From an uncultured Pelagibacteraceae bacterium (lineage in GTDB: Bacteria > Pseudomonadota > Alphaproteobacteria > Pelagibacterales > Pelagibacteraceae), in the NCBI GenBank assembly GCA_902628635.1, contig CACONQ010000005.1:1-54864 (forward strand): a DNA stretch of 54,864 bases, in the 5' to 3' direction. The notes beneath the pieces were generated by a model. It was not told where the DNA came from and searched no databases. It worked only from the letters and a program-made list of their open reading frames with translations. Shown piece after piece: positions 1-54,864 of this stretch (its first letter is position 1; the number at the start of each line of letters is the position of its first letter). Both the position numbers and the translations under genes were made by a program.

Positions 1-60
1 TTTTAAGCCTAGATAAATGACGAGTTTAAAAGACAGAACCCGGCTTACAGTTTGTCTGGC
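1..60 (+). ncRNA. rnpB: RNase P RNA (rnpB), 3' end only
   Basis: The window opens inside the catalytic RNA of RNase P, which trims tRNA 5' leaders. The string CCTAGATAAATGAC (8-21) followed by GACAGAACCCGGCTTA (32-47) matches the highly conserved 3' terminal part of bacterial type A RNase P RNA. The terminal TTGTCTGGC (52-60) is the probable end of the closing P1 strand. The rest of the gene lies before the window. rnpB next to mraZ is an arrangement I know from alphaproteobacteria. The exact 3' end is estimated. Confidence 0.88.
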
Positions 61-135
61 AAATAAGTATCACTAAACACATATAATAAATCTACATACG
101 GATATAATAATACCGGTTAGCTAAATATTATTGTA

Positions 136-164
136 TTGACGTACAGGTTGAAAACCCATATATT
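136..164 (+). promoter_or_regulatory. Sigma70-type promoter of the dcw cluster
   Basis: TTGACG (136-141) and TATATT (159-164) are separated by exactly 17 bases, a near-consensus -35/-10 pair in front of mraZ. Transcription would start near 171 and leave a leader of about 38 bases. It is the best promoter seen before the tightly overlapping genes that follow, so it probably drives much of the cluster. The -10 box lies inside the first of the CCC/GGG repeats described separately. Confidence 0.7.
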
Positions 165-197
165 CCCATATATTCCCAAATATGGGATTATAAGGGA
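154..197 (+). promoter_or_regulatory. MraZ-box-like operator: five phased CCC/GGG half-sites
   Basis: CCCATATATT-type units recur with 10-base spacing (CCC at 155, 165 and 175), which read as three TGGGA/T boxes on the minus strand. Two more boxes in the opposite orientation (GGG at 184 and 194) follow. Known MraZ operators are direct TGGG repeats at 10-base spacing upstream of mraZ. The sites overlap the -10 box and the probable start of transcription, so binding should repress. Autoregulation is inferred from the family; the repeats themselves are directly visible. Confidence 0.7.
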
Positions 198-208
198 TAA
201 TATGTTTT

Positions 209-664
209 ATGTTTTTATCGACCTACAAAAACAATATAGACAAAAAGGGGAGGGTGTCAGTGCCAGCACCTTTTAGATCATATTTATCAAATCTAGGATA
301 CAATGGAATAATTTGTTTTCCTTCATTTAATAATCAATCTATAGAATCTTGGCCACAAGATAGAATAGAAAAAATTTCAAATACAATTGATGCACTAAAT
401 CCTTTTGAGGAAAAGAAAGATTACTTTGCAACTTCAATTTTGTCAGAAAGTATTAATTTACAGTTTGATAGCGAAGGAAGAATTTCATTAACACCAAAAC
501 TATTAAAACACGCTAAAATTAAAAATAACATGTTATTTGTTGGTCAAGGGAAGACTTTCCAAATTTGGGAGCCAGCAGCATTTGAAAAATTTAAGGTCCA
601 AGCAAGAAAAAAATCTAATGTAAATAGAGCAAGCCTTAAATGGAAAGAGATGGGTGAAAAATAA
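209..664 (+). CDS. mraZ: Transcriptional regulator MraZ
   Basis: MraZ is a DNA-binding regulator of the division and cell-wall cluster, normally the first gene of it. The 151-residue protein has the two tandem SpoVT/AbrB-like swapped-hairpin halves of the family, each marked by a DxxxR motif (D11-KKG-R15 and D87-SEG-R91). Length is typical (about 140-150). The ATG at 209 is preferred over an out-of-frame ATG at 202. The stop overlaps the next start as TAATG. Phased TGGG-type boxes just upstream suggest that it represses its own operon. Confidence 0.93.
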   Translation: MFLSTYKNNIDKKGRVSVPAPFRSYLSNLGYNGIICFPSFNNQSIESWPQDRIEKISNTIDALNPFEEKKDYFATSILSESINLQFDSEGRISLTPKLLKHAKIKNNMLFVGQGKTFQIWEPAAFEKFKVQARKKSNVNRASLKWKEMGEK

Positions 665-846
665 TGAGAAAGATGGAACAAATTATTTTAATGCAAAAGA
701 TAGAAAATCTACAAAACAATTGTTTAACCGCAATGGAAAAAACTATCAAGGGTACCTGGGCATATGAATTTTGGACCGATACTTTCGATAAACTTGAAAA
801 AAACTATAACTCAATAAAAAACAAAGAGGGGATAAATGACAATTAA
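664..846 (+). CDS. Small hypothetical protein between mraZ and ftsZ
   Basis: A 60-residue ORF that I do not recognise. It starts on the ATG overlapping the mraZ stop by one base and ends 11 bases inside ftsZ, so translational coupling to both is likely and supports it being real. The protein is hydrophilic and probably mostly helical, with a Trp/aromatic-rich centre ([12 protein letters not shown]) and many Lys/Asn. It has no signal peptide or membrane segment. In canonical clusters rsmH occupies this position, so it is not a recognisable remnant of that gene. A division-related role is only suggested by position. Confidence 0.6.
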
Positions 847-2278
847 CTTTAGAGCACCAGATATAAAAGAATTAAAACCTAGAATTTTAGTTTTAGGAGT
901 TGGGGGAGCAGGCGGAAATGCAATCAATGAAATGATAGAGTCTGGAGTGGAAGGTGTAGAATTTGTTGCTGTAAATACAGACGCACAAGATTTAAAAGCG
1001 AGCAAAGCAAAGCAAAAAGTACAATTAGGTCTTAATTTAACAAAAGGTCTTGGGGCAGGTGCTAAAGTTGAAATTGGTCAAGCTGCTGCAGATGAATCTT
1101 TAAATGAAATTATGGATTTATTGAAAGGTGCAAATATGGTTTTTATTACTGCAGGAATGGGCGGTGGAACTGGAACTGGTGCAGCTCACGTGATTGCCAG
1201 AGCATCTAAAGAACTTAATATTTTAACAGTTGGAGTAGTCACGCTTCCTTTTTTGTATGAAGCCCCATCTAGGATGAGAAGAGGCCAACAAGGCTTGGAA
1301 GAGTTAAGAAAACATGTAGATACAATTATTGTCATTCCAAACCAAAACCTTTTCAAAGTTGCAAATGAAAAAACAACATTAAAAGAGTCTTTCAAACTTT
1401 CAAATGGAGTACTTAGACACGGTGTTCAAAGTGTAACTGATTTGATGGTTAAACAAGGATTAATTAATTTAGATTTTGCAGATGTTGAAACGGTAATGAG
1501 CCGTATGGGTAAAGCCATGATGGGAACAGGCGAAGCCGAAGGTGAAGGCAGGGCGTTAAAAGCTACAGAGATGGCTTTAAATAATCCGTTAATTGATGAT
1601 TATTCATTAAGAGGAGCGAGAGGTTTGCTAATAAACATAACAGGAGGAGAAGATCTAACTCTATTTGAAACAGATGAAATTGTTAATAAAATAAGAAATG
1701 AGGTAGATCATGCGGCAGAAATTATAATTGGATCGGTAACAGATAACTCTCTAGAAGGCAAAGTAAGAGTTTCAATTGTTGCAACGGCTCTTGATGGACA
1801 ACAGCCCGAGTCTAAATCTGTAATAAATATGGTTCATAGAATTCAAAATCGCAATCCAGGTTATTCAGATTTTTCAACATTACATAATTCACAATCTTTT
1901 AATTATTCAAATGCACCAACACCAACGAGTGGTGCTAATGCGTTAAAAGTTGATGAGGCATTACCAAGCTCTAATGAGCCAAAAATAGACAATGAAAGTA
2001 TTCTTGATCAGAATATTAATATTAATAGTGATTTAGGGGCTGTAGAAAATTCGATGAATCATAGTGAGGAAAGCCTAGTTTTGACTGAGGAAGTAAAAGA
2101 TCAAGTTTCCGAGTCTAACGGATTAGAAAATTTTGGACTTGCTGATGACGAGCCAAATTTATTTGATGGATCTGAAGCTAATCATGGATCAGATGATAAT
2201 AACCAGGAAGACGCTGATAATAATTTTGATGAAGATGATTTCGAAATTCCGGCATTTTTAAGAAGACAAAAAAACTAA
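836..2278 (+). CDS. ftsZ: Cell division protein FtsZ
   Basis: Tubulin-like GTPase that polymerises into the cytokinetic ring. The N-terminal half carries GVGGAGGNA and the tubulin signature GGGTGTG at residues 109-115; the T7-loop and C-terminal GTPase regions follow. A long acidic, Asn-rich linker (about 320-465) leads to the conserved tail [11 protein letters not shown] at 470-480, which in other bacteria binds FtsA and other anchors. At 480 residues it is long but normal for alphaproteobacteria. The sequence AGAGGGG (825-831) is a good ribosome site. Its location directly after mraZ is unusual: it normally follows ftsA. Confidence 0.97.
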
Positions 2279-2296
2279 TGGTCTTCAAAAAAATAG

Positions 2297-3307
2297 ATGA
2301 ATGCCACCATTATATCGAATAATGATAAACATTATCCGGTATTGCTAGATGAAATTCTAAGCATTATTTCCCCTCAAAATGGTGGCACATTTATTGACTG
2401 TACTTTTGGTCAAGGAGGTTATTCAAAAGCAATTTTAAAATTTCCAAAAACAAAAATTTTTGCATTAGATAGAGATATTCATTCTGAAAAATATGCTAAT
2501 GAATTAAAAGTTAAAAATCAAAATCGTTTTTTTTTTCATAATTTAAAATTTGGAGATTTAAATAAACTTAATATTAAGAATGAGAGAGTAAAAGCAATTA
2601 TATTTGATTTGGGTTTTTCATATATTCAGATTAAGGACTTAACAAGAGGGTTGTCTTTTAATAGTACAGGTCCACTAGATATGAGAATGGGGCTAAATAA
2701 TTTTTCTGCTAGCGATGTTGTAAATAATTTAAACCAAAAAGAGCTTGAGCTTATATTCAAAATTTTTGGAGATGAAAAAGATGGAAAAAAGATAGCTAGG
2801 AAAATAGTTTTAGAGAGAAAAAAAAATAAAATAGATACACAAAAATTAGTCCAAATAATTAATATATGTAAAAGAAATAATAACAAAAAAATTCACAATT
2901 CAACAAAAATTTTTCAAGCTCTTAGAATATTTGTTAATAAAGAAATATCCGAATTAATTAAGGGATTAATTAACTCTGTAAATATTTTAGAAAAAAATGG
3001 AATTTTAATTTTAGTCTCTTTTCATTCTCTAGAGGACAAAATAATCAAAACTTTTTTTAAATTACTTTCTGAAAATAACAAGATTTCAAGATATCTGCCT
3101 GAAAATAAAAAAAAAAATAATATTTTAAAATTAAAAGAAAAAAAACCTATTCTCCCATCAGAAAATGAAATTAAAATTAATAAACCATCTAGATCAGCAA
3201 AGTTAAGATATGCTTTTAAAATTTCAGACGACAAAAATTTTGAAGAAGAGATTTTGAAGACATTCAAATATTTAATAGATATCGAAAATTTTTCAGTAAA
3301 ATTATGA
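2297..3307 (+). CDS. rsmH: 16S rRNA (cytosine(1402)-N(4))-methyltransferase RsmH
   Basis: SAM-dependent methyltransferase (MraW) that modifies C1402 in the decoding centre of 16S rRNA; a standard dcw-cluster member. The protein (336 residues) begins with HYPVLLDEIL, followed by the SAM-binding motif FIDCTFGQGGYS, the acidic motif ALDRD, and the family motif LVSFHSLEDKIIKTFF. The C-terminal segment NKPSRSAKLRYAFK is also typical. It starts 18 bases after ftsZ and overlaps the ftsL-like gene by four bases (ATGA). Confidence 0.95.
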   Translation: MNATIISNNDKHYPVLLDEILSIISPQNGGTFIDCTFGQGGYSKAILKFPKTKIFALDRDIHSEKYANELKVKNQNRFFFHNLKFGDLNKLNIKNERVKAIIFDLGFSYIQIKDLTRGLSFNSTGPLDMRMGLNNFSASDVVNNLNQKELELIFKIFGDEKDGKKIARKIVLERKKNKIDTQKLVQIINICKRNNNKKIHNSTKIFQALRIFVNKEISELIKGLINSVNILEKNGILILVSFHSLEDKIIKTFFKLLSENNKISRYLPENKKKNNILKLKEKKPILPSENEIKINKPSRSAKLRYAFKISDDKNFEEEILKTFKYLIDIENFSVKL

Positions 3308-3606
3308 AAAAGTATATATTAATAATTTTAATCATATCCTTAATATCATTTACGACCTTCATCAAAAATTCATCAAAGAGCTTGGAGAATAAAATTTATA
3401 ACAAAAAGGAGGCGATTGTTTTATTGGATGAAGCTTATAATCTAGCTTCTTTAGAAAATAATTATCTGACATCCTCAAAAAAACTATTTAGTTATTTAGA
3501 GGATTTACAAGCAAAACAATATAAACCTATAGATATTACATCTTTGAAAAAACTATACTTCTTTCAAAATAAAATAAAAATTAAAAAATTTTTGGAAAAT
3601 GAATAA
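3304..3606 (+). CDS. ftsL: FtsL-like division protein
   Basis: A 100-residue bitopic membrane protein. One hydrophobic segment (about residues 4-20) is followed by a helical, coiled-coil-prone periplasmic part. Sequence identity to characterised FtsL is too low to see directly. The call rests on topology, size and position between rsmH and ftsI, which is the invariant ftsL position. FtsL forms the FtsQLB complex that activates FtsW/FtsI. It overlaps rsmH by four bases and ftsI by eight, implying translational coupling. No separate FtsB is seen nearby. Confidence 0.7.
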   Translation: MKKYILIILIISLISFTTFIKNSSKSLENKIYNKKEAIVLLDEAYNLASLENNYLTSSKKLFSYLEDLQAKQYKPIDITSLKKLYFFQNKIKIKKFLENE

Positions 3607-5278
3607 TTCAGAAAAATTATTTATAAATGAATATGAAAGTGAATTTAATTTTAAAAAAAATATATCTAACTTAAAATTTTCTTTTAACAGGACAGCATTC
3701 ATTTTTTTCTTTTTTATCCTTATTTCTATAATTTTCTCAATTAAAATTTTTTACTATGGTTCAGTTTTTGTAAACAGCAATACAATAAATATAAATAAAA
3801 AAAAGAACTTTAGAGCTGATTTGATTGATAGAAACGGAAACTTGATCGCTAGGACAGTTAAAACCATTAATGTAGGAATTGATCCTAAAAAAATAAAAGA
3901 TAAAAAAAAATTTCTATTAAAACTTAAGATTATTTTTCCTGAAAAAAATTATAGTATAATTAAAGATCAACTAAATGGAAAAAATTTTTTTTATTTAGAG
4001 AAAAAAATTTCTCCCGAAAACTACGATAAAGTAAAATTACTTGGAGAAAAAGCAATAAGATATGAATCTAAAATTTCAAGAATTTACCCTTATCCAAGTC
4101 TTGCAAGCCACATAATTGGTCAGATCGATGATGATAATAGTGGAATTTCTGGTTTGGAAAAATCTTTAAATGAGAGACTTATTACTAAAATGAGTCCTAT
4201 ATCTTTAACGCTTGATACAAATATACAATATTTAATTCGAGAAGAACTTTTAAAAGCAAATAATATATTTCAAACTAAAGGAAGTACCGCAATTTTAATG
4301 AATGTTAATAATGGCGAAATAATATCAATGGTATCTACTCCAGATTTTAATCTTAATAAAAGAGAAAATTTAAAGGATAAAAAATTTATTAATAGAGCAA
4401 CTAAAGGTGTATATGAATTTGGTTCCGTATTTAAAACATTTACTTTAGCGGGTGGTTTAAAATATGATGAGATAGAATTAAACACAGAATTTAAAAAACT
4501 ACCAAAAACAATTTATTGCAGTGGCAGACCTATCAGGGAGTATGATGAAGATATACCTGATACTTTGACCGCTGAAGAAGTGTTAATAAGATCTGGAAAT
4601 ATTGGATCAGTGAGAATAGCTCAGAAAATTGGTATTGATAGGTACTCAGAGTTTTTGGGTCAAATCGGAATTTTAGATAAAATGGAATTTCAACTAGAGG
4701 AAACAGGAACTCCTTTGCCTGTTCGTTGGGGAAAATGTAAACTTGCTACAGCCTCATTTGGTCATGGTATAACCACGACTGTTTTACAATTAGCAAAGGG
4801 TTATGCAATCATTAGTAATGGTGGATATAATGTTGAGCCTACACTTATAAAAAATTTAAATCCAAACTTTAAAAGAGAGAGAATAATAGATGAGAAAATA
4901 TCAAAAGATTTAAATTCGGTACTAAGAAAAATTGTAAATACAAAAATTGGTACTGCAAATCAAGCAAATATTCCTGGTTATGAAATTGGAGGAAAAACAG
5001 GAACGGCACAAAAATCTGTTGATGGTGTTTATACTAAAGAGAAGATAAATACCTTTGTTGGAGTATTTCCAATCTCTGAACCAAAGTTTGTTATTGTTGT
5101 AATGCTTGATGAACCAAAAATTAATAAAGATTATATTTATGAATACAAAGATGGATCTGGATTTAAATTAAAAGGCACACCAAGAAATACAGCTGGATGG
5201 ACGTCTGTTGAAATTACTGGCAAAATTTTAGAAAAAATAGGACCAATTTTAGCCACAAAGTACATGGAATTTAATTAG
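3599..5278 (+). CDS. ftsI: Septal peptidoglycan transpeptidase FtsI (PBP3)
   Basis: Class B penicillin-binding protein that cross-links septal peptidoglycan together with FtsW. It has a short cytoplasmic N-terminus, one membrane anchor at about 32-55, a pedestal domain, and the transpeptidase domain. Catalytic motifs are visible: SVFK at 276-279 (nucleophile Ser276), SGN at 332-334, and KTGT from 466. Length 559 is typical. The start lies within the ftsL-like gene (8-base overlap) and the stop is five bases before murE-murF. Confidence 0.95.
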   Translation: MNNSEKLFINEYESEFNFKKNISNLKFSFNRTAFIFFFFILISIIFSIKIFYYGSVFVNSNTININKKKNFRADLIDRNGNLIARTVKTINVGIDPKKIKDKKKFLLKLKIIFPEKNYSIIKDQLNGKNFFYLEKKISPENYDKVKLLGEKAIRYESKISRIYPYPSLASHIIGQIDDDNSGISGLEKSLNERLITKMSPISLTLDTNIQYLIREELLKANNIFQTKGSTAILMNVNNGEIISMVSTPDFNLNKRENLKDKKFINRATKGVYEFGSVFKTFTLAGGLKYDEIELNTEFKKLPKTIYCSGRPIREYDEDIPDTLTAEEVLIRSGNIGSVRIAQKIGIDRYSEFLGQIGILDKMEFQLEETGTPLPVRWGKCKLATASFGHGITTTVLQLAKGYAIISNGGYNVEPTLIKNLNPNFKRERIIDEKISKDLNSVLRKIVNTKIGTANQANIPGYEIGGKTGTAQKSVDGVYTKEKINTFVGVFPISEPKFVIVVMLDEPKINKDYIYEYKDGSGFKLKGTPRNTAGWTSVEITGKILEKIGPILATKYMEFN

Positions 5279-5282
5279 TGAT

Positions 5283-8132
5283 ATGTTGATAGGAGAGTTA
5301 TTTAAAATAAAAAATAAAAAAATAAGAAATCATTTTTTTTCAGGTTTAAGCTTTAATAGCAATTCATGCAAAAAAAATTTCATTTTTTTTGCGATTAAAG
5401 GAAATTTGCAAGATGGGAATAAATACATAGACGAAGCTATTGAAAATGGTGCAAGAACAATTATTCATCAAAAGCCTTTTGAAGGTTTTAAAGGAGAAGT
5501 TTTATTTTTAAGTTACAAAAATATCAGAAAAATTCTAGCCTCCACATCTTTTAAGTTTTATAATAAAATACCTAATAATATAATTGCAGTTACTGGAACA
5601 AATGGTAAGTCTTCGGTATCAGATTTTTATTATCAAATTTTAAAAATTAATAGAGTTAGCGTAGGTTCAATAGGAACTCTTGGAATAAAATTTAAAAATA
5701 AACTAATTTCGTTAAATAATACTACATTAGACTCTTTAAATCTTTCAAAGTACCTAACTATTTTAAAAAAAAAAAAAATCGACAATGTAATATTAGAGGC
5801 TTCAAGTCATGGCTTAAAACAACATAGACTCGATGGTTTAAAAATAACTTCTGCAATTTTTACTAATTTTTCTCATGATCATTTAGATTATCATAAAAAT
5901 TTAAAAAATTACCTCAATTCCAAACTATACCTTTTTAACTCTCTTCTAAAAAAAAACTCATTATTAATCACTGATAGATCAATAAAAGAGTTTAAAAAAA
6001 TATTTAATATTTCAAAAAAGAGAAAATTACGTTTAAAAACTATTCTTGATGAAAAAAGTGATTTACAGTTGATCAATCACGCCTATGAGGGTGAAAAGCA
6101 AAAAATTCAAATTAAATATAAGAATAAAATTTACAGTTTTTACATTAATTTAATTGGAAAAACCCAGATTAAAAATATTTTAATGTCAATCTTGGCAGCA
6201 GAAAGTTCAAAATTAAATTTTGAAAAAATTATTAAAAATATTAGTAAGTTAAAACCAATTGATGGTAGGTTTGAAAAAATTGGAAATTTAAAAAATAATG
6301 CTATTGTAATTTTAGACTATGCCCATACTCCGGACGCTTTAAGAACCTGTTTAAATGATCTTAAAAGTCAATTCCCATCCAAAAAAATTAATATCGTATT
6401 TGGCTGTGGAGGTGATAGGGATAAATACAAAAGACCAAAAATGGGGGCTATAGCAAATTCTTATTGCTCACAGATATATCTCACAGATGATAACCCAAGA
6501 TTTGAAAACCCAAAAGAAATAAGAAAAGAAATAAAAAAAAATATTTTGAAATCTAAAGTATTGGAGATATCAAACCGACGAATAGCAATTTCAAAAGCAA
6601 TTCAAAATTTAAAATCAGACGAAGTATTAGTTGTTGCGGGTAAAGGTCATGAAAAAATTCAGGATTATGGAAATAAAAAAATTTTTTTCTCTGACAAAGA
6701 AGTTATAAAAAAATCTATAGCAATTAAAAATAAAAAACTTTCTAACAATATAAAAGTTAATATTTTCAATGAGTATTTTAATAAAAATATTTCAAAGAAA
6801 AAAAAAATCCAAAAAGCTTCGATTAACTCTAAAACTTTGAAAAAAAATGATATATTTTTTGCTATTAAAGGAAAAAAAAATGATGGAAATTCATTTGTAA
6901 AACAAGCATTTGATAATGGCGCACTTTTTGCGATTGTAAATAGATATCAAAAATCAATTAATAGAACTAATCAAATAAAAGTATCTAATACCCTAGAATG
7001 TTTGACAGATTTATCAAAAATAATTAGACAGAATTTTAAAGGAAAAATTATTGCAATCACAGGAAGTTGTGGAAAAACATCTTTAAAACAAATGTCAGGA
7101 GAAGTTTTGAACGATTTTAGCAAAACAACTTTTTCATTAGGGTCTTATAATAATAAATATGGGGTTCCATTAAGCTTATTTAATCTCAATACTAAAAATA
7201 AAAATGGAATTTTTGAGATTGGAATGGATAAAAAAGGTGAAATAGATTTTTTAAGTAAAATTTTAAATCCAAATATCGGCGTTATAACAAATATTTCATA
7301 TGCTCATGCTAAAAATTTTAAAAATATAAATGAGATTGCAGCAGCCAAAGGGGAGTTAATTAATAACATTCAAAAAGGCGGGATAATAATTTTAAACAAA
7401 GACGACAGATTTTTTGATTTTCACTATAAAAATGCAATTAAAAAAGATCTTAAAGTTTTTTCTTTTGGAATAAAAAAAAAGGGAAATATATCCTTAATTT
7501 CAACTAAAAAGCAAAATAAACTTTTTAAGATTACTGTAAAAATATTTAATCAAAAAAAATTATTTTTCATAAAAAATATCAATCAAAATAATTTATATAA
7601 TGTTCTGGCATGTATAGGTATAATCTACTCAGTAGGTGAATTAAAAAATTTATCAAGAAACTCTTTCATAAAATTTAAAAATCCCAAAGGAAGAGGAGAT
7701 ATTTCTAAAATTTATTTTAAAAACAAACAATTTTATTTAGTAGATGAAAGCTACAATTCGAACCCCTTATCAATGGAGTCAGCTATAAAAAATTATAACA
7801 TGATAAAGACAAAAAATAATAAAAAGCACCTTTTAATGGGTGATATGCTTGAATTAGGAAGTTTATCAAAAAAACTACATATTAGTTTAAGTAAAAACAT
7901 AAATAATTCATCGATAGATAAGTTTCACATTTTTGGTAGATTCGTTAAAGAAACATTTAAAAAAGTCAAAAACATAAAAAAAGGGAAATATTTGACTAAA
8001 CTAAATCAAATTAATGATTTGATTATTAAAGAATTAAATAATAATGACTATTTAATGGTTAAAGGATCAAATTCTACTGGTTTGAATAAATTTATCTTAA
8101 AACTAAAGGGTAATAAATCTCATGCTTTATAG
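5283..8132 (+). CDS. murEF: MurE-MurF fusion: bifunctional UDP-MurNAc-tripeptide / pentapeptide synthase
   Basis: One continuous 949-residue ORF contains two Mur ligases. Residues 1 to about 480 are MurE, which adds the third stem amino acid. It has the ATP motif GTNGKSS at 105-111, and the DNPR motif near 403-406 points to meso-diaminopimelate as substrate; GKGHE follows. Residues from about 490 to the end are MurF, which adds D-Ala-D-Ala, with ATP motif GSCGKTS at 594-600 and the substrate segment DESYNSNPLSM. Both active sites look intact. Fused murE-murF is known elsewhere but is not the usual state. Overlaps mraY by 11 bases. Confidence 0.95.
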   Translation: MLIGELFKIKNKKIRNHFFSGLSFNSNSCKKNFIFFAIKGNLQDGNKYIDEAIENGARTIIHQKPFEGFKGEVLFLSYKNIRKILASTSFKFYNKIPNNIIAVTGTNGKSSVSDFYYQILKINRVSVGSIGTLGIKFKNKLISLNNTTLDSLNLSKYLTILKKKKIDNVILEASSHGLKQHRLDGLKITSAIFTNFSHDHLDYHKNLKNYLNSKLYLFNSLLKKNSLLITDRSIKEFKKIFNISKKRKLRLKTILDEKSDLQLINHAYEGEKQKIQIKYKNKIYSFYINLIGKTQIKNILMSILAAESSKLNFEKIIKNISKLKPIDGRFEKIGNLKNNAIVILDYAHTPDALRTCLNDLKSQFPSKKINIVFGCGGDRDKYKRPKMGAIANSYCSQIYLTDDNPRFENPKEIRKEIKKNILKSKVLEISNRRIAISKAIQNLKSDEVLVVAGKGHEKIQDYGNKKIFFSDKEVIKKSIAIKNKKLSNNIKVNIFNEYFNKNISKKKKIQKASINSKTLKKNDIFFAIKGKKNDGNSFVKQAFDNGALFAIVNRYQKSINRTNQIKVSNTLECLTDLSKIIRQNFKGKIIAITGSCGKTSLKQMSGEVLNDFSKTTFSLGSYNNKYGVPLSLFNLNTKNKNGIFEIGMDKKGEIDFLSKILNPNIGVITNISYAHAKNFKNINEIAAAKGELINNIQKGGIIILNKDDRFFDFHYKNAIKKDLKVFSFGIKKKGNISLISTKKQNKLFKITVKIFNQKKLFFIKNINQNNLYNVLACIGIIYSVGELKNLSRNSFIKFKNPKGRGDISKIYFKNKQFYLVDESYNSNPLSMESAIKNYNMIKTKNNKKHLLMGDMLELGSLSKKLHISLSKNINNSSIDKFHIFGRFVKETFKKVKNIKKGKYLTKLNQINDLIIKELNNNDYLMVKGSNSTGLNKFILKLKGNKSHAL

Positions 8133-9207
8133 TCTAGTATTAAATTTAATTGATACTTATTCATTTCTTAATGTATTTAAATATTTAACAGTAAGAACCG
8201 GATTAGCTGTTTTCACTTCTTTGTTGGTAGTTTTTTTAATCGGAAATCCTTTCATAAATTTTTTTTCAGCAAAGCAAATTTTGAACCCTATTAGAGATGA
8301 CGGTCCAGATGAACATATAGTAAAAAAAATCGGCACCCCAACAATGGGAGGTGTTTTAATATTAATTGGATTATTTTTTGGAATATTTTTATGGGGCGAT
8401 CTAAATAACTTATATGTATGGTTCTTGATTTATATAGTAGCTAGTTTTGGTATATTAGGAGCTTATGATGATTATAAGAAAATTAAATTTAAAAATTCCT
8501 CTGGCATTTCCTTCAAATTTAAAATCATATCACAAATTATAGCGGCAACTTTTGGAATAATTGTACTAAGCATTTATTCTGATAACGCGGATTTAGAAAA
8601 TCTTTATTTTCCCTTTTTTAAAAACCTAATTGTTAATTTGGGATGGTTTTTTATTCCATTTGCAGTTTTTGTTATAGTTGGTTCATCAAATGCTGTGAAT
8701 TTGACAGATGGCCTAGATGGGCTAGCAACCGTTCCAGTTATTTTAGTGGCTGCTTGTTTTGCATTTATTAGTTATGTCACAGGAAATATTGTTTTTTCTG
8801 AGTATTTACAAATACCTTATATAGCTGGATTAGGTGAAGTTGCCGTATTTTTAGGTGCAGTAATTGGTTCTTGTTTAGGTTTTTTATGGTTTAACGCACC
8901 TCCCGCAAAAATTTTTATGGGTGATACAGGATCACTCGCATTAGGAGGATCCTTAGGTGGAGTTGGAATAATAACGAAACATGAAATAGTTTTAGCAATA
9001 ACAGGTGGTCTATTTGTTTTGGAGGCAATATCAGTAATTGTACAAGTAATTTCATTTAAATTGACTGGAAAAAGAATTTTTAAAATGGCACCCATACATC
9101 ATCATTATGAAAAAAAAGGCTGGCCTGAGTCCACTGTAGTAATTAGATTTTGGATTGTAGCAATTATTTTAGCAATGATAGGTCTTGCAACACTGAAATT
9201 TAGATAA
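8122..9207 (+). CDS. mraY: Phospho-N-acetylmuramoyl-pentapeptide-transferase MraY
   Basis: Integral membrane enzyme that transfers phospho-MurNAc-pentapeptide from UDP to undecaprenyl phosphate, making lipid I. About ten membrane helices. Family motifs: GTPTMGG (early cytoplasmic loop), GAYDDYKK, NLTDGLDGLA, the Mg-binding FNAPPAKIFMGDTGS, and the His motif PIHHHYEKKGWPE near the C-terminus. 361 residues is standard. It overlaps murE-murF by 11 bases and murD by one (TAATG). Confidence 0.97.
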   Translation: MLYSLVLNLIDTYSFLNVFKYLTVRTGLAVFTSLLVVFLIGNPFINFFSAKQILNPIRDDGPDEHIVKKIGTPTMGGVLILIGLFFGIFLWGDLNNLYVWFLIYIVASFGILGAYDDYKKIKFKNSSGISFKFKIISQIIAATFGIIVLSIYSDNADLENLYFPFFKNLIVNLGWFFIPFAVFVIVGSSNAVNLTDGLDGLATVPVILVAACFAFISYVTGNIVFSEYLQIPYIAGLGEVAVFLGAVIGSCLGFLWFNAPPAKIFMGDTGSLALGGSLGGVGIITKHEIVLAITGGLFVLEAISVIVQVISFKLTGKRIFKMAPIHHHYEKKGWPESTVVIRFWIVAIILAMIGLATLKFR

Positions 9208-10508
9208 TGCATGAACTAAAAAAAGTATTTTTTAATAAAAAAATATTGATATATGGCCTTGGTCTATCAGGGAAATCAAGTTTCAATTTTTTACAAAAAA
9301 AAAACGATGTAAGAGTTTATGACGACAATAATATTCAACTTAAAAAATTTAAAAAAAATACTATAAAAAAAATTCAAATATTAAATTCTAAATTTGATTA
9401 TATTGTAATAAGTCCCGGTATAGACTCTAAAAAGTGTGGTTTGAAATATTTCTTGCAAGATAACAAAGATAAAATTTGCACAGATTTAGATATTTTTTAT
9501 ACACATAATTATCAAAATAAAATAATTACAATTACTGGTACAAATGGAAAATCTACAACAGTTAAATTACTTGGGGATATTTTAAAAAAGTCAGGTAAAG
9601 ATACTAGATCAGTTGGAAATATTGGTAGATCTATTTTAAATGAGCGCAAAATTAATAAAAAAACTATATTTGTTATAGAAGCATCATCATATCAAATAGA
9701 GTATAGTAAATTTTTTAAATCAAAATATTCTATATTACTAAATATTAGTCAAGATCATATTGAGAGACATGGAAATTTTAAAAATTATTTACAAGCAAAA
9801 TTAAAACTATTTTACCAAAGTTCAAAAAAAGATTTTATATTCTTTAATAAAAAAAATTTGACTATAAATGCTGCTATAAAAAAAAATAAAATTAAATCTA
9901 AAATCTATCATGTTGATAAAAAAGTAACAAAAAAGTATTTAAAAAATATTAAAAATAAATATTTTTTAAATCAAAATAATTTAGAAAATTTATCTTTTAT
10001 TTTTAAAATCTGTGAAATATTAAAAATTAAAACAAGCACTGTCATTAAATCAATAAATAGTTTTAAAGGACTGAATTTTAGACAACAAACTGTATATAAC
10101 TCAAAAAAAATAATGATAATTAATGACTCTAAATCAACTAGCTTTTCTTCTACGGTGAATTTACTGAAATCTTATAATAATATTTTTTGGCTAGTGGGTG
10201 GACAGCCAAAAAAAAGTGACAAATTTAATTTTATGAAAAATAATAAATTGAATATACAGAGTTATATATTTGGCAAAAATAGAAATTTCTATATTAATAA
10301 CTTAAAAGGAAAAATAAAATATAAAATTTTTCCATCAATTAAGAAAGCATACCAAAAAGCTCTATTTGATATTAATCAATCAAATATATCCTCAAAAAAA
10401 GTTATACTTTTTAGCCCATGTTCTGCATCATTTGATGAATTTAAAAACTTTGAAGAGAGAGGTGCTTATTTTAATTTACTTGTCAAAAAATATAAAAATA
10501 AATTATGA
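9207..10508 (+). CDS. murD: UDP-N-acetylmuramoylalanine--D-glutamate ligase MurD
   Basis: Cytoplasmic Mur ligase adding D-Glu to UDP-MurNAc-L-Ala. N-terminal Rossmann-like domain with GLGLSGKSS, central ATPase with GTNGKST near residue 111 and EASSYQIEY, and C-terminal domain with the substrate-contact segment SPCSASFDEFKNFEERG. Length 433 is slightly below the usual 440-450. Lysine and asparagine content is very high, as in its neighbours. It ends four bases into ftsW (ATGA). Confidence 0.95.
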   Translation: MHELKKVFFNKKILIYGLGLSGKSSFNFLQKKNDVRVYDDNNIQLKKFKKNTIKKIQILNSKFDYIVISPGIDSKKCGLKYFLQDNKDKICTDLDIFYTHNYQNKIITITGTNGKSTTVKLLGDILKKSGKDTRSVGNIGRSILNERKINKKTIFVIEASSYQIEYSKFFKSKYSILLNISQDHIERHGNFKNYLQAKLKLFYQSSKKDFIFFNKKNLTINAAIKKNKIKSKIYHVDKKVTKKYLKNIKNKYFLNQNNLENLSFIFKICEILKIKTSTVIKSINSFKGLNFRQQTVYNSKKIMIINDSKSTSFSSTVNLLKSYNNIFWLVGGQPKKSDKFNFMKNNKLNIQSYIFGKNRNFYINNLKGKIKYKIFPSIKKAYQKALFDINQSNISSKKVILFSPCSASFDEFKNFEERGAYFNLLVKKYKNKL

Positions 10509-11629
10509 ATGACATAAATATTTACCAAAAAGTTTATTTTAATTGGTGGAGAGAACTAGATAAAACTTTATTCTTTATTATAATTTCACTTTTTCTTCTT
10601 GGTCTTTTTTTTTCTCTAGTATCAACCTCTTTAATTGCATCAGATAGATTTAATACAAATAGTTATAAATTTTTTTTAAAACATTTTATTTATATATCTA
10701 TGGGATTTTGTATAGTTTTTTTTATATCATATTTAAATATTAAAAAATTATTATTAATTTCTAAATTCCTTTTTGTAATTTGTTTCATAGCGCTCTTGCT
10801 GGTTCCCTTTGTTGGTATAGAGGTAAAAGGATCAAAAAGATGGATAGAATTATTTTTTTTACCGAGATTTCAACCTATTGAGGTTTTAAAACCTTTTACA
10901 ATTGTAGTTATGGCTTTAGTATTAAGTTTAGAGAGTAAAACAAATCTATATTTAAAATATCTATATAGTTTTTTAATCTTATCACCAATTATTTTATTAT
11001 TGATCTCGCAGCCAGATATTGGTCAAACTATCTTAATCTTTGCTACTTGGCTTGCATTAATTTTTGTTTCAGGAGTAAACCTAATACTATTTTTCATGTT
11101 TTTTGGTTTGAGTGCTTTAATACTCCTATATGTCATTTTTTATATACCCAAATTTGAATATATTTTAATAAGGGTTACATCTTTTCTGAATTCAAATTCA
11201 GGAAATAACTATCAATCCGAAAAAGCTTCTGAGGCAATAATTAATGGTGGTTTTTTTGGCAAAGGTATTGGTGAAGGAGTTCTGAAAAATAAAGTTCCTG
11301 AGGCACATACAGATTATATAGTTTCAGTTATATCTGAAGAATTTGGAGTCATTATGATTTTTATTTTAATATTAATTTTTCTATATTTTATTTATATAGT
11401 TTTAAAGAAAATTTCTTTAATTGATGACAAAAAAATTAAATTAATTTTATTAGGGCTTGCATTTATTATTTTTTTTCAGTTTCTTATACATGTAGGCGTA
11501 AATATAAGAATGTTTCCAACTACTGGAATGACACTTCCTTTTTTAAGTTATGGAGGTTCTTCGATAATAGGAACATCTATAATTTCTGGTATAATTCTCA
11601 ATTTAACTAAAAAAGAAAATATCAGATGA
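10505..11629 (+). CDS. ftsW: Septal peptidoglycan glycosyltransferase FtsW (SEDS family)
   Basis: Polytopic SEDS protein that polymerises lipid II at the septum with FtsI. Ten or so hydrophobic helices. Signature segments include GSKRWIELFFLPRFQPIEVLKP, the catalytic-loop region NYQSEKASEAIINGGFFGKGIGEG, EAHTDYIVSVISEEFG, and LPFLSYGGSSIIG near the end. 374 residues. Assigned as FtsW rather than RodA because it sits between murD and murG, while a second SEDS gene lies with PBP2 at 51434. Overlaps murG by four bases. Confidence 0.95.
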   Translation: MNDINIYQKVYFNWWRELDKTLFFIIISLFLLGLFFSLVSTSLIASDRFNTNSYKFFLKHFIYISMGFCIVFFISYLNIKKLLLISKFLFVICFIALLLVPFVGIEVKGSKRWIELFFLPRFQPIEVLKPFTIVVMALVLSLESKTNLYLKYLYSFLILSPIILLLISQPDIGQTILIFATWLALIFVSGVNLILFFMFFGLSALILLYVIFYIPKFEYILIRVTSFLNSNSGNNYQSEKASEAIINGGFFGKGIGEGVLKNKVPEAHTDYIVSVISEEFGVIMIFILILIFLYFIYIVLKKISLIDDKKIKLILLGLAFIIFFQFLIHVGVNIRMFPTTGMTLPFLSYGGSSIIGTSIISGIILNLTKKENIR

Positions 11630-12696
11630 AAGAAAATATTTTAATCTCAACAGGTGGTTCCGGAGGGCATGTTGTTCCAGCCCAAACCTTGTATGAACAT
11701 TTAAAAGATGAGTTTAACGTTTTTTTGACAAGTGATTTAAGAGGCTCTAAATTTTTTGAAAATAATAAAAATTTTAAAATTATAAATGTATTACCTTTGA
11801 CTCAAAATATTTTTTTATTACCTTGGAGAGTAGCTATATTTTTTTTTTCCATATTGAAATCTTTTACATACCTAAAAAGTAAAAAGATAAAGACAATTAT
11901 CTCTACAGGTGGGTATATGTCTCTACCAATTTGTATTAGTGCAAAAATATTAAACCTAAAGGTAATCTTATTTGAGCCAAATTTAGTTTTAGGTAGATCA
12001 AACTTATTTTTTTTAAATTATTGCTCCTCAATACTTTGCTACTCAGAAGAAATAAGAAATTTCCCAATTAAATTTAAAAGAAAAATTAAATTAATATCAC
12101 CACTTTTGAGAAAATCCGTTTATCTTGAAAAAAAAGATAAAAATAATTTTGAAAAAAAAATTAAAATTTTAATAATTGGTGGAAGTCAAGGAGCAGATTT
12201 TTTTCAAAAAAACCTAAAAGAAACTATTTTAAAACTTTCAGTGAAAGTTGAACTAGAGGTAATGCACCAGACCAACGATAAAAATAAGGAAAATTTAAAA
12301 AGTTTTTATGAAAAAAATCAAATTAAATATGAATTATTTAATTTTAAAAAAAACCTTTACAAAAATATGAATGAAATTAATTTTTGTATAACACGAGCTG
12401 GAGCATCAAGTTTAGCAGAGCTTGTACAAATAAATCTACCGTTTGTTGCAATCCCATTTCCTTACGCAAAAGATAATCACCAGTATTATAATGCTCTTTA
12501 TTATAAAAAACTTAATTGTTGCTGGATGATAGAACAAAACTCAAATATTTCTAAAGATCTTTTTAATTTAATATATTCATTTTTTGAAAACAAAAATGAT
12601 CTTAATGAGAAGATAAATGCAATGAAAAAAATAACTTACGAAAACTCATGGAATAATATAAACCAGAAAATAATAGATTGTATAAATGAAAATTGA
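11626..12696 (+). CDS. murG: UDP-GlcNAc:lipid I N-acetylglucosaminyltransferase MurG
   Basis: Peripheral membrane GT-B glycosyltransferase that converts lipid I to lipid II. The glycine-rich loop GGSGGH at residues 10-15 and the second loop IIGGSQGADFFQ are visible. The donor-binding region ITRAGASSLAELVQINLPFV is followed by PYAKDNHQYYNA, the family hallmark. 356 residues, standard. It overlaps ftsW by four bases and murC by 11, part of an unbroken coupled series. Confidence 0.96.
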   Translation: MKENILISTGGSGGHVVPAQTLYEHLKDEFNVFLTSDLRGSKFFENNKNFKIINVLPLTQNIFLLPWRVAIFFFSILKSFTYLKSKKIKTIISTGGYMSLPICISAKILNLKVILFEPNLVLGRSNLFFLNYCSSILCYSEEIRNFPIKFKRKIKLISPLLRKSVYLEKKDKNNFEKKIKILIIGGSQGADFFQKNLKETILKLSVKVELEVMHQTNDKNKENLKSFYEKNQIKYELFNFKKNLYKNMNEINFCITRAGASSLAELVQINLPFVAIPFPYAKDNHQYYNALYYKKLNCCWMIEQNSNISKDLFNLIYSFFENKNDLNEKINAMKKITYENSWNNINQKIIDCINEN

Positions 12697-14080
12697 TTTA
12701 GCAAAGTCTGAAATTATCCACTTTGTTGGAATTGGCGGAATAGGTATGAGTGGGTTAGCGCTAATAATGCATGGTATGGGTTTTCAAATTCAAGGTTCAG
12801 ATATTTCCTCAAATAAAAATATTGAAAGATTAAAAAAAAAAAAGATTAAAATTTCTATAGGACATAATAAGAGAAATATAAATACAGCTACAGTATTAGT
12901 TATATCGTCAGCAATAAAAAAAAATAATCCTGAGTTTAAAGAGGGAAAAATGAAAAACTTACCAATCTATAAAAGAGGTGAGATGCTTGGCCATATTGCC
13001 TCTTTAACAAAAAACATTACAGTGGTTGGTTCCCATGGCAAAACGACAACCACGTCTTTAATTGCATCAATATTTTCAAAAACAAAAATTGATCCCACGA
13101 TTGTTAACGGTGGAGTTTTAAATTCTTTTAATAGTTCTGCCAGATTGGGAAATAGCAATTGGAGTATTCTGGAATTAGATGAATCCGATGGTAGTTTTAT
13201 AGAGGTATTGCCAACTTATTCAATTATAACAAATATTGATAGGGAACATATGGATTATTATAAGAATATGGAAAACTTAAAAAATCTTTTTAAAAAATTT
13301 TTAGAAAAAGTCCCATCATTTGGAAAATCTTTCATATGTTTGGATGACAAAATTAACAAGCAAATAATAAAAAAACTTAAAATAAAAAATTATTATACAT
13401 ATGGAGTAAATAAAAAATCTAATTTTAATATTACGAATATTTCTCAAAATAAAAATTTTTCTAAATTTGACTTAAAAATATTTTTGCCCGGAAAAAAAAA
13501 GGATACAATAAAAAATATTAAAATACCTATTTTAGGGATACATAACATAAGAAATGCAACAGCAGCTGTTGCTGTAAGTATAACTATTGGAATATCAAAA
13601 AAAATTATCAAAAAAGGCCTTCTTAATTTCCAAGGCGTTCAAAGAAGATTTAACAAATTATTTTCTTTCAAAGGTGCAGAATTTTATGATGATTATGCTC
13701 ATCACCCAACGGAAATAAGAGAAGTTCTGAATAGTGTTAGAGAAGCTTATAAAAAACAAAAAATTACTTGTATTTTTCAACCACATAGAATTTCAAGACT
13801 TAAAGACTTAAAGAAAGAGTTTACATTATCATTTAAAAAGGCTGATCAAGTAATTTTGTGCCCTATTTTTACAGCTGGAGAAAAAATTAAATTAGGATTT
13901 GAATATTATAATTTTGCAAAAGAATTAGCCAATAATTCGAGAGTTGAATTGTTTTTGGTAAAAGACAAAAAAAATTTAGCAACATTTGTCAAACAAAATA
14001 TTCAAGGAAATAAAATAGTAATTGGTATGGGCGCTGGTTCAATTTCAAACTGGATGAGAGATCTTCCAAATCTTTTGTGA
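12686..14080 (+). CDS. murC: UDP-N-acetylmuramate--L-alanine ligase MurC
   Basis: First of the Mur ligases, adding L-Ala to UDP-MurNAc. N-terminal motif HFVGIGGIGMSGLA (UDP-binding), ATP loop GSHGKTTTTS starting near residue 115, ELDESDGSF, and C-terminal DDYAHHPTEIRE. 464 residues, typical. It ends TGATG, overlapping the murB start by one base if the ATG at 14080 is used. Confidence 0.97.
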   Translation: MKIDLAKSEIIHFVGIGGIGMSGLALIMHGMGFQIQGSDISSNKNIERLKKKKIKISIGHNKRNINTATVLVISSAIKKNNPEFKEGKMKNLPIYKRGEMLGHIASLTKNITVVGSHGKTTTTSLIASIFSKTKIDPTIVNGGVLNSFNSSARLGNSNWSILELDESDGSFIEVLPTYSIITNIDREHMDYYKNMENLKNLFKKFLEKVPSFGKSFICLDDKINKQIIKKLKIKNYYTYGVNKKSNFNITNISQNKNFSKFDLKIFLPGKKKDTIKNIKIPILGIHNIRNATAAVAVSITIGISKKIIKKGLLNFQGVQRRFNKLFSFKGAEFYDDYAHHPTEIREVLNSVREAYKKQKITCIFQPHRISRLKDLKKEFTLSFKKADQVILCPIFTAGEKIKLGFEYYNFAKELANNSRVELFLVKDKKNLATFVKQNIQGNKIVIGMGAGSISNWMRDLPNLL

Positions 14081-14988
14081 TGGATAAAAATAAATTAGAA
14101 GAATTTGCAAAACATATTAAAAGTGAACTTAAATTTGATTACAATCTTAAAAAGTTAAATTGGTTTAATATAGGAGGGGATGCAAAAGTTTTTTTTAAAC
14201 CAGACAACTTAGATGACTTAGTAACTTTTCTAAAAATTTTTGGAAAAAGTGAAAAAATTTTTGTTTTGGGTGCCGGATCAAATATTCTTATTACTGATAA
14301 CAAGTTTGATGGTTTTGTAGTAAAACTAGGTAAAAATTTTTCAAATATTTCATTATTGCAAAATAATATAATTGTTGCAGGAAGTGCAGTATCCGATAAA
14401 AACTTATCAAATTTTGCAATGGAAAATAACATAGGTGGTTTTGAATTTTTATCATGTATTCCAGGTACGATTGGCGGTGGATTAAGAATTAATTCAGGGT
14501 GTTTTGGAAAAGAATTCAAGGATATTTTATTATCTGTACAAGTTATTGATAGAAATGGGGTAATAAAAACTATCCCATCATCTAAAATTAAATTTGGTTA
14601 TAGGCATAGTCCACTTGATAAAGATCTAATTTTTTTGAGCGCTTCATTTCAAGGCAAAAAAAAAAATAGAGAAGAAATAAATAAAGAGATTAATAAACTT
14701 AAAGAGGAAAAAAATAGAAGGCAGCCAAGCAGAATTAAAACAGGTGGAAGTACTTTTAAAAATCCAATTAATCAGACTGATATAAAAGTATGGGAACTTA
14801 TAAAGAACTCTATACCCACAACAAAAAGTTTTGGAGATGCAAAAATATCTGAAAAACATTGTAACTTTCTTGTTAATTCAAAAAATGCAAAATTTGAAGA
14901 TATGATGAAATTAATCAATTTTATCAAAAGTGAGGTAGAGAAAAAAAAAAATATTAAATTAGAGACAGAAATTGAAATTATAGAATAA
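14080..14988 (+). CDS. murB: UDP-N-acetylenolpyruvoylglucosamine reductase MurB
   Basis: FAD enzyme reducing UDP-GlcNAc-enolpyruvate to UDP-MurNAc. The FAD domain shows NWFNIGGDAKVFFKP, GAGSNILITD and the motif CIPGTIGGGLRINSGCFG. The C-terminal domain has the catalytic serine motif GGSTFKNP and, near the end, ISEKHCNFLVN. The absence of the long loop of E. coli MurB suggests type II. I chose ATG 14080, which overlaps the murC stop as TGATG; a GTG three bases upstream is in frame and would add one residue. murA is not in the window. Confidence 0.95.
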   Translation: MDKNKLEEFAKHIKSELKFDYNLKKLNWFNIGGDAKVFFKPDNLDDLVTFLKIFGKSEKIFVLGAGSNILITDNKFDGFVVKLGKNFSNISLLQNNIIVAGSAVSDKNLSNFAMENNIGGFEFLSCIPGTIGGGLRINSGCFGKEFKDILLSVQVIDRNGVIKTIPSSKIKFGYRHSPLDKDLIFLSASFQGKKKNREEINKEINKLKEEKNRRQPSRIKTGGSTFKNPINQTDIKVWELIKNSIPTTKSFGDAKISEKHCNFLVNSKNAKFEDMMKLINFIKSEVEKKKNIKLETEIEIIE

Positions 14989-15906
14989 ATGAAAAAAATT
15001 CTTATTTTAGGTGGTGGCATCTCAAAAGAGAGAAAAATTAGTCTAGAAACAGCAAAACAGGTCAATAAAGTTTTAAATAGAAGGTTTAGAACATTTATTT
15101 GCGAACCTAATAATGATCTTATTAAAAAAATTAAAACTTTTAAACCAGATCTTATATTTAACGCTTTACATGGTCGATTTGGAGAGGACGGATATATTCA
15201 ATCAATTTTAGAAAAATTAAAAATAAAATATACGCACTCAGGCGTAATCTCATCATTCTTAGCTATGAATAAAATTTTATCGAAAGAAATATTTATTAAA
15301 AATAATATACTAACACCTAAATTCATTAAATTTAGTTTTAATAACAATAATAAAATATCAACAAAACTTATAAAAAAAATCGAACAAAGGCTTAAATTTC
15401 CGGTAGTTATAAAGCCAATTAATGAGGGATCAAGTGTAGATGTTTATATTTGTACAAAAAAAAATTTAATAACAAATTTGAAAAAATTAAAAAAATATAC
15501 TGAAATTATTATTGAGAGTTATATCGCCGGAAGAGAAATTCAAGTTGCAATTTTGGGTAAAAAAAAACTAGGAGCTATAGAACTAAAGCCAAAGAGAAAA
15601 TTTTATGATTATAAGGCTAAATATAGTTTGAGTGCAAAAACAGAGCATATTTTACCTGTAGAACTTGAAAAAAAAAAATTAGACGAAGTATTAAATTTAG
15701 CTTTGAAAGCGCACAAAATTTTAGGTTGTAGAGGTGTTACAAGATCTGACTTTAAGTTTTATAAAAACAAATTTTATTTATTAGAATTGAATACTCAACC
15801 AGGTATGACTAAGCTATCACTGGTGCCTGAAATAGCTGCATTCAGGGGGATTTCTTTTTTCAAGCTATTAAATTGGATTGTAAATGATGCATCAATCAAC
15901 AGATAA
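14989..15906 (+). CDS. ddl: D-alanine--D-alanine ligase
   Basis: ATP-grasp enzyme making the D-Ala-D-Ala dipeptide that MurF adds. The start GGGISKERKISLETA is the family N-terminal motif; FNALHGRFGEDGYIQ and KPINEGSSVDV (ATP-binding loop) follow; ELNTQPGMTKLSLVPE carries metal and substrate ligands. 305 residues, typical. It directly follows murB without a gap and overlaps ftsQ by 23 bases, which is long but usual for this compact cluster. Confidence 0.95.
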   Translation: MKKILILGGGISKERKISLETAKQVNKVLNRRFRTFICEPNNDLIKKIKTFKPDLIFNALHGRFGEDGYIQSILEKLKIKYTHSGVISSFLAMNKILSKEIFIKNNILTPKFIKFSFNNNNKISTKLIKKIEQRLKFPVVIKPINEGSSVDVYICTKKNLITNLKKLKKYTEIIIESYIAGREIQVAILGKKKLGAIELKPKRKFYDYKAKYSLSAKTEHILPVELEKKKLDEVLNLALKAHKILGCRGVTRSDFKFYKNKFYLLELNTQPGMTKLSLVPEIAAFRGISFFKLLNWIVNDASINR

Positions 15907-16549
15907 AATTAAAAGAATATTTATATATATCTTAATATTTTTATTTGCATCAACTATATTTAATTTTCAAATTTTAAATTCTTTTTTAAAACTTTTTAAA
16001 ATCAATAAAATTGAAATCGAAAATATTGCTTACCAGAAAGAATTTAATTTTTTTGAAGGTCAAAATATTTTTAATTTAAATAAGAGAGATGTTATTGATG
16101 TAATTACAAAATTTCCTAATATAGAAAAATATAAAATAAATAAAATTTATCCAAATCAAATAGATATTTCATTATTTGAAACAAAGCCTATTGGAAAAAT
16201 TTTTAAAAATAATGAATTATTTATTATCGGTTCAAACGGTAAAACTTTTAAAGGAAAAGATAGCAAAAATCTTCCCTTAATTGAGGGAACTTTAGAAATG
16301 AATAAAATAAATAATTTTTTAGAAAAAATTCAATTAAGCACTTTTAGTCTTAATAAAATGGAAAAATTGGTTTATTATCCATCAAATAGATGGGATGTTA
16401 TTTTTAATGATAAAACTATTCTGAAGCTACCCTCGGAACAAATAACAACCAATATTAAACGAGCTGAAATCTTATTTCGTACAAAAGATTTTAAAAGTAA
16501 AGTTATAGATTTAAGAATAAAAGATAAATTGATATTATATAATGAGTAA
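15884..16549 (+). CDS. ftsQ: Cell division protein FtsQ
   Basis: Bitopic divisome protein: a short cytoplasmic N-terminus, a membrane helix at about residues 10-30, then a periplasmic POTRA domain (IEIENIAYQKEFNFFEGQNIFNL through YPNQIDISLFETKPIGK) and the FtsQ beta-domain. 221 residues is shorter than most alphaproteobacterial FtsQ. The identification rests on these segments and on the ddl-ftsQ-ftsA order. It overlaps the ftsA-like gene by eight bases. The ATGATG at 15884 gives two adjacent possible starts. Confidence 0.88.
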   Translation: MMHQSTDKIKRIFIYILIFLFASTIFNFQILNSFLKLFKINKIEIENIAYQKEFNFFEGQNIFNLNKRDVIDVITKFPNIEKYKINKIYPNQIDISLFETKPIGKIFKNNELFIIGSNGKTFKGKDSKNLPLIEGTLEMNKINNFLEKIQLSTFSLNKMEKLVYYPSNRWDVIFNDKTILKLPSEQITTNIKRAEILFRTKDFKSKVIDLRIKDKLILYNE

Positions 16550-17240
16550 TGAAATTTTTATTATTTTATCAGAAAATCAGATATCTGTAAGTGTTTTTGA
16601 TAAAGAAAAAGACAAAAGTATTTATGAAAAGATATATAAAATTGAAAATAACTTATCTGACAATATTAAATTAGAAGATAATTTAAATGGAGTTCTTAAA
16701 GAACAAATTATAAATATTGAAAAAAAAATTAATTATAGTGTAAATAAGATAAATTTAATTTTGTGTGATCCAAATAATTTAAAAATAGAAATTTCGACAA
16801 AAAAAAGCTATGATCTTAAACAAATACAAAAAGATCAAATCCAGTACCTTATTCAGGATTTAAAACAACAGATTTTGACAAGTAATAAAGATCTTAAAAT
16901 TCTACACATAATTATTGAAAATTATATAATTGATGGGAATAAAATTCATGAAATTCCGCTACAAATTAATTGCAAAAATTTAATAATTGAAGCAAGATTT
17001 ATATGTGTTAAGAAAAATTTAGCTGACTTTTTTTATAGAATTTTTAAAAATTACCAAATTAAACTTAATTCTATAATTTGTGGTAATTATGCTTTATCTT
17101 TGAATGAAAATGATAAAAGCAATCCACTTGAGGGTGGTTTAAAGGTTGTGAATGGTGAAAACATGAAAGAAGTATATATTTTACCAAAAAAACCGGCCAA
17201 GTTGGGCTTTTTTGAGAAAATGTTTCACTTATTTTCCTAG
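16542..17240 (+). CDS. ftsA: Truncated FtsA-like protein: 1C-like domain plus membrane-targeting tail
   Basis: A 232-residue protein in the exact place of ftsA (normally about 410-430 residues). Residues about 120-195 fit the FtsA 1C region: ILHIIIENYIIDGNKI corresponds to the family's ILHxxPxxYxxDG motif, followed by NLIIEARFICVKKN. The N-terminus is compatible with a worn 1A strand set, but the phosphate-1 motif (DIGTSK-like) is gone. Nothing corresponds to domains 2A/2B or to the adenosine motif. After a short linker the protein ends in KLGFFEKMFHLFS, an amphipathic helix like the FtsA membrane anchor. ATP binding should be lost. Start overlaps ftsQ by eight bases. Confidence 0.75.
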   Translation: MSNEIFIILSENQISVSVFDKEKDKSIYEKIYKIENNLSDNIKLEDNLNGVLKEQIINIEKKINYSVNKINLILCDPNNLKIEISTKKSYDLKQIQKDQIQYLIQDLKQQILTSNKDLKILHIIIENYIIDGNKIHEIPLQINCKNLIIEARFICVKKNLADFFYRIFKNYQIKLNSIICGNYALSLNENDKSNPLEGGLKVVNGENMKEVYILPKKPAKLGFFEKMFHLFS

Positions 17241-17302
17241 CCGTATTTTATTGTAACATTTGTTGTATTTAAGATACATGTGAGTGGATCTATAAACTCT
17301 TG

Positions 17303-18223
17303 ATGTCAATTTTACACCAGAAAACCTTAAAGCAACCCATAAATTTTGAAGGTATAACGTTACATAAGGGCAAACACGCCAAGGTAAAAATCCTTCCATC
17401 TTCACCAAATTCCGGTGTAGTTTTTAAGAGAGTTGATCTTAAAAACAATAACTTTATATCAGCAAATTTTCAAAATGTTTCTAATGCTAACTTATGCACA
17501 ACAATAACGAATGAATTTGGAGTTAGTGTATCTACAATCGAACATCTAATGGCCGCTTTGTATGGAAAAGGTGTAGATAACGCAATAATTGAAATTGACC
17601 AGGATGAAGTTCCAATAAAAGATGGATCTGCAAAATACTTTATTGAGGAGATTGAAAAAGTTGGGTTAAATATAAGTAGCACACCAATAAAGATAATTAA
17701 AATTTTAAACAAAGTAGAATTCAAGGATGGAGAGAAAACAATTTCAATAGAACCTTCAAAAACATCTCTAGAAATTGATTTCGAAATTAAGTTTAAAAAT
17801 CAAAAAATCGGTACTCAAAGAAACAGTGTTAATATGTACGAGTCTGATTTGAATAATATTTATAACTCAAGAACGTTTTGTCTTTATGAGGATGTAGAAA
17901 AGTTAAAAAAAATGAATCTCGCTCAAGGTGGCTCTCTTGACAATGCAATTGTTGTAAAAGGAAATAAAGTAATGAATGAAGGCGGCCTTAGAAACGAGAA
18001 AGAATTTGTAAACCATAAAATACTTGATTGTATGGGAGACCTTTTCTTGTCAGGGGCAAAAATTATTGGAAAAATTGTATGTTCTCAAGGTGGACACAAA
18101 CTTACAAATCAAATGTTAAGAAAAGTTTTTAACAATAATCAAAACTTTTCTATATTTGAACTTAAAGAAAAAAATATCCCTCACTCGTTTATCAATAAAA
18201 CAGCGCTTAAATCAATAGCGTAA
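17303..18223 (+). CDS. lpxC: UDP-3-O-acyl-N-acetylglucosamine deacetylase LpxC
   Basis: Zn-dependent deacetylase, the committed step of lipid A synthesis, so the organism has an LPS-type outer membrane. Motifs: EHLMAALYG (Zn His), GSAKYFIEEI, NEGGLRNEKEFVNHKILDCMGDL (second Zn His and Asp) and SQGGHKLTN (catalytic His). 306 residues from ATG 17303; a TTG at 17300 is also in frame but less likely. The 62-base gap before it, the first real gap since mraZ, has only a weak promoter-like pair (TTGTAA 17251, ATACAT 17274). It lies at the usual alphaproteobacterial end of the dcw cluster. Confidence 0.95.
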   Translation: MSILHQKTLKQPINFEGITLHKGKHAKVKILPSSPNSGVVFKRVDLKNNNFISANFQNVSNANLCTTITNEFGVSVSTIEHLMAALYGKGVDNAIIEIDQDEVPIKDGSAKYFIEEIEKVGLNISSTPIKIIKILNKVEFKDGEKTISIEPSKTSLEIDFEIKFKNQKIGTQRNSVNMYESDLNNIYNSRTFCLYEDVEKLKKMNLAQGGSLDNAIVVKGNKVMNEGGLRNEKEFVNHKILDCMGDLFLSGAKIIGKIVCSQGGHKLTNQMLRKVFNNNQNFSIFELKEKNIPHSFINKTALKSIA

Positions 18224-18266
18224 AATAATTTAGAGTTTTCACTTTTTTCTGCTAGAAACTAATTTA

Positions 18267-19097
18267 ATGAAATATTTCTTAAAGTTTTTAATTATTCTAT
18301 TTTTTTTATATTCTTGTTCTGGCAAAGATAGCGAAAAAGTATCAGTCATTAGTGATGGTGAACTAGAAACGCAAATGATCGAGGCTTATAAAGAGGGGAT
18401 GAGAGAGCTTGAAAAAGGAGATGTAATTTATGCTTCAAGAAAATTTAATGAGGCTGAACTATTATATCCTCAATCAGCTTGGGCATCTAAATCAATACTA
18501 ATGGCTGCCTATGCTTTTTACTCACAAAATTATTATGATAGATCTATTTTAGAATTGGAGAGATTTATCTCCAAATATCCTAAACATAAAAATATTGATT
18601 ATGCTTATTTTCTTTTAGCAATGAATTATTACGAGACCATTGTAGATGAGAAAAAAGATTTGGAACCATTATTATTATCAAAAGAAAAATTTGAATATAT
18701 TATTCAAAATTTTCCTGAGACAGATTTTGCCCAGGATTCAAAATATAAATTAGGATTAATCCAAGATGTTTTGGCCTCAAAAGAGATGCATATCGGCAAA
18801 TATTATTTAAAAAGGAAAAAATGGGTAGCTGCTATCAATAGATTCAAAACTGTTATATCAGATTATGAAACAACTGTTTATGTCGAAGAGGCATTGCATA
18901 GACTTGTGGAGACATATTATAAAATAGGACTTGTTGAAGAGGCTGAAAAATATGCGAGTGTTCTAGGTTACAATTATCAGTCAAGTAAATGGTATGAAGC
19001 AACGTATATTATATTCAATAAAGAATACAAAACATCTCTTATTACAAAAAAAGATAAAAAATCTGTTTTAAATAAATTCAAGAATATTTTTAAATGA
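18267..19097 (+). CDS. bamD: Outer membrane assembly lipoprotein BamD
   Basis: Essential lipoprotein of the BAM complex that inserts beta-barrel proteins into the outer membrane. The N-terminus is a lipoprotein signal with lipobox LYSC and lipidated Cys17. Five TPR-like helical repeats follow (for example EAYKEGMRELEKGDVIYASR and SILELERFISKYPKHKNIDYA). 276 residues fits the YfiO/ComL family. Following lpxC is the standard alphaproteobacterial order. It overlaps ligA by four bases (ATGA); the recN gene often found between them is absent. Confidence 0.92.
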   Translation: MKYFLKFLIILFFLYSCSGKDSEKVSVISDGELETQMIEAYKEGMRELEKGDVIYASRKFNEAELLYPQSAWASKSILMAAYAFYSQNYYDRSILELERFISKYPKHKNIDYAYFLLAMNYYETIVDEKKDLEPLLLSKEKFEYIIQNFPETDFAQDSKYKLGLIQDVLASKEMHIGKYYLKRKKWVAAINRFKTVISDYETTVYVEEALHRLVETYYKIGLVEEAEKYASVLGYNYQSSKWYEATYIIFNKEYKTSLITKKDKKSVLNKFKNIFK

Positions 19098-21139
19098 AAG
19101 AAAAAGATAACTTAAAAATTAAAGAAGATTATCTTGAAAAAATTAAACTCTTAAAAAAATACGATAAGTATTATTATTCAAATAATAATCCACTGGTTGA
19201 TGATAGTACATATGATAAAATTAAGAACCACATTCTATCTCTAGAAAAAAAATATTCATTTTTAAAAAGTAATGATTCTCCATCTTTATCGGTAGGCTTC
19301 AAACCCTCAAAAAATTTTAAAAAAGTAGATCATAAAGTACCTATGCTATCATTAGGTAATGCTTTTAATAAAGATGATTTAATTAATTTTGAAAAAAAAA
19401 TTTTAAATTTTCTCAATTTAAAAAAAAATCAAAAAATAGATTATAGTACAGAACCAAAAATAGATGGTATCTCAGCATCTTTGTTTTATAAAAAAGGTGT
19501 ATTTACACAGGGGCTATCAAGAGGTGATGGTATTCAAGGTGAGGATATTACCGAAAATTTAAAAACCATAAAAGATATACCTCAAGTTCTAAAGGGAAAG
19601 GATTTCCCCGATGAAATCGATATAAGAGGAGAGGTCTTTATAAATAACATCGATTTTGAAAAATTAAAAAATAAATTTGCAAATCCTAGAAATGCAGCGT
19701 CAGGCTCTCTTAGACAAAAGGATCCAAATGAAACCAAAAAAATTCCACTTAATTTTATAGCATATACCTTTGGCTACTCAAAAAAATTAAATGTGAGAAC
19801 ACAAAGTGAGTTTTTGAAAAAATTAAAATCTTGGGGATTTAAAACAAATAAACTGAATAAGGTTTTATCAGGAGTAGAAAATCTAATTATTAATCATAGA
19901 AAAATAGAAGAGCAACGTAAAGAAATAGAATTTGATGTAGATGGACTTGTCTATAAAGTAAATGAATTTAATTTGCAACAAAGATTAGGTTTTGCAGCAA
20001 GTGCACCACGATGGGCAATAGCTCATAAATTTTCAGCAAATAAATCTATATCAGAAATCTTAAAAATTGAAATTCAAGTTGGTCGAACTGGAGCTCTAAC
20101 ACCAGTGGCAAAAATTAAACCAGTAAATATTGGTGGTGTTTTAGTTTCAAATGCGACTCTACACAATGAAGATGAGATTAATAGAAAAGATATTAGAGAA
20201 GGTGATACTGTTACAGTAGAGAGAGCTGGCGATGTTATACCTCATGTAGTGTCGGTTGATAAAAAAAAGCGTACTAACGTGGCAAAAAAATTTATTTTCC
20301 CAAAATTATGTCCATCATGTGGCTCTGAAACAATTAAGGAATTTAATAAAATTACAAAAAAATTTGATGCAGTAAGAAGGTGCAGAAATGATAATTTTGA
20401 TTGCGAGAGGATTTCTATAGAGAAAATTAAACATTTTGTTTCTAAGGATGCATTCAATATAGATGGTCTTGGAAAAAAAATTGTTGAATCTTTTTGGAAG
20501 CTTAAATTAATAAGGAATCTTAGCGACATATTCAAACTAGATTATGAAAAAATTTCAAAATTAGATGGCTGGGGTAAACTTTCGGTAGCTAATCTAAAAT
20601 ACTCAATAAATTCAAAAAAAAAAATTTCTTTAGACAAATTTATTTATTCTTTGGGCATAAGACACATAGGACAAGAAAATGCTAGGCTTATATCAAAAAA
20701 TTTAAAGCATCCTGATAATTTTTTTAATTTGTCTGATAAAAATCATTTTGCTGATCTATTAAATATTGATGGGATAGGCGATACTCAAATAAGTTCACTG
20801 AAAAATTTTTTTTCAAATAAAAATAGCATAGTCGTTCTCAAAGATTTAAGAAAAATATTAGAAATTATTCCTGAAAAGCAAAGATCATCATCTGGAATAT
20901 TGAAAGATTTTACTTTTATGTTTACAGGCAAACTTGAAGGAATAAGCAGAGCAGAGGCAAAATCATTAATTGAAAAAAATTCTGGCAAAATAATTAGTAA
21001 TGTGAGTAAAAAGTTAAATTTTTTAGTAGTCGGGGAAAAACCAACTAATAGAAAAGTAAATGAGGCTAAAAATTTAAATATAAAAGTAATTAATCAGAAG
21101 GAACTTATTAAAATGATAAATTCTAAAGATGAGACATAA
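19094..21139 (+). CDS. ligA: NAD-dependent DNA ligase LigA
   Basis: Seals nicks in replication and repair using NAD+. The adenylation motif EPKIDG places the AMP-accepting lysine at K122. The OB fold contains VQVGRTGALTPVAKIKPV. A four-Cys zinc site (CPSCG ... CRNDNFDC) precedes the helix-hairpin-helix repeats (DGLGKKIV, DGIGDTQI) and a C-terminal BRCT domain (FMFTGKLEGISRAEAKSLIE). 681 residues, full length. Its 3' end overlaps the convergent pepP by 17 bases. Confidence 0.97.
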   Translation: MKEKDNLKIKEDYLEKIKLLKKYDKYYYSNNNPLVDDSTYDKIKNHILSLEKKYSFLKSNDSPSLSVGFKPSKNFKKVDHKVPMLSLGNAFNKDDLINFEKKILNFLNLKKNQKIDYSTEPKIDGISASLFYKKGVFTQGLSRGDGIQGEDITENLKTIKDIPQVLKGKDFPDEIDIRGEVFINNIDFEKLKNKFANPRNAASGSLRQKDPNETKKIPLNFIAYTFGYSKKLNVRTQSEFLKKLKSWGFKTNKLNKVLSGVENLIINHRKIEEQRKEIEFDVDGLVYKVNEFNLQQRLGFAASAPRWAIAHKFSANKSISEILKIEIQVGRTGALTPVAKIKPVNIGGVLVSNATLHNEDEINRKDIREGDTVTVERAGDVIPHVVSVDKKKRTNVAKKFIFPKLCPSCGSETIKEFNKITKKFDAVRRCRNDNFDCERISIEKIKHFVSKDAFNIDGLGKKIVESFWKLKLIRNLSDIFKLDYEKISKLDGWGKLSVANLKYSINSKKKISLDKFIYSLGIRHIGQENARLISKNLKHPDNFFNLSDKNHFADLLNIDGIGDTQISSLKNFFSNKNSIVVLKDLRKILEIIPEKQRSSSGILKDFTFMFTGKLEGISRAEAKSLIEKNSGKIISNVSKKLNFLVVGEKPTNRKVNEAKNLNIKVINQKELIKMINSKDET

Positions 21140-22853
21140 GCCACTTTTTCTCACTCGAACTAAGAAAGCTGGACAATTTAGAGTAGACCATTAAGTGGTA
21201 TTTAAAAATATAGTCTTTTTCATCATTCGTTAGCATTTTGTAATCAATTAAGTCCTTATCAATAGGTGCCAACGTTAAATTTTCAAAAAATAATTTTTTT
21301 TTTAATCTTTTTATAAATATCAAGTTTTCAATTCTTATGCCAAATTTCCCTTGCTCATAATAGCCAGGTTCGTTACTTAAAATCATACCTTCTTCCAATT
21401 TTACTTTATTATTTTTGGATATAGATTGTGGACCTTCATGAACATTAGAATAAAAACCAACTCCATGTCCCGTGCCATGTTTAAAGTCATAACCATATTC
21501 TTTAAGAAATTTCCTTGCTCGATAATCAATCTGGTGTCCCGTTTTATTTTTATTTAAATTACTAGTAACAACTCCTATGTGGCCTTTTAAAACTAAAGTA
21601 AACAATCTTTTGACTTTTTTCGAGGGTTTTGAAAAACATATTGTGCGTGTAACATCGGTCGTTCCATATTTGTATTGACCACCAGAATCACACAAATAAA
21701 TATCTTTTTTATTTATTTTTCTATTTGTTTTTTTTGATGCTCTATAATGAATAATTGCTCCATTGGGTCCCGAGCCTGATATGGTATTAAAGCTTGGATA
21801 TAAATAATTATTACTTTTTTTTCTAAATTGTTCTAGTCTCTTTTCCGCATTCAATTCTGTTAAATTAGAGTTACTTTTATTTTTTATCCAAAAAAGGAAT
21901 TTTGTTAAAGCTACACCATCTTCAACATGAGATTTAATCATATTTTTAATTTCGGATGGATTTTTTTTTGATTTCAATAAATAACATGGATCTACTTTTT
22001 TTTTGATATTAAATTTTTTATTAATTATATTTTCACTAGATATTGAACATGTTCTTGAGTCAATTATGATATTTTTCCCTTTTAAGTTTTTTAATAATGC
22101 TTCAAAATTATTTGGATCAACAATTTGATGATTAAGTAATTTTTTCTCATTAATTAAATTTCTTAATTTATGTTTTTCAGCAATTAAAAAAATTTTTTTA
22201 TTTTTCCCTATTAAGCAATTACAATTTGGTATAGGCGAAAATGGGACATCTGAACCTCTAATATTTAATAGCCAAGCAACATTTTCCGGAGCACTGACAA
22301 ATAAATAGTCAGATTTGTTTTTTTTTAAAATATTAGTTACTAAAGAAATTTTGTTTTTATGCGTTTTTCCTGCCACTACACTTGGCAGAGAAAAGTAGGG
22401 ATGATTATCTTTTATTTTTATTTTTATTTTTTGTAATTTATCAACCAAATTCTTAGCAATTGGAAGTAATTTGATCCTATTACCAAAAAAAAACTGCAGC
22501 TGTGCTTTCGTAAACAATTTTGGATCAAATCCTAATGTAATATTTTGAAATAGATTCTTTGGTAGTAAATTTGGATATTCTATAATTTTAAAGTTTTTTC
22601 CAGACTCTCTTTTTGCTTGCAAGGTATATCTTCCATCAACAAATAAGTAATTTTTATTTTTAAATATAATTGCAAAACCTGCTGAGCCAGAAAAATTTGA
22701 TATTATTTTTAATCTATCATGTTTAACATACTCTGAAAAAAAGTTATCATTTTTTGGGACAATATAACCATCTATATTGTATTTTTGAAAATCACTAACG
22801 ACTTTTTTAATTTTATTTATAATCACTTTAGTCTCTTTTGGTATCTTATCCAC
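21123..22853 (-). CDS. pepP: Xaa-Pro aminopeptidase (M24B)
   Basis: Cytosolic metallopeptidase removing N-terminal residues next to proline. 576 residues: two creatinase-like N-terminal domains and a C-terminal pita-bread catalytic domain. The five metal ligands are visible in YLCDSGGQY, TTDVTRT, HGTGHGVGFYSNVHEGP, LSNEPGYY and GIRIENL. Its start lies 31 bases inside the uvrD reading frame, so the two are probably cotranscribed. It converges with ligA. Confidence 0.92.
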   Translation of the reverse strand: MDKIPKETKVIINKIKKVVSDFQKYNIDGYIVPKNDNFFSEYVKHDRLKIISNFSGSAGFAIIFKNKNYLFVDGRYTLQAKRESGKNFKIIEYPNLLPKNLFQNITLGFDPKLFTKAQLQFFFGNRIKLLPIAKNLVDKLQKIKIKIKDNHPYFSLPSVVAGKTHKNKISLVTNILKKNKSDYLFVSAPENVAWLLNIRGSDVPFSPIPNCNCLIGKNKKIFLIAEKHKLRNLINEKKLLNHQIVDPNNFEALLKNLKGKNIIIDSRTCSISSENIINKKFNIKKKVDPCYLLKSKKNPSEIKNMIKSHVEDGVALTKFLFWIKNKSNSNLTELNAEKRLEQFRKKSNNYLYPSFNTISGSGPNGAIIHYRASKKTNRKINKKDIYLCDSGGQYKYGTTDVTRTICFSKPSKKVKRLFTLVLKGHIGVVTSNLNKNKTGHQIDYRARKFLKEYGYDFKHGTGHGVGFYSNVHEGPQSISKNNKVKLEEGMILSNEPGYYEQGKFGIRIENLIFIKRLKKKLFFENLTLAPIDKDLIDYKMLTNDEKDYIFKYHLMVYSKLSSFLSSSEKKWLMSHL

Positions 22854-24859
22854 CCAGGACTTCTCTTGGTTTCTTGACTCTCAAAATCTTGATTAAAATC
22901 AAAATCGCTATCTTGATTTTCTTGATCATCATAAAAAGTATTTTTTTCGACTAAATCAGTTGGAAGCTCTTCAACAAATCGTGATGCCATACTATCAATC
23001 CAATCACCTTGGTAAAAACGATTCATAGAAAACGATATAAAAGCCTTTTTTTTAGCTCTTGTTATACCAACGTAAGCTAATCTTCTTTCTTCCTCTAGAC
23101 CTTTGTCACCTTTTTCCTCAATAGATTTTTGATGAGGAAACAAACCTTCTTCCCATCCAGGTAAAAACACTACATCAAACTCTAATCCTTTTGAAGCATG
23201 CATAGTCATCAAATTAATTTTTTGACCATCCCAATCTTGATCAATGGATGTTGCTAGCGAAACATGTTCCAAAAAACTCTCAAGATTATCGAATTCCTTC
23301 ATTGCACTTAAAAGTTCTTTTATATTTTCAATTTTATTTTCGTTATCAATATCTTTCTTATTTTTTAACAAAGCTGAATATCCTGACTCGTCTAAAATTA
23401 TTTGTAAAAGTTTTACATGATCAATTTTTTTTATCATTAAATCTTCTTTCCATTTTTGTAAAAAATTTAAAAAAAAATTTAATCCAATTTTAGCTTTTGG
23501 TTTTATCTGATTTTCCTCCAAAAGTTTCTTAGCAGATCTTGCCAGTGATAAAGAATTTTTTTTTGAACATTCATGAATTTGTTTCATAGTGCTTTCACCA
23601 ACAGATCGTTTTGGATTATTTATTACTCTTTCAAATGCTAAGTCATCTCTGTCCTGATAAACCACCCTAAGATAGGCTATACAATCTTTTATTTCTGCTC
23701 TATCATAAAATTTAATACCTCCAATAATTCTATATGGCAGACCGATTTTAAGAAATCTTTCCTCAAACTCTCTTGTTTGAAATATTGCTCTTACTAATAT
23801 AGCTATATTGTTTAAAGAAAACTTATTTTTTAAATTTTTTTCAACTTCATCACTCAAAGCTACCGCTTCTTCTTTACCATTTCTAAAACAGTTTAAACTT
23901 ACCAACTCACCATCTTCAGAATTTGTTTTTAATGTCTTTCCTACCCTATTTTGGTTATTCGATATCAGACCTGATGCTACAGATAATATATTTTGAGTAG
24001 ATCTGTAATTTTCTTCAAGCCTTATAACCTTGGCATTTTTATAAACTTTATCAAAATCTAAAAAATTCTTTATCTCAGCACCCCTCCAGCTATAAATTGA
24101 TTGATCATCATCGCCCACACAGCAAATATTTTGATTATTTTGTGCTAAAATATTAAGCCATTTACTTTGAATAAAGTTCGTATCTTGATATTCATCAACC
24201 AATATGTATTTAAAATTTTTTTTATATATTTCACAAATATCTTTGTTCCTCTCAAGAATGTTCACGCAATGCAACATTAAATCTCCAAAATCACATGCAT
24301 TTAAATCTATTAATTTTTTTTGATAAATTTTGTAAATTGGCAAAATTATTTTTTCGTATATATCTTTTTTATTTATTATAACACTATCTGGATACCAGCC
24401 GTTATTTTTCCATCTATCAATTATGGTTATAATTATTTTAGGAGAAATTTTTTTTGTATCAATATTTTCAGATTTACAAATATTTTTTATCAATCTAGAC
24501 TGATCGTCAGTATCCAATATTGTGAAGTTTGAGTTTAACCCAGCTGCTTTAGCATGTTTCCTAAGAAGTTTGGCGCAAATTGAGTGAAATGTACCGAGCC
24601 AAGAAAGTCCAACAGCCTCAGATTTTAGAATTTTAAGTACTCTATTTTGCATTTCTTTTGCAGCCTTATTTGTAAATGTAACTGCCAATATCTGGTTAGG
24701 AAAAGCTTTCTTATTTTTAATTAAGTGTGCAATTTTTGATGTAAGTACTTTAGTTTTTCCAGATCCTGCGCCTGCAACAACTAAAATAGGACCATCAGTA
24801 GAAATTACAGCCTCTTTTTGGGCTGAATTCAAGTTTTTTAGATATTCTAAGTTTCTCAT
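22823..24859 (-). CDS. uvrD: UvrD/PcrA-type DNA helicase
   Basis: Superfamily 1A 3'-5' helicase acting in nucleotide excision and mismatch repair and in replication restart. Motifs in order: Q-motif (LNSAQKEAV), Walker A GAGSGKTKV, TFTNKAAKEM, GTFHSICAKLLR, Walker B VDEYQDTN, GDDDQSIYSWRGA, LEENYRST, and motifs V/VI (TMHASKGLEFDVVF, RRLAYVGITRAKK). 678 residues, slightly shorter than E. coli UvrD, with an acidic C-terminal tail. Divergent from the AsmA-like gene with only 34 bases between starts. Confidence 0.93.
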   Translation of the reverse strand: MRNLEYLKNLNSAQKEAVISTDGPILVVAGAGSGKTKVLTSKIAHLIKNKKAFPNQILAVTFTNKAAKEMQNRVLKILKSEAVGLSWLGTFHSICAKLLRKHAKAAGLNSNFTILDTDDQSRLIKNICKSENIDTKKISPKIIITIIDRWKNNGWYPDSVIINKKDIYEKIILPIYKIYQKKLIDLNACDFGDLMLHCVNILERNKDICEIYKKNFKYILVDEYQDTNFIQSKWLNILAQNNQNICCVGDDDQSIYSWRGAEIKNFLDFDKVYKNAKVIRLEENYRSTQNILSVASGLISNNQNRVGKTLKTNSEDGELVSLNCFRNGKEEAVALSDEVEKNLKNKFSLNNIAILVRAIFQTREFEERFLKIGLPYRIIGGIKFYDRAEIKDCIAYLRVVYQDRDDLAFERVINNPKRSVGESTMKQIHECSKKNSLSLARSAKKLLEENQIKPKAKIGLNFFLNFLQKWKEDLMIKKIDHVKLLQIILDESGYSALLKNKKDIDNENKIENIKELLSAMKEFDNLESFLEHVSLATSIDQDWDGQKINLMTMHASKGLEFDVVFLPGWEEGLFPHQKSIEEKGDKGLEEERRLAYVGITRAKKKAFISFSMNRFYQGDWIDSMASRFVEELPTDLVEKNTFYDDQENQDSDFDFNQDFESQETKRSPGWIRYQKRLK

Positions 24860-24893
24860 TTTCTAAATAATCATTATAAGTCAAATTAAATTT

Positions 24894-26348
24894 ATGAAAA
24901 AATTTAATTTTAATTTTAATCCTAAATTTAACATAAATACTAAAGTTATTATATTTGGTATTTCAACTTTAATTTTTTTATATCTACTTTATTTATCAAT
25001 ACCAAGTTTATATAAATCTGGAAGAGTTCAAAAAGTCCTTTCTGATGAAATATTATCTGAATTTAATTTAAATATTAGTTTATCCCCAGATATAGCATAC
25101 CGAATCTTACCCACACCTCATTTTTCAATTAAGGACTCTAAATTGTATAATCTGAATTCAAAAATTAACAATGAGTTAGGCGAATTGAAAGAACTCAAAA
25201 TTTTTATAAGTCAATCAAACTTTTTTAATAAAGACCGAATTACAGTAAAAAAAATTTTAATTAAAAAAGCTAATTTTTTTATTAAGAAAGAAAATTTAGC
25301 TTTTTTAAGTGAATTAATAAATAAAAAATTTTCAGATCAAAAGGTTCAAATTAAAAATAGTAAATTATTTTTTAATGACAAAAATAATAATACAGTTTTT
25401 ATTTATTCAATTAATAAATTAATTGCAGAGTATGCTAAAGAAAATGGAAAAAATATAATTGACGTTGACGGAGAAATTTTTAAAATTCCGCTAAAATTAT
25501 ATTGGGAAAAAGATTTAATTAGAAAGCATAAAATCTTAAAAGCAAATCTAAAGAAAATTAATATTGATGTTTTAAATAAAAGTATTTATGAAAAAGAAAA
25601 ATATTTTTACCAAAATGAGATTAGTATTTTAAGTAGTAAGTTTAAAACTAATTATGAAATAATAAAAAATAAGATAAATTTTAACTCTAATCAGTCAATG
25701 ATAAGAAATACTCCCTTATCTTATAAAGGAATAATTGATCTCAAACCATTATTTATAAAGGCTAGTTCAGAGACAAAAACTTTTGATATGTATTATATTT
25801 TAAAAAATAGCTTCTGGTTTAACGAAATCATCAAGGCAGGTTTTATATTTAATGATAATTTCAATGGAAAAATTTCAATAAAATCTGACAATGTTTCAAA
25901 AAATAAAATTTTTGATAAGATTAATTTAGTATTAAATATCAATGAAGGTAATTTTGATTTTAATGAAACTATTTTAATCAGTGAGAAGATAGGAAACCTA
26001 AAAATTTTAAACTCATCCTTTTTTGAAAAAGATGATAAAATATTTTTAGAAGCAAAAGCAGTAGTAGATATAAAAAATTTGGATAATTTTTATAAAAAGT
26101 TTTTAATACCAAAAAATAAACGAAAAAATTTCGAAAAATTAGAATTTATTTTTGAATTTGATACTGTGAATACAAACTTTAAAGTAAATAAAATTAATTT
26201 TTACAATTTAAAAAATAAAATAGTTAATTCAGAAAAAATTGATGATTTAGTGGATAATTATGCGGACAAAAGATTTGAATATTTAAATTCAATAGGTTTT
26301 AAAAACTTTTTGAAAGAAATTTTTTATACTTACTATGAATTGGGATAG
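24894..26348 (+). CDS. AsmA-family protein
   Basis: A 484-residue protein with one N-terminal membrane anchor (about 17-38) and a long periplasmic part. The region [43 protein letters not shown] is the AsmA N-terminal pattern (a beta strand set with a conserved P-x-x-x-x-x-D). AsmA-like proteins belong to the large bridge-like lipid-transfer group linked to outer-membrane lipid homeostasis; substrate unknown here. It converges with fumC, overlapping by 16 bases. Confidence 0.75.
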
Positions 26349-27724
26349 ATCATTTTTTTTGGATCAACAATCTTATCATATTCTTTCTCATCTATTAATC
26401 CTGATTTCAGAGCTTCTATTTTTAGAGTAGTTTTATTTTTAAGAGCTTTTTTTGCTATCTTAGCAGCATTATCATAACCTATTTTTGGTGCTAAGGCTGT
26501 TACTAGCATTAAAGAATTATCGAGATATTTTTTAATTGTAATTTTGTCAGCCTCTATATCTTTTATGCAATATAATCCAAAATTTTTAGAGCTGTCGGAT
26601 AACAAATCGATTGATTGTAAAATGTTGTGCGCAATTAATGGTTTAAAAACATTTAATTCAAAGTGACCATGTGAGCCAGCCATTGTTATACCATTATGAT
26701 TTCCAATAACTTTTACACAAACCATTGTAACTGCTTCTGATTGAGTTGGATTGACTTTGCCTGGCATGATTGAGGAACCTGGCTCATTTGAGGGTAAAAT
26801 CAACTCACCATATCCTGCCCTAGGACCTGAGCCTAAAAATCTAATATCATTCGCAATTTTCATTAAGCAAACAGCAGTTGTATTTAATGTTCCTGAGAAA
26901 TTAACTATTTCATCATGAGCAGCCAGTGCCGCAAATTTATTTTTTGTCGGTTTGAAAGGAAGTTTAGTTATTTTTTTTATTTCCTTAATAATTTTTTTAT
27001 CAAAACCTTTTTTAGTATTAATCCCTGTGCCAACAGCTGTTCCACCTTGAGCTAGAAAAAAAATTTCACTTAAAGCATTTTTAATTCGAGATATACAATT
27101 TTCTAATTGTGATTGATATCCTGAAAACTCTTGACCCAAAGATAAAGGAGTAGCATCTTGTAAATGCGTTCTTCCCACTTTTACTATACTCTTAAATTTT
27201 TTTACTTTTTTTTTAAGTTCTAAATTTAATAGTTCAAGTGATGGTAAAAGTTTATTTTTAGTCTCAATTGCTATAGCTATATGCATTGCTGTAGGAAAAA
27301 CGTCGTTAGTCGATTGTGATTTATTAACGTGGTCATTAGGATGAATAGGCTTTTTAGAACCTTTCTTTCCACCTAAAATCTCAATTGCTCTATTAGCAAT
27401 AACTTCATTAACATTCATATTTGTCTGTGTGCCAGACCCAGTTTGCCAAACTTTAAGCGGGAAGTGATCATCAAGTTTTCCAGAAATTACTTCATCAGAA
27501 GCTTTTATAATCGCTCTAGAAATGGTTGTAGATATTTGCTTTTCTTTATTATGAACAATTGCGGCTGCCTTTTTTATAATTGCTATAGATTTAATTAGAA
27601 TCGGTCTTACTAAAAACTCACCGATATCAAAGTATTTTTTTGATCGCTGGGTTGAGGCACCCCAATACTTATCAACAGGCACGTTTATTTGTCCAATACT
27701 GTCGAATTCTTTTCTGAATTTCAT
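26333..27724 (-). CDS. fumC: Fumarate hydratase class II
   Basis: Iron-independent fumarase of the TCA cycle, converting fumarate to L-malate. 463 residues with the superfamily signature [13 protein letters not shown] and the active-site segments [31 protein letters not shown] and [11 protein letters not shown]. The N-terminal [17 protein letters not shown] distinguishes it from aspartase-like members, although aspartase cannot be fully excluded by eye. Transcribed alone; 68 bases separate it from the divergent MazG-like gene. Confidence 0.93.
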
Positions 27725-27792
27725 AATATAACTTTTGGCTTAAAGTACTATTTCTTATACATTAAGTTCATCAATAATCAAATAGGAGCACT

Positions 27793-28164
27793 ATGACAAA
27801 CTTTGAAAAAGTGGGAAAATTTATGGAAACTTTTGGTCAGGAGGTTAAATCAAAATCTTCATTAAGCTCAGAAAAAATTAACAGTTTAAGAGTTAGCCTC
27901 ATTGAAGAAGAATTAGAAGAGCTAAAGCAGGCTATAAGCGAAAAAAATTTATTGGAGGTTGCAGATGCACTTACGGATTTACTTTATGTAACCTATGGAG
28001 CGGGACATGCTTTTGGAATTAATTTAGACAAATGTTTTGATGAAGTTCAAAAGTCAAACATGAGTAAATTAGGTTTAGACGGTAAACCAATTTATAGTGA
28101 CAAGGGAAAGGTACTGAAAGGACCAAAATACTTTAAACCAAACTTATCTCATTTCTTGGTTTAG
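27793..28164 (+). CDS. MazG-like / PRA-PH-like nucleotide pyrophosphohydrolase
   Basis: A 123-residue all-alpha NTP pyrophosphohydrolase. The metal-binding pattern is visible: SLIEEELEELKQAI (ExxE) followed by LLEVADALTDLLYVTYG (ExxD), as in the MazG/HisE/DR2231 superfamily. Such enzymes hydrolyse non-canonical nucleotides or dUTP; the substrate cannot be told. The C-terminal part (KSNMSKLGLDGKPIYSDKGKVLKGPKYFKP) is typical of a stand-alone phage/bacterial subgroup. A good ribosome site AGGAG lies at 27783-27787. A TTGGCT...TATACA pair upstream has a short spacer. Confidence 0.8.
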   Translation: MTNFEKVGKFMETFGQEVKSKSSLSSEKINSLRVSLIEEELEELKQAISEKNLLEVADALTDLLYVTYGAGHAFGINLDKCFDEVQKSNMSKLGLDGKPIYSDKGKVLKGPKYFKPNLSHFLV

Positions 28165-28184
28165 TTAAAAAAATTTTGAAATTT

Positions 28185-28574
28185 ATGTCGAAAATACAAA
28201 ATAATATTTCATTATTTTTAATCGCAATACTCATTTTGCTAATTTGTAAAAATACTAATTTTTTTAAAAACTTGTATGATGTAACTTCAAAAAATCATGA
28301 TAGTAGACAACAAAAAGTTTATGATTTTTGCGAACTTTTCGGAACCGGATATGTAATTTATATTAAAAATAAGTTTAACTTAAATACTCCACCCGAGATA
28401 AAAAATTTTGAAAGGTCACCTCAACAATATTGGATTTTTAGTAAAAATTATAAAAAAATTGATAAAGATAAATTAATAATCTTGAATAAAACAAAAAATA
28501 TAAAATTAAAAAACAATGATTTTAAAATTTTAGATAATTTTAGGGACAGGTGTTTTTATATGGTTAAAAAATGA
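28185..28574 (+). CDS. Small membrane-anchored hypothetical protein
   Basis: Unrecognised protein of 129 residues from ATG 28185 (a TTG nine bases upstream is in frame). One hydrophobic segment (about residues 9-24) would place the rest outside the cytoplasmic membrane. Two Cys (in VYDFCELFG and FRDRCFYMV) could form a disulphide. It ends in ATGA with the next gene, so it is probably the partner of the polytopic membrane protein at 28571. No function can be assigned. Confidence 0.65.
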   Translation: MSKIQNNISLFLIAILILLICKNTNFFKNLYDVTSKNHDSRQQKVYDFCELFGTGYVIYIKNKFNLNTPPEIKNFERSPQQYWIFSKNYKKIDKDKLIILNKTKNIKLKNNDFKILDNFRDRCFYMVKK

Positions 28575-29866
28575 CAGAACTAATTAATATTTTATCATAT
28601 ACCATTATTTTATCTTTGTTATTTTTCATGCCTTTTTTTAAAAAAAAGTTTTTAATATCAAAAAAAATATCGTTGGATGAATATGATCTTCCTGTATTAA
28701 ATATTTTATTTCTTACAAATTTATTTCTTATATTTTCAATATTTAATTTTACTATTTCTCAAATAACTAGCATATTTTATTCGATAATTTTTATATTCTT
28801 AATATATCTTTTTTCTAATTTTAAAAAACTTTTATTTCCCAAAAATATAATTTATTTTTTTATTTTTTATTCGATAATATTATTAATTTTTTCAATTGAT
28901 CTATCAAAAAATCTATTTTTATACTGGGATGCTCAAAAGATATGGTTACCAAAAGCAATTTCATTTTATAATGATGGTTTAATTATAGATTTAAAAAATA
29001 CCGCTTATTCACATTACTCATTTTTAGGATCACTCTTATGGGCTTTCTTTTGGAAAATTTCTGGTTCTGAGTATGAATATTTTGGAAGAATATTTTTTTT
29101 AGCAATATATTTGTTTGCCATTCTTAATTTATTAAGTTTGATATCAGTAAATAAGAATATTAAAATTATCTTATTTCTAATATTAACTTTAATAACTTAT
29201 GACTACTGGCTTTTTAGAGGGACCCAAGAAATTCTAGTTTTTTCGTTTCTATTAATTTTATCAAAATATCTATTTAATTTATTTGCGGAAGATAAAAATG
29301 TAATGATAAATCTGTTAAATATTTTTCTGTGTTTAAATTTGATAATTTGGACAAAAAATGAGGGAATTGTTCTCAGTTTAATAATATTATTTATTTTAAT
29401 TATTTTCTTTAAGGAAACTACAAAATTTAAATTAATTTTAATAACTATGCTTTTTTCTATGATATTGGTGCGGTTTTTAACATTTAAATTAAATGGACTT
29501 GACTTAGACCTTTCTAAAGATTTCGAATTTTCAAATATAATAAGTATTTTTTTTAACAATTTTACAATAATAAATCTAGCGCTTATTTTTAAATACATTA
29601 TTTTTTCATTATTTAAATTTCCACACATAGTTTTAAGCATATTTTTTGCTTTAGCTATTGCTTTTGATAAGCGTTTATTTAAAAAATTTATTTTTTTATA
29701 TGTCTATCTTTTTTTAAGTATATTTTTAATTTTCTTTATTTATCTTAGCTCTCCTCATGATTTAGATTTTATGGTAAGCACTGGATCTATGAGACTAATG
29801 CTTGAGTTTTCAGCACCAAATCTGCTTTTTATACTTATATTTTTTAAGAACAAATTTAAAATCTAA
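28571..29866 (+). CDS. Polytopic membrane protein, GT-C glycosyltransferase-like
   Basis: A 431-residue protein with about ten or more hydrophobic helices. After the third or fourth helix a loop reads YWDAQKIWLPKAISFYNDG, with an acidic residue and aromatic context as in GT-C glycosyltransferases that use polyprenyl-phosphate sugars. FRGTQEILVFSFLL and WTKNEG are further loops of that style. The sugar and acceptor are unknown, and a non-enzymatic membrane role cannot be excluded. Coupled (ATGA) to the small protein before it. Eleven bases after its stop begins the first tmRNA-like repeat. Confidence 0.6.
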   Translation: MTELINILSYTIILSLLFFMPFFKKKFLISKKISLDEYDLPVLNILFLTNLFLIFSIFNFTISQITSIFYSIIFIFLIYLFSNFKKLLFPKNIIYFFIFYSIILLIFSIDLSKNLFLYWDAQKIWLPKAISFYNDGLIIDLKNTAYSHYSFLGSLLWAFFWKISGSEYEYFGRIFFLAIYLFAILNLLSLISVNKNIKIILFLILTLITYDYWLFRGTQEILVFSFLLILSKYLFNLFAEDKNVMINLLNIFLCLNLIIWTKNEGIVLSLIILFILIIFFKETTKFKLILITMLFSMILVRFLTFKLNGLDLDLSKDFEFSNIISIFFNNFTIINLALIFKYIIFSLFKFPHIVLSIFFALAIAFDKRLFKKFIFLYVYLFLSIFLIFFIYLSSPHDLDFMVSTGSMRLMLEFSAPNLLFILIFFKNKFKI

Positions 29867-29877
29867 TTTAAATAATA

Positions 29878-29893
29878 GGGGCGTTCTGTTGCC
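29878..29893 (-). repeat. tmRNA 3'-end repeat, copy 1 (partial, 16 nt)
   Basis: GGGGCGTTCTGTTGCC on the + strand is identical to 33280-33295, the last 16 bases of the tmRNA gene (which reads on the minus strand). Identity ends there (next bases CGGCAAT instead of AGGTGCC). It marks the far edge of the accessory block and lies 11 bases after the stop codon of the membrane protein. Confidence 0.85.
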
Positions 29894-29938
29894 CGGCAAT
29901 AGATTAGAAATCGGCATATTTGCTCACTAATCAAAACT

Positions 29939-30013
29939 ACTTCGTTGTAAACTTCGTTGTCAGAATGACTTATTTTTTTTTAGTTGGTTCTTTGATCTTA
30001 CACTTCGTTGTAA
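29939..30013 (+). repeat. ACTTCGTTGTAA 12-mer repeats in the leader of the LytM-like gene
   Basis: Two tandem 12-base units (29939-29950 and 29951-29962, the second ending TGTCA) and a third at 30002-30013, all in the 166-base non-coding stretch between repeat copy 1 and the LytM-like gene. A near-identical 12-mer (one base fewer in the TTG) is repeated three times in the leader of the polysaccharide lyase. Function unknown: operator, recombinase arm site or RNA element are all possible. Confidence 0.75.
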
Positions 30014-30032
30014 AATTGATTAAACTTACTTT

Positions 30033-30896
30033 ATGAGAAGATTGTCTCTATACTTTTTTCTGGTTTTGATATTTTCTCTTTTTACATCGCATTCGTTTGC
30101 TGAGACTAAGATTAAATATAAGACTTATAAGAAATTACCATGTAAATTTAATGGAGCAAAAATAGATAGTCCTGCCGCCATCGCTTTTAAAAACTCTTCA
30201 AGATGCTCCAAAGCAAAAGGTTACCCACTAAAAAGAGGAACTTCTATTTTAGTAAAAAGAGGAACACCAGTGTTTGCTGTAACCGATATGAAATTATTGT
30301 ATGCAAAAGACAGGAGCGCAAAACAAAGAAGCAGAATTTATAACAAAACTCAAAAGAAACAGGGTATTGATTATATTTTCGATGATGTTGAATTAATGTT
30401 TGTTGATAAAAATCAAAATCAGATATTATTTTATCATCTGATGGATACACCCTTTGTGCCTGGTTTTGGTAAAGGAAATTGTGAAAGACCATTAGAATTT
30501 GGCACTGAAAAGTACAAAAGAAACCCAAATTATTGCGGAGGTTATTCTGACAAAATAATAAAAAATAAAATGTGGGTTAAGAAAGGCGATTTAATTGGTC
30601 ACTCAGGAACAACTGGAAGTAATAGTAAAGGTGACCCTCATATTTCTTTTTCATTTATAATAAATAATGAAAATTTAAGTGAGAAAGAAAAAAAATTGTG
30701 TGATTTACAAATAAAAAAAAATCTTAAACAAAAGGAGTGCAAAAAATGGTCACCACTTCATTGCTACCAGTGTTATTACGCCCCAGAAGCAAGGAAAGAT
30801 ATAATTTGGGAAAATTTTCCATCTGATAATTCTGACTATTATCTTCTACCAATTATTAATAAGAAATATCTTAAGGACATTGGTTATTACAATTAG
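30033..30896 (+). CDS. Secreted LytM/M23-like protein, probably degenerate
   Basis: 287 residues with a signal peptide (about 1-23, SHSFA cleavage). The core RGTPVFAVTDMKLLY ... MWVKKGDLIGHSGTTGSNSKGDPHISFSF has the arrangement of the M23/LytM beta fold (entry VxAxxxG, then VKKGxxIGxxGxTG and a pHxxF strand). However, the second zinc motif HxH reads HIS and no clear HxxxD first motif is visible, so peptidase activity is doubtful. Several Cys in the C-terminal part (LCDLQ, ECKKW, HCYQCYY) fit an exported protein. Its TAG directly precedes repeat copy 2. Confidence 0.6.
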   Translation: MRRLSLYFFLVLIFSLFTSHSFAETKIKYKTYKKLPCKFNGAKIDSPAAIAFKNSSRCSKAKGYPLKRGTSILVKRGTPVFAVTDMKLLYAKDRSAKQRSRIYNKTQKKQGIDYIFDDVELMFVDKNQNQILFYHLMDTPFVPGFGKGNCERPLEFGTEKYKRNPNYCGGYSDKIIKNKMWVKKGDLIGHSGTTGSNSKGDPHISFSFIINNENLSEKEKKLCDLQIKKNLKQKECKKWSPLHCYQCYYAPEARKDIIWENFPSDNSDYYLLPIINKKYLKDIGYYN

Positions 30897-30928
30897 AAAG
30901 GGGCGTTCTGTTGCCAGGTGCCCCGAAC
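30897..30928 (-). repeat. tmRNA 3'-end repeat, copy 2 (32 nt, exact)
   Basis: These 32 bases are identical to 33277-33308, the 3' pseudoknot of the tmRNA plus three flanking A. All four pseudoknot strands are present (GGGGC, GTTC, GCCCC, GAAC). Identity stops exactly after GAAC (here TTTG, in the tmRNA CCCG). It begins right after the TAG of the LytM-like gene. Confidence 0.92.
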
Positions 30929-30936
30929 TTTGTACC

Positions 30937-30952
30937 ATTATTCGCGAATAAT
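30937..30952. repeat. 16-bp perfect palindrome
   Basis: ATTATTCGCGAATAAT, nine bases downstream of repeat copy 2 and about 40 bases before the next ORF. It is the only GC-cored perfect palindrome noticed in the accessory block. It could be a dimeric repressor site or a recombinase-binding site; there is no direct evidence for either. Confidence 0.6.
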
Positions 30953-30984
30953 TTGAATTCAAAAGTCTTAAATTTAATTCAAAT

Positions 30985-31005
30985 GACGCCACCATGACGC
31001 CAAAA
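30985..31005 (+). repeat. GACGCC direct repeat, left copy
   Basis: GACGCCACCATGACGCCAAAA, itself an internal duplication of (AT)GACGCC. A similar 21-base string (GGCGCCACTACGACGCCTAAA, 32079-32099) lies near the other end of the same unit. The two bracket the three small genes of the middle islet. The first annotated start codon (30994) falls inside this repeat, which casts some doubt on that start. Confidence 0.55.
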
Positions 31006-31419
31006 GAAAGTCATAAATCAGAATTAAAATATATAACAATGAATTTAACAGTCATTTTCAAAAGATTAATTTTAGCATACTTACTAATTGCTTTATTTTT
31101 TATAATAGCTCCTTTTTTTGTTTCTCAGTCTCTCAAAGTAAGTTATTTTAATAATTCAGTAGATCTAGATAACGCATATTACTTATTATACATCGTTTGG
31201 ATGATAGTATCTTTAGTTAATCTTTATTTGCTTTATACTTTTAAAAAACCTGGCAAACAATTGTTTATGATTGTTTTTCTTGCATCAATTATCTTACAGT
31301 TATTTGGAGGCCCAGTAGCTTCTGATCCGATTTATTATACTTTAGAAGGATTAGGTTTGACTATTGTTGGAGCATTATTAATTATGCTTTATTATACACC
31401 AATCTCAAAAAAATTTTGA
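30994..31419 (+). CDS. Small four-helix membrane protein
   Basis: 141 residues from ATG 30994; an ATG at 31039 (residue 16) is an equally plausible start because it begins just before the first helix and avoids the GACGCC repeat. Four hydrophobic helices are evident (about 24-45, 60-82, 89-106, 118-135). The layout resembles small DUF4345-type membrane proteins, but I cannot confirm the family. Gene lies 66 bases after repeat copy 2. Function unknown. Confidence 0.55.
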   Translation: MTPKESHKSELKYITMNLTVIFKRLILAYLLIALFFIIAPFFVSQSLKVSYFNNSVDLDNAYYLLYIVWMIVSLVNLYLLYTFKKPGKQLFMIVFLASIILQLFGGPVASDPIYYTLEGLGLTIVGALLIMLYYTPISKKF

Positions 31420-31437
31420 ATACTTTAAAATAAAGAT

Positions 31438-31716
31438 ATGAGAAAAGTCTTTAAATATTTTTTCTTATCAATTATTTCTTTAATTACTCTAATTGTAGTT
31501 TTTGTGCCAGAGGATCCTGCATGGATAGATTGCTCAGATGAGAGTGATTTGTATAGATATGTTTATAACGGTTGGAAGGTAGATAAAGTTATTAAAGATT
31601 ATAAAGGTGAATATCCAAGAATATGGTTATCAAAAAACGATAGAATAAAAGCATTGAATTTTGGATGGAGATGTTATTATCTTGAGGGTGCAGAATTGAA
31701 TTTTAAAAAAAAATGA
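31438..31716 (+). CDS. Small exported or anchored hypothetical protein
   Basis: 92 residues, not recognised. One N-terminal hydrophobic segment (about 5-23) acts as signal or anchor. It is followed by a compact domain with two Cys (WIDCSDES and WRCYYLEG) that could pair outside the cytoplasm, and Trp/Tyr-rich strands (YNGWKVDKVIKDYKGEYPRIWL). It overlaps the next gene by four bases (ATGA), so the two are probably made together. Confidence 0.6.
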   Translation: MRKVFKYFFLSIISLITLIVVFVPEDPAWIDCSDESDLYRYVYNGWKVDKVIKDYKGEYPRIWLSKNDRIKALNFGWRCYYLEGAELNFKKK

Positions 31717-32045
31717 AAAAAATTTTTTTATTTTTAGTTTTAAGTTTTTTATTTAATACAAATTTGTACTCAAAAGGAACTGGAGATTATCCAGGAGGAT
31801 TTTGCTATACAGGTTTTGGGGGAGCGGCGTATGATGGTTTAGGTGGACCATGTTATGATGGTTTAGGTGGTGATGCATATTCAGGTCTAGGTGGTCCCGC
31901 ATATGATGGTTTGGGTGGACCATGTTATGATGGTTTAGGTGGTCCTGCATATTCAGGTCTAGGTGGTCCTTGTTATAAAACATCAAATGGATTTGCTGGC
32001 GATTGTCCAAAAGCTTGTAGATGTAAAGCTTGCAAAAAAAGATAA
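31713..32045 (+). CDS. Secreted octapeptide-repeat protein (Gly/Tyr/Cys-rich)
   Basis: 110 residues: signal peptide (about 1-20), then eight consecutive octapeptides (residues 30-93) of consensus (P/A/D)(A/C)Y(D/S)GLGG, and a Cys-rich basic tail with C98, C102, C104 and C107. Position 2 of the octapeptide alternates mainly between Ala and Cys (C31, C47, C71, C87). The repeat DNA is clearly less AT-rich than its surroundings. No function known to me; a structural, metal-binding or modified-peptide role is possible. Start overlaps the preceding gene by four bases. Confidence 0.75.
   Translation: MKKIFLFLVLSFLFNTNLYSKGTGDYPGGFCYTGFGGAAYDGLGGPCYDGLGGDAYSGLGGPAYDGLGGPCYDGLGGPAYSGLGGPCYKTSNGFAGDCPKACRCKACKKR
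31800..31991 (+). repeat. 24-bp coding tandem repeat, eight units
   Basis: Eight in-frame 24-base units encode the octapeptide array. Units at 46-53/70-77 and at 78-85/54-61 (residue numbering) are nearly identical at the DNA level, implying recent duplication. GGTTTAGGTGGTCC-type strings recur throughout. Unit number is expected to vary between strains. Confidence 0.85.
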
Positions 32046-32078
32046 ATTTTATTTCATCACAACAATCTCTTTTTTTAT

Positions 32079-32099
32079 GGCGCCACTACGACGCCTAAA
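32079..32099 (+). repeat. GACGCC direct repeat, right copy
   Basis: GGCGCCACTACGACGCCTAAA, an imperfect copy of 30985-31005. It lies in the non-coding stretch after the octapeptide-repeat gene and 42 bases before repeat copy 3. The pair brackets the middle islet just inside the tmRNA-like repeats. Confidence 0.5.
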
Positions 32100-32139
32100 A
32101 TAAAAAAGTAAATATTTTAAAATGATTATATAGGATTTT

Positions 32140-32154
32140 AAGGGGCGTTCTGTT
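32140..32154 (-). repeat. tmRNA 3'-end repeat, copy 3 (partial, 15 nt)
   Basis: AAGGGGCGTTCTGTT matches 33278-33292 of the tmRNA 3' end exactly, then diverges (TCTCG). It is the shortest copy; the 13-base core GGGGCGTTCTGTT is common to all four. Three bases after the divergence point both this copy and copy 2 run into GTACC. Confidence 0.75.
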
Positions 32155-32200
32155 TCTCGTACCTTGATTGATAATATACAAATTTAACACTTTTTCAAAA

Positions 32201-32236
32201 ACTTCGTGTAAAACTTCGTGTAAAACTTCGTGTAGT
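32201..32236 (+). repeat. ACTTCGTGTAAA tandem repeat x3 in the leader of the polysaccharide lyase
   Basis: Three head-to-tail 12-base units (32201, 32213, 32225; the last ends GTAGT). They lie in a 249-base non-coding stretch between the octapeptide gene and the lyase, which also contains repeat copy 3. They are almost the same as the 12-mers before the LytM-like gene, so the leaders of two neighbouring islets are related although the genes are not. Confidence 0.8.
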
Positions 32237-32294
32237 GTTTTGCTCATTTTGCTGATTTCTCGACTTCATTGCTCAAAAAGAGTAAATTTTCTTT

Positions 32295-33278
32295 ATGAAA
32301 AAACTATCTTTGTTGATCTCTTTAGTTTTGATAATTTTTTCCATTAATAATTTAAATGCATGGGAAAAAGTACCTGTTCCAGATTATGTAGATAAAAAAA
32401 CTAAATCACCTTGGAACTTTTATGAAAATTTTGAAGATCAAAAAATAGGAAAAATAAAATTAAATAAATTCGATATTAATGATAAAGGAAAAGGCAAAAA
32501 ACCTTTCAAAATTAAACAAGATACTGATGGCAATAAGTTTTTAGAGATAACTGTTAAACACGGTTGGAATAAGGGAAAAAATTATAAAACTGAAAGATCA
32601 GAATTTCAGACAAAAGGAAAAAGAGCACTAAATAAAGAAATATGGTATGGATTTAAATTAAGATTTCCAAAAGATTTTAAACATATTAATGACAGAGTTT
32701 TAATAAATCAGTTTAAAAATAATTTTGATAATATGAAAAAAAGTCCTCTAATGGGTATTCGATTTTATGAGGATGGCAATACTTTAGATATCGGAGGAGA
32801 AACAGGGGGTATTGCAACCAAAAAATGGAATAAAGAAGAGAATAAAAAACATGGGATAAGAGTTAGATATTTTAAAAAAAATGAAAATTGGAATTTATTG
32901 GAGGTGAAAACAAGAGGAGAAGATAAAAAGAAAGCATGGAAATGTGAGGGAGAACAAGAACCAGAATATTGTAAAAATTTTAATATAGAAAAAATTTTAG
33001 ATATTAAAGAATTAGGCGATTGGATAACTTTTAAGGTTGGCATTAAGAATTCAAAAAAAAACGATGGATTTGTTAAAGTTTTTAAAGATGACAAATTAAT
33101 TATGAATTATAATGGAATTACTTTTGACTGGAGTGGAAGTTATTATGCTAGTTATATAAGATTAGGTATTTATAGAGACTCTGATCCAAGCGGAGCAGGA
33201 TATCCAGACCAAGTAGCACACTTTGATGATTTTATTGTCGTTTCTGATAAAAAAACTTTAGACAAATATTTGGATTAA
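32295..33278 (+). CDS. Secreted polysaccharide lyase (heparin lyase I-like fold)
   Basis: 327 residues with a signal peptide ending near residue 22 (NNLNA). The body resembles the Polysacc_lyase/heparin lyase I jelly-roll family: FYENFEDQKIGK, KTERSEFQTKG, EIWYGFKLRFPKDF, ISINQF-like LINQFKNNF, and near the end SYYASYIRLGIYRD ... QVAHFDDFIV. Such proteins cleave acidic polysaccharides; the substrate cannot be told. Export and a sugar-cleaving role would be an accessory trait. The TAA stop shares bases with the tmRNA 3'-end repeat, so the gene runs convergently right up to the tmRNA. Confidence 0.7.
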   Translation: MKKLSLLISLVLIIFSINNLNAWEKVPVPDYVDKKTKSPWNFYENFEDQKIGKIKLNKFDINDKGKGKKPFKIKQDTDGNKFLEITVKHGWNKGKNYKTERSEFQTKGKRALNKEIWYGFKLRFPKDFKHINDRVLINQFKNNFDNMKKSPLMGIRFYEDGNTLDIGGETGGIATKKWNKEENKKHGIRVRYFKKNENWNLLEVKTRGEDKKKAWKCEGEQEPEYCKNFNIEKILDIKELGDWITFKVGIKNSKKNDGFVKVFKDDKLIMNYNGITFDWSGSYYASYIRLGIYRDSDPSGAGYPDQVAHFDDFIVVSDKKTLDKYLD

Positions 33279-33308
33279 AGGGGCGTTCTGTTGCCAGGTG
33301 CCCCGAAC
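33277..33308 (-). repeat. tmRNA 3'-end repeat, copy 4 (the tmRNA pseudoknot itself)
   Basis: The native copy. On the minus strand GTTC, GGGGC, a loop, GAAC and GCCCC interleave as an H-type pseudoknot ending the tmRNA. The same 32 bases recur at 30897-30928 and shorter parts at 29878 and 32140. tmRNA 3' ends are well-known integration targets, so this is the likely chromosomal attachment site. Confidence 0.85.
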
Positions 33309-33537
33309 CCCGTTACTTAATTAATAAATTAATTAAGCAGCAAGAGCAAATTTATCATTTGCAATTATAAAATAGCCCGTTACGGTGGAACAATCCCGAA
33401 CGAAAGAAAGACTTTTACACATCCGTCGATCCTAGTTCACCCCCATAAGTTGTAAATGGTGGAGGTGGTGGGTACTGCCCCCACGTCCGCAATGTTTATT
33501 ACGAAATTCGTTTATCGTCGTAGTTGGAAAACCAACA
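33280..33537 (-). ncRNA. ssrA: tmRNA, circularly permuted two-piece form (ssrA)
   Basis: Rescues stalled ribosomes and tags their products. On the minus strand the acceptor piece comes first: a hairpin at 33523-33536, the T-arm GTGGG-GGCAGTA-CCCAC, acceptor strand CACCTCC and an encoded CCA ending at 33457. A 12-base spacer (33445-33456) is removed. The coding piece begins at 33444 with GGGGGTGAACTAGGATCGACG, whose first seven bases pair with CACCTCC. The tag frame (33362 down to 33333) encodes ANDKFALAA-stop. A 9-bp helix holding the stop (33316-33337) and a 3' H-type pseudoknot (33280-33308) close the gene. Two-piece tmRNA is typical of alphaproteobacteria. Confidence 0.93.
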
Positions 33538-33542
33538 TTAAT

Positions 33543-33570
33543 AATATAAAACGTTATTTACTAGATTCAA
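33543..33570 (-). promoter_or_regulatory. Promoter of tmRNA
   Basis: On the minus strand TTGAAT (33570-33565) and TATATT (33548-33543) are separated by 16 bases. Transcription would start close to the GTTGG-TTTT-CCAAC hairpin that opens the RNA. It occupies the 43 bases shared with the divergent thyX gene. Confidence 0.5.
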
Positions 33571-33580
33571 TAAATTATTC

Positions 33581-34531
33581 ATGAAATTAACAAAAGAACA
33601 ACAACAAGAAATAGAAAGTCTTAAAGGTCAAAAAAATGTTACCAAACGTGTTGTGGCACCAGAATTAGAGAAAATTTTATTTGATGCCATACCTGTTCTT
33701 GATCATGGTTTTATTAGAGTAATTGACTACATGGGGGATGATACCTCGATAGTTCAAGCGGCTAGAGTCTCCTATGGAAAAGGCACAAAACAAGTTTCAA
33801 CGGACTCAGGCTTAATTAAATATTTAATGAGACACTGGCACAGTACACCTTTTGAAATGTGTGAAATTAAATATCATGTGAAACTTCCAATATTTATAGC
33901 TAGACAATGGATTAGACATAGAACAGCAAATGTCAATGAATACTCCGCAAGGTATTCAATTTTAGATAAAGAATTTTATCTTCCTTCTAATGAAAATCTT
34001 GCAGCTCAATCCAAAAATAATAGACAGGGACGAGGAGACATTATCAGCGGGGAGCATGCAAAAGAGGTTTTAAATCTATTAAAATCTGATGCTGAAAGAA
34101 CTTATGAAAATTATGAAAAAATGCTAAATCAAAAATACGATGGCTCAAAAATTGATGAAAATAAAACTGGACTAGCGAGAGAACTAGCAAGAATGAATTT
34201 AACTTTAAATACATATACACAATGGTATTGGAAAACAGATTTATTAAATTTAATGAATTTTTTAAGATTGAGAGTAGATCATCATGCTCAATATGAAATT
34301 CGAGCATATGCAGATGTTATGTTGGACTCTCTTAAAAGATGGGTTCCCATAACTTTTGACGCATTTATGGATTATAGAGTTGGAGGAACTGAGGTTTCTT
34401 CTAAAGGTAAAGGTGTAATTAATAAACTGATAAATGGTCAAAAAATAACAATGGAAGAGTCGGGACTCTCTAAAAGAGAATGGAATGAACTAATGAGTGC
34501 TTTCGATATGAGAGATAAAATAATTAATTAA
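33581..34531 (+). CDS. thyX: Flavin-dependent thymidylate synthase ThyX
   Basis: Makes dTMP from dUMP using FAD and methylene-tetrahydrofolate, replacing ThyA. The ThyX signature RHRxxxxxxxS is present as [11 protein letters not shown], followed by ARYS. Other family segments: [36 protein letters not shown] and [15 protein letters not shown]. 316 residues, as in the longer alphaproteobacterial form. Divergent from tmRNA and convergent (eight-base overlap) with the membrane protein that follows. Confidence 0.96.
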
Positions 34532-35891
34532 TTTTTCTAGAAAATTTTAAATAAACCTGATTTAAAAATATCGAAAAGTAAACACTCATAAATAAAACTG
34601 AAGGGGTGAAGTATCTAGTATTTCCAAGCCAGCAACTAACTCCAAAAAAATATAAACATGAGAGAATAAGAAACATATTCAATTTTAGATCTAGCACTCT
34701 AAATGAAAGATAAAATCCGAGTGTTGTAAAACAAAAAAAAATAAATGTTATAATTATTCTTAATTTAAGCCAAAAAGAGTGGTCATCACTATTTTTATAA
34801 TCAATCCATTTTTGGTACTTAGATGCGTAATATACCTGAACAGGGTTAAGAAGAACTGAATGAAAATAATTTTTAAACAGAATTTTAATTGTCACAATCT
34901 TATTTTTTAAAATATTTTCTATTGATTTATTTCTTATTTGATTTAAAAAATTTATTCTATCACGCTCAATGTTTAAATTAAAATTATTATTTTTTAAGAT
35001 ATTTTGTGATCTTTCCTCAAAAAATATATTTATCTCTTCTTTATTTAAATTTTGTGATTTACTAAGAATATGTGGTTCCAAATAAGTCTGTAAATCTGTC
35101 TTTGATTGAATAGGTGTAAAGTAAAATATGTCAGCTCTTTTAAGGTTGTGAAGTCCTATAAAAATTAAGATCAAGGAAAAACCTACAGCTAATGATAAAA
35201 ATTTAAAAAATCTTTTTAAATAATTTTCTTTAAATAAAAATATAAAAAAAATAAAAACTAATGGGTATAAAAATGCAATTGTTCTTTGGGTGTACAAAAT
35301 ACCAATGAATAAACCGATGACAAAAAAATGAAAATTATTTTTAGAACTAATGGAAAGACTTGTTAATACAATTAAAAAAGATAAAAAAATACTTTCGGTT
35401 AGTATTGTTAAATGCCACTGCATAAGTATTGGGTTAAGTAAAAGTGTGATGGCTACTATATTTACAAGATTTTGATCTAAAAATTTAGATAGTTTTAAAC
35501 GTAAAAATAAAACTGAAAAAAAATAAATAATAATTTGAAAATAAATAAAGATTTTATAATTTTTTAAACTTATTTTTTTATTCAAATCGTCTATTAATAA
35601 GGAGTCAGAGTTAATAAATTGATTAAATATATGAATTATTCTTGGATATAAAAATGTGAATTTATAGGTTTCTCCACTAGAAAAATAACTTTTTCCATCA
35701 TTTAAATCTTTTGAAATTTTTTGTGCTGACTCAAAGTATGATATTGTATCCTCGTGAATTAATGAAGAGTAGGTATAATTATTTGTTTTAAAAATCTCAC
35801 CTTCAAATTTATTTATAAAATTATTTGATATAAATATTGATATTAGAAATAATAATAAAAAAAAGATTTTGAAATTGTTAATTTTTTTCAT
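34524..35891 (-). CDS. Polytopic membrane protein, GT-C glycosyltransferase-like
   Basis: 455 residues, about eleven hydrophobic helices. The first extracytoplasmic loop holds [15 protein letters not shown] (acidic pair, as in GT-C enzymes), and [11 protein letters not shown] follows. Later [22 protein letters not shown] is characteristic of membrane mannosyl/arabinosyltransferase-like proteins. Likely transfers a sugar from a polyprenyl carrier to an envelope glycan; donor and acceptor unknown. Divergent from an FkbM methyltransferase, which suggests a small surface-glycan locus. No sequence similarity to the other GT-C-like protein (28571) is obvious beyond topology. Confidence 0.6.
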
Positions 35892-35906
35892 CCAACGTAT
35901 TTATTA

Positions 35907-35933
35907 ATATATTATTTTCATTAAATAATATAT
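35907..35933. repeat. 11-bp inverted repeat between divergent genes
   Basis: ATATATTATTT and AAATAATATAT flank a five-base loop (TCATT) in the 58-base gap between the divergent GT-C-like and FkbM genes. It could be a shared operator, but it is made only of A and T, so chance is a fair explanation in this genome. Confidence 0.35.
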
Positions 35934-35949
35934 ATCAGCTTTTAAATTT

Positions 35950-36636
35950 ATGAGTTTATTAAAATACTATCAAAAATTAGATGATGCAGTTGCGTACTTA
36001 TTGTCGTCCACAATTAGTGAAAAAAAATTACTTAAGCAGTTTTTTAACAATAAAGAAATTACTTTTGTAGATATTGGCACTAACGTTGGAAACTATTTAG
36101 ACTTTTTACAAAAAAATTTTAAAATAAAAAAAGCATACTGCTTTGAACCAATAACTGAGCTATGTGATAGTTTACAAAAAAAATATGGCAATAACATAAA
36201 AATTTTTAATTGTGCTTTATCTAATAATAAAAAAAAAAGAAAATTTTATATTTATGAAATACCTTCTCAGTCTAGTTTTTATAAACAAAAAGAAACCTAT
36301 TCATCAATACAAAAAGTAAAAAAAACTATAAATATTAAAACTGACTTCTTTGATAGAATTTTTAATAGTAACCTTAAAATAGATTTTTGTAAAATTGATG
36401 CACAAGGTGAAGATTTTCAAATTCTAAAAGGCATGTCAAAAAATCTTAAAAGAGGAAATATTAAATTACTAAAAGTAGAAATTTGCTTTCCAGGAATGCA
36501 TAAAAATGTTGTAAATTCTTATTTAGATATTTTAAATTACCTTAATAAACTTAATTATCAATTATTTTCAATAAGTAAAATTAAATATAAAAATAATTCG
36601 ATATTATTTTTAGATGCTTTTTTTAAAAAAAATTAA
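35950..36636 (+). CDS. FkbM-family methyltransferase
   Basis: 228 residues with a class I SAM-methyltransferase fold: motif I FVDIGTNVGNYL, acidic motif II YCFEP, then ALSNNKKKRKFYIYE and the FkbM-type motif DFCKIDAQGEDFQILKGM, ending in LLKVEICF. FkbM enzymes O-methylate sugars or small molecules. Given the adjacent GT-C-like gene, a surface-glycan substrate is plausible but inferred. Its stop overlaps the convergent mrp by four bases. Confidence 0.85.
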   Translation: MSLLKYYQKLDDAVAYLLSSTISEKKLLKQFFNNKEITFVDIGTNVGNYLDFLQKNFKIKKAYCFEPITELCDSLQKKYGNNIKIFNCALSNNKKKRKFYIYEIPSQSSFYKQKETYSSIQKVKKTINIKTDFFDRIFNSNLKIDFCKIDAQGEDFQILKGMSKNLKRGNIKLLKVEICFPGMHKNVVNSYLDILNYLNKLNYQLFSISKIKYKNNSILFLDAFFKKN

Positions 36637-37424
36637 TCTAAGCTAGATTGAATTTTTTTTGCAATCTCTACATATATTTTTGAAGCCTCGTGTTCGGGCA
36701 AACTTTCTACAATTGGTTTACCTTTATCCCCTTCGCTTCCAACTTTCTGAAAAATAGGAATTTCACCTAAAAAAATTTTGTCAAATTCCTTGGCTGTTCT
36801 TTTTACTCCACCCTCACCGAAAATTGCGTATTTTTTTTTGTCATCCCCGATAAAGTGACTCATGTTATCTATAAGACCAATTATCTTTACTCCAAGTTTA
36901 TCGAACATTTTAATTCCTCTCTTTACATCTTGAAGAGCTATTTCTTGAGGTGTCGAAATAATAATTACTCCATCGAGTTTAATTTCTTGAGCAAATGTTA
37001 ATTGTGTATCCCCAGTTCCTGGCGGCATATCAACAATTATAAAATCAAGATTTTTCCAATCAACTTTTTGAGTAAAAGTTTTTATTGCACTAGTAACCAT
37101 TGGTCCACGCCAGATCATTGGAGTTTGTTCATCTGTTAAAAAACCAATGGACATACATTGTATGTCATATTTGTTTATAGGAATTAATTTACCTTCATCT
37201 GATTCTGGTTTTTGATTTATAGAAAAAAGTTTTGGTAAAGACGGTCCATAAATATCAGCATCTAATAGCCCTACTTTGAAACCTATATTTCTCATAGCTA
37301 AAGCTAAATTAGTAGCAAATGTCGATTTTCCAACACCGCCTTTAGCACTGGAAACAGCTATAGTAAATTTTGTACCCTTTATAGGGTTTTTTACAAATTT
37401 TTTAGGTTTTAATGTAGGTTCCAT
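36633..37424 (-). CDS. Mrp/ApbC-type iron-sulphur carrier ATPase
   Basis: Deviant Walker A P-loop ATPase (KGGVGKSTFATNLA) of the Mrp/NBP35 family, which carries Fe-S clusters to target proteins. Other motifs: GLLDADIYGPSLPKLF, MIWRGPMV, VDMPPGTGDTQLTF and GLIDNMSHF. At 263 residues it lacks the N-terminal MIP18/DUF59 domain of longer Mrp proteins. The C-terminal CxxC after NMSHF is absent (IGDDKKKYAIFG instead), as I recall for other alphaproteobacteria. The cluster-binding mode therefore cannot be read from the sequence. Confidence 0.88.
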   Translation of the reverse strand: MEPTLKPKKFVKNPIKGTKFTIAVSSAKGGVGKSTFATNLALAMRNIGFKVGLLDADIYGPSLPKLFSINQKPESDEGKLIPINKYDIQCMSIGFLTDEQTPMIWRGPMVTSAIKTFTQKVDWKNLDFIIVDMPPGTGDTQLTFAQEIKLDGVIIISTPQEIALQDVKRGIKMFDKLGVKIIGLIDNMSHFIGDDKKKYAIFGEGGVKRTAKEFDKIFLGEIPIFQKVGSEGDKGKPIVESLPEHEASKIYVEIAKKIQSSLD

Positions 37425-37469
37425 TGTCTCAGTTAGTATTTATTCATAAGTTTATATATGTAACTTATC

Positions 37470-37497
37470 TTGTTTTTCAAATTAAAGACACTATATA
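37470..37497 (+). promoter_or_regulatory. Possible promoter of hflK-hflC operon
   Basis: TTGTTT (37470-37475), 16 bases, then TATATA (37492-37497). If used, transcription would start at or within one base of the hflK ATG (37505), giving a leaderless message. No Shine-Dalgarno sequence is seen in front of hflK, which agrees. The AT-rich background makes this tentative. Confidence 0.3.
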
Positions 37498-37504
37498 GAG
37501 TGCA

Positions 37505-38599
37505 ATGGTTGATGATTTCAAAAGCAGAGGTGGAAGTCCTTGGGGTTCACCCCCAGGAGGTGGAAATGGTTCAGGAAGAAAAGGACCAACGCCACCTGAT
37601 ATTGATGAAATTATAAGAACTGCTCAGGAAAAAATTAAAAAATTTATGCCAGGTAACTTTCAGGGCGGGAATAAGCCAATATTATTTGGACTAATAGTAC
37701 TATTAATTGTTTGGGCTTTAAGCGGCCTTTATAGAGTATTACCGGATGAGCAAGGAGTAGTTTTAAGATTTGGTAAGTTTACATCGACAACTCAACCAGG
37801 GTTAAATTACCATATCCCTTTCCCAATAGAGAGCGTTCTTACACCAAAAGTTACTAAAGTTAATAGAATCGATATAGGTTTTAGATCTGAAAGAGATAGC
37901 GGTTTCAGTTCAAGTGGAGTTGCTGATGTACCAGAAGAAAGCTTGATGTTAACTGGTGATGAAAATATTGTAAACATAGACTTTTCAGTTTTTTGGGTAA
38001 TTAAAGATGCTGGAAATTTTTTATTTAAAATTCAAGATCCAGAAGGAACTGTAAAAGCTGCAGCAGAAACAGCCATGAGAGAAGTTATTGCAAGAAGCGA
38101 TATTCAACCAATCTTAACAGAGGGAAGATCAAAAATTGAAATAGACACACAAGAAATTATACAAAATATATTAGATGAATACAGTTCAGGAATAGAAATA
38201 ACACAAGTCCAAACTCAAAAGGCCGATCCACCTGATCAAGTAATAGATGCATTTAGAGATGTTCAAGCTGCAAGAGCTGATATGGAAAGATCTAAAAATG
38301 AAGCTGAAGCTTATGCAAACGATGTAATCCCAAGAGCTAGAGGTGAAGCTCAAAAGATCTTACAAGCTGCAGAAGCGTATAAAAAAGAGGTGGTTGCTAA
38401 AGCAGAAGGTGAAGCAAGTAGATTTTTGGCAATTTTTAATGAATACAAAAATGCAAAAAAAGTAACCCAAGAAAGAATGTATTTGGAAACTATGGAAAAA
38501 GTTTTAGCAGATATTGATAAGGTTATTATTGATAAGGAAGCAGGATCTGGTGTTGTTCCATACCTTCCACTTCCTGAATTAAAAAAGGCAACAAATTAA
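37505..38599 (+). CDS. hflK: HflK, SPFH-domain membrane protein
   Basis: Forms with HflC the large membrane cage around the FtsH protease and modulates membrane-protein turnover. 364 residues: Gly/Pro-rich cytoplasmic N-terminus (1-35), membrane helix near 58-76, SPFH domain (PDEQGVVLRFGKFTSTTQPGLNYHIPFP), and a helical Ala/Glu-rich C-terminal part (EAYANDVIPRARGEAQKILQAAEAYKKEV). One base separates it from hflC. Confidence 0.94.
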   Translation: MVDDFKSRGGSPWGSPPGGGNGSGRKGPTPPDIDEIIRTAQEKIKKFMPGNFQGGNKPILFGLIVLLIVWALSGLYRVLPDEQGVVLRFGKFTSTTQPGLNYHIPFPIESVLTPKVTKVNRIDIGFRSERDSGFSSSGVADVPEESLMLTGDENIVNIDFSVFWVIKDAGNFLFKIQDPEGTVKAAAETAMREVIARSDIQPILTEGRSKIEIDTQEIIQNILDEYSSGIEITQVQTQKADPPDQVIDAFRDVQAARADMERSKNEAEAYANDVIPRARGEAQKILQAAEAYKKEVVAKAEGEASRFLAIFNEYKNAKKVTQERMYLETMEKVLADIDKVIIDKEAGSGVVPYLPLPELKKATN

Positions 38600-38600
38600 T

Positions 38601-39467
38601 ATGAAAAAAATTTTATTACCAGTTATAGGAGTGATCGCAGTTGTAGCATTTTTCTCAATATTCATTGTAAAAGAAGTTAACCAAGCCATTGTTCTTCAAT
38701 TTGGTGATCCAAAGAAAATAATTTTAAAACCTGGACTAAACTTTAAGTTACCATTTATTCAGAATGTCGTTTTTTTAGATAAAAGAATTTTAAATTTAGA
38801 TGCTCCACCTGAAGAAGTAATTGCTTCAGATCAAAAAAGATTAATCGTCGATGCGTTTGCTAGATTTCAAATCGTAGATCCTCTTAAATTTTATATATCA
38901 GTTGGAAATGAGAGAGTAGCAAGATCAAGATTATCAACTATTATTAATTCAAGAATAAGAAGTGTATTAGGTACTCAAAGACTACAAACTTTATTATCAG
39001 AAGACCGAACAAAACAAATGGCCCTAATTCAAGAGGGGGTAAATATAGAGGCGGAAAAATTTGGTATAAAAATAGTTGATGTACGAATTAAAAGAGCTGA
39101 TCTTCCTCAGGCAAATAGTGATGCAATTTTTGCAAGAATGCAGACTGAGCGAGAAAGAGAAGCTAAAGAGTTTAGAGCAAAAGGTGCAGAAATGGCAATA
39201 ACAATTACGTCTACTGCAGATAAAGAAGTAACTGTAATTTTAGCAGATGCACAAAAAAAATCTGAAATTATGAAGGGTGAAGGTGACGGAGCAAGAAATA
39301 AAATTTTTGCTGATGCATTTGGCCAAGACCCAGATTTTTTTGCTTTTTACCGAGCAATGCAAGCATATGAAAAGGCATTAATTGGTGGTGAAACCTCTCT
39401 AGTATTATCACCAGATAGTGAATTTTTTAAATTCTTTGGAAACGTAAATTTAAAACCAGTCCAATAA
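38601..39467 (+). CDS. hflC: HflC, SPFH-domain membrane protein
   Basis: Partner of HflK in the FtsH-regulating complex. 288 residues: membrane helix at about 4-22, SPFH domain (VNQAIVLQFGDPKKIILKPGLNFKLPF), and the conserved VDVRIKRADLPQ followed by helical segments rich in Glu/Arg (MQTEREREAKEFRAKG). Sits between hflK and a DUF2065 gene, the standard order. Confidence 0.95.
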   Translation: MKKILLPVIGVIAVVAFFSIFIVKEVNQAIVLQFGDPKKIILKPGLNFKLPFIQNVVFLDKRILNLDAPPEEVIASDQKRLIVDAFARFQIVDPLKFYISVGNERVARSRLSTIINSRIRSVLGTQRLQTLLSEDRTKQMALIQEGVNIEAEKFGIKIVDVRIKRADLPQANSDAIFARMQTEREREAKEFRAKGAEMAITITSTADKEVTVILADAQKKSEIMKGEGDGARNKIFADAFGQDPDFFAFYRAMQAYEKALIGGETSLVLSPDSEFFKFFGNVNLKPVQ

Positions 39468-39477
39468 AATTATTAAA

Positions 39478-39663
39478 ATGAATGAATTGATCATAGCTTT
39501 TGGTCTGTTCTTGTTTATTGAAGGTATTCTTTATGCCTTATTTCCATCAAAAATGAAAAATATGTTAAAGAAGATTGATACTATTAAATCTAATCAATTA
39601 AGAACGGCAGGTTTTATTTTTGCTCTTATTGGTTTTTCGATAGTATGGGTTTTTAAAGGTTAA
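39478..39663 (+). CDS. DUF2065 (YjeT-like) small membrane protein
   Basis: 61 residues with two hydrophobic helices (about 3-20 and 43-58) and the segment ALFPSKMKNMLKKID between them, matching the YjeT/DUF2065 family regularly found between hflC and degP. Function unknown. It ends one base before the degP ATG. Confidence 0.85.
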   Translation: MNELIIAFGLFLFIEGILYALFPSKMKNMLKKIDTIKSNQLRTAGFIFALIGFSIVWVFKG

Positions 39664-39664
39664 A

Positions 39665-41068
39665 ATGAGAAAAATATTTAAATTCAGTCTAGTTATTTTA
39701 TTTTTAACTAACCTAAATACTGCATCAAATTCATCAAACGTTCCTAGCTCTTTTGCAGATTTGGCTGAGAAATTAATGCCATCAGTTGTAAATATCTCTA
39801 CAACACAAACTGTTGTTACAAAAACTAATCCTTTTCCAAACTTTCAATTTCCACCAGGATCACCATTTGAAGATATGTTTAAGGAATTTGGCACACCACA
39901 AGAAAGAAAAGCAAGTGCGTTAGGATCTGGATTTATTATAGATAAAGATGGAACTGTAGTTACAAACAATCATGTCATTAAAGATGCAGACGATATTTTA
40001 GTAAGAGTAAACGGAGATAAAGAGTATAAAGCAAAAATTATTGGAACAGACCCTTTATCAGATATAGCCGTATTAAAAATACAGTCGGATGATAAATTTA
40101 AACCTGTTAAATTTGGAAACTCAGATTTAGCAAGAATAGGAGATTGGGTTATTGCAATTGGAAATCCTTTCGGACTTGGTGGAACTGTTACCACAGGAAT
40201 AATTTCTGCGAGAAATAGAAGTATTGGACTTTCTAGATACGAAGATTTTATTCAAACGGATGCATCAATAAATCAAGGTAATTCTGGTGGACCTCTATTT
40301 AATATGGATGGAGATGTTGTAGGTGTGAATACAGCAATTTTAAGTCAAGGTGGTTCTATAGGAATTGGTTTTGCAATACCATCAAACAATGCAAAGCAAG
40401 TTGTAGATCAATTAATTAAATATGGCGAAACTAAAAGAGGTTGGTTAGGAGTTAGAATTCAAGATGTAACAAAAGAAATTGCAGATGCTGAGGAGCTAGA
40501 TAAACCAAGAGGTGCTTTAGTATCAAGTGTATCACCTGGAAGTCCATCTGAAAAAGGTGGAATAAAAGCTGGGGACATAATTTTAGAATTTGATGGGACA
40601 ATGATTAATCAAATGAGAGAATTACCAATGATTGTTGCCCAAACAGAAGTTGGAAAAACTGTGAGGGTAAAAATTTGGAGAAATAAAAAAGAGATTTTTA
40701 AAAAAATTAAATTAGGAAGACTAGAAACATCTAGTGATTTCAAACCAAAAAAACCAAAAGTTTTAAAAACAACAGTAATTGATGATTTAAAAATTGAAGT
40801 AAGGCCTTTAAATGATGAAGATATTGAAAAAAGAAAATTACCAAAAGATACTACAGGAGTTGTAATTACAAGTATTGACGCTGATAGTCCTGTTAAAAAC
40901 TTAATGATAAATAATATAATTATTGAGGCTCAAAAGAAAAAAATTAAAACACCTGGAGATTTACAAAATATAGTAAAATCATCTTTAGTAGCTAACAACA
41001 AAACAATTTTAGTAGTCATTTATAATAACGAAAACCAAATAAGCTATATTGGTATAAAATTAAAATAA
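39665..41068 (+). CDS. degP: Periplasmic serine protease DegP/DegQ (HtrA)
   Basis: Envelope quality-control protease. Signal peptide (about 1-20), trypsin-like domain with the triad His103 (NNHVIK), Asp133 (SDIAVLK) and Ser207 (GNSGGPL), and two PDZ domains (about 255-345 and 370-465; RGALVSSVSPGSPSEKGGIKAGD marks the first). 467 residues, normal. Operon with hflKC is typical for alphaproteobacteria and joins cytoplasmic and periplasmic protein turnover. Confidence 0.95.
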   Translation: MRKIFKFSLVILFLTNLNTASNSSNVPSSFADLAEKLMPSVVNISTTQTVVTKTNPFPNFQFPPGSPFEDMFKEFGTPQERKASALGSGFIIDKDGTVVTNNHVIKDADDILVRVNGDKEYKAKIIGTDPLSDIAVLKIQSDDKFKPVKFGNSDLARIGDWVIAIGNPFGLGGTVTTGIISARNRSIGLSRYEDFIQTDASINQGNSGGPLFNMDGDVVGVNTAILSQGGSIGIGFAIPSNNAKQVVDQLIKYGETKRGWLGVRIQDVTKEIADAEELDKPRGALVSSVSPGSPSEKGGIKAGDIILEFDGTMINQMRELPMIVAQTEVGKTVRVKIWRNKKEIFKKIKLGRLETSSDFKPKKPKVLKTTVIDDLKIEVRPLNDEDIEKRKLPKDTTGVVITSIDADSPVKNLMINNIIIEAQKKKIKTPGDLQNIVKSSLVANNKTILVVIYNNENQISYIGIKLK

Positions 41069-41071
41069 TAA

Positions 41072-41995
41072 ATGGACATACAGTCCAAAATAATTCTTAT
41101 CTTTGGCCCTACCGCATCAGGAAAATCTAAATTTGCTATACAACTTGCAAAAAGAATAAATGGAGAAATTATTAATGCTGATAGTATGCAAGTTTATAAA
41201 GAACTTAAAATTTTAACGGATAGACCAAAAAATAAAGATTTAAAAATAGTTAAACACCACCTGTATGGATTTTTAAATGTCAAAAAAAATTTTTCAACAG
41301 GACAATGGTTAAAAATAGTTCAAAAAAAAATTAAAGAAATAAAAAAAAAAAATAAAATTCCCATTATAGTTGGTGGAACAGGATTATATTTTAAATCAAT
41401 AACAAGTGGATTAGTAAAAATACCGAAAATTCCATTAAATTTTAGAAATAAAATTAGAAAAATACAGTCTAACTTAGGCCAAGAACAATTTTATAAAAAA
41501 TTAATCAAAATAGATCCTAATGTAAAAAATAAAATAAATCCAACTGATGTCCAAAGATCTATAAGAGCATATGAAGTAAAAAAATTTACGAAAAAAACTT
41601 TATCCCAATGGTTCGAAAAAACAACTATATCGTTTGATGATAAGGAGTTAGTAAAAATACTGATAGATACCAAAAGAGAAGATCTTGTTAAAAAGATAGA
41701 AAAGAGGGTTAATAAGATGATTAAAAATGGAGCCATTAAAGAGGTAAAAAAATTTTTAAAATTAAGGGTTAATAACGATAAAAGTTCTTGCAAGGTCATT
41801 GGAATAAATGAAATTGGCTCATATTTGTTAAATAAGCAGGATTTGATTTCGACAAAGGAACAAATAGTCATAAAAACAAGACAATACTCAAAAAGGCAAA
41901 GTACTTGGGCAAGAGGACAAATGAAAGATTGGCAAAAAGTTCCATCTCAAGATTTAACTTCTTACATAAAAAAATTTAAAAAATATCACACTTAA
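41072..41995 (+). CDS. miaA: tRNA dimethylallyltransferase MiaA
   Basis: Adds the isopentenyl group to A37 of tRNAs reading UNN codons. P-loop GPTASGKSKFA at residues 10-20, NADSMQVYKELKILTDRP, VGGTGLYFKSI, DVQRSIRAYEV and the C-terminal TRQYSKRQSTWARGQ are family markers. 307 residues. It follows degP after three bases, so it is likely the last gene of the hflK operon. Confidence 0.96.
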   Translation: MDIQSKIILIFGPTASGKSKFAIQLAKRINGEIINADSMQVYKELKILTDRPKNKDLKIVKHHLYGFLNVKKNFSTGQWLKIVQKKIKEIKKKNKIPIIVGGTGLYFKSITSGLVKIPKIPLNFRNKIRKIQSNLGQEQFYKKLIKIDPNVKNKINPTDVQRSIRAYEVKKFTKKTLSQWFEKTTISFDDKELVKILIDTKREDLVKKIEKRVNKMIKNGAIKEVKKFLKLRVNNDKSSCKVIGINEIGSYLLNKQDLISTKEQIVIKTRQYSKRQSTWARGQMKDWQKVPSQDLTSYIKKFKKYHT

Positions 41996-41997
41996 AC

Positions 41998-42027
41998 TTG
42001 ACCAATTAGCACAACTTCAGCTAGATT
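41998..42027 (+). promoter_or_regulatory. Promoter of ilvB-ilvH-ilvC
   Basis: TTGACC (41998-42003), 18 bases, TAGATT (42022-42027). Start of transcription would fall at or next to the ilvB ATG at 42034, so the mRNA may be leaderless. No attenuator-like leader peptide or T-box fits into the 38-base gap before ilvB. Confidence 0.5.
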
Positions 42028-42033
42028 GATTGA

Positions 42034-43800
42034 ATGCCAAAATTGTTATCAGGAGCTGAAATTGTTTTTAAATGTTTGGAAGACCAAAATGTTGAATATA
42101 TTTTTGGTTATCCAGGAGGGGCAGTTCTACCAATTTATGATGAATTAAAAAATCATTCCTCAATTAAACATATTCTAGTTCGTCATGAACAAGGAGCTGG
42201 TCATGCAGCAGAGGGTTATGCAAGATCTTCAGGTAAACCTGGTGTTGTACTTGTTACATCTGGTCCTGGTGCTACAAACGTAGTAACAGCATTAACAGAT
42301 GCATACATGGACTCAGTACCACTAGTTTGTATTTCAGGACAAGTTCCAACTCATTTAATTGGAACAGATGCATTTCAAGAATGTGACACAACAGGAATAA
42401 CAAGACCTTGTACAAAACATAATTGGTTAGTTAAAGATATTAGAGATTTATCAAAAATAATTCATAAAGCTTTCGAGGTAGCAACAACCGGAAGACCGGG
42501 ACCAGTTCTTGTTGATATCCCAAAGGACATACAATTTCAGAAAACGGATTATCCAAAATTTAAAAAGAAAAATAAATTAAATGGAAAAGTTCATAATCAT
42601 TTTTCACAAAAAGAGATAGATGAATTAGTTAAGCTGATGTCAAAATCAAAAAAACCAATTTTTTATACTGGTGGGGGCGTAATAAACTCTGGCCCTAAAG
42701 CAAGTGAGTTATTAAGAGAGCTTGTAGCTGTGACTGGTTTTCCAATTACATCTACATTACAAGGTTTAGGCTGTTTTCCTGGTGATGATAATAATTTTCT
42801 GGGCATGTTAGGAATGCATGGTACCTATGAAGCTAATAATGCAATGCATGATTGTGATTTGATGATTAATATTGGTGCTCGATTTGATGACAGAATAACA
42901 GGAAAGATAGATGAATTCTCACCGAAGTCTAAAAAGGTTCATATTGATATCGATCCATCATCTATAAATAAAAACGTAAAAGTTGATTTACCAATCGTGG
43001 GGGATGTTCAAAGTGTAATTTCCTCAATAATAAAAACAATTAAGAAGACAAAACCTAATTTTGTTAAATCTAATAAACAACAAATATCAAAATGGTGGGA
43101 ACAAATTGGGAAGTGGAGAGAAAAGAAATCACTTGATTATATAAACAGCAATGAGACTATAAAACCTCAATATGCGGTTCAAAGGCTTTATGAGTTAACA
43201 AAAAATAAAGATACATTTATTACAACTGAAGTTGGTCAACATCAGATGTGGGCAGCACAACATTATAAATTTGATAAACCAAACAGATGGATGACATCTG
43301 GAGGGTTAGGAACAATGGGATATGGTTTGCCTGCTGCGGTTGGTGTTCAAATTGCTCATCCAAAAAAATTAGTTGTAGATATTGCTGGAGAGGCGTCGGT
43401 TCTAATGACCATACAAGAAATGTCTACTGCAGTTCAATATAATTTACCAATAAAGATATTTATATTAAATAATGAGTACATGGGCATGGTGAGACAATGG
43501 CAAGAATTATTACATGAAAAGAATTATTCAGAAAGCTACACAGCCGCATTACCAGATTTTGTTAAATTAGCCGAAGCATATGGATGTGTTGGAATAAGAG
43601 CAAAAACCCCAGATGAATTGGATGACAAAATTATCGAGATGATAAATACTGATAGACCTGTAATATTTGATTGTTTAGTTGATAAACAAGAAAATTGTTT
43701 CCCAATGATACCATCAGGCAAGCCTCACAACCAAATGCTTTTAGGACCAAAAGATCAAGAGCAGAATAAAATAACTGGAAAAGGTAAAACTTTAGTTTAA
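42034..43800 (+). CDS. ilvB: Acetolactate synthase large subunit
   Basis: ThDP- and FAD-dependent first common enzyme of valine, leucine and isoleucine synthesis. 588 residues: N-terminal domain with the catalytic Glu in VRHEQGAGHAAEGYAR, central FAD domain (INIGARFDDRITGK), and C-terminal ThDP/Mg motif GEASVLMTIQEMSTAVQYNLPIKIFILNN. Full length. The stop overlaps the ilvH start by one base (TAATG). Confidence 0.96.
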   Translation: MPKLLSGAEIVFKCLEDQNVEYIFGYPGGAVLPIYDELKNHSSIKHILVRHEQGAGHAAEGYARSSGKPGVVLVTSGPGATNVVTALTDAYMDSVPLVCISGQVPTHLIGTDAFQECDTTGITRPCTKHNWLVKDIRDLSKIIHKAFEVATTGRPGPVLVDIPKDIQFQKTDYPKFKKKNKLNGKVHNHFSQKEIDELVKLMSKSKKPIFYTGGGVINSGPKASELLRELVAVTGFPITSTLQGLGCFPGDDNNFLGMLGMHGTYEANNAMHDCDLMINIGARFDDRITGKIDEFSPKSKKVHIDIDPSSINKNVKVDLPIVGDVQSVISSIIKTIKKTKPNFVKSNKQQISKWWEQIGKWREKKSLDYINSNETIKPQYAVQRLYELTKNKDTFITTEVGQHQMWAAQHYKFDKPNRWMTSGGLGTMGYGLPAAVGVQIAHPKKLVVDIAGEASVLMTIQEMSTAVQYNLPIKIFILNNEYMGMVRQWQELLHEKNYSESYTAALPDFVKLAEAYGCVGIRAKTPDELDDKIIEMINTDRPVIFDCLVDKQENCFPMIPSGKPHNQMLLGPKDQEQNKITGKGKTLV

Positions 43801-44348
43801 TGACCAAATCTAAATCAGCCTACAGCGTAGCAGGAAAAAAGGAAAAATTAGATACGCATATAATTGTAGTATGGGTAGATAACGAGGCTGGAGTTTTAGC
43901 TAGAGTTGTCGGATTATTTTCTGGAAGAGGTTACAATATAGAGTCATTAGCTGTTGCTGAAATTGACTCAAAATTGAATATCTCAAGAATAACTATTGTT
44001 ACAACTGGAACGCCTCAAGTTATTGATCAAATTAAATTACAACTAAAAAAATTGGTTCCAGTCCATAAGGTAGCTGACTTTAAAAGAGAAGATAAACAAG
44101 TAATTTTTAAAGAAATGGCATTATTTAAATTTGTCGGCAATAATAATAAGAGAGGCAAGGCTTTAAATGCTTGTAAAAAGTATAATGCTGTAATATTGGA
44201 TAAAACAAATAAATCATGTGTAATACAAATTACAGCTCTTAGAAGAGAAATTGATAAAATGTCGAAAAATTTAAAAAAGTTTGGTCTTATAAGCGTTTCA
44301 AGAACTGGAGCGGTTGCAATGACCAGAGGTGCAGAAACTTTCAAATAA
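43800..44348 (+). CDS. ilvH: Acetolactate synthase small regulatory subunit
   Basis: Provides activation and valine feedback to IlvB. 182 residues: ACT domain (VDNEAGVLARVVGLFSGRGYNIESLAV, residues about 25-95) and a C-terminal ALS-SS domain. An N-terminal extension of about 20 residues precedes the ACT domain. Translationally coupled to ilvB. Confidence 0.95.
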   Translation: MTKSKSAYSVAGKKEKLDTHIIVVWVDNEAGVLARVVGLFSGRGYNIESLAVAEIDSKLNISRITIVTTGTPQVIDQIKLQLKKLVPVHKVADFKREDKQVIFKEMALFKFVGNNNKRGKALNACKKYNAVILDKTNKSCVIQITALRREIDKMSKNLKKFGLISVSRTGAVAMTRGAETFK

Positions 44349-45383
<1,035 letters not shown>

Positions 45384-45401
45384 AAAGTTTTGTTCCAATT
45401 T

Positions 45402-45425
45402 GAGTTGATATAACTCTTTTATTTT
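45402..45425 (+). terminator. Weak Rho-independent terminator after ilvC
   Basis: GAGTT-GATAT-AACTC (45402-45416) followed by TTTTATTTT. Only five base pairs, but directly followed by a U-rich tract, 18 bases after the ilvC stop and just before a promoter-like pair for leuA. Confidence 0.45.
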
Positions 45426-45451
45426 GCAATCTACACGAGAGGTAGTATTAT
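45424..45451 (+). promoter_or_regulatory. Probable promoter of leuA-mreBCD
   Basis: TTGCAA (45424-45429), 16 bases, TATTAT (45446-45451) in the 95-base gap before leuA. It directly follows the weak terminator, which fits a new transcription unit starting here. The start site near 45458 would give a leader of about 20 bases. Confidence 0.5.
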
Positions 45452-45478
45452 TGATTAGCAAATTTTTAAAAAAAAATT

Positions 45479-48092
<2,614 letters not shown>

Positions 48093-48100
48093 TTTGAAAA

Positions 48101-48952
48101 ATGCAACCCTCAAGTAGAGATGATTTTATAATAGCTATAAGATCTGCATTTTTAAAAAAAGAAAATAAACAAAAGTTTTCCCTTTCAGCACTAATTATTC
48201 TTACACTAAGTATTTTAATACTAGGCAGATATGACTTTAAAGTTATTAATTATGCTAAACTATCTTTGAAAGAGATTGCTTACAGATCTACATTTATATT
48301 TTCTACTCCTGAAAACGTTATTAAAAACGGATTTATTGCTACCAAAAATCATTTCTTTGTTTATGAGGAAAATAAAATCCTTAAACAAAAAGTTAAAGAT
48401 TTAGAAATAAAAAAATATAATGCACAATACATACAAACAGAAAATGAAAGATTAAAAGAAACACTCAATGAGTTGAAATTTTCTTCAGATGAAATTCTTG
48501 CAAAAGTTATAGTTGATAAGCAAAGTCCATTTTTAAAATCTATAATAGTAAACAAAGGGAGCAAGCATGGTGTAATACTTGGAATGGGTGTTCTCGATCA
48601 AGAGTACTTAGTAGGAAAGGTGGTAGAAGTCAATTTTACTACATCTAGAGTTTTACTTCTGTCTGATTTAAATAGTAAAATTCCTGTTGATATACTTCCA
48701 AACAATATTCAGTCTATACTATCAGGTACTGGTAGTGACATTGGAAAAATTCAGTATATAAAAGAAGAGGCTTTAATTGAGAGCGAAAGTATAGTTTACA
48801 CATCTGGCGCGGGTGGTATTTTTAAACCTGGTGTACCAATTGGCAGAACAATCAAAAATACTTTAAATTCTGAGATAAATGTTGAATTTTACTCAGAATT
48901 TTCTCAATTAAGATTTGTAAAATTAAGATCTTATAAAGCAGAGGAAAATTAA
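48101..48952 (+). CDS. mreC: Rod-shape protein MreC
   Basis: Bitopic elongasome protein linking MreB to PBP2. 283 residues: short cytoplasmic N-terminus, membrane helix near residues 27-42, coiled coil around 85-125, then two beta-barrel domains (VIVDKQSPFLKSIIVNKGSKHGVILGMGVLDQEYLVGKV). Ends one base into mreD (TAATG). Confidence 0.93.
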   Translation: MQPSSRDDFIIAIRSAFLKKENKQKFSLSALIILTLSILILGRYDFKVINYAKLSLKEIAYRSTFIFSTPENVIKNGFIATKNHFFVYEENKILKQKVKDLEIKKYNAQYIQTENERLKETLNELKFSSDEILAKVIVDKQSPFLKSIIVNKGSKHGVILGMGVLDQEYLVGKVVEVNFTTSRVLLLSDLNSKIPVDILPNNIQSILSGTGSDIGKIQYIKEEALIESESIVYTSGAGGIFKPGVPIGRTIKNTLNSEINVEFYSEFSQLRFVKLRSYKAEEN

Positions 48953-49470
48953 TGACAGAATTATCAAAGCTAAGTATTTTCAAGCAACTTTTAGAAAAAG
49001 GTCCTATTATTTTGTTATTTGTATCTACTTTAAATGAATTTGATTTTAATTATCTTGGTTTAAAGTATTTCTCTTTTAACTTTCCATTCATTCTTATTTA
49101 TTATTGGAGTCTTAAAAGACCTGGTAGCCTAGGATATGGTCTAATTTTCTTAAGTGGATTATTTAATGATGCTGTAGTTGGACTTCCAATTGGAGTGAGC
49201 TCATTAAGCTATTTATTTATTTGTGGTTTTTCATCATATTTAAGAAATATTACTTTACGGCCAAGTAGAATTAATGACTGGTTCTTTTTTGGATTTACAA
49301 TCCTTGTTGTAAATTCTTTAATGTTTGCAATATCAAATATTTTTTTTAATGTACAAATTGTTTATGAAGATGTCCTGGTAAATATATTATTTACATTTTT
49401 ATTTTATATACTTTTTAGTATTTTATTCGAATTATACAAAAATTTTGTTTACGGAGCTTCCAGTGTTTGA
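48952..49470 (+). CDS. mreD: Rod-shape protein MreD
   Basis: Small integral membrane protein (172 residues, about five helices) of the elongasome. The segment GSLGYGLIFLSGLFNDAVVGLPIGVSSLSYLF carries the family's GL..D...G.PLG-like motif. It starts on the mreC stop (one-base overlap) and runs into mrdA. Confidence 0.88.
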   Translation: MTELSKLSIFKQLLEKGPIILLFVSTLNEFDFNYLGLKYFSFNFPFILIYYWSLKRPGSLGYGLIFLSGLFNDAVVGLPIGVSSLSYLFICGFSSYLRNITLRPSRINDWFFFGFTILVVNSLMFAISNIFFNVQIVYEDVLVNILFTFLFYILFSILFELYKNFVYGASSV

Positions 49471-51430
49471 TGGTGGTGACTCAAATGTTAGAAAATTTAA
49501 TACTGTTAATAGAAGAGTATTTATATTAAAAATTGCAAAAGGGATTATCTTCACAGGTATCGTTGCAAGATTATTTAGTTTGCAGATAACTGAAAATAAA
49601 AAATACTTAACATTATCAGACAAAAATAGGTTACGAGAATGGAGGTTACCTCCGGTAAGAGGTGAATTTGAGGATTATTTTGGCAATGTAGTTGCTGGTA
49701 ATACTAAAGTTTATCAACTTCATGTAGTACCTGAGCAGGTGGAAGATTTTAAATATTTAATGGTTCGATTAAAAAATATCTTATCTTTAACAGATAAACA
49801 ATTCAGCAAAATAGTAAAAAAGAAAAAACAGCAAAAACCATGGGAAACACTTATCATATCTGAAAGTTTGACCTGGGATCAATTTTCAAAAGTAAATTTT
49901 TACTTACATGAATTATCTGGAGCAAAACCAGTATTGTCTGTGGCAAGAAATTATCCTTATAAAGCAAACTATACCCATGTACTTGGTTATGTGGCCCAAG
50001 CAAGCGAAAGTGATTTACTAGAAAATGAAGAAATTAAAAATAAACATGTTCCAGGTTTAAGGGTTGGAAAAACTGGATTAGAAAAAACATTTGAAAATTC
50101 CTTAATTGGTACAAATAGTGTCAAAAGATATGAGGTAAATGCATTTGGTAAAAGAATAAATCAAGTAGACTTTAAAGAAGGTGAGAAAGGGCAAAAAGTA
50201 AAACTCACTATAGATACAGAAATACAAAAATTGTGTAACGAACTTTTAGCAGAAAAGTCAGGTTCTATAAGTGTGATGGATATATTTACAGGTGAAATAA
50301 TTGCCATGCACTCATCACCATCTTTCGATCCGAATTTATTTATGTATGGCATAAGTTATAAAGATTGGGATTTGATCAGAAAAAATCCTTTAAAGCCTTT
50401 GATTAATAAAACTATTTCTGGTTTGTATTCACCTGGGTCAACAATTAAACCTATTGTTGCTTTATCAGCCTTGGAGAATGATGTCATCTCTACAAAATTT
50501 AAAGTTAATTGTACTGGTAAAATGGAAATGTATGGTCAAACATATCACTGTTGGAAAAAAAAGGGTCATGGCATAGTAGATCTCAGAGATGCGATTAAAC
50601 AATCTTGTGACACTTATTTCTACGAGATGAGTAGGAGACTTGGTGTTGATAGACTTAATATAACGGCAAAAAGATTCGGACTTGGGAATACAGTATTTAA
50701 AAATTTATATACAGAGGAAAAAAAGGGTTTAGTACCGTCAACAAAATGGAAAAAAAATGCTTTAGGTAAAGGATGGGTTCTAGGTGAAACCTTAATAACT
50801 GGAATAGGCCAAGGGTATATTCAAACTACACCATTACAGCTATGTCTAATGACAGCACAGTTAGCAAATGGAGGATTTAAAATATTTCCAAGAATAACAG
50901 TAGACAAAAATCAAGAGTCACTTGAGAAGATAAAATATAAAATGGATGAAAGTCTTAAAATAACAAATGAAAACTCGTCATCTTTAATTCGATCTGCTGA
51001 AGAAATTTTTTACAAAGGTGAAAAGGAATATAATAAACTTTTCCGAAACCAAGAGAATATTAAGTTTGTCTTGGAAGCAATGTCTGCCTCTACCAACGAG
51101 GTTAGAGGTACATCTTATCGGTCAAGAATTGATGATCCAAAATATAGATTTGCTGGCAAAACTGGTACAGCTCAAGTTAAAAAAATTACAAAATTGCAAA
51201 GAGAGTTGGATTTAGATACAGCACAAATTCCATACGAGGAAAGAGATCATGCTTGGTATGTTGCCTTTGGACCTTATAAAGATCCGAGATATTCATTATG
51301 TGTTTTGGTTGAACATGGGGGGTCTGGAAGTGCTACCGCAGCACCTTTGGCAAAAAAACTTATGAAAAAAATTATTGACCGTCATGAGGAAAGAGAAAAA
51401 ATTAGAAAAAATAATTTAGTGGATATTTAA
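49463..51430 (+). CDS. mrdA: Elongation-specific transpeptidase PBP2
   Basis: Class B penicillin-binding protein cross-linking lateral peptidoglycan with RodA. N-terminal anchor (about 20-40 of the longer form), then pedestal and transpeptidase domains with SPGSTIKP (SxxK), KQSCDTYFYEMS (SxN-type SCD) and AGKTGTAQ. Start: there is no ATG. GTG 49463 is chosen because ACGGAG (49451-49456) lies seven bases upstream, giving an eight-base overlap with mreD. A TTG at 49445 is also in frame. Length about 655, normal. Confidence 0.93.
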   Translation: MFDGGDSNVRKFNTVNRRVFILKIAKGIIFTGIVARLFSLQITENKKYLTLSDKNRLREWRLPPVRGEFEDYFGNVVAGNTKVYQLHVVPEQVEDFKYLMVRLKNILSLTDKQFSKIVKKKKQQKPWETLIISESLTWDQFSKVNFYLHELSGAKPVLSVARNYPYKANYTHVLGYVAQASESDLLENEEIKNKHVPGLRVGKTGLEKTFENSLIGTNSVKRYEVNAFGKRINQVDFKEGEKGQKVKLTIDTEIQKLCNELLAEKSGSISVMDIFTGEIIAMHSSPSFDPNLFMYGISYKDWDLIRKNPLKPLINKTISGLYSPGSTIKPIVALSALENDVISTKFKVNCTGKMEMYGQTYHCWKKKGHGIVDLRDAIKQSCDTYFYEMSRRLGVDRLNITAKRFGLGNTVFKNLYTEEKKGLVPSTKWKKNALGKGWVLGETLITGIGQGYIQTTPLQLCLMTAQLANGGFKIFPRITVDKNQESLEKIKYKMDESLKITNENSSSLIRSAEEIFYKGEKEYNKLFRNQENIKFVLEAMSASTNEVRGTSYRSRIDDPKYRFAGKTGTAQVKKITKLQRELDLDTAQIPYEERDHAWYVAFGPYKDPRYSLCVLVEHGGSGSATAAPLAKKLMKKIIDRHEEREKIRKNNLVDI

Positions 51431-51433
51431 AAA

Positions 51434-52558
51434 ATGTTTGAGCAATCTTCATATTCAGAACAATATACATTTTTTCAAAAATTAAGATCTTTTGATTTTG
51501 TATTAATTTTTTGTGTACTTTGTTTAGGTATAATAAGTAATTTTTCTATGTACTCAACTGATGGTGGCGAATTTTTATACCACTCTAAAAGTCATTTTAT
51601 AAGATTTGTAACTTTCTTTTCTATGATGATATTTCTATCTTTTTTTAATTTAAGATTTTGGCATTCAACAGCTTATTTATTTTATACAATTACTTTAGGT
51701 TTTTTAATTTGGGCTTCAATGTATGGTGTGACTGCATCTGGCTCTCAAAGATGGATAAATTTATATTTTATAAATCTTCAACCTTCTGAGCTTATGAAAA
51801 TTGCGATAATAGTTTGTTTTGCAAGATATTTTCACAGAGAACAAATGTCTAATATTAATAGTTTTAAAAATATTATTTTATCAATGGCTATTCTGCTTTT
51901 ACCAATTCTTCTGGTAGTAAGCCAACCTGATCTTGGTACTTCTATTTTAATTGCTATAAGTGGTGTAATTGTTTTATGGCTAGCTGGATTTAATATAAAA
52001 TATTTTATTTATTCTGGATTAACTTTAATTATCTCATTACCTTTTGTAATTTCAATGCTGAAGCCTTACCAAAAACAAAGAGTGTTAACTTTTTTTAATC
52101 CAGATAGAGATCCATTAGGTGCGGGTTATCAAATTATCCAATCAAAGATCGCAGTTGGTTCTGGCGGTCTTACAGGAAAGGGATTTCTTAAAGGTACTCA
52201 AAGTTATCTTGAATTTTTACCTGAAAAACATACGGACTTTATATTCACATTATTTTCTGAAGAACATGGATTTATTGGTTCAGTCATATTATTAATTCTG
52301 TATGGAGTTTTAATATTTAGAATATTAAATATCGGTTCTCATTCTAGAAGTTTTTTTGGAAAACTTTTCTGTTATGGTTTTGGATCTGCAATTTTTGTTT
52401 ATGTTGCGGTCAACATGTCTATGGTTTTAGGTTTACTACCTATAGTTGGTTCTCCACTTCCAATTATGTCTTATGGCGGCTCATCAATGTTAGCAACGAT
52501 GATTGGTTTAAGTATAGTAATGAGTACCAAAATTCACAGCAAACAAATAATACACTAA
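51434..52558 (+). CDS. rodA: Lateral-wall peptidoglycan glycosyltransferase RodA
   Basis: SEDS polymerase of the elongasome. 374 residues, about ten helices. Motifs: GSQRWINLYFINLQPSELMKIA, SQPDLGTSIL, FFNPDRDPLGAGYQIIQSKIAVGSGGLTGKGF (catalytic Asp loop), PEKHTDFIFTLFSEEHGFIG and MSYGGSSMLAT. Position behind PBP2 separates it from FtsW (10505). Last gene of the mre unit. Confidence 0.96.
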   Translation: MFEQSSYSEQYTFFQKLRSFDFVLIFCVLCLGIISNFSMYSTDGGEFLYHSKSHFIRFVTFFSMMIFLSFFNLRFWHSTAYLFYTITLGFLIWASMYGVTASGSQRWINLYFINLQPSELMKIAIIVCFARYFHREQMSNINSFKNIILSMAILLLPILLVVSQPDLGTSILIAISGVIVLWLAGFNIKYFIYSGLTLIISLPFVISMLKPYQKQRVLTFFNPDRDPLGAGYQIIQSKIAVGSGGLTGKGFLKGTQSYLEFLPEKHTDFIFTLFSEEHGFIGSVILLILYGVLIFRILNIGSHSRSFFGKLFCYGFGSAIFVYVAVNMSMVLGLLPIVGSPLPIMSYGGSSMLATMIGLSIVMSTKIHSKQIIH

Positions 52559-52570
52559 TTTTTGTTTAAT

Positions 52571-52600
52571 TTGTCGCTAGAATTTAAAGATTAATATGAT
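52571..52600 (+). promoter_or_regulatory. Promoter of the DadA-like oxidoreductase
   Basis: TTGTCG (52571-52576), 18 bases, TATGAT (52595-52600), in the 54-base gap after rodA. The transcript would have a leader of only about six bases before the ATG at 52613. Confidence 0.4.
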
Positions 52601-52612
52601 GTATTATTTATC

Positions 52613-53848
52613 ATGAGCAAATTAAGAATAGGTATAATCGGAGCAGGTATTCAAGGAGTTTGTAATGCACTTTTTCTTCAAAAAAAAGGTCATGAAGTAA
52701 TAATTTTTGATAAAAATGAACCTGGTAGTGGAGCATCGTATGGTAATGCTGGTCATTTTTCACCTTATGCGTCTGTTCCATTAAATAGACCAGACGTTAT
52801 CACTGATGTTCCTGCTATGCTATTAAGTTCTACTGGACCTCTTGCTCTTAAGTGGAATTACGTTCCAAGAATGATACCTTGGTTTTTTAAATTTTTAAAA
52901 AACTGTTCCAAAAAAAATATGATGCATACAGCAAAATATATGCATCAAATTTTAGATCTCGCCTTACCAGCATATGATGAATTGTTTGAAGAGTTAGATT
53001 TAGAAAATTTAGTAATTAAAAATGGAATTATGTATATTTGGAATAATCAAAATATAGGAAGTAGAAATTTAGAAATCAAAATTAGAGATGAACTTGGTGT
53101 TGATCAACAACTTCTTAATCCAAAAGAAATTCATGATTTAGAGCCTAATATCAAACCAATATATGACGGTGGGGTATTTTATTCATACGCAAGACACACT
53201 AATAATCCAAAAAGAGTTTTTCAAAAACTTTTTGATTTATTTATTCAAAAGGGTGGAAAATTTTTAAAGCAGGAAATAAACGAACTCAATTTTGATGATC
53301 AAAAACCAATTATAAGATCACAAACCCAAAGATTTATTTTTGATAAGGTTGTTATTGCTTGTGGAGCATTTTCAAAAAGAATTTCTGATAACTTATATGA
53401 AGATATACCACTTGAAACTGAGAGAGGTTATCACATACACTTTAAGGGTTGTGAAAATTTGATATCAAGACCTGTTGTATTTTCAAATAGAGGTTTTGGC
53501 ATGACTCCAATGGAACAAGGCCTAAGAGTAGTTGGAACAGTTGAATTTGGAGGTTTAAAAAATCCACCATCTGCAGAAAGAGTGAGAAATTTAATAAACA
53601 ATGCAAAGTATATGCTAGATGGTCTACCAGAGCATGATGACGAATGGTTAGGATTTAGACCAACGCTACCAGATTTTTTACCAGTTATTGGACCATCAAA
53701 GAATTATAAAAATGTTTTTTATTCATTTGGCCATCATCATTTAGGATGGACATTAGGAGCCATTTCTGGAAAGATTGTATCTAAAATGATTTTAAACGAA
53801 AAAACAAATTTAAGCTTAGAACCTTATAGCTCTTTAAGATTTTCATAA
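52613..53848 (+). CDS. FAD-dependent oxidoreductase, D-amino-acid dehydrogenase-like (DadA/DAO)
   Basis: 411 residues of the DAO superfamily. N-terminal FAD-binding motif IGIIGAGIQGVCNALFLQKKGHEV with the acidic residue in IIFDKN, then GSGASYGNAGHFSPYA (flavin-near loop typical of DadA). C-terminal RPTLPDFLPVIGPSKNYKNVFYSFGHHHLGWTLG completes the FAD site. Likely oxidises a D- or secondary amino acid to a keto acid with electrons passed to the respiratory chain. Substrate not assignable. A permease gene starts three bases later and could import its substrate. Confidence 0.85.
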   Translation: MSKLRIGIIGAGIQGVCNALFLQKKGHEVIIFDKNEPGSGASYGNAGHFSPYASVPLNRPDVITDVPAMLLSSTGPLALKWNYVPRMIPWFFKFLKNCSKKNMMHTAKYMHQILDLALPAYDELFEELDLENLVIKNGIMYIWNNQNIGSRNLEIKIRDELGVDQQLLNPKEIHDLEPNIKPIYDGGVFYSYARHTNNPKRVFQKLFDLFIQKGGKFLKQEINELNFDDQKPIIRSQTQRFIFDKVVIACGAFSKRISDNLYEDIPLETERGYHIHFKGCENLISRPVVFSNRGFGMTPMEQGLRVVGTVEFGGLKNPPSAERVRNLINNAKYMLDGLPEHDDEWLGFRPTLPDFLPVIGPSKNYKNVFYSFGHHHLGWTLGAISGKIVSKMILNEKTNLSLEPYSSLRFS

Positions 53849-53851
53849 TTT

Positions 53852-54751
53852 GTGCGAAATAAAAATGGAATTGCATATTTATTATTAATTTTTGCAACGT
53901 TATTTTGGTCAGGAAATTTTATAGTCGGAAAAGCTGCAAGCATTTATCAAATACCACCATTCTCATTAAATTTTTATCGATGGCTATTTGCTGGATTAAT
54001 ACTTTTACCTTTTACTTATGAAGAAATAATTAACAATTTTAATTATATTAAATCAAAAATAAGTCATTTTATATTATTAGGTTTCACTAGTATCACTATA
54101 TTTAATTCAATTGTTTATTATTCACTTTATCATACCCAAGTAATTAGCGGGGTCTTAATGATTTCAACAATACCAGTATGGATAATTTTAATTTCATCTA
54201 TGTTAAAAATTGAAAAAACTAATATTTTTCAATTGTCAGGAGTTGCACTTTCTCTCATTGGTGTAATTTTTATTATTACTAAAGCAGATATTAATTTAAT
54301 TCGTAATCTTGATTTCAATAGAGGGGATTTGACCATGGTAGTTGCAATGCTTGCTTGGGCAATCTATTCGTCTTTTTTGAAGAAAGATAAAATTAAAATA
54401 TCTCAAATTGCTTTACTTGAGGTAGTAATTATATCTGGTTTACTTTTTTTAATACCGATATTTATTATTGAAATGTCTTTAGGAAATAATATTCAATTCA
54501 ATAAACCCTTTTTCCTAACTTTAGCATACGTTGTATTATTTCCAGGACTAGCTTCCTTTTTCTTTTGGATTAAAGGGATTGGGATAATTGGAGCAAATAG
54601 AGCTGGAATTTTTTTACACTTAATGCCAATATTTGGTGCGATAATGGCTATGTTAATATTTGATGAAAAATTTATGTTTTATCATATTTTAGGTGCGATA
54701 TTTATTATAATAGGAATTTCATTATCAAATAAAAAAACTAAACTAAATTAA
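53852..54751 (+). CDS. EamA/DMT-family permease
   Basis: 299 residues with ten predicted helices in two EamA halves (ATLFWSGNFIVGKAAS opens the first; AMLAWAIYSSFLKKDKIK the second). Drug/metabolite transporter family; many members export or import amino acids or purines. It begins with GTG 53852, three bases after the oxidoreductase stop, with no in-frame ATG nearby. Likely cotranscribed with it; substrate unknown. Confidence 0.85.
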   Translation: MRNKNGIAYLLLIFATLFWSGNFIVGKAASIYQIPPFSLNFYRWLFAGLILLPFTYEEIINNFNYIKSKISHFILLGFTSITIFNSIVYYSLYHTQVISGVLMISTIPVWIILISSMLKIEKTNIFQLSGVALSLIGVIFIITKADINLIRNLDFNRGDLTMVVAMLAWAIYSSFLKKDKIKISQIALLEVVIISGLLFLIPIFIIEMSLGNNIQFNKPFFLTLAYVVLFPGLASFFFWIKGIGIIGANRAGIFLHLMPIFGAIMAMLIFDEKFMFYHILGAIFIIIGISLSNKKTKLN

Positions 54752-54752
54752 A

Positions 54753-54864
54753 ATGGTCAAAAAAATTAATTCTAAATTATCTTCAGATCAAAAACTTGTT
54801 TTGTTTGAAGAGGGCACTGAACCTCCTGGATCAAGTGAATTAAATTTTGAAAAAAGAGATGGAT
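54753..54864 (+). CDS. msrB: Peptide-methionine (R)-S-oxide reductase MsrB, N-terminal part
   Basis: An ORF opens at ATG 54753, one base after the permease stop, and runs off the window. The 37 visible residues include KLSSDQKLVLFEEGTEPPGS followed by SELNFEKRDG. This matches the start of alphaproteobacterial MsrB (pattern LSxxQxxVxxxxGTExPGSSxLNxEKRxG), which repairs oxidised methionine. The zinc CxxC and catalytic Cys lie beyond the window. Confidence 0.8.
   Translation, partial: MVKKINSKLSSDQKLVLFEEGTEPPGSSELNFEKRDG

Follow-up and report, generated by a model that had tools for sequence, protein, structure and literature searches.

Here, we describe a half-size orthologue of ftsA that lies between ftsQ and lpxC in a 54,864-nucleotide stretch of DNA (the window) from the draft genome (26 contigs, 84% complete) of an uncultured Pelagibacteraceae bacterium. 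In bacterial division, FtsA is generally regarded as a principal anchor of the ring to the membrane and as its ATP-dependent switch. The open reading frame (16542-17240, forward strand) starts with ATG, encodes 232 amino acids, and overlaps by 8 nucleotides the upstream ftsQ (15884-16549, forward strand; PF03799 and PF08478). It is followed by lpxC (17303-18223, forward strand; PF03331, E 6.8e-95), with bamD (PF13525) also in the neighborhood, and the order ddl-ftsQ-ftsA-lpxC-bamD is common to the loci with both flanks, whether their ftsA is short or long. The short product, called the stub below, matches Pfam SHS2_FTSA (PF02491) over residues 93-154 (E 6e-5) just under the curated cut-off (23.8 vs 25.4 bits), and is the sole match, at 25.8 bits and above the cut-off, when the whole genome is searched. 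NCBIfam TIGR01174 (ftsA) matches residues 84-186 (E 2e-6) and its whole-protein cut-off is missed by a wide margin (27.1 vs 175.85 bits); an E-value of 0.001 is reached by 3 of 32 stubs with SHS2_FTSA and by 21 of 32 with TIGR01174. The original prediction, made from the letters of the window, had put a 232-residue gene in the ftsA position, which the frame, the FtsA profile matches and the ftsQ and lpxC flanks bear out. It had also recognized a 1C motif and a terminal amphipathic helix, and both the 1C strand ILHIIIENYIIDG and the helix KLGFFEKMFHLFS are present, the latter backed by its hydrophobic moment.

The predicted structure of the stub (AlphaFold, 32-sequence alignment; pLDDT 88.2, pTM 0.82) was divided into parts, all on the forward strand, with domain names taken from comparison with FtsA and limits of our own. 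The N-terminal part of domain 1A (residues 1-79; 16542-16778), delimited by model secondary structure and a motif scan, has three strands, a long helix (41-63) and a further strand (69-74), and has no phosphate-1 motif. Domain 1C, or SHS2 (residues 80-169; 16779-17048), is placed by the PF02491 match, the model, and a profile match to FtsA entries of the PDB. The second part of domain 1A (residues 170-191; 17049-17114), with a strand (174-180) and a short helix, is placed by the model and by the junction in the alignment with long forms; the excision point lies after it, near residue 190, and the first piece of a long-FtsA profile match ends at base 17117. Beyond that point come the last 1A helix (196-203) and a conserved NxxE stretch (together residues 192-214; 17115-17183), which fall in the second piece of the profile match (17124-17237) and include E210, invariant in 38 stubs. 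A linker and a C-terminal amphipathic membrane helix (residues 215-232; 17184-17237) complete the protein, as judged by a predicted helix at 223-231, hydrophobic moment, and identity among stubs. This helix is modeled with low confidence (block pLDDT 55-61), and in 32/32 aligned stubs the hydrophobic moment of the last 11 residues is above that of most shuffled orders (shuffle fraction <0.1).

By sequence comparison and predicted structure, the excised part is domain 2 (2A plus 2B). Searched with a long-FtsA profile, 11 stub genomes, five of which are single contigs, gave the stub locus as the only match, with a first piece ending at model position 182-204, a second piece (346-357 to 391-392) in nine genomes and the first piece alone in two, and with positions 205-345, which represent domain 2, uncovered in all 11. 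A stub profile aligned to the long profile with 99.8% probability over 186 columns, and the stub model superposes on 11 FtsA entries at the top of the list (196-203 residues, Z 13.3-16.1, rmsd 2.9-4.3 Å), its residues 1-208 spanning FtsA chains from about residue 4-8 to 374-392. Foldseek agrees on FtsA (best E 1.7e-11), so that both structure comparisons return the FtsA-like fold, SHS2/1C included, on which the prediction depended. The 369-amino-acid FtsA of a long-form genome (G026) is predicted to be a normal two-domain FtsA (330-337 residues aligned, Z 28.7-31.8), and when the secondary structures of both models are compared the stretch missing from the stub is approximately residues 189-326 of the longer protein, which is domain 2. 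Profile and model together thus show a protein that retains domain 1 (1A plus 1C) and the membrane helix and has no domain 2, in agreement with the original prediction that 2A and 2B are missing. Its summary that the ATPase fold is lost and a 1C-like region kept holds for 1C and the membrane helix, but is too wide for the rest, because the stub retains domain 1A as well as 1C, down to the last 1A helix beyond the excision.

The incompleteness of the window's genome leaves room for a full-length FtsA or another FtsZ-binding actin elsewhere, with the stub as an accessory copy. We reject this as very improbable, since the long-FtsA profile finds no second FtsA in any of the 11 stub genomes, including the single contigs, and the one match to PF14450 in the window's own genome is mreB (47058-48092; MreB_Mbl, E 1e-141).

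Phosphate and adenosine motifs, also predicted to be missing, were scanned for with regular expressions of our own, of which the phosphate-1-like D-x-G-x pattern is a permissive one. It occurs in 0/107 stub rows (32 from sampled genomes and 75 from GTDB contigs, some genomes being in both sets) compared to 11/11 long FtsA of the same genus, and phosphate-2 and adenosine patterns occur in 0/32 stubs compared to 9 and 10 of the 11 long forms, which confirms the absence. The place of phosphate-1 lies within the part that the stub retains, yet the motif is gone there. D-x-G-x is likewise absent by scan from 10/20 long FtsA of sister SAR11 genera (L055-L057, L059, L060, L064, L065, L067, L070, L071), or from 11/20 if the L066 hit (DSGT), which by our reading lies outside the motif's place, is discounted. 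With phosphate-1 absent from many long forms of sister genera, SAR11 may have lost nucleotide binding more widely than in the stubs, and perhaps before the deletion took place.

Querying 197 genomes of the family with the stub gave a match in 153 of them. The 51 same-genus genomes in this sample (the window's own included) comprise 32 with intact stubs (222-245 amino acids), 11 with long forms, 3 with short pieces, one with a broken stub (G078) and 4 without a match. The short pieces (G088, G143, G192) stop 16 bases from a contig end, and the long profile finds a long FtsA in three of the unmatched genomes (G131, G172, and G069, where it is cut by a contig end); in G109, lpxC lies at base 119 of its contig, and ftsA therefore falls in an assembly gap. 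A stub profile matched 121 of 147 genomes of the order, and among 76 same-genus genomes it found 44 intact stubs, 22 long forms, 7 partial or broken frames and 3 genomes without a match (G069, G109, and G273, where no lpxC match was found either). Frames are 397-403 amino acids in 31 matched genomes of the sister family and 378-420 in 15 of 17 matched genomes of other genera, the other two (G018, G019) beginning near a contig start. Matches in G018 and G019 (stub profile) and G159 (stub query) start less than 400 bases from the contig start; the distribution counts leave aside short frames in other genera (G115, G187, G107, G111; stub query) and G253 and G257 (stub profile), and 24 (stub query) and 6 (stub profile) unmatched genomes stand outside this account. 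All 20 sister-genus loci that were fetched carry a long FtsA. Within this sample, intact stubs occur only in the window's genus, side by side with long forms.

GTDB contigs were also scanned; from the 229 relatives obtained the best 80 were kept, and these carry the titles Pelagibacteraceae, Pelagibacterales or Candidatus Pelagibacter. Among these best 80 there are 78 complete frames (L078 and L107, with open 5' ends, are omitted), and 75 of them are 220-244 amino acids long (39 exactly 234), two 369 and one 388; because these 80 were selected as top matches to a stub query, the share of stubs is biased upward and the 76-genome count is fairer. Conservation of the short length across SAR11, raised in the original prediction, holds in that these 75 stubs keep to a range of 220-244 amino acids, but does not extend to SAR11 as a whole, given the long forms in 22/76 same-genus genomes and at 20/20 sister-genus loci. 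The half-size form is neither peculiar to the window's genome nor universal in SAR11. The draft state of that genome could suggest an artefact of assembly, binning or start/stop assignment in a single metagenome bin, an explanation with next to no probability that is refuted by the same length and position in independently assembled contigs and in the single-contig genomes G003, G017, G035 and G063.

Selection on the stub was estimated from close pairs of stub loci picked by lpxC similarity. By the Nei-Gojobori method, dN/dS is 0.147-0.321 in 14/14 pairs, with 0.118-0.369 for ftsQ and 0.046-0.117 for lpxC in the same pairs. All of 32 stubs share residues E60, H122, E210 and F228, while in 16 long forms of the genus E60 and F228 are fixed, H122 stands at 88% and E210 is unconserved; N207 is found in 89% of stubs. 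Mean identity is highest, of seven regions, at the linker-and-helix end (0.55 among stubs, 0.56 among long forms), is 0.40 among stubs vs 0.32 among long forms for helix 41-63, and for the 1C part (mean pairwise identity) is 0.30 vs 0.35. A decaying remnant, tolerated since FtsA is no longer needed, would agree with the fast divergence of the gene (31 other stubs are 25-50% identical to the window's), with the broken frame in G078 and with the absence of phosphate-1 from half of the sister-genus long forms. We disfavor it as improbable in view of the dN/dS values, the 75 of 78 complete frames (best 80 of 229) at 220-244 amino acids and the four invariant residues. The stub is under selection, and the argument of the original prediction that an intact frame speaks against a pseudogene is strengthened by the codon analysis that it had proposed and by the conserved length.

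In G078 (a single contig; L047, 1763-2462) the stub ftsA changes frame around a T7A8 run at 1957-1971, the N-terminal part lying in one frame and the remainder in another; sequencing error, slippage and real loss are all candidates. The nearest row, L101, has an intact 234-amino-acid stub frame.

How often domain 2 was deleted was addressed with trees of neighboring genes and of the shared part of FtsA. Neighbor-gene trees nest genomes with a 368-369-amino-acid FtsA among stub genomes (3 in one tree, 5 in two others), a nesting that starred branches force in the three-genome tree and one five-genome tree and not in the other five-genome tree. A single stub clade is weakly rejected by neighboring genes (AU p 0.021 with three genes, p 0.033 with six), and the shared-part FtsA tree, which places all stubs in one clade (94/89), weakly rejects the neighbor-like grouping in turn (p 0.034), all of these p values being flattering because the groups were named after the trees had been seen. 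Contig-edge fragments L048-L050 were dropped from the first neighbor-gene tree on; GTDB-contig rows were thinned from 71 to 54 in one five-genome neighbor tree and 26 rows were omitted from the other; and the shared-part tree is without L047 (frame <200 amino acids) and the duplicates L077 and L145. The position of the junction in a MAFFT alignment is roughly the same for the 12 stubs displayed. From these sequence comparisons we lean towards a single deletion, after which lineages exchanged ftsA, and repeated deletion with convergent change may also account for them. The ftsA and neighbor-gene trees conflict on L051-L053, L098 and L113 (368-369 amino acids).

The window holds a single-copy ftsZ (836-2278, forward strand; 480 amino acids; PF00091, PF12327), whose product ends in IPAFLRR. 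FtsZ was found once in 28 of 30 genomes searched (17 stub, 11 long), the two others, where no match was seen, being drafts (G190, G101); all 28 proteins carry EIPAFLR plus a final R or K at the C-terminus, and the retained FtsZ tail noted in the original prediction thus extends to the relatives of the window's genome. The ftsZ gene is flanked by mraZ and mraW and is located about 14 kb upstream of ftsA. Its displacement was considered as a cause of the shortening and ruled out, since long-FtsA genomes (e.g., G026, G043, G005) show a similar ftsZ-ftsA distance, which is therefore unlinked to the shortening.

Other anchors and partners were searched for in 17 genomes. The proposed search for ZipA and SepF gave 0/17 genomes over the Pfam cut-off for each, with weak matches in 3 genomes for SepF and 1 for ZipA; their absence is weak evidence because the models also miss the Caulobacter control, as does the FtsX model. 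SPOR domains gave some match in 9/17 genomes and passed the cut-off in 4. None of the four SPOR proteins over the cut-off (L195-L198) is seen to be a SPOR-bearing FtsN; they were rejected as FtsN candidates, appearing RlpA-like with a lipobox-like start. A D-alanyl-D-alanine carboxypeptidase gene follows the SPOR lipoprotein-like gene in 2 of these 4 loci (Pfam check of the L197 pair).

The functions of the parts kept and lost are known from other bacteria. According to one study, the cytoplasmic tail of FtsN binds the IA-IC cleft of Vibrio FtsA, lateral filament contacts are made by IC and longitudinal ones by IIA-IIB, and the IC subdomain of the actin-like relative PilM docks PilN (PMC7613929). 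According to another, deletion of 2B abolishes the FtsA-FtsZ interaction and 1C recruits FtsQ and FtsN (PMC4281207). In the stub, the half that carries the cleft, 1C and the helix is present and the half that carries the FtsZ site and the longitudinal interface is missing, and for this reason we propose, with a probability of roughly 55%, that it is an ATP-free, non-filamentous docking adaptor produced by in-frame deletion of domain 2, the Z ring being tethered otherwise. An internal deletion of about 137 residues, relative to 369-amino-acid forms, joined domain 1 to the C-terminal amphipathic helix, as sequence comparison and the predicted structure show. Judging from the roles of the missing parts, the product would neither bind ATP in an actin cleft, nor make the IIA-IIB contact, nor bind the FtsZ tail through 2B, and would act as a membrane adaptor that is monomeric or paired laterally and available at all times. 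Its helix would attach it to the inner membrane, and a late divisome membrane protein would dock in the 1A-1C cleft that remains. FtsA would thus keep its recruiting job and give up Z-ring tethering, and FtsZ would in consequence reach the membrane through another protein able to read its unchanged tail. That this half-actin docks late division proteins only, with the other protein reading the unchanged FtsZ tail, is to our judgment an even bet. Counting against the docking-adaptor reading are that no docking partner was identified among the SPOR candidates, that the SepF and ZipA searches in 17 genomes yielded no alternative FtsZ anchor (itself weak evidence), that 1C is no better conserved among stubs than among long forms, and that the stub frame of G078 is broken.

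The stub might instead still tether FtsZ in a new way, with domain 1 or the exposed former 1A-2A face binding the FtsZ tail or globular domain. The EIPAFLR tail in 28/28 genomes, the lack of SepF and ZipA over cut-off in 17, the better conservation of helix 41-63 in stubs and the fixation of E210, with N207 at 89%, would all fit. We nevertheless hold this to be rather unlikely, because 2B, the known FtsZ-binding part, is absent, and an unchanged FtsZ tail does not point to FtsA when other proteins may read it.

Compared with known systems, the docking adaptor proposed here shares with FtsA (TIGR01174; PDB 7Q6D, 7Q6F, 7Q6I, 1E4F, 4A2A) the locus after ftsQ, the predicted 1A and 1C fold, the C-terminal amphipathic helix and profile relatedness, and differs in its absence of domain 2, nucleotide motifs, the FtsZ-binding 2B and the IIA-IIB filament interface. 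Pelagibacter is an abundant marine bacterial genus, and its long FtsA (368-391 amino acids, e.g., L051-L053, L034-L041) is the same gene with the same neighbors and C-terminal helix, with 35% identity to the window's stub in the matched part for G074, G180 and G026, but has a two-domain fold (L052 model, Z 28.7-31.8) and D-x-G-x in 11/11. PilM and the cytoplasmic domain of GspL/EpsL are actin-like relatives that superpose on the stub model with Z 11.3 and 10.1-10.5, respectively; they belong to pilus and secretion systems, score lower than FtsA and do not occur at the ftsA locus, and MreB (Z 10.9) is also below the FtsA entries. The stub would also resemble FtsA*-like monomeric FtsA of E. coli: in a model described in PMC5508204 the monomeric form frees 1C to recruit late proteins, a state that the stub would occupy permanently. 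FtsA* itself is a full-length point mutant with domain 2 in place.

An FtsA without domain 2 may be a variant unreported in the literature searched: a shortened FtsA in SAR11 or Pelagibacter is not reported in the titles and abstract beginnings of literature on SAR11 cell division, FtsA and FtsZ, and prior notice is possible, as bioRxiv preprints and most subscription journals lie outside this scope. If the proposal is correct, the two classical jobs of FtsA, tethering and recruitment, are separable in nature, in that a form kept by selection across dozens of species of one genus without the FtsZ-binding and ATP-binding half would separate the one from the other. It becomes testable which function of FtsA a cell cannot do without and which other proteins can tether the Z ring, and close relatives with a long FtsA provide a natural comparison.

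Two other frames in the window were observed. A 431-amino-acid frame (28571-29866) has no Pfam match at E 0.001, and a 949-amino-acid frame (5283-8132) matches the Mur ligase middle domain twice and the C-terminal domain twice and is apparently a fusion of MurE and MurF, the names being our own reading.
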